Assembly: GCA_963669155.1 (NCBI GenBank)
Contig: OZ022589.1
Span: 5,834,723 to 5,898,722 of the forward strand
Direction: 5' to 3'
Origin: Arbacia lixula
Lineage: Eukaryota > Echinodermata > Echinoidea > Arbacioida > Arbaciidae
DNA: 64,000 nucleotides
Within the stretch, counting starts at the first letter, position 1, and every line of letters begins with the position of its first letter. The notes under the pieces are model-generated. The model saw nothing but the letters and a program-made list of their open reading frames with translations. It ran no database searches and was not told where the DNA came from. Below are positions 1 through 64,000 of the stretch, piece by piece. Position numbers and translations under genes: made by a program.

Positions 1-311
1 TGAGAATTTCCTTAAACTTAGCATGATGTTTTCAGTGATATCATCCACCCGTTGACTATGAGAATATCTTATTCTCATTCATCTAACATAACACATTGAC
101 TCCCTCAAGTTTAGGGTTAATGTGTAGGTGGTAAAATATTGGTGTTCCTTCAACAGCAAAAAATACTTGTGTTACATGTACATATATCAAAAGAGTATAC
201 TGATGCATACACTTCAAAAGGTCCACATGTTTCTACCTTGAGAGTTTTGTTAACAGCAGATTTAGCTGATGGAATATCACTGTTTCTCATTGTCTTTATA
301 TGTTTCCCCAG
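1..311 (+). other. Intron upstream of exon W1
   Basis: AT-rich sequence ending in the pyrimidine tract and tttccccag acceptor of W1. No other feature seen. Confidence 0.6.
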
Positions 312-409
312 ATTTTGGCATTCTGAATAAGAAGGATGGGAAGAAATTTGAGCCAGCGCCCGACATGTACACTCTGATCGGCCATAAGCAACTCAAGTAT
401 CTTCTGGAG
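312..409 (+). CDS. Dynein exon W1 (linker)
   Basis: Follows tttccccag and ends gag|gtaaag. Begins with two bases of a split codon. The end encodes GHKQLKYLLE, the dynein linker segment before the conserved tryptophan-rich stretch. Codons stay open only in this frame. Confidence 0.8.
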
Positions 410-3400
410 GTAAAGAGAACTTTCTTCTGTAGATCATAGTCACCATTTGCAACCGCTTTGCACTTTTAACCATGACTTTTAGACTGCAGGCACATGTTAT
501 TATTGTCACTCGATCTCAAAAATGTTTATTGTTCACAAGTTAAGTCTTGTAATTATTTTTATATTGATATGGCATGTTTTAATGAGGGAAATCTATAAAC
601 CGTGAACCCTGACAGGATAATCAGCTGACGTTGCAAAGCATGCTGGTCTCTCCGCACCTGGCTGACCTCCGACCCGAAGCAGACTCCTGGGCTTCTACCC
701 TGAGGCAGGTGGGAGACATGTTGGAGCTCTGGGTGGTCTCACAGAAAAAGGTACGCTGTTACTCCCATTACTTGTTCATTTGTTACATATGTATGTATGA
801 GCTCTTATTTTCAGGGGGGAGGGGGTCCTGTAATTTTGCAAATTACTGTAGGGCTGCAGATTTAACAACATGCACAAATATTACCATATGATCTTGATCA
901 CTAAGCACCTGCACCTCATGCGGCTGCTCTCTGTATCAGCTGTTGATCTCACGAAAGGGTAAGAGGTACTGTATATTAGTATACCAGCTAGCTAGTGGTA
1001 ATGTGAGCAAGTGCAGTTTGTTTTCTGCCATTTGTGTTTGAACATATTATAGCCAGCTAGGGAGCAGTGCATGCAGTGTATAGCTCAAATGCTGGGTGCT
1101 ATGCGCGAAAACAAAAACCAACAAAACTATTTGTATGCAACAATATATGGGAGCTCGTGGTGATTAAATCTTGGCTGCAAAAAAAAAAAATGACTTCCAT
1201 GGTAGAAGTGTAATACACTTATGTAACTTATTTGTGTGGTACATGTATGCATTCAAAACAGAAAGTACATGTATGAACACTGATCAAGAAAAATGAACAT
1301 GTCAAGTAGTGCAATCATTCCATTACTTTTTTTACTGTAGCTTAGTCACTCTTGGATTAGGCCTAAACACTCTGTTTTCACACAACTTTGCTATCACTAT
1401 GGATGGACCCTTTTAATTTTTTTATAGAAAAATGATTAAGGATCAATTTGTATCGATTATAATTACATGGTTAAAATAACATCTTGTTGGTCGTGTCTTT
1501 TTTCCAAACATAATGCTTTCACTGCGTCTCCTGAAGTATTTTTGTTTGTATTTTCTTCTCTGTCGCTACAGTGGTTGTACCTGAGTCAAGTGTTCTCAGA
1601 CGAGACAGTTGGAGATCATCAGCCTGATCTTGAGGTGAAGTTTAAGGCAGTGGATCAGAAGTATCAGGTCAGTATTCACAGGGCCCTGTTCCATGAAGCT
1701 GGTCGTAAGGTACTTACGACTGGTGACCTGTTCCTAGGTGCCAGATCAGATGCTCAATGATTTTGATTCCCATCAGCTAAAGTTGAAAGCTGATCTTTGT
1801 AGATTAAGATTAAAAAGCGTCTGAATACAAAGTGTATAATTTGTCAAATTTGATGAGGATTGTAGGAAATTTCCTCCTACTACGTTAAAACAGGAACATA
1901 TTGGGGCTGAATTTTCCCACTCAGATACTAAGCAGCACTAATCCAATCCATTCTGCCATTTGGGCATTGGAGAACAGGCTATGAATAAACGTCAAATACC
2001 TTACATTACATGATAAAGCCACACCCCTACAGTTCCATGGCATATGTTGACATTCCTAAGTAGACCAGGGTTCACAAAGTCAGAAAATCTAAAAGTGAAC
2101 AATGGGTTAAAATTTTTGAAACCTAATAATATCCTTATGTGTGATTTTTGTTAATTTTTGTTAACTTTTGTTAACCAGTTACTATAATATTGTTCTGCTG
2201 AAAATTTCATCAACTTATTACTTCAGTGAGGTTTAATTTCCCTTTAATATTTTCCACTTATTACATCAGTAGGGTTTAATTTCCCTTTAATATTTTCCAC
2301 ATTTTCATGGCGCTAATGAAAAAATTACTATGGCTGTTACATCGTTGTGTTTGCATGTTCCCAGGAATTCATCACTAGTGTTGTGGGGGATCCTAAGGTG
2401 CTGTCCATCCTGAGCAAGAGGAAGGGGATGAAGGGACACAGGGAGCTGCAGGGAGACGTCTTGGCAGAGCTTCTCAAGACCCTCAGTGCCAGCCAGGTTA
2501 GTCATTCTGGACCAAGGCCTTTTAAGAGCGGACCTGATTATTATTAAGCTATCAAATTGGCAACTCTTCTTTGTTACGATTGGTTATCATAAAATGGAAA
2601 ATATGTTTCCTTGTAAATTAACACAACATCAAAAACACATGAATTAGAGCAATAATGCTGCCAATTTGAGGAGCGAAAGTATGATTTCTACCTTTTCAGC
2701 ACATTGTCAATTTGAAGATTTAGTGATAATTTGACCTGAATTTTGCTTTGCAAAATTCTTACATAGCGTATATTCATAACCAAACTACAGAAAATAGATT
2801 AATATTATGGAGGAATTAATGCTCTCTCATGGGATGCATCTTTTATCATTTTTGATGTTTGATATCAACAATTACAGCATCAAATCCCATATTTGTTGGG
2901 CTTTTTTTTTTCTGTACAGAGAGAATCTATTTTGTCATTCCTTTTCACATGATATAAATAATAACAGACAATAACAAACGTAATGACATAACAGAAATAA
3001 AGCATTGAAATATCTTTGACATTGTTTTTTTTCAGTCATTGTAATGCAAAAAGATTTAATTACAGAAAATGACAAAAAACGAACCTGCTTGAAAGCAAAG
3101 CTTGTTAGATGTAGATTCGCACAATTATGATCATACTTTATACATTCATAACTTAATTATGAAAAAAGTTACGGGAAAGAAAAGAAAAAGCATGACAGAC
3201 GATAAAAACACACAATTAAATAGAACAAAGCAAATTAGAAATATTAGAAGAATGATAAATGCAGAAAATAAGAATGAGAAAGTAAAAAAAAAGGAAAAAA
3301 AAAGGGAAACATGCAGAAAGAGAAAAAGAAGACCGTCAGAGAGAGAAGTGAAGCAGCTAGTTTGCTGCACTCAAGTTTTTATTATATTTATATGAAGATA

Positions 3401-6400
3401 ATAACTAGAGCGTCATTTTTGTCTATGGCCAAGTGAAACAGACAATGGAAAGCCATTGCATGCAAAGAACTGTACTGTCTTTTTTTTTTTTTAAGTGGAA
3501 CTGTTTTTTTGACTTACCATGACCAATAGAAAAACTTTTTCAGTGCCAAAGTTGCAGAGAATGTGTAATAAATGAATCGTCTTTTCCTGGCTTGGTACTG
3601 AGAGTGATAACAATTTCGTATGATTTCTGCTGATCAGGACGACATCCTCACAAACCTGGACCCGTTTGCTGCCACCAACTTCTCGCTGGAGAGAGCCCGG
3701 CACAAGTACCCCCGCCTGCACTTCCTGAGCAACCACGAGATGATCGACCTCTTCTCCAACTCCTCGGACCGGCAGAAGTGGGTCCCCCAGGTGAGGGCGC
3801 TGTTTCCGGGAATCCGCAGTCTGGTCTTCGAGGTGCCGTCGTCCTCTGACGACGATGGAATCGGCTCTGGGTTCGATCTGCTTCTGAACGGTGAGATTCT
3901 TTAAGGTCACACGAGGCAGTATTCCTCATTCTCCTCAGTCATACTTCCTCTCTGCCCTCCTTCCTTCCCCCAACATTTTGTATGCAATATGCCCTCTCAC
4001 CTAAACTCATTCTCTCTTCTATTGCTACTGTATTCCAGCCGACAGATTAGAAGTGACCGCCATCCAGGGGTCGTTAGGGGAGCACTTTAACCTGCTGGCC
4101 CCCCTGTCTGCCAAGTCCTCACCCCCTGTGTGGATGAGATGCCTGGAGACCTCCCTCAAGACCACCATGGGCAATCTCCTGCACTCCTGCCTCGAGTCCC
4201 GCCTCACGGAAGGTAACCTTTGACCTGGCTTCCAAGCCATTGGACATTTCTCAACCAAAGAATTCATTAAAGGGCATATACTTTACTGGGAAGGCAAAAA
4301 AGCCTTCAAAATGTAATTGTTAGCATTCTTCTTGCCAATGGTCTTAAATTCATGTATTGTCTATTTTAGAAGCTTGCTGAAAGTTATTTACCCTTAAATG
4401 ATCTACATTTGGAGTAATGAGTGATTAAATCACAAATCCTCAAAATGTTCGGCCCGAACATTTTGAGGATTTAATCATTAATCATTAATTATTCCATATG
4501 TGCATCATTTGAGGACAAATTTTGAGGGCAAACTTTTAGCAAGTTTCTAAAATAGACAATACATGAATTTAAGACCATTGGCAAGAAAATTGCTAACAAT
4601 TACATTTTGAAGGCTTTTTTGCCTTCCCAGAACAGTATATGCCCTTTAAAGGGGTCTGGCTGCAGTAGACTACTAGTAATCATTCTCAATTTCTTCTCCG
4701 GAACGGAGTCAGAAAAGGGGAGAATGATACAGTGACTAGTCTTAGAATATGATATTTGATTTTTCAGTTCGATTAGAAATACCCAACAGTCTTGAAACCA
4801 GACAAAAATCAAACGTAGCACAGGTTACACAGGTTTTTTCCTGTCAAAAAAGGATCAACAATTTTACAAAGTGATAATGCCTGAAGAAAGAGTCAACTAA
4901 CTTTTATCCTTCTTCTTTGTCGTGTTGTGCTGCTATTAATCTTGCATGCTCACTAATTTCATTATTACGTTGTGAGCAAAGCGATTATCCATGGATGATC
5001 AATGATCTACTCAAATCAACTTCATTTTCTCTTCCCAGGACTCGTCGCTGAAGACATCCTAGCCGAGCTGAGCGCGCTAGAGGCAGCCCAGCAGCCCACC
5101 CTTGACCCCTCCTCCGTCTCAGACGCCGACAACGAGGGCGATCTACTGAAAGAGGCTGTGCGTGTGAGCTTTAGCCACTGGCTGCTGCGCTACCCCTCCC
5201 AGTGCGTGTTGGCCGGGGAAGGGGTACTCTGGAGCAGGGAAGTGCAGCCTGCTGTCAAGGAAGGGGACAAGAAACAGCTCACTGATGTCAGGTCAGCAAT
5301 AAAATAATGATTTTTCAATTTACATAGTGCTTAATTTGAATATCTAAATGCTTTGCAATTCAAAATATAATGTGCTCTCCACAAAATTAAAATCAATCTA
5401 TACAAAATATAAAACTTAAATTTGATAAGCAAAATGTAACAAAACAAAGAAAAATCAAATCATGTAGATACATATAGTTGATAACTACACATTTTATTTA
5501 CTAAGAATGGGTTGTTTACAAATAAATTAATTGACCTAATGAGTGAAGAGGTGATTTTTTAATCTAGAAGCGAACAAAGTGGCAGAGGTTGGAGAGCCAA
5601 GTTCAAAAGGAAGGTTTTTATAAAGAGTTGGGGCAAGGACGGAGATAGATCTTTTCCTATAATAATTTGTTTTTGTATTGTGGGATTTCAAGGAGCAATT
5701 GGTCCTGTGAAAGCAAAGAGCGGGATGGAGTGTAGCATAGTATAGTGTAGTGCTTCTTTACCCTTTTATTCGATAGGCAATGATGTCAATCACTTGTATT
5801 GCATTGAGGGATATGGACTATGGGTGTTTGGTACAGAGGAGGTTGATTGAACTTTGTCCAGGCTAATTTGCTAGTAGCTCCTCCATTATCCAAACGAGAA
5901 TTCATGCTCAGCTTGCTGAAATCAATGAATATCTTGATTTAAAGACAGCCCGTCCCTTTTTCAGATCACCACAAAACCATTGAAACATTGGCAAAACATA
6001 TAGAGAAGTGTTAGCAAGCTGTATATTCATAATTTGAAACTGATACGTAGTGTAAAATTCAAATAACGCACATGAACAACATCTGATTAATAGTCTTTAC
6101 CTCAGGCTCTTAGCAGTTTGTGTTTGAATATCTGCTTTATTGATTCATCTGTTTATTAAATTATAAAATGCATTCTGAAAAAAAAAAATTGTTCTATAGA
6201 AGGAATCATCTCCAAAGTTTGGTAATTACTCATAAAATTAGGATTTCACACATGCATAATATAACAATTAAATGAAAAATGAAATTTTGAAATTTAATTA
6301 ATATTTTATAAGTGAGGGAGGTTAGAGAAGTCACATGACTAGTCACGTGACTTCGAGTATAATGTGAGAGCCCGCTCCAGTGCAACGTCATATTTAGAAG

Positions 6401-9400
6401 GACCGTGAATATTGTACAATATCTCTGAGCATAACTTCACTCCTGCGATACATAGACTTGAGCTGCAGAGGGAGGGAGAGGTGGGTGTGACTTCTCTAAC
6501 CTCCCTCACTTATAAAATATTAATTAAATTTCAAAATTTCATTTTTCATTTAATTGTTATATTTTATTTCGTGAGCTCAGTATCGAGAAGTCACATGACT
6601 AGTCACGTGACTTCGAGTATAATGTGAGATTTCAAAGATGTACAATATTCATGGTAGTTAGTACAAAGGTACAATTTCAAGGTCAAAGTACATCTACTGT
6701 AAGTCTCACCGCCCAGTTTAACTGCAGGGTGTACCCACTACTGCTCGACCAAATGACGTTTCCTCTCTGGTCTGGCGGAAATAAAAGTTTTTGAACGTCG
6801 TCTCATTGGACCACCCCGCTTGACGCAAAATTTCTGCGAGCGGGAAATTATTTTTCTTGGCTGTGGAAGTTGCAGCTGATCTCGTGGAGTGTGCGGAGAA
6901 CTCTTCCGTGTCGATGCCAGATGATTTCAGTACACACTTGATCCACCTTGCAATAGTCTGCTTACTTGCACGCTTGATAGGCTTTTTGTATGTCACAAAG
7001 AGTCCTTTCTCGGTTCCTCGGACAGTCTGTGTTCTTTTAATATATTCTCTAAGATAGTGCACTACACACAATCTCCTGTCCTCCGGGTAAGCCTTCAGTG
7101 ACAATTTGATGCCTACTTTGCCTGGCCTGCTGTTTTTTAGCAAATTAACTACAGCAATGTCCACCAGGTCCTTGCTTATCTTGGTATTATCGAGTGTCAA
7201 AAGGTAGATTGTCTGCACACGTTGAGCTGAAAGAAGGGCCAGGAGCATACAAACTTTTTGTGTCAAGGCGCACATAGACAATTTGTGAGCTGGACTGCTG
7301 CTCCTGAGGAAGTTGAGGACTTTGCCGACATCCCAAATGAAACTATAGCGAGGTGTTGGGGGCCTTAGATTGAAAACACCCTTCACATATCTGCAGATCC
7401 AAGGATGGTTAGAAATATTGTATCTGTCATCATCTAACAAAACTACCGATGCTAAAGCACTCCGAGCTACATTGATTGCATTATATGATGCTCCTGCTTG
7501 AAACATGGAGTTAAAGAACATGAATAATCTTCCCACTTTGGTGCGGGTCCAAAGGAAACGATGCTGTTGGCAGAACTTTTGCCACTTTCGAATGTAACAT
7601 AGATACTGTTTCTTAGTTGAATCTCTCCAAGATGCTCCAATAATGTTTGCAGTTTCGGTGCTTAGGCCTTGGGTAGTGAACTGTCTGTTCCAATCCTGCA
7701 ACAGAGAAGAGAAAGTCTCTTTAATGGGTGAGGTCTCCCCGAGGTTGGCTGTGTCAATATGTTCCCCTTAGGCAATGGCATTGGTTCTTCCAATAGCAAA
7801 TTCTGTAACATTGGATACCAAGGTTGTGTTGGCCAGTCGGGAACGATTATAATTCCTTTCGCACCGTCTTCTCTAACCTTTTGTAGGCACTTTGCAACTT
7901 GGCAAAACGGGGGAAATGCATAGAACCTAAGCTGGCCCCAATCTATCGAAAAAGCATCAACAGCCCAGGCTTCAGGGTCTGGCATCCACGAAACATACCT
8001 GGGAAGCTGAGTGTTCAATCTAGATGCAAATAAATCTACATCTGGGAGTCCGAAACGTTTTGTTATTGTGGTGAAAAGTTTCCGGTCCAGCATCCACTCA
8101 ACATTATCATTAAACTTCCTGGACAGTGCATCAGCTTCTGTATTTTGTGAACCTGGCAAATGGGCAGCAGAGACCCAAATGTTACGTTTGCTGCACCAAT
8201 TCCAGATTTCGAGTGCCATTTTATTGCAAGACCGAGACTTGGTACCACCCATGTTGTTGATGTATGCCACTGCGGTGGTATTATCTAGACGTAAGAGTAT
8301 GTGCGTGTTTCTCACATGTGAACAGAAACTTTTAAGACCATGGAAAGCTGCCAATGTTTCGAGGTAGTTTATTTCATTGTTTTCTGCCTTGCATTGTTCT
8401 GCATCATTCCATCTACCCCCAGCATGTGAGACCATGTCAGTGGCCCCCCATCCTTTCCCACTAGCATCAGATCTTATCTCCATTGTTGGTTTATCCCTGC
8501 AAATAGGGCTCCATGCCAAATCCACATTGAAAACCCACCATTTTAATTCTTCCACTGCCCCTGCCGAAAGTGTCTGTGCAAGCCTCTTTGAGATCGTTTT
8601 TCTTGGACAGTGGCAGGGAGATTTTCATGCTTTTAGTGTTCAGGTTGAACCCCAGGAATTCGATTTCCTGGGAAGGCACAAGGACTGATTTCTCTGGGTG
8701 TATGATAAACCCAAGATTAGAGAACAATTCAGTTGTGGCGGTAACGGCTTGTTTTATTGCCGATTCTGTGTCACCGATAATAATGGTATCGTCCAAATAT
8801 GCTACAACTGTGTGTCCCATCTGTCTCAGAGAGGCTAGCAGAGGCTTTATCATTTTAGTAAAAAGCCTCGGTGCCGACGATAGACCATTTGGCAGGGCTT
8901 TGAACTGCCACAACTCTTGATCCCACATGAAACGCAGGTATTTGCGTGATTCAGAGTGTATGGGAATAGTGTAGTATGCATCTCGGAGATCTACTGAAGC
9001 CATATAGTACCCTTTGGAAAGGAGGGGCAGGACTGAAAAAATGTTGTCCATCTTGAAGTGTTCATAATGAACACTTTTATTCAGCTCTGACAAATCAAGA
9101 ATTAATCTGATCTCTCCATTTTTCTTCGGTCTTGAAAAGATTTCCGATAAAAATTCGCCTGATTCATGAGGGCATCTCTCAATCACACTTTTCTCTTCAA
9201 GCTTAATAATTTCCTGATCAAGTTTTTCTTTATCCTCAGTGCTCCGTCTGTACGGGTAGAGAGGTTTTTCCCTCCTGGGGGGAAAGTATTCAGCATCAAA
9301 ATCAATGCTGTACCCTTCAACGGCACGTAAAATGTGAGGGTCAGATGTTAGAGAGTACCAATTGGGCAAAAAAGGCTTCAGACGACCTCCGACTGGACAA

Positions 9401-12400
9401 GGTAGTTGAGTTTTGCTTACTTGATTGCTGGGAGTGGGGGTAGAAGTATCTACTTCCTCCCCTGGCCTTGGCTCTGCCTCTGCTGGTAGGCATTCCTCTG
9501 GTTGTTGTTGCTGTTGTCCCATCGCCGTGGTGCTGTGGCTGTCGATGCGGGGGGTTCTCTCCACCCCTTCTGGGCCCCTAAAAAAGGCCGGCCGTTTGAT
9601 CCAGGGATCATCTTTCGTGACTTTCGGTCCCTGTCCCTTGGCCGGTAGGATGTGCTGCGGCGATCGCGATGGGATGATTGTTGTGCTTTTTTGTAGGGAT
9701 GATATCTCTGCTTTACCATCCCAGCAACTGTCTTATGTTGGTCTTGGATTTCTTTGACCTGTTTACCCAGGTCGTCTCCAAAGAGTTGCTTCGTCACTTT
9801 GGTGGTTGGTTTGCACAAATGGTGGTACTGCTGGTTCATGTCTGGCTTAATGAACTCCTTTCTCAGAGAGTTAAGGGCGAAATTTGTATTGCACAACAAA
9901 GCCATAGCATCTTGCTGGTTTTCTGTCATGGACGATGGCTCCAGAGACTTGGCAAATGCCTGGATACCCTTAACAAGTGACTGTTGAATGGTTTGAAGTT
10001 TGATGTCACGATACCTGGTGCTTGTGGGAATATTTTCCCAAATTGTGGAATTAACCCGTGGAGGTTCCAGGAGGGGGCAGTTAGCCGGGCACGAGTACTT
10101 TGCGGCAGCGTCTTCGAGGGATTTAGAGTCTAGTTTCTCCGTCAACATGAAACTCATCGTTTCTGCTATCTCTTCATTAAGAGGTTCTCCGACCTGTGAT
10201 GGTGCTGCGAACCTTGCCGCCATGGGTGGTACAAATTGTGACTTTGATTTCCCCAACTCTTGTGGAGCAGTGAGCGAGTCATCAGTAATGTCTTGCTTGT
10301 CGGGCATTGAGTTGTCGCCAAGAAAATTTGCGACTGAGTGGTCATCAGCTAAGTCTACGACTGCTGAAGTTGATGGGGGATGCAAATTATCTCGAGTGTC
10401 ATGAGTGTGGAAGTCTCTGTAATAGGAGGACTCATCCTCTCCACTCGAGCTTGAGGAAAAAATGTCCGCTATATCCTTCCGCCGATGCGGTTGATGAAGT
10501 CGCGTTAAATCACCCGCAATTTTGTCCATCAACATTTCTAACTTATCCATCCGTGAAGAAATGTTTGTTTCCCCCGCGGTCATGGCGTTTGTGAGCGATG
10601 GTGATGCGAGAGCGGGCGGGTCCGTCTGTGACTTCCCCGCCGAGCTGCTGGGCCGGGTTGCGGGCGCGGGTGGTGGTGATGCGAGAGCAGGCGAGTCCGT
10701 CTTTGACTTTCTCGCCGCGCTGCTGGGGCGGGTCGCCTTGGGCTTCCCGCTGGAGACAGACGTACCGGTCTGCGCCTTCCCCCCGGAGCTGGCGGCGCGG
10801 GTTGCCTTCGGCTTCCCGCTCGCGCCATGCGTTTGCTTCTCTCCTGCCGTGCTCGCCTTCGGCTCGCTCGGCAAATTTCTTGCGCAATTTTCCGTTTCTT
10901 GCGGTGTTGAATCCATCTTCAAATTATGGTCAGCATAAAGCTACCATGAAGAATGGACGAAAGAAAGGATTTTGCGATCTATTCACAACCCGATTGCTGC
11001 GATGAAAAGCGATAATTCTACGCTGTAAATTTCCGTTTACACGTTGCTACATTGCACATGGAACGAATATGACGTTGCACTGGAGCGGGCTCTCACATTA
11101 TACTCGAAGTCACGTGACTAGTCATGTGACTTCTCGATACTGAGCTCACGAAATAAAATAACCACATAGATACTGTAACAAAGACTAATACTTTTTTCGT
11201 AGTACGAAAAAAAGTCGGTTTGAAATTTAACGGCTGAATTTTTTACATATACAGAAAGCTTCAACATGCTATATTCTTAGAAAAGGTCTTGAATCACACT
11301 TTCTTCAATTTCCGATGGTGGTAGACGATTTCAAATTTTAAGCTTACAAAAGGGACGGACAATCTTTAAGGTAAGGGATAGTGGTGGTAAAAATAATGTC
11401 GTTTCCACCGCGTTAAAACAGTGGACCATCTTCATTGTTAAGCGTCCTTCACTACATGCAGTAATGTTCCTACTTTACCCTGAGGGGAAATACCTGTAGC
11501 AGACTGCAGTGACAAACTAATTCCACATGAATGTTTATAGATTTAGATTGTTTGCAAGGACATTGTTTTCTTTTACTTTTGTCGATGGCTTTGATTCTTC
11601 ATTCTTCAAATAAACACATATTCGTAATAAAAAATGAACATTACTTTGACAATTTGACACAATTTGACAATATGACACAAAAGGTTTAAGCATAAACATG
11701 AAAAGAAATGTTGATGCAAGGCAATTTCTAGTTTACATTGTTAACATATTAACCCTTTGTGTGCTAAATTATTAATGCTATTCAGTGGAATTTGTGTGTT
11801 TTCATGGTGAAATAATCCACACATGGCCAGATAAAAGGCCCTGTCATCAAAATGTATGTTGACTTATGTTGATGCAACTTGATATGTATATAACAAAACC
11901 TGCCCACAAGAGCCACACTTGTCTTCACACAATACCACCCAACAACCTTTCATGTGGAATAATCGTTTCCTTATATCAGAAATGTGCTAGCTATGCCAAG
12001 GAAAAAAATCCATAATTTGCAGTGTATAAACATGTGATGCTATCATAAGCACTTGCAGGTACATGTAGTCATTGCAATGTTTAGTTAGTGCATTAATGCT
12101 ATCTATTTTCCTGCTAATTTCTACCTTTGATAATGTCATAAGGGGAATCTTGAGTTGGAGGAAATTTTTGGAGGCGGAGCTTATCAGTGCTAAGAAAAAT
12201 AAAGACAAATTATTTTAAAATATTGGACACATATTTCCATTGAACAGTTGTGATTTTGCTTTATACATGTATATATATATATTAAGTTGCATCAACATAA
12301 GTTAACATACATTTGGATGACAGGGGCCCTTTAACTCTTTATGCGCCATTGAGGCATTTTTGCACTGGTAATACATACCATTCACATTGGGCAGTATGAA

Positions 12401-15400
12401 ATCTGGCAGAGAAGGAGTTAAGGGTTAAAGGAGAATGTCTTTCATGACGATTGTTATTGTGTGTTATCCCAGGGACCATCTGCAGAGGAGACTGGAGCAA
12501 TACAGCAGCCTGCTGAGGCAGAACTGCCAGAGCACCGGGGCCTCAAACTCCCGGGCTAGGCTCCAGATCCTGCTAGGCTCTCTCATTGAGCAGGCTATGC
12601 ACCATAGGGACATCATGGCAGGTATGCAGAATCTAAACTAAACTCACCAATCATACTTACTACTCCACTTCTAAGAGAACTTCATTGGCTTCCCATTCAA
12701 AAATGCATTTGCTTCAAACTTTGTGTACATGTAATATAAGATTCTCTCACACTCTGCTCCTGCCTATCTCCAAGACATAGTTTCCTTATATGGACCTGGG
12801 CATGTCTACAGTAATGGGGTACATTTCTGTTACATTTACTGTAACATTTGCATAAATATCTTAAATCCCAATTATGTATTTTTTTGTCTCTCAAATAAAC
12901 CAACCAATAATGATAAAATATCAAAGAAATGTATTGATTTGCACTTTACAAGGTTTTGTACACTTCAGAAAATTTGCCCTGTACAAATTTGCCATAGCAT
13001 GTTGGTAACGGGACATACGAGTTTGTAACACACTCATCTGTCCCGTTCCCAACGTGCTATGGTAAATGTGTACAGGCTTAGTTTAGAAATAAATGAACAT
13101 TCAGAGCAGGATTTTAGCTGAAGTTATTTTGGAGGAAATTAATTCAACAGTCTGTCATATTTTGGAGGTGCAAGGTGGTCGTAATTTCAAATGATTCAGT
13201 TGTGCCAAAAAATATCCTTTTCCTGTAGACAGACCCACCTGCACGAACACTTCATTCAGTGTCAGATTAAAGCCTCCTGAAAATTTGGAGGAGCATCAAT
13301 TACTATCGATTGGTAACAGAAGTTTCAGTATGTCAGCTCCAAAAACATGGAAAAGTCTCCCACATAAGTAAGAGAATGTTATTCATTAGGAACTTTTAAG
13401 AAACACCTAAAACATTACTATTTTCTCCGTAAACTTTGTATATTCCTTTTTAATTTTTACTGTATTATTCAAAGATTGTAAGTGCTATGGTATACCACAT
13501 TACTGCTGTATGGGATTTTGTGTGCATTTCTTGTGCAAGGAAAGGTGAATCAATTGGGCAGAGAGAGTTAGATTTACTCAACCTGCTTCCTCAAGATTTA
13601 CGGAAGAAGTATTAGATGAGTGAGAGAGACTCAATCTCTTTGTTGGAATCAAAATCATTAATATTTATATGCCACACAAACTGCTGCTCCATGGGGTTTT
13701 GTGTGAATTTCTTGTGCAAAGTAATCTTGAGGCAATGTGTGTGGGTCCACATGCCCTTGTGCAACAGTGAATGATGTCGCTTTTGTGAACCCTGACCCAC
13801 ACGCTGTCTCTTCCTGTCATCTATATTCTATTGTATTGTGTCCTTTGTTTGGTTATCCATGTATTTTCTTGTTATAATATTGTTTTATGTCATGTTATTT
13901 GGATTGTCAAATAAATAATAATAATGATGATAATAAGTGTTGAATTTACCTGACCTGATTACTCAAGATTTACTGAAGAAGGATGAGCTGAGTGAGAGGG
14001 ACTTTGACTGGCGCAGGATCCTGAGATACGAGATGGACTTCAAGACAGTGCTGTGTGCCCTGTCGGTGCCCGATGAATCCGAGGCAGAGACAGGGAGAAA
14101 AAGCGAAGCATCCAAGTCAGTCATGACCCTCAATGATGACGCCTCCGTCACCACGGACCAACGCCCTTCTCGAGGTAACTTGATTTGACACTCTGCTGGA
14201 TTTGTGTTTATTTCAAGTGAATTCACATGAATAACACAAAGAGTTAAAGGCAAGCGATTATTTTGTAGCTAAACCCACATGTTTTTAAAGGGCATATACT
14301 GTACTGGGAAGGCAAAAAAGCCTTCAAAAGGGGATCATGAGCATTGTTCTTGCCAATGGCCTTAAATTCATGTATTGTCCATTTTGCCCTCAAATGATCC
14401 ACATTTTGAGTAATTAATGATTAATGATTAAATTCTCAAAATGTTCGGGCCGAACATTATGACCATTTGTGATTTAATCACTCATTACTCCAAATGTACA
14501 TCATTTGAGGGCAAATAACTTTCAGCAAGCTTCTAAAATGGACAATACATGAATTTAAGACCATTGGCAAGCAGGCCTGTTGGCAAGAACAATGCTCGCA
14601 ATCACATTTTGATCGCTTTTTTTGCCTTCCCAGTACAGTACATGCCCTTTAAACTGATGTTCTGTTCTTTCTTTCATTTGAATACCCTATTCTCCATTTT
14701 GCTCTCCTTCTTTGAACGTTACACTCTTTCTTCCCTTCTAACATAAATTCTTTCATTTGAATACCCTATTCTCCATTTTGCTCTCCTTCTTTGAACGTTA
14801 CACTCTTTCTTCCCTTCTATCTGAAATTCTTTTGCACCAATTCATGTTTGTAGATGGTTACATGTATGTTTAAAATTCAATGTTTATTCAAACTTATGGT
14901 ATGAAACTGAGAATACGTTATAATATGTACAAGGAGGCAGAAAGGCATAGCTATATGTTATAGCCAGGTGATATGTTTTTATATCTTTATGTACATTCCA
15001 TTGAAACACTATACATGTAAGTCCTTGATGCTGGAAGGTCTCATTTTCTTTTACACTGCATGCACTAAACAAACTATCAGAAACCACCATTTACATATCA
15101 TGTAAGTTGCCAGTTGATGCTAATTGATGTATATTTATGTTTATATTTACATATCATGGAAACACTGTAATGTCTTTTATACTAGAAGTGCCCATTTTCA
15201 ATCCATAAACTTTCAGAAGCCCCCATTGCGCCACGGACTAAGACAGCCATCGGGACAGGCTACGCCTTTGGGCCCCTACGTGTGACCCAGCTGGGGGCGC
15301 GGTTCTCCTATGACCATGAGTACCTTGGGCCCGGACCACGCCTTGTGGCCACGCCCCTCACCGATCGCTGCCATCTAAGTCTAACGGCCGCCATGCAGCA

Positions 15401-18400
15401 GAAACGATGCGGCGCGGTGATCGGGCCCTCTGGGGTGGGCAAGACGGAGACGATCAAGGAACTTGCTAAGGTAATGAACAAGAAGAAGAAATCTTTGCTT
15501 TTGTTATTGGCCAGTACGCAACCAATCAATATCCCTTTTCGGACACCTTGCATTAGATTCCCTGGACTCCATGAATACCCAGAGCACTTCAAACTTAGAC
15601 CTATTCTCTGGATTACAGACAGAGCATACTGCCTGAAAAGTCCAGACAAATAATTTCTCTTTCTGGCATTGAAAGAAACTGATAGTTTGTTGCAAATCTG
15701 ACTTTATTTTCTTCACAAGCTTCTCCTCTCCTTTTTCTTTCTTTTTCTGTATAACTACTTTGTTACTACATGTACATGTACCTCACAGCTCTAACTCCTA
15801 CCCTCTCCTTTTTATTTCCCTTTCATCTCATTTATTTATAGTCTTAGCGCCAACAAAATAGCTAAAACGGTCGTGTGTAAGTGTTATGAAGTAAAATAAA
15901 ATTCCATCTTTCCTCTTTCACTCTGTTTTTTTCATCGCATAAGTGGGTCAAATATTCTGCAAGAATACAACAACATGTTACCATTACTATTTTCTGAATA
16001 GTATTAAAAAATAGATTTCTAGATTGAAATATGGTACTCAGAATGCACCAATTCATTTATTGCTACTTTGAAAATGATAATCATTAACCCTTCCATTCCT
16101 ATACCTTAGTTCATGGGTCAGAATCTGGTGGCTCTAGATTGTGCAGTGGACTTCAGCATGGTCATCGTCAGCCAGTTCTTGTCCGGAGCCGTCCAGACCG
16201 GGTCCTGGCTACTGCTGGACAATGCTGACCGCCTGACCCATGGTAAGTCTCACAGATTGTGGTGATATGTTTATTTAGTTTACACCCATGTGTCTTCTTA
16301 GTTTTCATGATTTGGATTCGAAGGGACCAAAAAAATTGCAGTGCAATTATGGTAACAAAAGAAGTATGAAAATACACTAATTAAATGAATAACTATAGCA
16401 ATACATAGCTCATGGTCTGAAGAGGATACAGTAAAGCCTTCCCATACCACAACCTGTGTGGAATGAATGACCTGTCTGTAAAGTCCACATCTCTTGTATC
16501 CCTTGAACAGTGTTTCTCATTGAAAACTTACCTTGAAATAGCCAATCACAGATCAATTTGTAAACATTAATTGCAATCACTGATAATTGATTGTAATTAA
16601 ATGCAATCAGCTCCATACATTTGTACATATTGATTGCAACATCATCTCATGATGTTGTTCAGTTAAACCGCCAAAGAATGCTCTTCCATCTAAAGAACAC
16701 TTTTGATGATAATTTTGTTTTGTATCTGTTTACAGGTGTAATACAGTAGCTGTGGTGAGCAGGCAGCTACAATGCATGTGTCTCTAAATTGTAGTAATTG
16801 AGATAAATGGCTGAAAGATGTTGTTTGCTCATAACAATACTTGTTCTGTTTGCAGGTGTCATGGCTGTTGTAAGCGAGCAGCTGCAGTACCTGTGCCAGG
16901 CGTATCACATCCTTCAAAACACACATTCTGTGTACAACAACAAGGGAGCAAGCAAACACGACTATAAGGTACAAGTCCTCTTTAGTTTATTTTCATCTAT
17001 TTATGATGATATTACATAATTTATGATAATTATATATTGTCATGTACCTTTACTTATTTTGGGGAACCATAATGATAATTCATCGCACCCTTATTTTGAT
17101 TTGATGGGGCTATCCTGTTAAAAAGAGACTCAATAAAACAATAAAATTGAGTACCTAACATTTTTCTTCTGATTTCTTTCTTCCAGATCCCTGAGAGTAA
17201 CCCCAAGAGGAGACATTCCTTGGGAACACTTCACTCTCTCCAGGTCAAAGATCACGGTGTGACGCGGCGACAGAAGACCTTTCCCAGCGCACCAAGTGTG
17301 AGTGGAAAACCGCTTGTGAATTTTATTCCATAGATTGAATGTTTTTTTTTTTTAAATCAGGCATTAGATGTTGTAATCTCTCTTTATCTGGTACTCTCTA
17401 TGTTAATAAGATGATTAATTTATCTGGGCCATGTTGCATATAGGTTTTCCATTATTGTAACTTACCATCAATGGTAACTACTTTGGCAAGAGGTGCAATA
17501 ATGAGAGCTCATTGGCTGTTGCCATAGCACTCACCATTAATGGGAAGTTACAATAATTGAAAACCTATGTGCAACATAGCCCTGGTCGACAAAATAGGCA
17601 GTCTGGTTACACACACTATTGTCACTCCTTCCTTCTTTTCCAGAAGTGATAGTAATTGTGCTCAGACTGATTTGTGGTTGTACTTCAGGGCCCTGTTGCA
17701 TAAAACTTAGCATTGATTGTAACTTTTCTATCCTTGAATTTGATTGACTGTCGAGGGGTGTTGCCATAGTAAGTAACATTGATGACAGAGTAAGCTATCA
17801 ATGGTAAGTTTTATGCAACGGGCCTTAATTGCAAGATAGAGCAACTCCAAGCGGAATACAGTTAAACCTGTTTATTATGTCTTCGCAAGGGAGACAAAAA
17901 AAATTGCCTCCATAACTGTGACTTTGTGCTCTTTATTTGCAGGTTCGTTTGATAAAGTTTCATTTAGAAAGATTGCTCAAGAAAACCACAAAATGTGGGG
18001 TGGTGTTCTGCAAACAAACTTAAGATTTGACATCATTTTTTTTATGAAAGTCCCTTTATAATCCAATGCTGCGATTGATATTTTGGTGCTGTTTGGGACT
18101 TTGGAGTTTTCAGAAGACTAATGAACAGTTTTGGATGCGAGTTTCTTCGGAATACCACCCATGGTCTTTCTATACAGATGGACATTAATGCAGGTTTCAC
18201 TATTGAAGAAAGAAACGAACAAATTATTCTTTTAAAATGTTATCTTTGTTGTTACTTCAGGAGAGACAAGGACCGTCTGCATTTGACAACGTGCTTGCAG
18301 GGGAGGAGGAGGAATGTCCTGTGGCTCAGTTTGGGAAGCGACGCCATTCCATCTCCAGGGCGGAGTATTCCCAAGACGACCACTACGACAGCCACATCAA

Positions 18401-21400
18401 GCCCGTCCCCTTATTCCTGGAGACAGAGGGTCCAGGTATGTCCTCAACTTCTCCATTTATCATTCCAATGAATATTAACCCTCTCAGTACCATAGGTGCA
18501 TGAAATATATAACACACCAATGGGGTTTTCCTTGCTTGGTACTGGAGAGGTTAAACCCAATAGATGAAGGATTATCCCAACTCCCTGGATCATTTTAGTG
18601 CAGATTAACCCTCTCGGTACCATAGGAGCATTTAGTGTATAATACATCAATTTGTTTTTTCCTGGCTTTATTACTGATTTACTGAGTTAAGCCCAATAGT
18701 TGGAGATATCCTCAGCTAGGGCAATATTGATCTGAACTATTTTTGGATAAGGCAAATTGAATATAACAGTAGGTGATTTATTCCAACGAGGGCTAATCAA
18801 ACAGATTAATCTAATCATTTGGGGATTACTCCTAACAATGGGAGTAACACAAGGTAAATTAATCCAAACAGTTAGAGATTGAAGAAGGTTGAGTTAATCC
18901 CTCCTCAATTTGAGGTTAATCTGAAATCCAGAAAGGCAATGCTGTATACTGAGGGATTAATCTAAAACACGGACCATTGATCCAAGCACAATATCTTCAC
19001 TTGGTCTGTTCTTCCAGTCATGAGATACTGGCACACTGCGTCTGCTCAAGATCTATCACTAATTCCTGACCTAAATTACCACATAAAAGAATTGATCCAA
19101 TACAAGAAAGGCATGGTGTCTTTTCTTATATGCTGACAAAATTTTATATTTGCATATTAAAGCTAAATTATGATATATTGGGTATATTGAGTTTATCATT
19201 ATGAAGGAAATTGTTATGATGGAGTTTGTCTAATTTTTGAGCAATGATAGTTAAGGAGGGGACTATCAACACCATGTTTTTCAAACGAACAATTCATCAT
19301 TAAGATTTGTTAATGTATATCTGGCTTGCTTGTTAATATGACATTTATTTTGCACTTGAAATTAGTCATTTCATCAAACCAGTAATGCATACACAGTTCA
19401 AAATACTTGGCTTGTTGCTCAAAATTGTTGTTTTCATACTTAACACGCAAATTTCTACTTTTGACCATGGATACTAATGCTGTCAACCAGCCGATAATGA
19501 TGATTATTATGATGATACTGGTAATAATGTTGGTAATGTTTGGTTGATACTAATATAAATCATGTACAATTATCCAATGTCAATACATATATTCAGTAAA
19601 AGTTCATTATTTTAAATTTTGTCATGCATTTTTGCTTCGCTGTGTAAACCTGTAAGGAGAGCTTTACCATAAAATGACCATGATTATTTCATTTCGCAAT
19701 CTTATTTTACAGTTATGTATGAAGGTTGGTAAACTTTGCAATAAATCAATATCAATGCATAACCAAGCATGGCTTTAGTGTAGCTCAGCAGTAGATGAAT
19801 CATATCATGCTACCTATGATGTGCTTTAAAGTACATTTACCCATGCAGCTGAAATGTTCACAATGCTAATGACATCCTTCATCGCTCTCAATAACCCACT
19901 CCACTTAAAGATATTCATGCTATCAGCAATATGGCAACAACTCAAAGGCAGGTTTCACATGACTTTGCATGACAAAGTACATCTACATGAATGTAGCTTC
20001 CTGAACTGACATACCTGTACTTGCGAAATTTAGTGCATGTACCAGAAAGTGTGCATGATGGTATGCTCATAATGAAAGAAAGGAGCTTTCTTCCAGCCAA
20101 AAACACCATTTCGTTATAAATTTGATGATTTAATGATCTTTTCAACACCCATCGTTTAAACTGTTGTAAGCCCACTTACACTCACCACTTACATACACAA
20201 AAACATAGGCTGTTGTAATACTGTAGTTGCTATACCTCTTAAGTTTGCTGCACCTTAGCCAATCATGTACTATATGGGACGTACAAACATGTGTATGTGG
20301 GAAATTGAAGACAATCAATTTGATTGGCTAAAAGGCGACACCAGGAGGGCTTTTCATGAACGCTGTCAGCACTTCAGTGAAATCCTCGGTTTTGATTGGC
20401 TGAGAGGCACTAGCCTCTGACTGTTACTATGGTAATTGTCGGAAAAAGACAGCTTGTCAGACGAAAAATGTTCATGAAATGCCCTTTGTCTATTGCTGAT
20501 AGCAGAAATGCAGGATAATGTTCACTGATGCCAGCTGTCACTTGATGTCGCGCTTAGAATTGTAACACATTAAAGTGCATTATAGCAAATGTTATGTTTC
20601 AAACACGATGATGACCATTCTTGTATTATTCTCCAGCCTTTTCATTCTCTAATCCTTGGCACTTTAGAAAATGCAGTAGATTTGTTAAGAGTTTTATCAA
20701 ATAACACTTTATTACAAATGTCATTTACTTCCAGATAGGTATGAAGTCATGATTGTAAACATTCTTTCTTTCAGCTCATTTACATTCTTTGATCCTTTGC
20801 ACTTTTAATAGAAAGTGCAGTAACTTTTCTCGGAGTTCGTAGAAAATAGTTCTTCATTGTGTCATTTACTTCCAGATGTGTGTATCAAGTCGTGATCAAA
20901 AATATTTCTTTCTTTTTCCAGTATAATTCTCTGCTGCTTTGCACTTTAGAAAATGTAGTAGATTTGATCTGAGTTTGTAGAAGATCACAGTTGGGCCTGG
21001 GATCAACGTCACAGCTGATTGCAATCTATTACAATCAGACTGCAGTCAATGTATGGAGCTGAATGCATTTGATTGCAATCACTGTGCATTTGATCTCAGG
21101 CTCCACTTTCATATTGTCTATACTTGTGTACAGAAAGTTGATGGGTAACCTTACTCTCAACATGCATTGTTCCGAGCAACCACGCTCATTTCACTTCAAA
21201 CACTCAATCTATATTCCTATGCTCACTTCTGTTATCATGGCCATCAAATACATTTGCTTAGTTCAATGACAATAACATTATAATCTTTTATGTTTATTAG
21301 ATCGATATCCACCTTAAATCTTGTCATGCTAATGATTTGCACCTTTTCCCTTGTAGTACTAGTACAGGAGTTGTTACCAATCACTATAGATGTTTCCTCT

Positions 21401-23415
21401 TTACAATATACTACATATATGCCCATCTGTATCTTCCTACCATATGTTCATGTTCCTATGGTGATGCGTTAGTTAGCGCGCTGCTGACTTCTGATACCAT
21501 CGACATTGAAGTGTTGTTTTTTAGATTAGATTTTAAATTAGATTTACCGGTATATGATATGCTTAGTCTATTTTCATGTAGAAAGCGTAAAAAACAATTC
21601 CTGCAACGGTGATAAAGAAATCTCTTTGGCTCTGTCCTCTCGTTAAAAATATGTTTTCCAAATGCATTGTTCAGAAATAATTATGCAATTCTAGAAAGGT
21701 TCAAATTGTAATAGATGTGTGAGAAATATTTTTTTTCTACTGTTTGGAGTACAATTATGAGAGGCATAGGTTGAGAATGATACATATATCTTACATGTAT
21801 TGAATTGGCACTACAATCATCTCATGCTTCATTCCAACTTCCATAGTAGACCATAGCAATGCCAATAGATTCTTGCATCATTACTGTTACTGTTCATATG
21901 ATGATTTGATAACACACTCTGTTGGATGAATATGTTTTGTATTTCCAACATTTTCTGCCTGTTATCCATATGTACAGTGTATGGCATTATATGCATTGCA
22001 CATCTGAGATTCGTCCCTGCTTTTGTAATGTACTCTATAGTCATACTGTATGATGTTGTCATATCCACAAACATGTTTCATATATTGTAGCGCAATAATC
22101 CTTTGTATGCCAGATAAATTCTTGCTCTATGGGAATTTTATGAATAACTTGTGAAAAAAGGTAGCATGTGGCTCTCAAAAAGTATGAAGAACATTTTGGT
22201 TATAATGTAAACAATGCAAAATGTACTTGGAAATTATTAACATTTGTAAAAAGAAAAAACAACATAAAATAGCTAGTTTGCTGACAATTATGAGAAGTAT
22301 AATACCATTGACCTGGATTGAATATGAAATAATGTAATCTTCAATTTTTATAGCAGTCTTCTTAGTGTTATCATTGATTGATATCATTTAGATGACATAA
22401 ATACATCTTTTATTGATGATACTTTGCACAATAAAACATCTCAAACTTATACATGTACAAACAAATCAATGTGACATGTAAAATACAAGTCATGCAAACC
22501 AGTGGCCAGAAATATAAGCAAAAATAGGACTCATGATCATGGCAAAATGACTGCAATAATTACAGGTCTGGAGACCTCAACCATTTCTTCCCACCTTTAA
22601 CCCTTTGAGTGTCAGATAATCTGCTGCTTCATAGGATTTGTATGTATTACTTTATAAACAAGGTCCCTGTGGCATACAAAGACTTCTGCACCTTGTAAAC
22701 ATTGTACCTTGTTGGCCATCTCCGCCGGGTCTATTAGACAAAAGAAGGGGTGGGCTTTTGAACTTCCGTCTTTCTTGAATAGCTGTCCGAAGGTTGAAAA
22801 GACTGGAATGGCCAGCATTCCAACAATAGTCAGTCCAGTCTTTTGTTTCATTCCACCGCATTGTAAAATAGTATTATAGTATCATAGCATGGACCATAGT
22901 AGGGTCCATGATTGAAGTGAAGAAATGGACCGCAAGCGTCTATTGAATCAAAAGAATGCTGGCGGCCGTATATTGAACAGGACGGGGGATTGTTGAGCAT
23001 GTCATAGAAAAGATTGCATTCAGGATTCCAGGATAGAACAGCAGTTTTTTGTGTCTTCAACTTTTGACAAGACGCCTTAAAGGATACACAGACTTTATTC
23101 AAATAATATTGGGACTATATTTGTCTCCCTCTTTAGCTATGATCGGGCACAAGCCTGTCTCATCGGACGACGCCTCCACAGACTCCCTGGCATTCAGCCC
23201 CGTCCAACAGTGGCAGTACAAGCCGGAGTACTGCGGGTATGTGGGCGTGGCCTCAAGGATGGTCCTGGCCAATGCCAACTACGGCTGTTTTATGACCCTA
23301 GACTCTGGGGACCAGCTGGCTCACACCATCCCAGACAGCCTGAAGGTCGGTTTACCTGTCTCTCTCTTCCCCCCCCCCCCCTCCCCTCTCTCTCCCTCCC
23401 TCTCTCTCTCTCTCC

Positions 23416-23450
<35 letters not shown>

Positions 23451-23533
23451 CCTCTCTCTCTCTCCCTCCCTCTCTCTCTCTCCCTCTCTCCCTCTCTCTC
23501 CCTCTCTCCCTCTCTCTCTCCCTCTCTCTCCCC

Positions 23534-23585
<52 letters not shown>

Positions 23586-26500
23586 AGCACAGACTTTGAT
23601 GTGTTTCATATGAGCATCAGGAGAAGATGTGAAAAGAGTGTCAACTCTCTCATTACCATTGGCATAAAAGTGTAAAGTAAGGTAATAAGGTTTCCCAGAA
23701 CTAGTAATATAAGGCTTAAGAGAAAAACTTTTCCTTTCTTGCACTTTTTCATCTCCCCTGTCACCAATAAATCAAATGACTTGTATTTGTTGAAAAAAAA
23801 ATCTAAAGAAAGCTTTATTATTATTCCCATTCTAATTATTTTTAATGTTGCTTGCAAATATCAATAGCTCAATGAATTATTTTGAGTGGTATCTGATAAC
23901 ACACCACTGCCTTTAATACCATCTGATACCTTATCTTGATTGATATAGGGTGACAGGGTCCCTGATAATTACCTGGTAATAAACTAATATTTTCTTATAT
24001 TGCCCTTTCTCTCTAAATCTTTGACCTCAGAGCTCCATGCGACCTGTTGCCATGGTGATACCAGACATCCACATCATCCTAGAGACCCTCCTGATCTGTA
24101 ACTGCTTCCAAGAAGCTCCCACCCTGGCAGCAAAGCTCTGCCGCCTCACAGAGATGCTTCAGAACTCAGTAAGAAGGCGCAGGAATATAAACCTGGCTGG
24201 GCCATGCTGCATATAGTTTTTTTCAATTATTGTAACTTTCCATCAATGGTAACCACAATGGCAACAACCAAGAAGCTCTCATTATTGCATGCGTTGCTAT
24301 GGTAGTTACCATTGATGGTAACTTACAATATTTTGAATTGAAAATCTACATGTACATGTATGGGCAACATGGCACTGGACTATCATTTCAGTCAATTATC
24401 TAGTCCTTATATGAAGCAATGTTAGTATAAACTTCTACGTTCAACTTAACTCCATTTATACAAGTATTTGTAAAATTTCTTTGATCATTTAGTTAGGTTA
24501 TCAAACATATAGGGCTAGTGATTACACTTTTTAAACGCAAGTAACTGTCTTATCTGATTTTTATGAAACTTTCGTTAATCTGTTTCTAAACATGTTCTGC
24601 GTTTATTTAAGGCAACTTATTAAAAGGATTTCTCTTATTCTATCGATGTATGACATAGGTGACCATTCTGTGCCAATCGTCTTTTTTGGGACGTAAATCT
24701 CTTGTTATTTTCCCCTCTAACTTCCCTGTCAAGGTAATTCTATCAATTCCTTCTTTCCAGAGGCAATATCCATGGAACTTGAGTAATGAGTTGAATTGCC
24801 CTTTAACTCTTAATATGCCACTTGTGCATTTGTTCACCGTCAATGCACACAAATCCCATAGAGCAGCATTTTGTCTGGCTCACTGAGGGTTAATCTGATC
24901 TAATTTCCCTTCAGTTTCCTGACAAGCCTGAGTACAGGCTTGGACTTGGCACCCTGAAGAGTGTGATCCACCTGGCCACTGCTCGCCTCTTCTCCAAGCG
25001 CCAGCGCTACCAGCTATCGGCCGCTACCAGCAGGAGCTTCAATGGCGCTGCCCGGCAAAGCTCTGAAGGTACATACGGCAGCAGTTGCCTGTATGCATGT
25101 TTCTCTCGCATTTGGGAATTGCCCACTTATATGATCCTAATGTTATCAGGGACATGCACAAGGGCTGTACAACGTTCTGCACAATCATTTTTAAGTGTGG
25201 AAAGATATCGTTAGGCAATTTTATGACTCTTTCTTTGTAGTCTCAAGCAACTTTTGAGACCCAAAATCTCAACGCCACATCATTTGAACAAGACAATATC
25301 TTGCCAAAGTTCAATAATTAATGTGATTAAGTCTACAAACCCAAGGGATAGTGTCTTCTTTCATAGAATGCCCCCACTCCTCAAATCCAAACAGCCCAGC
25401 CTCATTAAGGTTAAGGTAAAATTGATTATTGTCTGAAATATCTCTAAAAAAAATTCACTAGATGAATATTGGTAAAGGAAATTGATGATAAACTGCACAA
25501 GTCAAAATGGAATTTAATTAAATTCTGTTAATTTCAATTGTTTTTCAATTAATTTCAAAAAAATTCAATTCATTTGAACAGATTTCAAATAATTTCGATA
25601 GATTTCAATTTCAGTACATTTGCAGTTCATCTTAATTAATTTAAATTTCAATTCATTTCAGAGCTGCTGACCAGCAGCAGTCATGACTTCATCTCTGGCC
25701 TGGAGCAGGATGACCTCCACAAGGAGGAGTGTGCCCTGACCTTTGCCCTCCAGCTCTGCCTGGTGCCCCGCACTCCTGCCCAGGGGGGCGACCCCGCCAC
25801 CCTGAGGGGCCTGCTGAGGTGCCTCTTCCCCTGGGGCATGGGGGGCGTGGCTGGTGGTGGAGGTGGGGGGCTTGGGAAGGGGGCGGAGCATGACCCCGTG
25901 CTGGTGGATGCCATCCAGAGCCAGTTTGTGTCCGACGGTCTGCAGGCCACTCCGCTGCATGTCTCAAAAGTGAGCTGAGAGTCTGCGTTGTTTGACTGTG
26001 CCCAAGCTTTTAAAGTCACTGTTGTTTTCTGTCAAAAATCATTTGAAAAGTGCTATGAAATACTACATTATATATCATGGCCCAATTCAGGAAAAAATAG
26101 GGATTTCCTGTAACTTCTCAGGAAAAGTTAGCCTTATTTTGAATGATCTCTTGGGATTGGACAGGTGTCATAAAACTAACCAGCGCCCTGAAGCATACAC
26201 TCATTTCGAGAGGTACCACAGGTCTAGAACTCTGGATAAAATAAGTCGAGGTTGTGGGGACTACAATAATTATAATAATAATAGCGATGAGAGATGATAC
26301 AAAATGTATAACAAATTTGTGTGCTATGAGTATAACTTTTTAAGATATTTTTTAACATTGAGATTGTCACCTTCCTTTTGTGTGCATGCAGGTACTGGAG
26401 CTGTACGAGTCTCTGCGGTTCAAGTCTGGCGTGGTGCTGGTGGGGCCAGCGGGCAGCGGTAAGACGGTGTGCTACCAGACCCTCTGCAGGGTGCTCAACG

Positions 26501-29500
26501 GCCTCCAGACCAACCCCCCACCCCAGGAGGAGGGGCCCACCGCACCCATCCATGGACCAGCAGTGCCTGTGAGTATGCACAGCGGTTTATAAACAGGGGG
26601 CCGTTGTAGGCAGGCGCAAGTGTGATGAAGACCCAGCGGCCAAAAGTGTTAAACTCGTGCAATAATTGCGTGTAAATAGTCTCGAAACACATTTTTCTCA
26701 ATTTTACCCTGTTGAAGTGTAATGAGGGCCCAGACCCCAAAACTAGTCAAAACCAATGCAATTTCTTATAAACTCGTTCTGTAATCGCCTGAGAATTGTC
26801 CAAACACTCTCACTCACAGAGTTTGACCCTCTATTGAAGTGTAATGAAGGCCCAGTGACCAAAACTAGTCAAAACCAACAAAATATCGTATAAACTTCTG
26901 CAATAACTACCTGACAATTGTGTCCACACATTGACCTGACTTCCCGATGGTGGCTTAACTACGTGCATGTACGTGTTCCAAGCCTGGACTAGCTCTATGT
27001 TATGCCAAATAAAACAACATGAAATATTATTATTGATTCAAGAGCATAGATTTTGTCCTCAGAATTACTATGGTACATGTAAATTGAATCTGTCCACATA
27101 AACATTACAGGGAGTAATTGAAATCACCCACTGTTGTGATTCTGTGATGAAACTCAATTTTTTTGTGACATAATCAGATGATTATTTTATGCTTCATAAA
27201 GTTAGTCCAAGGCTAGTACACGGTCTAAGTCAAACCACCGTTATGGTTAAGGGCCTTTAATCCCTTTTGCAGCAGATTAAATGCTGCTCTATGGGATTTA
27301 TGTGTCTTGATTGTGCAAAATGGCATAAATTGTAAATTGTAATTCTAACTGATTCCCCTCTGATTATGCGAAATGGCTTAAAAAATGCAAAAATTATGCA
27401 AAATGGCACAAATTGTAAATAGTAATTCTAACTGATCCCCCCCCTCCCCCCCCCCCCCCCCCCCAGGGTCTGGAGGGGCTGGCCCGCCACCAGCTGTCAC
27501 AGCCCATGGAGCGGCTGAGGCGCAAGGCAGAGGTGGTGTCCTTCATGACGCTTCACTGGATGGATGTAGCCACCAAGGGAGCTGAGAAGCCCTCCTACCC
27601 CCGCGTCGACTCCTCCGTCATCTACCCCGCTACGCTCTCAGACAAACAGGTCAGTTCTTTAACTTTTAAAGTCAGACTGGCAGATTTGCAACAGTCATGA
27701 AATTTGGCAGGAATCAGCTGTAGACCCCTAACGATAATTTGTAGGATATCCCACAGTCATAGCTTCATAAATCTTTTCAGGAAATATGAAAATTTATCCT
27801 TATTTACGTTTAAAATGCACCAACTGTCATCTACCCCGCTACGCTCTCAGACAAACAGGTCAGTTCTTTAACCTTTAAAGTCAGAGTGGCCCATTTGCAA
27901 CAGTCATGAAATTTGGCAGGCATCAGCTGTAGACCCTTAACGATAATGTGTAGGATATCTCACAGTCGGAGCCTCACAAATCTTTTCAGGAAATATGAAA
28001 CTTTATCCTTATTTACGTTTGAAATGCACCGACCAAGGTCTTCATTCGTAATTCGATTGCCCCATTCAGTGCATGATGCGTCGTGAAGCGGGCTTTGAAT
28101 GCGTTAATCGCATGAACTGTGGTGCGGACCATAGCAGACATCTCATGCCTAGAAGCTGGCAGCTTTGGCTGACTTGTACAAATCGTACAATGTAGGATAA
28201 GTGTATATTAATAGTGAAAAATACACACAGTAAGCACATTAAGAGTTCATCCCTTTTAGAGTGTATATGATGTCTACTGTATGTATTCCCACAGCTGATT
28301 GGTCAGTTTGACCCCGACAGCCAGCGCTGGTCAGACGGGCTGGTCACTACGCTGATCTACGGCTCGGGCCAGTCCATGGAGACAGCGCAGGACATGCAGC
28401 GGGAGCTGGCCGAGAGCAAGAAGAAGAAGAAGAACGCCACCAAGGGCCTCCTCAACCCCCCCACCGTCATCCACAAGTGGCTGCTCTTGGACGGGGTCAT
28501 CGACCCCCGCTGGGCCGAGACTCTAGGGGGGCTGATTGGAGACGGGCGGGGCATGCCGGGGTGCAGGGGTGATACCATGCTGTCCAGCGGAGAGAAGCTA
28601 CCCATTGCTGGTAAGTGGTCTGTGCTTTGTGAAGAGGGAAAGGGGGAGTGCAAGATATGTTTGATTTTATTAAGCTATGTTAGAGGGGAAGGAGGAGGAG
28701 GAGAGGGAGGCAAAAGATTTGGGATGGGTGGGGCATGCTAGGGGCTAGGAATTGCACCATGTTTTCTAGTGGAGAAGGGCTACCCATTGCAGGGCCACGT
28801 TGCATGTAGGTTTTCAATTATTGTAACTTTCCACCAATGGTAACTGCTATGGTAAAACCGATGTACAACATGGCCCAGATGGTGTATGGTTTTTTATGCC
28901 TCCGCCACGAAGTGGCCGGAGGCATTATGTTTTCGGGTTGTCCGTCCGTCCGTCCGTCCGTCCGTCCGTCCGTCCGTCCGTACGTCCCGAATCCGTTTAG
29001 GCAATATCTTGAGAACCGTTGAGCAGATTTGCTTCAAACTTGGTACATGTATGTATTGCATATAACTAATGAAGTGTATAAAATTGGGGTCAAATCTGAT
29101 TGAGGTCAAAGGTCAAAGATCAATGAACTTTGTAAAAATTGCCCCAAAATGAACTTTTCTGCAATAAATCTAAATCCAATGATGCAATTCTCATTAAACA
29201 TGGTACAAAGATGTATCACTACTTGGGGATAGACTGGTGACATTTTTAGTAAAATTCCTGAAAGGTCAGAGGTCAAAGGTCAATGAAATTTGTGAAAATT
29301 TGCCAAAAATTGACCTTTTTCACAATAAATCCAAATCCAAGGATGCAATTCTCATTAAACATGGTACAAAGATAGATTGGTACTTGGGGATAGACTGGTG
29401 ACATTGTTGGTGAAATTGCTGGAAGGTCAGAGGTCAAAGGTCAATGAACTTTGCAAAATTGATATTTTTCACAATAAACCTAAATCCAAATCCAATGGCA

Positions 29501-32500
29501 CAATTCTAACCAAATATGATACAGAGATGTATCACTTCATGGAGGTAGACTGGTGAAAGTTTGGGTAAAACTCCTGAGAGTTCAAAGGTCAATGAACTTT
29601 GCCAAAAATTAGCTAAAAATTGCCCCCAAAGTGATAATTTTCAAAATATATCCAAATCCAATGGAGCAATACCAACCAAACATGGTGCAAAGATGGATCA
29701 CTACTAGACTGATGACATTTTTGGTGAAATTTCTCAAAGGTCAGGGATCAAAGGTGAATGAACTTTGCCAAAATTGGCTAAAAATTGCCCCAAATAGATA
29801 TTTTTCACATTGAATCCAATACTAATGATTCAATTCAAACCAAAGATAGTACAGAGATGAATCACTTCATGGCGGTAGACTGGTGAAGTTTGGGTAAAAT
29901 TCCTGAAAGGTCAAAGGTCAATGAACTTCACCCAAAATTGGCTAATTTTAAACAAACTTGATACAAGTATGGATTTAGACAGACTGGTTAGATTGGAAGT
30001 CAAAGAAGTAAGAGGTCAAAAGTCAATGAACATTGCCAAACTTGGCTAAACTTGAAAAAACAGAATGCGATATTTTCATTTCACATAGGAGAAATGGTAC
30101 ATTGCCCACCAAACATGCACATTTTCTGAGAATAGCAAAGAGGCGGAGGCATATTTATCGACTGCCGGGCAGTCGAATTGCTCTAGTTTTGAAGAGGGCG
30201 GGAAGTGGGGGGAATGGTTCAAAATCTGGTTGATTTATTAACCCGTTGCTCACTGTAATATTTTTGGACTTTGTGAACTCTGGCTCAGCTAGGATGTCAA
30301 AAAATTACCATGGTACTGTGATAACCAAGGGAGTACCACTTCATTATTAGGTAATTTAAGCTTCGTGAGAGCCTGTCTTCAATTGATTGAACAGCAGATT
30401 TCTAGGGACTTGTGGTTCTCAGTATCTTGGTGGGGAAATGTTACTAGATTGGAGGGGCGTGCAGAAGGAGAGGTAGGGGCAGCACCAGCTTCCCAGCATC
30501 CAGTTTGATTGAAAGAGAGAGTGAAGGGAGGAAAAGAGAAAAAAAACAGAGGAAGCAATGAGAAAAAGGAAGGGGGGGGGAGAAAAAGAGGAAAATAAGA
30601 GGATAGAAACAGAAGGACATGAAGGGATCAGAATAAAGTGGAGGGAGGAAAGTAAAGGGAGGAAAATGAAAAAAAAAAAAAAAAAAAAAAAGAGGAAGAG
30701 ATGAGAAAAAGGAGGGGGGAGAAGAGAAAGAAGAAAAAAAATAGATGAGAAACAGCAGAACATGAAGGGATCAGAACAAAATGGAGAAATAAGGAGACGA
30801 ACAGAGAAGAACAAGACGGAGGAGAAGAAAGTGCACAGACACTGCCTTGACCATCATCATACGCATTGACAGTTTGACCACCATACTCACTCAATCTCTC
30901 TCCTGACTCCAGACTGCACCTCCCTGATCTTTGAGACGCATACAGTGACCACTGCCTCTCCGGCCACTCTGGCCCGCTGCGCTGTGGTCCACCTCGGGGT
31001 GGAGGTGGTCAGCTGGAAATCGCTGGTGGAGTCCTGGCTCTCTGGTGCCCAGCAACAATGGGAGCTCAACAACAATTGGTGAGTCCAGCTGTTTACTCTC
31101 TCTGTGCCAGATGAAACTCTATGGGAATTGTGTGTATTAAAGGGAATATACTGTACTGGAAATACAACAATGCCTTCAAATGGGGATCGTGAGCAATGTT
31201 CTTGCCGATGGTCTTAACTTCATGTAGTGTCCATTTTAGAAACTTGCTTAGAGTTATTTTCCCTCACATGATCCACATTTGGAGTAATTAGTGATTAAAT
31301 TACAAATCATTGAAATCACTTCCGAGGCGATTTGGATGTAGCTATCTTTCAGAAGCGCAGCTGAGGAAAGATAGTGTCTACATTCAGATCGCCGAGGAAG
31401 TGATAGGTCGTCTCATTGCCTTAAGATCATTTGCTTTATATTCCACATCTGAAACCAACTCTACCTAAACCTGGGCCCCTGCCATGGGGAACACGCGTTA
31501 GGACGCGCATTAGGATGCGCGAATTAGGACGCGTTAGAAGTAGCAACTGTTAGTCAATTGATAGTCCGAGTGTAACACACTTTTATTTCACGCGTACTCT
31601 AAATCATGCATTAGGACTATGAGGAGTGAAGAGATCAGCAAATCCAAAAAGTACTATCACCTAGAGTGTAACGAACTTTTCTTCACAGGTGATCAGATGT
31701 GCAAATTTACCCTTTATCATGTGATCAACTCTTGACCAATAATATAGCAACATTCTTAGTATGTGGAATATAACCTGTGTTATCAGACATAGTTGTTATC
31801 AGACCTGTTCTCACCAAACTGTTCGTAAGTTACGAATGACTTTACGAACGACTGGTGATCCCTTCTTGTGCTAAATGCGATACCATACTTGGTTAATTGA
31901 GAATCTGATTTAGCACAAAAAGGGATCACCAGTCGTTCGTAAAGTCATTCGTAACTTACGAACAGCTTGGTGAAACACCCTACTGGTTGTGTCCATGCAC
32001 CTTACAGCCTAGTTACTAGGCTACAATGACTACAAAGAGCTTTTTGTTTGAACTTTCCGTTATCTGATTCTTGTCTCCGCAGTCTGCAGCTGTTGCAGAA
32101 CCTGATGGACGACACCTTCTCCCGCACGCTGGAGTTCCTCTCCAGCTATCACTGCCTCCCCGCCCTGGACTCCGACCTCCCCAGGGAGGCGGCAGCAGGT
32201 GGCCCTGGGGGTGGTGGGGTGGTGGAGGGGGCGAGGGAGGTGGGGTCCTTCCTGCGCATCCTGACAGCCATGTGTGACCACCACCTGATGAGGGAGAAGG
32301 GTGATGGGAGCGAGCCCATACAGATTAGTGACCCCAGACTGGGTAAGGGTGTCACGATGTGCTTTAGGATTAATTCTATTCTGACTCGGCTTTCTAGGTG
32401 CGTCTGCATTAGCCAGATCAGACGAAATAGTGAGCTATTGTGCTGATCCGGGGAACTAGCCTGAAGTTGCAATCGCGTCTTCATCAGCTCGAAACTCGGG

Positions 32501-35500
32501 ATACGTAAGCTCAAAACTCGTGATGCATAAATTATCCTGATGTTCGCACATGCGCAGTATGCGACAGGAATAGGCCACGGCTGCATGGCTTCGGTTGTAA
32601 GCTCGCATTCACGCATGTATAAAAACCTAACGTAAACAATGCATTGTGCGCGCTGATGCATGCCGGGGTTGGGAAATTATCAGGCTAATGAAGACGCTCC
32701 GAACTAGCTCCATCTAGCTCAGGATTTCTTGCGAAGTTTTCTCGACCAAATAGCTAGCTATTTCACCTGATTCAGCTAATGAAGAAGCAAATAGCTAGCT
32801 ATTTCGTGATCTGGCTATCTAACCCGATCAGAACAAGCTAGCTATTTTGCCCTCGAAGACACCCCTTTTGAGAGCAATTAAGTTTTGACTGGAGGGCTTG
32901 TCATTTTTTACATGTATATTGGCCACGGAAGGTTGTATTGAAGTTAAATTTTGCATTCTCCATGTTGAGAGCGCTACTGGATAAATTTTTTTTAGGAAAA
33001 AATATTAAATTTTGTGAAAATAGTTTTTTGTGCTAATTAGATAGATATTTTACCAATCTATTCATATTCTTGTAATCCACAATATCATGTTAAAAAAAAT
33101 TGTATCTTAGTGTCAATTAAAATAAGTTAAACAACTTGAAAAAAAACGTTGTGATCAAGCAAAAGGCCTAGAACGCACAATTGACAGTGATATAGAGCAG
33201 TATAGGAAAAGAAGTATTTTGTACAAAAACTTATACAAAATATCTCTTTTTGTCAGATTTTGGTTCTGACAGGCGATTACATAATGTTGCATTGATCTGT
33301 AGAGAACCATGATATCATTTGATTGCAAACAGCATTTTCAATATTATCTCTTCATCGAACCTAGTATGTTCTCTGATGATGCATACAGTATCTCTCTTTG
33401 CACAGATGAGAGGAGAACACCCCGCCCCACCCCCACTCCTACCCCCACCCCCAGCGCATCCAGCCTGACCAGGAAGCCGGTCAATAAGCTGACCCTCGTC
33501 ACCTCTATGTTCACATTCGCCTATGTGTGGGGCTTTGGTGGTCAGCTGCATGACCGGTGAGATAATACATTCCCAAACAGTCCAGTACACAGAGATGACA
33601 AATAAACAAGTTTATGATAATGAGGCGTCAACACAAACAGTGGTCAGCCTTAGAAGCCCAGGCACACTGCTCATTGATAATATTAATACCGGTTATTTAT
33701 ATAGCGTTATTCACAATGTATCATAGGGCTTCATTAATTCTTTAAAATAATATTAATTTCTTTAAGTATGCATTACACCATAGGAAATCTTGATGCATGA
33801 TAATAAAAACAGACAAGTTGATAGAATGAGTATAGGAGACTGATTAATAAGGATAAGATAGAATTATGTATTTTGATATTGACTTTAAAGGTATTATGTC
33901 ATTTTTCTCCAAGTTGTGTGAGAGCACAATCTGTTTTTCTAAAAAATATTCTAAAGATATTCTGTCACTATTTTCTTGCCCCCAGGCATGCTGAGATGTT
34001 TGATCAGTTTGCACGCCAGGTGTTGAGCCGAACAACCTACGACATCGTCTTGCCTCAAGAGGGCAGTGTTTATGACATTCACGTTGATGTTGGCTTGGGC
34101 ATTCTGGCCTCCTGGACAGATGCCAACAGGGAGAAGATGAGGACCATCAATGCCAACTTCACTGTCACGCCACAGGTGAGCAAATGGCTTCTTGTTTTGT
34201 TCAGTATGGAGATAGGGAAGGGGCAAGGGTGTAGAAAGGGGATGAAGGAGGTAGGGAAAGAGGGGTGCGGTGGGAAGGGGATGGTGAAGGAGGAGTGGGG
34301 AGGAAAGAGGGGTGATGAGGGGAGGAGATAGGGTGAGAGGGGCGGAGAGGGGAGGGGAAAAGGAAAGAAGGGAGATGAGGGGATAGAGACAGAGGGGTGG
34401 AGAGGGGAGGGGGTAGGGAAAGAGGGGTGGGGAGGGAAGGGCAAAGGAAAAGGAGTGGAGAGGAAAGGGGATAGGGAAAGATAGTTGGGGATGGAAGTGA
34501 TAGGGAAAAGAGGGGGAAGAGGGGAGGGGATAGGGAAAGAGTGGAGGGGAAGGAAGGAAAGGGAATAGGGAAAGGGGAGAAGAGGAGACAAGGGGAAAGG
34601 GAAATATGGCTAGAGAGAGGAGGGATAGGGAAAGAGGGAGTAAGGGAAGGTGAGGTAAGGGGAACAGGGTGGGGGAAGTTGAAGGTGAGGGGATAGGGAG
34701 AGAGGTGTAGGGAGGGAAGATAATAGGGACGTACTTGAATCAAACAAGGGCTAAATATACAAATATTGTACACCCTGTATTTAATGTACATGTACTGCAC
34801 ATACCAGTGATACTATAACACATACCAGTGATACTATAATATTGCGAATGTTGTTTTTGAGGTTTTGTGCAGCAAACCGCAATAATAACATTTTCTCATT
34901 TCATGGTTAGCCCTCTACTTGTCTCAGCTCAAGCGTTATAATGTGATTAAACAAAATCTCTTTCAATCCGATTCATGTGTTTTTCTCATTTATGCTTTAT
35001 TAATGAATGACCTTGATATGTTTGCACAAATCATAATAGCAATACAGAAATTCTTAATGGCACATAAATCTCCAAATGGTGTAATACATGTGTGAAAACA
35101 TGATCATGTAGTTAGATTAGACAAAACACCGGCACAAGTTTGATATATACATAAAGCACAGTTAACCTGTAGTATTATAAAAGCTAAGCATCATAAATGA
35201 TTACATTTTCATGGTACATGTATGATGTTATTTATGGTTGTTGTTTTTGAATTGGGACCTGAGGCATTAAGTTGACAGGATCAAGTTTAATTGGCAACGA
35301 TATAATGTATTTACATTCAAGTTACTGACCATAATAGCATAGAAATTAATTATTAGTGTACATGTAAACATATACTGCCTTATTGATACTTTACCTAAGC
35401 AGGGTCTGATTCATTTGTGATCATTTGAATGTATGAAGCTATGGAAGATGGAGATTGTGAGATTTATTATATAAGTTTTTGTGCTCCTAATTCTTCATTT

Positions 35501-38500
35501 CTGCTTGTCATGTTTTAATTTTTTCTCTTTTGTTTTGTCCTGCTTGTTCTTGTTCTCTTTATTCCCCTTTTATCTTCTCTTTCCCCCTTCCTCCTCCTTC
35601 TCTTCCTCCAATTCATTTTTTTTTTTGCTCATTCAATGTCATCCTTTTTGTAGTGATACTATATGTGACCGAGCAGGCCAAAATGAGTGACAAGTCGGGA
35701 TTTATCATGTTTGAGTTATATATACCACCTTATTCTCCGTGCCCTAAGCTTTATTTTGATACTTAAATCATAGATTTTGGTGGCTTGGGCGCCGAGATAC
35801 AACTATTATAAAGTAGAAAATATAAACGGCAGTGAAAAAAAGAAACGGAGAAATTCGCTGTTAAAGAATACGATACGATTTGCTTCCGAACTCATGTTGT
35901 CCCTCGCTCAATCGTGCTATGTCAGCTAAATTCACCGTTTCCAAGTGCGTGAAAACAGTTGACCAATCACAATGTAGTTCGTATAATAGAACCGTCACCG
36001 ATCGATATCCGCTTTCCGTGATTTTGCATGGCTATTGATAGACGCCCAGACCTGGTCGCGGGGGAGATATTTTGTGTGAGAGACCGAAGAAAGTACATGA
36101 GTTTGTTTCGGCTTGATTTTGTTCAATTGAAGAATATGAATCTTCAATATTTCTTCTTGCAAAATGTGTGAGTTTTATCTCTTGAAATAAAGTATAGATC
36201 CGTCCATTCTTGTATTAGAAATGATGGGTAGAAATGAAATCTTCGGGGACTCATTAAGCTGGCGAGATCAGCGTATTGCGAAAGGTCAGTCGACAATAGG
36301 TGCAGTCATGCGATTGGTCACTCTGGACACCTCCGGCAGCAAGACTGATGCATAATGCATGATTTGCGAAGACATGGTGTAGACAATAGATTTACTCAAG
36401 TAAGCAGCTCCCATTGTCGTTTTGGATTTGGAAGGTGCAAGCAAGCATCGATTAAGTCCATGCTTGGTGTGTGGTTAGATTGCGATACTGAAAGTTCAAC
36501 TTTAAAGCGATTTAAGGAACCTGCCGATTTCATTGAAGCTATTGATAAATCTCGAGTCGCCCTTTGAATAAACTACCGGTTAATTACAAGTATTGATAGA
36601 GCCCTCCCCATATCTAAGAAAATATCAACTCATCGTAATTTCATGTAAAGAAACCGGCAATTTTCCGTAACTTGGCTAAGCTCGATTAATAACCTGCCGA
36701 TTCATCATGACTATTAATAATTTCCGACCCGCCCGTCCTTGACAGGAACTCCCGGTTAATCGTAACTATTGACAGCGACCGCCCATATCATTTTAAGAAA
36801 CTATTCATTCGTCGTATCTTCGAAACCGGCAGTTTACCGTAAGCCCGCTCTATCGCTACTAAACTACCGATTTTTCATGACTATTAATTATTTCCGACAC
36901 GCCCTTGATATGAACTCGCGGTTTATCGTGATGGTTAACAGTCAAATACCCGTCCTTTTGATTGAGAAACTGCTATAACTAATAAACACCGACACGCTCT
37001 CCATGGGGACTACAAGTCTATCGTAATTATTGATAATGCCGGGCTCGTTTTTCGAAACCGGCTATCAATCGGAGCTTTTCATAAAAGGCAGACCCAACCT
37101 TTGAATAAGTTACCGTTTTTTCGTTACTTTTGAAAAAAACGCGACATCTTTAAGCAACTGCTAATTTGTCGTAAATACATGTACACGTAGCGGTATATCA
37201 CATAGAAACTGTCGTTTTTATTGATAAAATCCACGCCATTTTTAACGAACTGGTGATTAATTTTTTTTTTTACTTATTTCCTAACTAACCCGTCCTTGAC
37301 ATAAAATGTACCGTTTTCCCATAATATGTATCATTAAAACCCGGCCTGTCGTTAAAACGGCAGTCAATAGGAGGTATTCATAAAGTAAGGCCCACCTTTT
37401 AAAGAAAATACCAATTTATCGAAATGATTATGGAAATAGCACACAATCGTAAAAAAGCAAGGCCAAACCTTTTCAATAAATTCCTGTTTTATTTTAACTT
37501 TTAGGCCCGCCCTTTAAAGAAACTAACCAGTTCATCGTATTGACAGGCCTAATTAAACCAGCCCCTGAGCTATAGTAAGGCAGGGCCAAACCCTTTGAAG
37601 AAACTACAGTTCATTTTACAGTAACTTTCGATTAACTTTTGGTTTACCGTAATTCTTAAAGCCCGCGCTATTTATAATAAATTGACGATCTATCCTAACT
37701 ACATGTACACTGTTGTGTATCAATAATCCCGAGCCACCATGTAAGAGACGGTCATGCCGACTTCATCGGAACTTGGCTATTAGAAAGCACTTACCATCTT
37801 TGATAATTAATTACTGCTGATTGCATGATCGCGACTGTAAAATAAAACCACACCCGCCCTTGAAATAAAACTACCGGTTTATCGTAATGATTAATAAATC
37901 CAATCAATCCGTCCCTTTAAGAAACTCTCATACCTTTAAATAACCCCAGACACTTTCTTTAAAGAAATTATACCATGTTATCATAACTATTGATAAAGCC
38001 AGGTTCGTGTTTTAAAGCCGTTAGCAATCGTACAAGATCTTCATATTGCGCAGGCCCACCTTTTGAATAATCTGCCGGTTTTTCGGAACTAGAGAACCGC
38101 GTTATTGTTAATAAACATGCCTACTTCATCGGAACTTGGCTATTAGAAAGCACTTACCATCTTTGATAATTAATTATACTGCTGATTGCATGATCGCGAC
38201 TGTAAAATAAAGCCACACCCGCCCTTGAAATAAAACTACCGGTTTATCGTAATGATTAATAAATCCAATCAACCCGTCCCTTTAAGAAACTCTCATACCT
38301 TTAAATAACCCCAGACACTCTCTTTAAAGAAACTATACCATGTTATCATAACTATTGATAAAGCCAGGTTCGTGTTTTAAATCCGTAAGCAATCGTAAAT
38401 CTTCATATTGCGCAGGCCCACCTTTTGAATAATCTACCGGTTTTTCGAACTAGAGAACCGCGTTATTGTTAATAAACTGCTGATTATTTTATCGTAACTA

Positions 38501-41500
38501 TTACTAATTCAAGACCGGCCTTGAAATAAACTATATACCAGTCCATCGTAATTATCGATAAAGCCAGGCCCGTCTTTTGAAAACGGCAATCAATCGTATA
38601 GCTACATGATAAAACCCAACAAGGCCCGACATTGAAACACTTGATTTATCGTAACTATTGTATTGGCAAAACCCGGATCAGCTAGTTTTTACTAAAATAT
38701 GGATTTATCTTAATCATTATGATAAGGCTCGATACGTCCTATTACCCTTTTAGTACCATTGGCAATGAACTGTGTTGTAATTGACATGGGATTTTCAGTG
38801 CTTGATACTGACGGGGTTAAAAAAAACTGTCAATTTATCGTAACTACTAATAATTCCTGACTCGTCTGTGAAAGAAAGTTTATCTAACTAAAAGGCCAGG
38901 TTCGTCTTTTGAAACCGATAACCAATCATAGCTTATAAAGCCAAGCCCGTCATTTAAATAAACCATCGGTTTATCGTAACTATTATCGAAGCCCACCTTA
39001 TACACTTAATAAACTGCCCATTATATTGTACGTGGATCACAGACCCTCCCTTGAAAGCAACTACCAGTTTATCGTCACTATTGGCAAAGCCGATCCATTC
39101 GCACTAGTTTTTGTATAATAAACTGCCGATCTATCCTGACTACATCGTGGTGTATTAATAATCCCGAACCACCCTTTCAGAAACGGTTATGCTTATACTT
39201 AACAACTAGGCTATTAGAAAGCATGCGCCGTTTTTGATAACAAATTACTTCTGATTGCATGGTCGTGGCTGTAAATTAATCCAGACCCGCCCTTGAAAGA
39301 AAACTCCGGGTTTATCGTAACATTAATAAAGCCAGTCGACCCATCTCTTTAAATACTGCCATACCTTTACATAACAACAAACACGCTCTTTGAAGAATTG
39401 TGCCACTGTATCACAATCATTGATAGAGCATGCAGGTTCATGTTTTGAAACGGCAAGCAATCGGAAATATTCATAGCTTGAAAAGCCAGGTCTGTCCTGA
39501 AATAAACTATCGATTTATCGAAACTATTAGCAAATCCGCCTTATATTTAATTTACTGCCGATGCATCGTAACTAGTTATAATCTCCGACTCTCCCTTGAA
39601 AGCAACTACATGTACCAGTTATATTTCCAAAGCCGATCCATTGTATTTCTGCCCTTCACACAAAACTAGTCGAGCAAAAGTAACAGCATGTACTGCACAT
39701 TTTCATTGTGCAGAGTACCAAAACATATAGATTATGCATTTTTTTTTTCTCTCCCCCACTTGAATTTAATAAAAAAAAGGATGGCAAAAATAGTGAGCTG
39801 AAATGCTACTTGGAGTTGGCCCATTACATGTGTCTGAAATCTGAAAGAAAAAGAAAGCTGCTCAACAATCTGCGTGACGTCACCTTCGGGGCTCTTAGAT
39901 AAGTACCACTTACAATGCGCATTCTCTTCAGTAGGCGTGGTAGGAAGGGGACTCTTTTGTATGTAAGTGAGGTCATTAACGCTATGGCATCCTGCATCTT
40001 ACCCGATAGACAATGGCCACGATGTCGAACTGGGGAGTAATCCGGAGTATGTGGTAACTCTTTTGTGCACGTTGAAAATAGGGCGATACTTATTTTTTTT
40101 TGGAGATATCGCCAATGAATGTGCAGCGCTTTGAGCCGGATTTGCCGTTTATTATACTCACATGAATAAAAAAACTGGGAATAAAATGCGGCAATTATGC
40201 AATAGGCCAACTGAGTTTGGGGAGTGATTTAAAATACAACATGGAATGCACCGACAACGGCAACCTTCAAGAGCACCACGTGCGTGATTAGTACTAGCAA
40301 GAATGGAGGAATACTAGTAGATAATAAAGAAGTCTGACGTGAATTCATGAAAGTCTTATTTTCATTCATGGAAAAAAAAATAAGAAAAACATGTTATTCA
40401 TGCCTTGACCTTTCGGTTTCATCATATATTTAGCAAATCTTTTCAGTTCATAAATTGATACTAGTGATATCAACACCAAAAACTGAAAAACTATGACACA
40501 ATATAGCAGTTGTGAACAATATTACGGGATCTGCCTAGCATGAATACTCATCGAAGCACCAGTAGTAATTTATCCCGACACAACTCGTGTTCATTTATAT
40601 TGGTACGATTGTGAAACCATTAGTAACGCAATATTTGAACGACAATTAAGCATACACTTTAAATACTTAATGAAAATGTTTCACCTTTCTCTCTCTGTAT
40701 ATTTATATATGATTTGTTATCATACACAGAACGTTTCCATTGAAGTGCCCATCATGGACAAGTCGGGTTGATTTTAGTAGACGTTGTTGTTGTTATGTCG
40801 TAGTGTATTACTTGCAGTAGAATTGATATAAGCATCAAGTACATTGTGTTGAATCATTCCAAAATCATTATGTTAATGTAAAGTTCTTGTTTATTTTCAA
40901 GCATACTCTTTTAACAGCGAATATCTGACAACTTATAGAAGTTATGTCTTGTCAATCGATATTTATTCGCTGTAATGATTAAGAAATCTCAAACCGATGT
41001 TGCTGAAAGTAAGATACACAACTTTCGTGTGGTGAAAGAAACCGTTTTTTTCTTTACATCATAGAATGTAGAAAGCAAAGAGAAAAACAATTGCAATCAG
41101 GCAAATGGGGGATATCTAAATTAACATGCGTTTGCTTCTAATTGTGACTAATGTCACAACATGGATGTGATACTGTAGTTGGTATAACCGTCGTTACATT
41201 GAGCGGGAAATATCGTCAAATTAGGTTCTGTCTGATGTTTATTACAATTTAATGTTTATCTTTCTTAGTGGAACGCCAATTTCAGTTGAATATCGTAGAG
41301 AACGAGACGTTATGATAATATCAACCCGGCATTGTACACAGGATGACGTCACGTTAGCACGTTGTCAGGTTTCTGTTTATTGCGATTAATTGTTACAATG
41401 GTCAAGATGATGATTGTCATCATAGTTATGATCATGGCGATGATTATGTTGGTCACGGTGATGATTACTACGGTGATGTTTATAACGATCATTACGATGG

Positions 41501-44500
41501 TCAACGGTGATGATCATCAATTATAATAGGCACCGCGAGCGGCGTTGGCTTGGATCGATGATCATTGATCGAAGGTTATTCTATCGGCCAACTGACAAAA
41601 TGCAACAACTATTTGGAGTATCATAATCTGAATTAAAAAAAAAAACTTTCTCATCGGGGCACACACTTTTGAGAATTACGAGTCTTTTCAAAGAGCTGAT
41701 AAACGAGCAGGATGCCAGATCATTTCAATTCCGGAGTGGATTTGTTAAATAAAGAACGAACGCTAAATCGCGCACCGTCGATTAGCAGGCAATTAAAAAT
41801 AACAGTTGGCGGATTTGAAGGCGGCTTAAGTGATATGCAATGTGGGGCGGGGGGCGCTGCACACAGGTATTCAGCGGCATTCAGCGGATGGTCATGATGA
41901 TGATGATGATTATGATGCTCATCACTATAGTTACGACCATCAACGATCGATCATTACGATGATCACGGTGATGATGATTATTATCATAGTTATGCATGAA
42001 CATGGTCACGGTGATAATGAAGAAGATGATAATAATAATAATAATAAAAAGATAATTGTGGGCGGATTTGAAAACCAATGAGAGACGTGGGAGGTGATTT
42101 GCTTAACATGGTACTGATCACTTGCCTCACCCTATAGCAATACTAATGATCGCGATTGTTATTAAACGTAACCAATTAAGTGTTCGAATAAGCAATATTT
42201 TGCTGCCAAAGTTTTTAACTGTAAGTTGCGAAAAATAAATCTCTGTTGAGCTCTGATGTACGTAGAAAGAGCTCCAGTTTCAAATGGATCCAGGTGACTC
42301 GTTCATTGATTAACCGACCACAGCCCAAACAATAAAGCAACGCATACAACGCACATTCTACGCCGCACCACCGCGCCGATCTCTTTAGAAATCGGTGCCT
42401 CACACACATGTAAATCACTCGTACATGCCGCGAAAAATAAGCCAATGAACGACGAGCGGTAACTAAGGGGGCGGAGCTTAGACCACTATTCACGCAGGTC
42501 TTCGCATCGCTCGCTCGGGAGGCGAACGCAAAACGCAAAACTTGCATAAACATGACTTCAGAAAAACGATAAAATTTCATATTTACATTTATTATTTTGG
42601 TCTGAAATTTTGACACATGATAGGTTAAACTATGGAGAATCTTATAAGATAAAAATCTAAAAAGTCGATTTTTTTTCGATTGATGAGTTAATTGTCAATT
42701 TTCTCGGTTCGAGCAAGAGCGACTTGTCACTCATTTTGGCCTGGCGGGTCTCATATAAACATAGCTACTACATACATGTAGTATTAGATTACAAGACCTA
42801 GTGCTTGAATATCATTATTATGGGAAATACCATGGTGACAAAAAAATGATTGAACCCGACTGAGTGGAATTGAATATAACATTATTAAGCCCGCAAGCCA
42901 TTGTGTGATATTTTTTATGAAATGATACAAAATCAAACTTGAAATAAATAAAAACCAAACAATTCATGTTGTAATTGAAATATTCACTACACCCCTTACA
43001 CCCCACTTCACACATCACTTATTCATCCCTCAATCTTCCCTTCTCTCCGTCTCCTTTCACTTTCCCTCACTGTTCACTATATTTCACCCTGTCTTTTTCC
43101 ACATTCACCCTCCCATCCATTCATCTGCATCCACACCTCGCCTATTTCATTGACATTGTATAAATTCTGGGTCCTTGTTTTGTCATCCCTTCTTTAGGCG
43201 GAGAGGTACTTCCATCTCCTAGACATTTTAGCTGGTGCCAATCAACCTGTGCTCTTAGCTGGTGCTCCTGGAGTTGGCAAAACAGCTCTGATTCAGGTAG
43301 ACTTATATGTTAAGCCAAGGTTTTAGGCCCTCTGGAGTGTGTAGACATACAGTACTGCTTAGCCTATGTGTCGATATTGAATTGAATTGAATTGAATTTA
43401 TTTGGTTCCACATATAAACATACAAGAACATCAACATTAGAAGAAAAAAAAGTGTTGTGAAGGGGGGAAACATAAGAAGAAATCAAATTACATGTATGTC
43501 TTCTTATCTTTCTAACAGATTAATCAGTTATTTTTGTGTATACTATGGAGAGTAACAGCAAAACAAAGTTTATATGAAAAAAATTGTAAAGTAATCACTA
43601 TTCAAATTGGCAACACACTGGAAAATTTTATTCCACACTTTCAGTCTCTAAAATTGCTGGGATTGTTGTGTTAAATTTAATTTTTTTTTATATCATTATT
43701 GTTTACAATATTTACACACTTTGAAGATTGGATGATCTGACTTAATATAAAGTTTTGCCAATTTGAAAGCCAAATTAATGATAATGTTGTGAATATTTGT
43801 ACATGTATTCTTCCTTACCAGAACATGGTGCAGCCCAGGCATCACTTCCTGTCTCTGTCCATGTCGTCTGTCATGAGCTGCGAAACCATGGAGACTACTA
43901 TCGTCAGTAAGCTCCGCCCACGTAGCACGGTGACCAACAACCCACAGCCAGTGAGACCCGGTCAGATGGCCGTCAACCCGCTCTTCTTCATCGACGATCT
44001 GAACTGCGCTGGCATTGAAAAGCGCACAGGTACAACCTTGTCCATGCAATAGTCTTCAGTTCTTCCTAGTCTGTTTTAACTTTGTTTGTTCGTTTAGGCG
44101 TCTTGTCAAAAGTTCAAGATGCAAAAGGCTGCGTGCGATGAAAGGCTTGATTATCCCCTGTCCTTTTCTAGCTGCCAGCTTTCTTTTTGTTTAAAAGACG
44201 CGTGTGGTCCTTTTCCTCACTTTAATCATGGACCCTACTAGGGTCCATGCTATATTTATAATACGTTGCAGTGTAATGAAAAGAAAAGAACCGATGGACT
44301 ATTATTGGAACGCTAGCTGGCCTTTGCGGTCTTTTCAACATTCTGACCCCTATTCAGGAAAGACGGAAGTATAAAGGCTCATCCGTTCTTTTGTCTAACA
44401 AGTTTTGACAAGGCGCCTTAGTTGCCTTATTTAGTTGTGTTTGTTATTTTTATTTTGTATCTATGTAATGTTTTTAAAACTGTGGATGTACCTATTTTGT

Positions 44501-47500
44501 TTGACTATTTACCATGTAACCAGGGCACCCAGAATGAGCAATGCCTAGCACACTAAAGTGTGCTTGGTAAAAGAATTATAATTACCAAAAAATGAAAGAA
44601 CAAGAAATAAATAATTCAATATGCAAAATATCAATTACATTATTCATCTTTTTTACACCGCAGTTACCATTAATTTTCAGTAACAATAATTGAAATACTT
44701 CATAGCCTTGTGATTCTCTCCATGTACTTACTTTTTGTCTCGCCCACCGGAGGTGAAGGCGAGACTAAGGGATCCAAATGGCGTCCGTCCGTCGTCCGTC
44801 CGTCGTCCATCCGTCGTCCGTCACAAATGTTAAAGTTTACCTGCAAGACTCTCTTATGATCCATAACTTGGCAACTGTTACAGCAATGGCAGCCACACTT
44901 GGTTGATAGAAGCACTAGGGGTATCTTCATGTTATGGTGTTGTCAGAGGTCATGTGATGATGTCAAAGGTCATGTGAGGTCATATATTAAAGAGTATGTG
45001 CAATTAAGACTCTTTTTCTATGTTAAAGTTTACCTGCAAGACTCTCTTTTGACAAATAACTTCACATAGGTTGCTTGGATTACAACCTAACTTGGGTCAT
45101 AGATGCACTGGGGTTACCTTCATGTTATGGTACCGTTGGAGGTCACAGGATAAGGTCAAAGGTTATTTGAGGTCATACGTTAAAGTTTACCTGCAAGACT
45201 CTCTTTTGACAAATTACTTCACATGGGTTGCTTGGATTACAACCTAACTTGGGTCATAGATGCACTGGGGGTACCTTCATGTTATGGTGCCGTTGGAGGT
45301 CACAGGATAAGGCCAAAGGTCATTTGAGGTCATGCGTTAAAGATTACCTGCAAGACTCTCTTTTGACAAATAACTTCACATAGGTTGCTTGGATTACAAC
45401 CTAACTTGGGTCATAGATGCACTGGGGGTACCTTCATGTTATGGTGCTGTTGGAGGTCACAGGATAAGGTCAAAGGTCATTTGAGGTCATACGTTAAAGT
45501 TTACCTGCAAGACTCTCTTTTGACAAATAACTTCACATAGGTTGCTTGGATTACAACCTAACTTGGGTCATAGATGCACTGGGGGTTGTCTAATCTAATA
45601 GAACTTGGTGGAGGCTTTTTATTCCATCTCAAAGAAGGGGGAAGGTGGGGGAGGGGGAGTAGATAGAGGAAGTAGCATTGCGTGAAATAGCCCTTCTCAT
45701 TTATGGAATGTTACATTTTATGGCAGATATTTCACAATCAGCCAGGGATACAATTCTTTTGCGTAGCAACGGAGATCGCGATATTTCTGGTTATTTTCGC
45801 AAGTGGGCGAGACACAATATTGCTAATGCCTTGTGTTATAAATCAATCAAACACAGCAAACAGGCAAAATGTTCAAAACGTGAATTTGCTTAAAATTTTG
45901 CAGGTGAACAACCCTGTCTTGAAATGCTGCGCCAACTGATGGCAGAGGGCAGCGTATACCAGCGCGACAGCCTCTCGCACTACGCCCTGGAAAAGGTGAA
46001 CTTCGTAGGGGCGTGCCAGCCACCGGGCCACATGGGCGTAGGCAGCGGGGAGGGCTGCCACCCCATCAGCCCCCGCTTGGCGCGCATGTTTGTGGTGCTG
46101 ACGTACTTTGCTCCCGCTGCCGACTCACTCAATCTGTTGCATGCTGGAAGCTTACAGAGCTGGCTGGAAGAGTTCCCTGCTTACTCTCTAAACCACCACT
46201 ATGAGCTTGCTCAGGTAGAAACATTTCCATAAAATGTCTTTTATAATGATTCCATTTCATCACCAGAGAATTTTGTTTGTTTTTCTTGACATGTCGGCTC
46301 TTGAATATGTCTTGATTTTCAATGTCTATTAAGATAGTCTATAAAGCTATGCCACTTTAACTACCTTTTGTCTTAATATGTTTTTTTAAGAAGGGATGAG
46401 TGGTAAGGTGTGTTTCATTCTCAGAAAATTGCTAGAAAGTGCCCAGATAATATAATGTGCTGTGCAGGTGAGAGTATGTGTGAAATAACAGTGAAGTGTT
46501 TGTACAGTTTGTACAGATATAAAAGATATTGGGAAGAACTACATGTATAAATAAATGTCCACACAAAAGATAGTGACTATGAAATGTATAATAAAAAGTT
46601 ATGCTGTTTCTTGCTTGATTTTTCTAATATAAACATTACCGCTCTTATATGATTAGTGTCCAATAACCATGGCTGATGATGTGTGTATACTGTATTGTGA
46701 TTATACCATTGATATTGTATTGAGGCAATTCCTTCAAGTCACACGTTGATTCATACAGTTGAGGCCAGAACTTTACATACACCCAGGAAATTCAAAGAAA
46801 AGTTGATACTTGCCAAACATCATAACATTTACTGTATCTTATTAAATATTTGTGCTATCATAACGAATTTGATATCAAACAAATCAGTATGTCGTGCCCC
46901 TTTATCACATTGCTTTGTCATCAGGAGCTGAAAACAATTTAGGTGTCAATTTCCAAAAAAATCTTCATATTTTAGACAAATTTGAAATAAAAACTTGACT
47001 GAATCATTTCATATTTGTGCTAGTTGCTTCTCAACACAAACATTTCAGATTACACTTTTTTGTTCAGTGGTGACATATCATGATCACAAATGTAATATAA
47101 ATTATACATTTGACATTTATATATTTCTATGAAACGATGTTTGAAAATGTAATAACAAACAATAGTATACAATTGGCCCGAATATTTCTTTTTTTGCTTC
47201 AAAGAAAATTCAACCTGAAATATAATTTAATCCCAACGGCATTCCAATCATGTGAAGGAACTTAATCCGCTCTTTCATTTGACACCAAATTTGTTATCGT
47301 AGTATTTATATTTCTGAAGATATAGTAAATTTTACGATGTTTAGCAAGCGAACAAATTTCACTGAATTCCATGGGTATATGTAAACTTTTGGCCTCAACT
47401 GTACATGTACATGAAGATAAGAGTCTGGTAAAATATAAGAAGAATGAAACTGAAACACATACTTCAGGTTCACCACTGCTATCCATTATCTTTAATGTCA

Positions 47501-50436: not shown

Positions 50437-51933
50437 GTCAGCTAGCTTTTTTACATTTGTCCATTTTGTGTGATTATTGTTTGGACCCCTTTCAAATGAT
50501 TATACTCTTCATATTAATTGTCGTTGTATGTGTTATGCAACTAAATGTGTGTCTTCATTGGTCATCTGTATCCAATTTTATGGAGATTATTGTTGGAATC
50601 AAAATGGCTGAAAGCAGAAGGGAGAGATAGAGATGGGTGGAAGGATGAAGAGAGAGTGTACATGTACATGTATGTGCTTGAAAAAAGAGAGAAAGGGAGA
50701 GAGGGAGACTTAATTTGCTTTGAAAGTATCAATTATACACAGCAATGTGTTGTATAATACATCAAAGCATATAGGCAATATAATTACTATACATCATGTT
50801 AACACATGCTGAGATGTAAGTTTTATTGTGTTATAGACTGTATTCAAACATCCACTATAAGCATTCAGATTCATGTTTGAGTTCAACCACCCCTTCCCCC
50901 AAATAATTTTTTTTTTAAATAAATTGGTAAATAAAGGAAAGGGTTGCTCAGTAGCATCAAAGGGATATGGTGTCGTCATACTTAAAGTCTCTTTTAACCT
51001 CTTCAGAATGAGTACATACACTGCCCAGCTCATTCTATATGCTTTCTTGAACAAACACACAAGGCCAATGGAAAGGGTTGGCATAAGACTGACTGACTTC
51101 TTAATCGTGACGTGATATGTGGGTAAATAAAGACAAGAAATTGTGAAGAGCAGTTCTACGCGTTTGTGGACATGGTACTTGTTCTGTTCAAAAGCTTTCT
51201 ATGCCACTACCACGAAGTGAACAAAGTGTTAGTGGTATTATTCCTATTTGGAAGTATGCGTAGCATTTTGGGTTGCTCAAACAGCCAAAATAGAGGAAAG
51301 TAGGGAAGGTTGGTGAGTGAGGATGAGACAGAGAGAGAGAGAGAGAGAGTGAGAGAAAGAAAGAAAGAAAGAAATATCAAAATGGTGAGAGACTGCAAAG
51401 AAAAAAGAAAGATATGTACAATTAATCCTCTTAAACTGCCATGAAAATGTATGTTGCAATGAATGTAACTGCATTTTCTTTTCTGTCAAACTTCTGACTG
51501 TGTTTAATCAGATATTTAAGATCTTTTGTACTGCTGCCTCATGTATTTTGTACATGTAGTTAAGCCTCGTTGCACATGACTGATTTAGTTGTAGAGACAC
51601 AAATGATGGTTATGTGCAAGTAATTGCCATTCAGAGGGCAGGCCACTTGTAGTGAGACATGCTCAGAATTGAATAGAATGGCTTGATAATGTTTGGTCCA
51701 AGAAACTTAGTTCCTGGTTTCTTGAAGAAAGGTTAAAATCTGTTGAGAAAGGAAAAGAAGGGGGTTTCAGTGTCTTAATATTTTTCCTGCCATACACCCA
51801 AGCACTATGTAGTTCCTACTCCCATTTTTTTGTTTTATAAATCAAATTACCTAAATGTATTAAGGGCTCAAGCCAAGTTGAAATGACAATTTTTTCTTTA
51901 TTGTGTAGATTTCTAGTGTTAATTAAATGCTTT

Positions 51934-52244
51934 TTTTGTCTCGCCTGAACGAAGTTCAGTAGAGACCTACAATCACTTTTCCTGTTAGTCTGTTGGTCTG
52001 TTAGTCTGTTGGTCTGTTAGTCTGTTACAAAAATGTTAAAGTTTTTCTTTAACTTGCTCTCATTTCTTTATTTCTGTATCAATTGTGATCAAACTTGGTA
52101 CAAATGATCCGTGGGTTTTAACCACATGTGTCTCTTCATGAGGCTGATGGGGTCAAAGGTCATCTAGGGGTCAAAAGGTTGGAAAAAAAAAATTTTGAAA
52201 ACAAACTCAGCACTGTTTATCGATTGCGAAATCAGGCGAGACTC
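51934..52244. mobile_element. Short TTTTGTCTCGCCTGA TIR element
   Basis: Left TTTTTGTCTCGCCTGAACGAAG, right AAATCAGGCGAGACTC. Inside is a tandem GTTAGTCTGTTGGTCT microsatellite and a GATCAAACTTGGTAC / GGTCAAAGGTCAT segment of the type found in the larger GTCTCGCC family. No ORF. Confidence 0.82.
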
Positions 52245-54237
52245 GTGGTTCGCGAACCACCCTGTATTAATAGACAAATACCTGTTTTTCAACCTTTATT
52301 AGCTAGGTTTAACAGTTTTTATTTGTTCACAAATGACATGAACAGCAACAACAAAAAAACAACAACACTGTGTAGGAAACAGGAAATTGGTTAAAGGACA
52401 AAAAACTAGGAATTAATGTAATTTGGCATTTAAACCTGTCACACCATTTATGCTGTCATCCGTTGAGGTGTTTGATTTTGATTTTGATTTTGGCCATTTT
52501 CACTCTGCAATGAGTTGTACTACCTTGTTTTTGTTTTTTGTTAAGGTTTCTGTTAATTTGCAGTTAACATGCATGGTGTATATTATACTGGTTCCTTTTG
52601 GTTGCACAGTTATTGCTATGCATGAATAGATCATTCTATACACTCGTCCTAATACTCATCAATTTGCGTGTAGCAGAATTCCGGGGTTGAACAACACAGC
52701 AATTCAATATGTATGACAGATAAAACAAAATTTCAAGGAACCCAAACACAGAATATTTATTGGTATATAAAATGTAAACAAACAAAAATAGTAATAGTAC
52801 ATATTTGATGGATTTTTATCTCTCTGCTGAGACAATGATAGAAAAAGGAATATGAATATTTACAGTATTTAATGCCAGTAACTTTTTGAAAATAACATTA
52901 TGGAAGACACCCTGAATATATGAATTGTTAATAAGCACACATGTTATACATAATTCCAGTGTAATATGTTACCTTAAAACATTCATTTGGTTATACCTCA
53001 AATGAAAGAAACATAAATTTCTCTTCTTATTGTTTGTCTTTCCTCGTGACAAATCAAAATTGCTTACATTGCTTTTGTTCAATGCACTCCGAGTACAAAC
53101 AAAATTGTATAGTTTTCAGACTCAAGCATAGCACCCCAGTTTCCATGATACAATTAATTCTGACTTACATTTAATTGTATGTGAGTTTGAAAGTTTAAAT
53201 ACGATTTTCATTAGCAGAGTCGTAACAAAAGCATGTTTTGCAGACTCAATTGTTTCTTCCCAGGAACCAAGATACAACTATACATGAAATGTAACTCCAG
53301 TGGACCTAATGAGTCTGTTATAAGGGGTTCCACAGTTTCTACGTGTAAGTGCGTAAGAATCTACAAACAGGAAATAAGATCACAAAATTATGCGACACAA
53401 TCTGCAGGCAGAGCGTGTGCCTCTCTTGATTATTATGCACTTGCTTTTAAATACAGAAACAAGTTGCATGTGCACACAATAACCACTATGTGCATGTATT
53501 TGCAGATCTAAATGAATCAATCACAAAAGAGACCCACAAACAATGTGCAGATTTCCAATGCCACATAAAGGGTAAAATGTTTTCCATTGGCTGTATATTA
53601 TACTCAATGAAATGAGAAAAGATGAAGATTTAACATGTTTTTATTTAACATTCCAGGGTATGAATTACCCAGATATCTGGTTCTAGTTTAAAGCTAATGT
53701 TCTTTTACCCCCAACATGTACACTGAACCATATTTCAGAGTGCTACGTGTAGGACATGCAATTTAGATGCGATGATAAGTATTTGCAGACATTGCTTTGC
53801 TCTTCTATAGCTTGTGTCTGTATTTCTGTGCTGGTAAAGATATACAGGTACCCCTACCACATTAAATTCTTATAGGACATGCATGGAGTAGTTACTTTTT
53901 ATTGTAGGAACATTCAGGACATTTAAATCATTCATAATACAATTCATAGGATTCAAATGAGTAACGCAATGTTCACCCAATGTTTTTACTATATGTCTTC
54001 GCTTTCAGCTCTAGACCCATATAATATGGTTACTTCCGGAGCTTCTGCAGTGAACCAAGTAGAGTAATGACAGCAAAACGAGTGTGTCATGATTATTTTC
54101 TTTCAAGTGTTATCCCTTACCCTTTCTCCTCATAACAAGCACAGCCCAATGAATCCAAAATTATGATTTCCTTTGGGCAATGCTAAATTTTGCATTTAGC
54201 ATAAAACAGAAGAATCCTCAATTGTCCGGTTACAGTT

Positions 54238-54412
54238 CGACATTCTGAAGGTTTCTTTCTTCCGAAGGTTCCTTATTGCGAAGGTTCGTAATTCCAAAAC
54301 ACGTAAATTGCCTATACCTCGATGCTCGTTAGTCCGAAACCGAAAAAGGGTTCGTTAATCCGAGCATTTGTTGCGTAACGTTAAGAATAACGAACCTTCG
54401 GAATAACGAGTG
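54238..54412. repeat. CGAAGGTTCGTTATTCC repeat block
   Basis: Several copies of GAAGGTT(C/T)..TT(A/C)TT.CGAAGG in one direction, and its complement (GAATAACGAACCTTCGGAAT) at the right, give an internally repetitive foldback. Confidence 0.65.
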
Positions 54413-55387
54413 CTTCCCAATTATCCAATATCCAATTGTTTGACCAACAAAATACAAACATGAAACTTAAAGAAATATATTATCAGCTTTGTTCGGTATC
54501 CATATTATTACTTTGACCCTTAACCCAATCACCTTCCACTTTCCCTGTTGACATATCATCTAAATACATGTGCATACCTCAAGAGTAAACTTTCAGTGAT
54601 GACTTCAGATGTACCAATTAAATTCATTTGCTTCCAAGACTTTACCAGAATTGCAAATTAGACTATCGTTAGTATTGCAAAGTACAGCGCACCAGTTCTT
54701 GTTTTCATGTGACAAGGTGACAATTAACCTGTATTGTGGACATGCATGTGCTTGCTAACATATATTCAGCATTTTTTTTTTTTCTGCAGGCTTTGTTACA
54801 GTACATTAAGTTTGGAATTTGAAATATTTATGAATACATGCATTTACAGAGAAGTATTGTCATTCTCTATGTTGCCTGGTACAGGTAGCTATACTAATTA
54901 AAAAGAAAAATAGTCACAAAGTAGTGCCCCAAAACATCCATAAATTCGCCAAAGCATAATAAACATACATTGCCAACAGGCAAAATACAATATTATGTGC
55001 CAAAAGACATTGGCTGTTTATCTGAAAATGATATTCAGAATCCTGTCAAAAAATGTTTTGCATGTACCATGCGGTATAGTATGGTACCTGTACATTATTT
55101 AAAGAATAGTACTACGTGTACGTAGTGTTATTTCAGGTACAGGAAGCTGTTAAATATGTATCGAGACTCTGCCTAATGTAATTCCTTCGTTGCTTCATGT
55201 TTATTTGAAATACTTGTTCTACATGTACATGAAATTCCATGTAACTGTACTTCTAAATCTATACGTCACTTATACGGTGATGCCTCTTCAATTCTACAGG
55301 TAGATGTGTATACTACATGCATGTAGGTAGTCCAATGACATGCACAGTCAAACCTGTTGCAAGACTATCAGTCCATACACCATACAC

Positions 55388-55393
55388 TTTATT
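55388..55393 (-). terminator. Candidate polyadenylation signal of the TRIM gene
   Basis: AATAAA on the minus strand, about 170 bases after the stop codon. Nearest good hexamer downstream of the CDS; other sites further on cannot be excluded. Confidence 0.5.
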
Positions 55394-55563
55394 TTGTTAG
55401 CCTTGTGCTGGCCTCTGACATGGAAAAGTTCAACTGCACAGGATATCAACAATGCACAGCAGCAGTTTTGCACCAGTCATATTTCAGCAGTGTAACAACT
55501 TCTTAATACAACTCTCTATGTTGGTAGCACCATAATCTTCAGACATTCCATCTTTAGAAACTC

Positions 55564-58209
55564 TTACCCTACAACCTCAAATTCATCATCCCCTACGAGA
55601 ACTGTGGGTGGGAGAGGGGCTTTGGGTATCCTGGAACCATAGTAGGCATACCTGTACTTCCTGAGGCATCCCCTCTTGCGGTCCAGTTTGATGAAGCACC
55701 CATCAGGAGTAACTCCGAGGTGCTCTAGGAACCCAACAATCCCGTGGACATGGACTGTCCTGATGATGTTGCCGCTAGCTCGGCTGATGACGTACACGGC
55801 TTGCGACAGCTTCTCTTCGTGGATGAGGATGCAACCATCAGGCGTGCAGTCCACAGACCCAACCTGGTTAAAGGTCTCTGGCAGGGAGATCCTGCGTTTG
55901 AAGTCTCCTTTCCACGTCAGGTTGAGGATGGCTCCGCCCTTCTTGGTGCTGATGTAGATGTTGTCTCTGGCATCAAGACTCATGGAGACAGGGTAACCCA
56001 ACTGCAGGGCATGGTTGGAGCCTCCGACAGTTGTCTGGAGGAGTCCTGCTGAGTTGTATACCAGGACTGAGCTGCTGAGGCATTCCAGGATCAGCGTCTC
56101 ATCCGCTGATGTAACCGCAATGGACACTGGATTGACAACTTGCGGTGTGTCGAAGAAACGGATCTGTTTCCCTTTCTGCGTGTAAAAAATCATGGATTGC
56201 CTGTAGGGAAACAGTAAGGCAAGATTGTCTTTTCTATCTTTGGTTATCAACGCATCGCCTTTGTATGGTGTCTTCATCTTGGAGAAGCATTCCCCATGAC
56301 CCGTAAAGCCCAGCACTCGTTCATTCTCGATGGTGTCTGCCAGGAAGATCTTGCCCATGTTGGTCACCGTCATCCCAGAGATGTTTTCAAGGAAGAACGG
56401 CTTCCTGTCTAACTGGCAATTGATGATTCGGTGGATTGGCACTGTGACAGGGGAACATTTGAGTGGGACGTTGTTCAAGCTAATGGCGACTTTGTGATCC
56501 CCAATGTTCTTTGGACGGAAGACAATACCATGGAAGCCATATGGGTAAAAATAGATATCAGTCTTCAGCTGCTCATTTTGAGAATCAAGAACCCTGGCCT
56601 TGAACTTCAGATCTTTGGATACTGCTTGTCTCTTTCCCTCACTGTCACTTGCATAAATTTCAACCATGCATTCTTCATCAGTATTCTCACCCTTGATATC
56701 AGTGCACAAAGCCAGCACAGGTACCTTGATGGGTTCTTCCCTGATTGGTTCGTGGCAGGCTTCAACATGCAACATGTGATCACCAGAGTCAAAAGGAATG
56801 TACCGGATGTCATAGGATCCATCCATGTTGTCTACCACTGTGCATTCAACATTTTTCCCAGAAGGTGATGTCATCACTACGGACAGCATAGCGCCACCGT
56901 GTGTGCTGCGGTCTCCTTGTAAGTTGGTCATCTCAAGCCCAACGATACTCTCCTGGTGGACAAAGGACTCCTCAAGATTGACAACAGTTAGAAATGGCAC
57001 CACATCGCTTTGGATGACCTTACCCAGATCCTTCACAGCGATGTTGAAATAGGTCAGGGCATCATTGTTGGTAGAACTGAACTCAACGCAGCTGTTTGCC
57101 AATGGAAGGGGATAAAAAGTGCCTTCTGCATATTCCTTGAAGAAATGTTCTAACTTCGTCTGGACCCTTGCTATGGACACCTTACTGTTGCTCTTGTTGT
57201 TTGTCCCATTGGCACCATCAGTCATGACGGCAATGTGCGCTAACATCGTCTTTGCATCGTCCTTTTGCTGCTTGAGACCTTTCTGCATCTGTCTGTGTGC
57301 GTTGGATACAGCCAGCAGAAGAGCTTCCTCTCTCTCCTGCAATGCCTTGCGGCACTGCGAGAACATGTCCTTGATCCTGTGGGTGGCCTCCTCAGCATTG
57401 CAGGTCAGTTTACTCGCGACCTGATCAATGTTCTCAAGGAGCTTCTCTAGGATATGGGTCTGCTTCTCACTCATGATGATCAGCTTCTGCAGTTCAACTT
57501 TAAGCTGTTCTACAATGGAGGACAAGTCCGATATGTTATGCTTGTCGGTGTTGTGGCCACTGTTATGGCACGATAAACAAATGGGGATGTTGCAATCCTC
57601 CCCGCTGCAATATAGAGTCAGAGCTTGCCCCTGGTGGACAACACAGAAGTGCTGCTGGTGTTCAAAAGTGTCCCAGTCCTTGTCGGAGAGGTCGTCAACG
57701 TTCTGGAAGTGCTGGTGTGAGTATCCAACGGTGTATTGGTGTCTTATGAGGCACTCCTTACACAGAAACCGCATGCAATTTGAGCAGCAGGCAACAGCAG
57801 TCTTGGTCAGGGCTTCACAGCCCTCACAGAGCTTGACGATACCACCAGTGTACCCCAAGTACTCCGACAGGTAGTCCGCATGAAAGTCTGGGCAAATGCT
57901 CTCCAAGTCCAGGACCTGCTCTTGGGACGGCACTTGCTGGTGGCACAGAGGGCAGACAAAGCAGATGCCTTCCTTGCTTCCTCGTCTGGGTCCGGGAGAC
58001 TTCGCTGCTTCTAAACAGGTTTGGCAGATGGAGTGCAGGCAGGGCAGGAGAGTTGGTGTCTCGATGGACGTCCGGAAGGGCTGCCTACACCCGGCGCAAA
58101 CCAGGTGCTTCTTGATGAACTCCTCTATGTGGGTTGGTTTGTGTTGGTCACCTTGAGGGAAGAACTGTTCAGCTGCTGTGTGGTCGAGCCCATCAGAACC
58201 AGCATCCAT
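55564..58209 (-). CDS. TRIM protein with RING, two B-boxes, coiled coil, two filamin-like domains and NHL-like propeller
   Basis: 881 aa in one exon; a probable E3 ubiquitin ligase. RING (C38, C41, C57, H59, C62, C65, C86, C89): VCAGC, LPCLHSICQTC, CPLC. B-box 1-like zinc site: residues 128-157 (C128, C131, C145, C150, C153, H157). B-box 2: about 189-224 (FCVVH, LYCSGEDC, CLSC, H219, H224). Coiled coil: about 228-325. Two filamin/Ig-like domains: about 408-498 (DNMDGSYDIRYIPFDSGDHM) and 500-593 (ending SLNNVPLKCSPV). NHL-like beta-propeller: about 607-845, with weak repeats such as DARDNIYIS and TPDGCILI. An in-frame TAG two codons before the ATG (58213-58215) fixes the start, and GAGATGG is a fair context. 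This order resembles the TRIM2/3/45/71 group, but the second filamin unit and degenerate NHL repeats prevent naming an orthologue. Single-exon coding is common in expanded invertebrate TRIM families. Confidence 0.94.
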   Translation of the reverse strand: MDAGSDGLDHTAAEQFFPQGDQHKPTHIEEFIKKHLVCAGCRQPFRTSIETPTLLPCLHSICQTCLEAAKSPGPRRGSKEGICFVCPLCHQQVPSQEQVLDLESICPDFHADYLSEYLGYTGGIVKLCEGCEALTKTAVACCSNCMRFLCKECLIRHQYTVGYSHQHFQNVDDLSDKDWDTFEHQQHFCVVHQGQALTLYCSGEDCNIPICLSCHNSGHNTDKHNISDLSSIVEQLKVELQKLIIMSEKQTHILEKLLENIDQVASKLTCNAEEATHRIKDMFSQCRKALQEREEALLLAVSNAHRQMQKGLKQQKDDAKTMLAHIAVMTDGANGTNNKSNSKVSIARVQTKLEHFFKEYAEGTFYPLPLANSCVEFSSTNNDALTYFNIAVKDLGKVIQSDVVPFLTVVNLEESFVHQESIVGLEMTNLQGDRSTHGGAMLSVVMTSPSGKNVECTVVDNMDGSYDIRYIPFDSGDHMLHVEACHEPIREEPIKVPVLALCTDIKGENTDEECMVEIYASDSEGKRQAVSKDLKFKARVLDSQNEQLKTDIYFYPYGFHGIVFRPKNIGDHKVAISLNNVPLKCSPVTVPIHRIINCQLDRKPFFLENISGMTVTNMGKIFLADTIENERVLGFTGHGECFSKMKTPYKGDALITKDRKDNLALLFPYRQSMIFYTQKGKQIRFFDTPQVVNPVSIAVTSADETLILECLSSSVLVYNSAGLLQTTVGGSNHALQLGYPVSMSLDARDNIYISTKKGGAILNLTWKGDFKRRISLPETFNQVGSVDCTPDGCILIHEEKLSQAVYVISRASGNIIRTVHVHGIVGFLEHLGVTPDGCFIKLDRKRGCLRKYRYAYYGSRIPKAPLPPTVLVGDDEFEVVG

Positions 58210-58269
58210 CTCCTAACCTTCTACCTCAGCCATAGTGATGGTGTGTAGCACGGTCATGTATGCCAAACT
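58210..58269 (-). promoter_or_regulatory. Probable 5' UTR and splice acceptor of the TRIM gene
   Basis: On the minus strand a pyrimidine-rich stretch runs into ctacag (AG at 58269-58268), then about 58 bases lead to the start codon. This suggests a 5' UTR intron with the whole CDS in the second exon. The leader contains two in-frame short ATG starts (58257 area and 58230 area) that stop just before the main ATG. Confidence 0.5.
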
Positions 58270-59157
58270 GTAGATGATAGAAAGTGGAAAAATGGCACAA
58301 TTAGTAAGCAGTATTGAGAGAGTTGGAGAAAGGAGGTGTACAGTGTAGATATTTGAGATCAACCCTGCATTGATATGACCAAAAATGATTGGCAAATCAT
58401 TCTTGTATCGTATATGTGTACCTTGTGAACCTTACTAGCCTCATTAGTTACTAAACTGTGCATGTGCTACGATATAGATAATGCATATGAAATGGAACCA
58501 CGAAATGCAGGAAATGCACGAAATATAGCTTAAAAACTCACAATCGGTTGATGAATCCATACACATGTCAATCTGCTGGACCTTGCCTACACACTACATG
58601 TAAATTGGGTAGAGTGAAACTGCAACTCAGTCACATGCTACCACTGCCCTACAACTACTCATCAAATTGAAAGCGATCTAGATGGATTAGGTTATGCTGG
58701 TATAGTGGTCTGTGTGCTACGGGCATGTGACTGTTTCATCAACTTATGCAGGTAGGATTTTGATGGGTGTGTGTTCCAGGCTTACCCCAATGATGCTTCT
58801 ATTATATAGACATAAAATATTTCTGGCAACAGAACTTCTCTTGAAATACCTGTAATACATGTTTCCCTAAGGTGACATGGATTATTTTACTATAGGAGTA
58901 GACATGCAAATTGAAGTGCTGGTATGATCTTTACCTCATTAGGCAGGTAGCCTACATGAAGCTGCCACAATCCTACAATAATTTTATGAATGTATTTGAA
59001 ATGAACATGCTTTGATTCTGTTCAGCATACATTGCGAGACAAACGGTTATCACTAGCCAATTTTCCGCAATGAGTAACATATTTAGCAACATTTTTTTTG
59101 GAATTCAAAATATTGTTGGACTAGGTAGCCTTGCGTATCTGTACTGAAAATGAGAGC

Positions 59158-59340
59158 TTATTTGCTTAGATATGCCCAATTATTGTAAATGATTTTAAAT
59201 GATTATATACGTGACGTAATTATGCCCCCCCCCCCCCATAAATGCTCTCTTATTTGCTAAGATATGCCCAATTATTGTAAATGATTATGTGATGTCATAT
59301 ATGCCCCCCCCCCCCCCACCCCCATACATCTTTGAGTATA
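59158..59340. repeat. ~92-bp tandem duplication with poly-C
   Basis: TTATTTGCT(T)AGATATGCCC, then AATTATTGTAAATGATT, occurs at 59158 and 59250. Each copy ends in ATGCCCCCCCC. Confidence 0.82.
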
Positions 59341-61296
59341 AAGTTCCCTTTTATGTTCCATCATATCTAACATTTAATGAATTATATTCAATTTGCGGTA
59401 TATTCTAATCGAAAAAGTTAATCCAAGCTGCCAAATCTAAGCTCACTTAACTGTACCCCCCCCCCCTCCCTAAGAAAAATAAATAAAACAGAGCAATAGA
59501 CACCTGCATCCATGTACACAAGTTTTGACATTTGCTTTCTGTCACAAACATTGTCAATATTCATGTATACTCAGATAGTAGATAAGACTACACTCACTCC
59601 CTTTGTATGACTATCAAAGCACAGCACTATGCATACACATTGATCATACCTTGGTAATTAACATATCCTGATCATATACTAAAGACAGTCCTATCCATTG
59701 AAGCGTGTTATGTCAACATGGTTGTTGACACTGTTTCTAGATACCATCTGGTGGAAACTGATGTTGACACTGTGTGCTGTACTAGCTAGTTAAATCCAAA
59801 AGTGTACATTGTACACTTTTTAGATTTCACTCAGCTTCATTATGTATTTTGATGCATTGAATTATATGAACTAACTGATTGAATATAATATTGTGCGCTT
59901 TTCATGATTGTCAAGAGTTCTGTAGGAATTATACTGTAGTACAAGAGAGTGTCTTTTTTAATTAAGGTTGAATTATCTTAAATTTCTGGTATAACTTGAT
60001 TTCTTATTGCAAAACATGGGTATCTACTGGGGATATCACAATTATACTATAGTTATATGGATTATATACTGTGATTTTATGTGCCTTTTCTGGGAAGTCA
60101 TATTGCAGATACATGTGATAGCAGATAGTCAGAGATATTATAGATCTTAATTGTCAGTATTGATTCAACATGGTAAATTATCATAATGCACAAACTATAT
60201 GTAGATGATAGAAGTCCCATGTGCAATCTGTGGTAGTAGCAAAAAATAATTGTGTGGAAATGTCAGTGTATATACATGTAGCATTCACGAAGTACCCCTT
60301 TCTAAAGTATGCCAGGTATTCAACTTGCGCATGAACATTTTAATCTGGTATTGTTTGTATGGCATTCTAAAAACATGCACTTTAATCGCCTCACTGAATA
60401 TACAAAAATAGTGCTCATGCAGTGCATATATCATTTATCAAAATATGGTAGGCACATGTAAGCAGACTGTGTATAGTATTACATACATGTACTAGTGTAT
60501 CCTGCACTGTACTTTACTTTATGTGGTACAATGACAGATGGTGTGCATGTATTTGCAGCTGTCCAATATTGTTGCTAATTAAGGGAAATAGTAAAGTTGC
60601 ATATTATGCAGATATTCATAAGGAAATATCAATTGTATTTGTCTATACTCAGAGCAGTTTAGATTACAAGTGAATAGACATTTTAAAATTGAACAAAAAG
60701 TATTCAGGTTACTTTCAGTACAGTGTCAATTGAACTGGAGTGCTTACACAATCTATATTTAACTTCCTTTGTGCGGAAAGATAATATTCTTCAGTATCCT
60801 CCTGCTACCCATTCAACAGTCATATGATTGAAACTATCTATCATTTAAAGGTAAAGATACAGCATAGGGTAACCAAGTTGTTGTTTTACTTCATCATTTT
60901 CAGCTTAACTTAGAGATATATTTAAGCATAATTTTGCTTGTACATTAATCATTCTTCGACTTAAACAAAAAGGAATTAAATGATCAATGACACCAATAGT
61001 TATAATACGTTTTTATGGAAGACAGCTATAGGTCTAGCTGTGATATTTATATAACAGTGTAGCATAAAAATATTTTGAATGTGATGTTAAATGTTCTTGA
61101 AAATACAGTGAGTGATAGTTGTTTCTTATATAGCACCAAAAAAAAAAAAAACAGAGCATAGCCAGACACATTGGTAGTGGTACAGTATGCATGCTTTTGA
61201 GCAAGTTCACATGAGTGGAAGGCATGGTTATATGATGCTGATACTACAGTGTACATGAACATATAAAGAGAGCTCATAAAGTGTGCCTTTACTTCA

Positions 61297-61540
61297 AGTA
61301 CGTTGAAATATATCCCATTATATTATATAACGACTGAGTGAGTATACATGCTCATTACGTAAAGTTATCTTCTTGTAAAGTGTGTGCAAGTATTAAATGA
61401 AAAATGTAAAGCCTCACCAAAGTACGTTGAAGTATATATCCCATTATAACGACTGAGTGCGTATGCATGCTCATTACGTAAAGTTATTTTCTTGTAAAGT
61501 GTGTGCAAGTATTAAATGAAAATAGAGCCTCACCATATGC
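61297..61540. repeat. 124-bp tandem duplication
   Basis: AGTACGTTGAAATATATCCC begins at 61297 and again at 61421. The copies agree through TAAAGTGTGTGCAAGTATTA and AGCCTCACCA. The first has an extra TTATATTA. Confidence 0.9.
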
Positions 61541-62234
61541 TTGACGTGGAGTATCTGTGATTTAGGCTGACTGTTGCAGGTTGAGAGAGAAATTTCTACC
61601 ACCGCTACCACCTACTTAACTATAGCTCTTGACTGCAAACTTTCAACTGCACACGCACTCAGGGCACAGGATCAGTGTTAAGTATACCTAATGCATCGCC
61701 TGTGCGCAAAGGAGGGTTGGGTTTCCTCAGTGCAGTGGTGGTAGTGCTATGGTATTATATGCGCACACACAAGGGCTGATCGGCGGGCTTGTTGTAATCA
61801 TTATTGTCGCTGGGCAATCAACCTGTTCAGGGAAGCATTTAGGCTGTTTGTGCAGCCATGCAAGGCAAGGAGCTATTCAGGGTTGAGTGCTATTCAGCCA
61901 TCATTGGAGAATGAGCTCAGGGTCATAATAAGACATTCCCCCTATATGTAAATGCATATAGCTGAAGTAAGATATTTTTTCATTCACACATAAAATCAGT
62001 CATTCATTTTTAATAGGTGGGACAGACTGTGTGAATCTGTAATCAGTTGTTGATAGTCAGACAAACCTGGGGCAACCTTTGGAGTTATTGTTCATATGAC
62101 ATATTGTTTGAACAACCTGCATAAAATTTGCGTACATAACAAAAATGGTCTTTAGGAAGTGGGCCAGGCTTAGCATTTAAAAAGAGAGAACCTTGGGAGA
62201 GGTGCTATTTTTGAAAGTTTTTCTTACATCATCT

Positions 62235-62660
62235 GGGTTATAATCTTTCTTGAAGGACTTTCACCATTGTCTTCTGTATATAGTTCAGAGGGAATTAAAG
62301 GTTGTGTACATATATCCCTTTCACACAAGTCATGAAACTTTTCATGCATTTCCAACTAACAAATCTCCCTGTAGAAGTACTTCAAGAAGCTCTTTTATCA
62401 GGAAGTGGAACATATAGGATTGAAGAACAGAGGAATTTTATGGGGGGTGGGGAGGGGCTGGTTTTATTGCCTTGGTTCTTTTGTAAATGGAATCTTTCAT
62501 GAAGGATTTTTCCAGATGGACTTCTGAAATGGTTCAGAGAGGTAGCCCTTTTACAAAAGTCACGAAACTTGGCATGGATCACCAACTAGTATGAGAAATG
62601 CCCTAAAAATAAAAAGTAACAAATCTCACCATAATCGCTTCCAGAAGCTTTAAAGGAAGA
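62235..62660. repeat. Diverged ~245-bp direct repeat
   Basis: AATCTTTCTTGAAGGACTTT ... CACAAGTCATGAAACTTTTCATGCAT ... AACAAATCTCCC is echoed by AATCTTTCATGAAGGATTTT ... AAAAGTCACGAAACTTGGCATGGAT ... AACAAATCTCACC at an offset of about 245. Confidence 0.72.
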
Positions 62661-63031
62661 GTGACAAAAAATAGTTTACAATTGAAATGCCTTATGTGAC
62701 ATACCTCTTGAACCTACACAAGGCGTTTAAGCAACAACATGCAAATACATTTGTAACATAAAAAAGAAATTATTTGGAGAGCATATTGCTTGAAAGTGAC
62801 AAGACTTTATCTGTTGCTTCATATGTCCCAAAGATAACAAAAACTAAACAAACATAAACATGCATACTGTACGTAACACATTCTCTGATGGAAAAAAAAA
62901 TCATATTTACCGCTGAACTGAAAACTATAAAAGAATATCTAGGACAAAATAACCACTTCTTTGAATTGTGTTCAATTTGAGTTGGATGACCCATCCAAAA
63001 CACACTCACTCAATATCTAGCAATCAATGTA

Positions 63032-63203
63032 CAGTCAAACCTGTCTTAGCGGCCACCTGTCTATAGCAGCCAACCTGTCTATAGTGGCGATTCCCCGGGA
63101 GAGAAATCATATGTTAAAGAACCTGTCTATAGCAGCCACCTGTAAAAGCCACAATCTGTGTTTCTCTTGGTGGCCATGCATGCACTATAGACAGGTTTCA
63201 CTG
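63032..63203. mobile_element. TA-flanked MITE with CAGTCAAACCTGTCTA ends
   Basis: CAGTCAAACCTGTCTTAGCGG at the left and ATAGACAGGTTTCACTG at the right, TA on both sides (63030-63031 and 63204-63205), with internal CCTGTCTATAGCAGCCA repeats. Non-autonomous Tc1/mariner or similar. Confidence 0.9.
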
Positions 63204-63921
63204 TACATGTAATTCCGCTTGAAGTTATTTTCCTTTGAAATATGGTGAGGGAACTGGAATACAATTTTTTTCCATTTTCCATTGTATTACAGCACTTTAT
63301 TTGTTTGACGTGCAAAAAGGCTATATACACATACTACCTTTAACTCTGCTAAGCTGGACACAACACTGCTGGTGGGGGATGTGTGTTTCTGATAGTTTGG
63401 AAATACATGGAATAGTTCAGTCGCATATAATGAATAAGTAAGACACCGATGGGAAACTTATAAAACATGTAGCATGGGTAAAACTCCCCTCCCTACCACC
63501 ACCACCATCACCGCGATCTACCCTTGCAAATTAAGAGCGAAAGACACCGGTGCATGCATGGGGGATGTATATGCTTGGTCGCTCACCAGTGACATGTTAA
63601 GCATTAAGGCACTGTCTTCGCTACCAAAGTGGATAATCTTTCAATTGTGATATACAGTACAAATGTTAAAAGTGTATAGAGCTCTGCTGTACATGCAGTA
63701 TTGGGTAATAAGAAAGGGGCATTGCATGGGATATAACTTAAGAAGGGGCAATAAGTATCTGGGTGCGTGCTACTGTGGTGGGGATATTCCATATTGTAGT
63801 TCTTTGATGGAGACTTGTATATAATGCTGTACTGGTATAGGATCACTGCTTTGTTGGGAGGCTAGTAGGGGAAAGATGAAGAACATGGGACCTAAAGGAA
63901 CCATGGTTATATACTCTATAG

Positions 63922-64000
63922 GGGCATCTTCGTTAGCCCGATGTGGGCGAAATAGCGAGCTTGTTCTGATCGGGTTAGCTAGCCAGATCACGAAATAGCT
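63922..64000. mobile_element. Truncated copy of the 32398-32865 TIR element
   Basis: GGGGCATCTTCG, then AAATAGCGAGCTTGTTCTGA and TCGGGTTAGCTAGCCAGATCACGAAATAGCT, matches the reverse complement of the right end of 32398-32865. The rest lies beyond the window. Confidence 0.85.

Follow-up and report, generated by a model that had tools for sequence, protein, structure and literature searches.

A 7.1-kb, apparently non-autonomous DNA transposon family in Arbacia lixula with termini and target sites suggestive of Sola2-type mobilization

A dynein heavy chain intron of Arbacia lixula, lying in the 64,000-nucleotide stretch of genomic DNA that we analysed (hereafter, the window), holds a long element with inverted termini that belongs to a dispersed family. 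The element is almost certainly a non-autonomous cut-and-paste DNA transposon, and the observations as a whole are best explained by a non-autonomous ~7.1-kb cut-and-paste family that was probably mobilized in trans by a Sola2-type transposase, the Sola2 part of this explanation, drawn from the termini and the target, being somewhat favoured rather than firm. The features of the window copy are as follows (coordinates are those of the window; a strand is given where one applies):

34176..43198, + strand: dynein heavy chain intron holding the element; 9,023 bp, bounded by a gtgagc donor (34176) and a ...tttag acceptor (43198)
35661..35664: left target site duplication, ATAT (AWWT word common to both flanks in 37 of 38 listed pairs)
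35665..42752: element GTGACC...GGTCTC, 7,088 bp
35665..35697, + strand: left terminal inverted repeat, 33 bp
35698..36570: left unique region, without a noteworthy open frame
36571..39582, + strand: decayed repeat field in which a 33-bp motif is recognised 22 times, in several cases at ~50 or ~100 bp spacing
37753..38480: two tandem ~365-bp units, from the repeat search and copy alignments
39640..42719: right unique region, parts of which are found at 76-87% identity in the older relatives L062 and C17:11127538
42720..42752, - strand: right terminal inverted repeat, 33 bp
42753..42756: right target site duplication, ATAT (AWWT word common to both flanks in the same 37 of 38 listed pairs)

The element takes up 7,088 of the 9,023 bp of the intron (79%), and the exons on either side, ending at 34175 and starting at 43199, match the Pfam models Dynein_AAA_lid (3.5e-07) and AAA_7 (9.3e-07), respectively, in agreement with an initial annotation of this DNA as a long element with inverted termini filling most of a dynein intron. 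A repeat search of the window recovered an inverted repeat of 38 nt, flanks included, at 35660-35697 and 42720-42757, with 89% complementarity. Within the 33-bp repeats themselves, the inner 24 bp are identical between the left and right ends, and all four mismatches fall in the outer 9 bp.

A pattern describing both termini, allowing up to three mismatches, was run on the same 607-Mb genome and gave 101 matches, compared to none for the reversed pattern used as a control, which excludes chance. DNA searches scored the best 40 of 60 candidates for the left end and the best 40 of 77 for the right. We assigned 85 of the 100 matches listed (101 in total) to the family by their terminus and left out 15 that carry a sister terminus; the 85 ends resolve to 38 pairs and 9 single ends, that is, at least 47 loci with the same ends. 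The element is therefore a real family, and the possibility raised in the initial annotation, that these ends might have no other copies in the genome, does not hold. The 38 paired copies among the matches listed measure 5,962-12,609 bp, 24 of them falling within 6,662-7,088 bp, and the copies that were fetched prove to be the same sequence when aligned with the window copy, differing from it by about 1-8%. In two of these, L017 and L027, the match ends at element positions 3590 and 1827, respectively, and the right end is absent within the 10 kb fetched; L027 also contains, outside the part matching the element, a frame that looks by eye like a reverse transcriptase.

Large inserts were present in the eight copies examined in this respect (L010, L015, L018, L019, L024, L048, L049 and L050), and six of them are edged by a direct repeat when read by eye, as in nested insertions, L010 and L050 being not clear-cut. 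The longest copy, C12:10971810 (12.6 kb), was considered as an autonomous version and set aside, the part that was read (element positions 4828-6822) being ordinary; one match in this copy lies 4.40 kb from the left end, compared to 4.44 kb in the window, so that its extra DNA must lie to the right of position 6822. Other long copies measure 9.6 kb (C18:17377719-17387342) and 9.8 kb (C9:6162683-6172518).

Comparison across copies also revised the target site. The initial annotation had placed a TATA duplication at the ends; TATA is indeed present on both sides of the window copy, but fails as a duplication when copies are compared, since the word they share is AWWT, shifted by one base. Among the matches listed, 37 of 38 paired copies carry an identical AWWT word on both sides (19 ATAT, 10 ATTT, 5 AAAT and 3 AATT), and the duplication here is thus ATAT and the element GTGACC...GGTCTC. 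The single exception, L040/L052 (C3:27829423-27837184), lacks a duplication and has a palindromic left flank. In 14 flank pairs the two sides agree over 4 bp and differ beyond, which argues against a Polinton/Maverick element, whose duplication is 6 bp (PMC10045372). A piggyBac element is likewise rejected, its TTAA duplication (PMC5199201) being found in none of the 37 duplications among the matches listed, as is a Tc1/mariner element with its TA duplication, a TA core being absent from 18 of these 37 (the ATTT, AAAT and AATT words).

For three insertion sites, related sequences that lack the element run uninterrupted across the predicted junction, with a single copy of the word. These were found for the site of L024 (window 29461-29089, 93%), for that of L015 (window 29960-30196, 76%) and for that of L019 (L009, L014 and window 14574-14308, 73-77%), in a comparison whose strict pattern captured 13 of the 18 copies with both ends known. 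In weaker alignments the word was altered, and the alignment of L025 with L015 (70%) did not support the junction.

The same sequences can be read equally well with the duplication taken as 2 bp within A|WW|T, in which case the element would run from 35664 to 42753 and end in TGTGACC...GGTCTCA. This reading would suit an ISL2EU-like (PHIS) transposase acting on the same non-autonomous element, as ISL2EU elements are described as inserting into A|AT|T with an AT duplication, conserved outer A and T bases and, usually, GG termini (PMC4482050). The likeness lies in the flanking A and T and in the AT-rich core. The duplications should then be AT, however, and only 3 of the 37 among the matches listed are AATT; the termini are GT/GA (or TG, in the 2-bp reading) rather than GG; and Pfam scans of the window copy gave no match to THAP or YqaJ. 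The 2-bp reading further requires a coincidence, namely that the T and A at the two ends of the element are the same as the flanking bases, and we prefer the 4-bp reading for this reason and, to a lesser degree, because the right end of L052, one aberrant copy, stops at GGTCTC without the A. We consider the ISL2EU-like explanation improbable, and the 4-bp reading is used below.

Inside the window copy, unique DNA near the ends surrounds the large repeat field, as had been annotated. The field's periodicity shows in lag 51, which ranked fourth among 790 lags. Of its two ~365-bp units, only one is apparent in 4 of the 19 fetched copies that reach this site (L009-L028), namely L009, L011, L020 and L022. 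Pfam scans in all six frames, which covered 35664-39002 and 39400-42755 on either side of a short segment of the repeat field (39003-39399), detected no transposase, in line with the initial annotation. These negatives say little about Sola remnants, as Pfam is not known to us to include a Sola model. The longest stop-to-stop frame overlapping the element has 159 aa, and an Rfam search gave no match up to E 0.1. Two Pfam matches below their cut-offs, to DUF1289 in the window copy (E 0.0043) and to MARVEL in L063 (E 0.035), and a PDB match to the dynein-flank DNA (E 0.49), were taken as chance. The frame lists of L010, L017, L027 and L048-L051 likewise included no recognised transposase-like frame.

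We then compared the copies with one another, using the window copy and 18 of the 20 fetched ones (L017 and L027 were excluded as partial). These 19 copies differ by 1.35% on average in pairwise comparisons (range 0.75-2.03%), and terminal branches make up 92% of the length of their tree; in the window copy and all 20 fetched copies, 702 of 795 minor variants are private to one copy. Judged from these divergences, the family is young and the product of a recent burst of amplification. The burst is close to star-like, though not purely so, as L020 and L021 group together (support 1.00), as do the window copy and L023 (0.96) and all four of these copies (0.997).

Older relatives extend the history of the family further back. 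L048, L049 and L050, which together with L051 were picked for the lower identity of their left ends, match the window copy at ~92-98% in pieces and share its plan, while L051 retains just the left 866 bp of the window copy within the 7.7 kb fetched. L062, reached through a sister terminus, matches three blocks of the right 2.5 kb, with identities of 86, 76 and 78%; it also holds a foreign insert with a frame resembling a reverse transcriptase by eye. C17:11127538 matches at 87% identity along 876 query bases; a sister right end, C17:11130116, is found 1.73 kb away, compared to 1.65 kb in the window. In L061 the right 319 bp are common (88%) and the remainder of the 4 kb fetched differs. Six-frame Pfam scans gave no match in L061 and no transposase in L063, and at least eight sister right ends beginning with GG occur among the matches listed. 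Since L062 and C17:11127538 match in the right part, this non-coding part is older than the recent burst.

Two alternatives had been offered in the initial annotation, a non-autonomous family that is new and an autonomous one that has decayed. The first is the better supported, given the lack of a Pfam transposase in the window copy, the alignment of the copies and the right part shared with an older relative. In the second, the window copy or a near ancestor once coded for its own transposase and then lost it; no long reading frame exists now, and some distant ancestor was presumably coding, yet the interior is common to copies only 1.35% apart, and the right 2.5 kb is kept in an older relative at 76-86% identity. 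The recent burst thus began from a sequence that already lacked coding capacity or had had it replaced by the repeat field, and the retention of this right part indicates a non-autonomous lineage of long standing. An autonomous element that decayed only recently is, in our view, very unlikely.

How, then, might such a family move? A transposase made elsewhere in the genome would bind the identical inner 24 bp of both termini, cut at GTGACC and GGTCTC, and insert the entire element at AWWT words, mostly ATAT, through a cut staggered by 4 bases; less certainly, this transposase would be of the Sola2 type. We propose Sola2 because AWWT agrees with the duplications published for some elements of this type: those of Dictyostelium and Polysphondylium are described as having 4-bp AWWT duplications that include ATAT, AAAT and ATTT (PMC3627910), a likeness shared here by 37 of 38 listed pairs, with the 2-bp reading formally possible. 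The size also fits, as most Sola elements are reported to measure 2-9 kb and to carry inverted repeats of 11-1124 bp (PMC10741241), ranges that contain both the length of the present element and its 33-bp repeats with four mismatches. The family differs from the Sola2 elements in carrying no transposase detectable in the Pfam scans and, compared to the published amoeba examples, in its repeats, theirs being 12-21 bp.

Mobilization in trans by a Sola2-type enzyme is an inference from the termini and target, as the terminus patterns with up to three mismatches revealed neither an autonomous partner nor a Sola2-type DDD transposase among the matches listed, which comprised this family and sister right ends only. 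This applies to the pattern with 101 matches, to a further one with 77 and, among the matches listed, to a third with 106. Membership of Sola2 is tentative, and so loose an AT-rich word as AWWT may also be favoured by an unrelated transposase. Sola1, Ginger, Academ and Chapaev elements have duplications of about 4 bp, and the same element might have been moved by one of these or by an undescribed superfamily; a superfamily cannot be told from the length of the duplication alone, and no transposase that would settle the matter emerged when the window copy, L061 and L063 were scanned with Pfam. In the open-licence literature, outside which most subscription papers lie, we could trace AWWT with a transposon only to Sola2 elements, and another superfamily is accordingly an unlikely, though not negligible, explanation. 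The target points to Sola2, which was absent from the candidates named in the initial annotation (Ginger, Academ, Chapaev and Kolobok).

Among the open-licence PubMed Central papers listed on DNA transposons, Sola and echinoderms, no title or abstract opening concerned this family. The family appears to be a new one of a familiar sort, unusual mainly for its length. Similar to MITEs and other short non-autonomous DNA elements, it has no recognised coding capacity, common termini and many near-identical copies that were presumably mobilized in trans, but MITEs are reported to measure less than 800 bp (iMITEdb, PMC5199201), whereas this family stays near 7.1 kb. Specialists may note such a size, close to 7 kb, in an element that has no recognised gene.

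To summarize, these data settle the feature as a real and, by its sequence, recently active transposon family in an animal genome, with its ends and target given and many near-identical copies supplied. The efficiency of cut-and-paste transposition generally drops as element length grows. Non-autonomous DNA elements are usually short, which raises the question of why a 7-kb length was kept without recognised genes. An improbable answer is that the interior acts in cis, with the ~3-kb repeat field or the subterminal regions helping to recruit the transposase, to set replication timing or to evade silencing by small RNAs; if true, this would explain why the length was kept through more than one round of amplification, with no shrinking to a MITE. 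If the Sola2 link is correct, the family would constitute a recently mobile substrate of a Sola2-type transposase in an animal.

Among the paired copies of the element, the one at C3:27829423-27837184 is alone in lacking a target site duplication. At its left end (L040), the flank closes with a 35-bp palindrome, TTTTAAGCTGCTCACAGACTGTGAGCAGCTTAAAA, which adjoins the terminus, and at its right end (L052, 1448-1521) the terminus finishes at GGTCTC. A further copy, L023, seems to have been inserted so that the element lies at the centre of a palindrome. The left and right flanks of this copy are near-complementary to one another.

The following repeats and tracts were recorded in the window, the second and third of them in the dynein intron that bears the element:

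29103-29945, tandem repeat of 161-164 bp containing AGGTCA words
34302-34638, purine-rich G/A tract just past the splice donor
34798-34839, 21-bp tandem repeat CACATACCAGTGATACTATAA
45022-45586 and 48132-49097, two distinct arrays of a 157-bp tandem unit, their units very similar

A short CGTC or GTCC array precedes each of the two 157-bp-unit arrays, and a relative of the 161-164 bp repeat forms the insertion site of another copy of the element, L024. Separately, the left flank of the window copy (GTAGTGATACTATAT, 35650-35664) is similar to the 21-bp repeat.

Searching the same genome with the terminus pattern, allowing up to 3 mismatches, returned 77 matches, 19 of which were sister right ends, related termini that fall outside the main family (for example C1:322943, C1:6561713, C2:6883664, C8:11957403 and C20:5605569). 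Eight of those among the matches listed have in common the 28-bp terminus GGGACCCGACAGCCCAAAATGGGTGACA, and ATAT is the flanking word in 16 of the 19, counted as matches and not as separate insertions. No partner end was found near them by the same pattern.

Partial and older copies of the element were also present. The copy L051 consists of a left end that extends only 866 bp into the element; the unrelated sequence after it holds frames of 226 and 146 amino acids, the latter cysteine-rich. In the older copies L049 and L050, the 365-bp tandem unit seems to be present more than twice.
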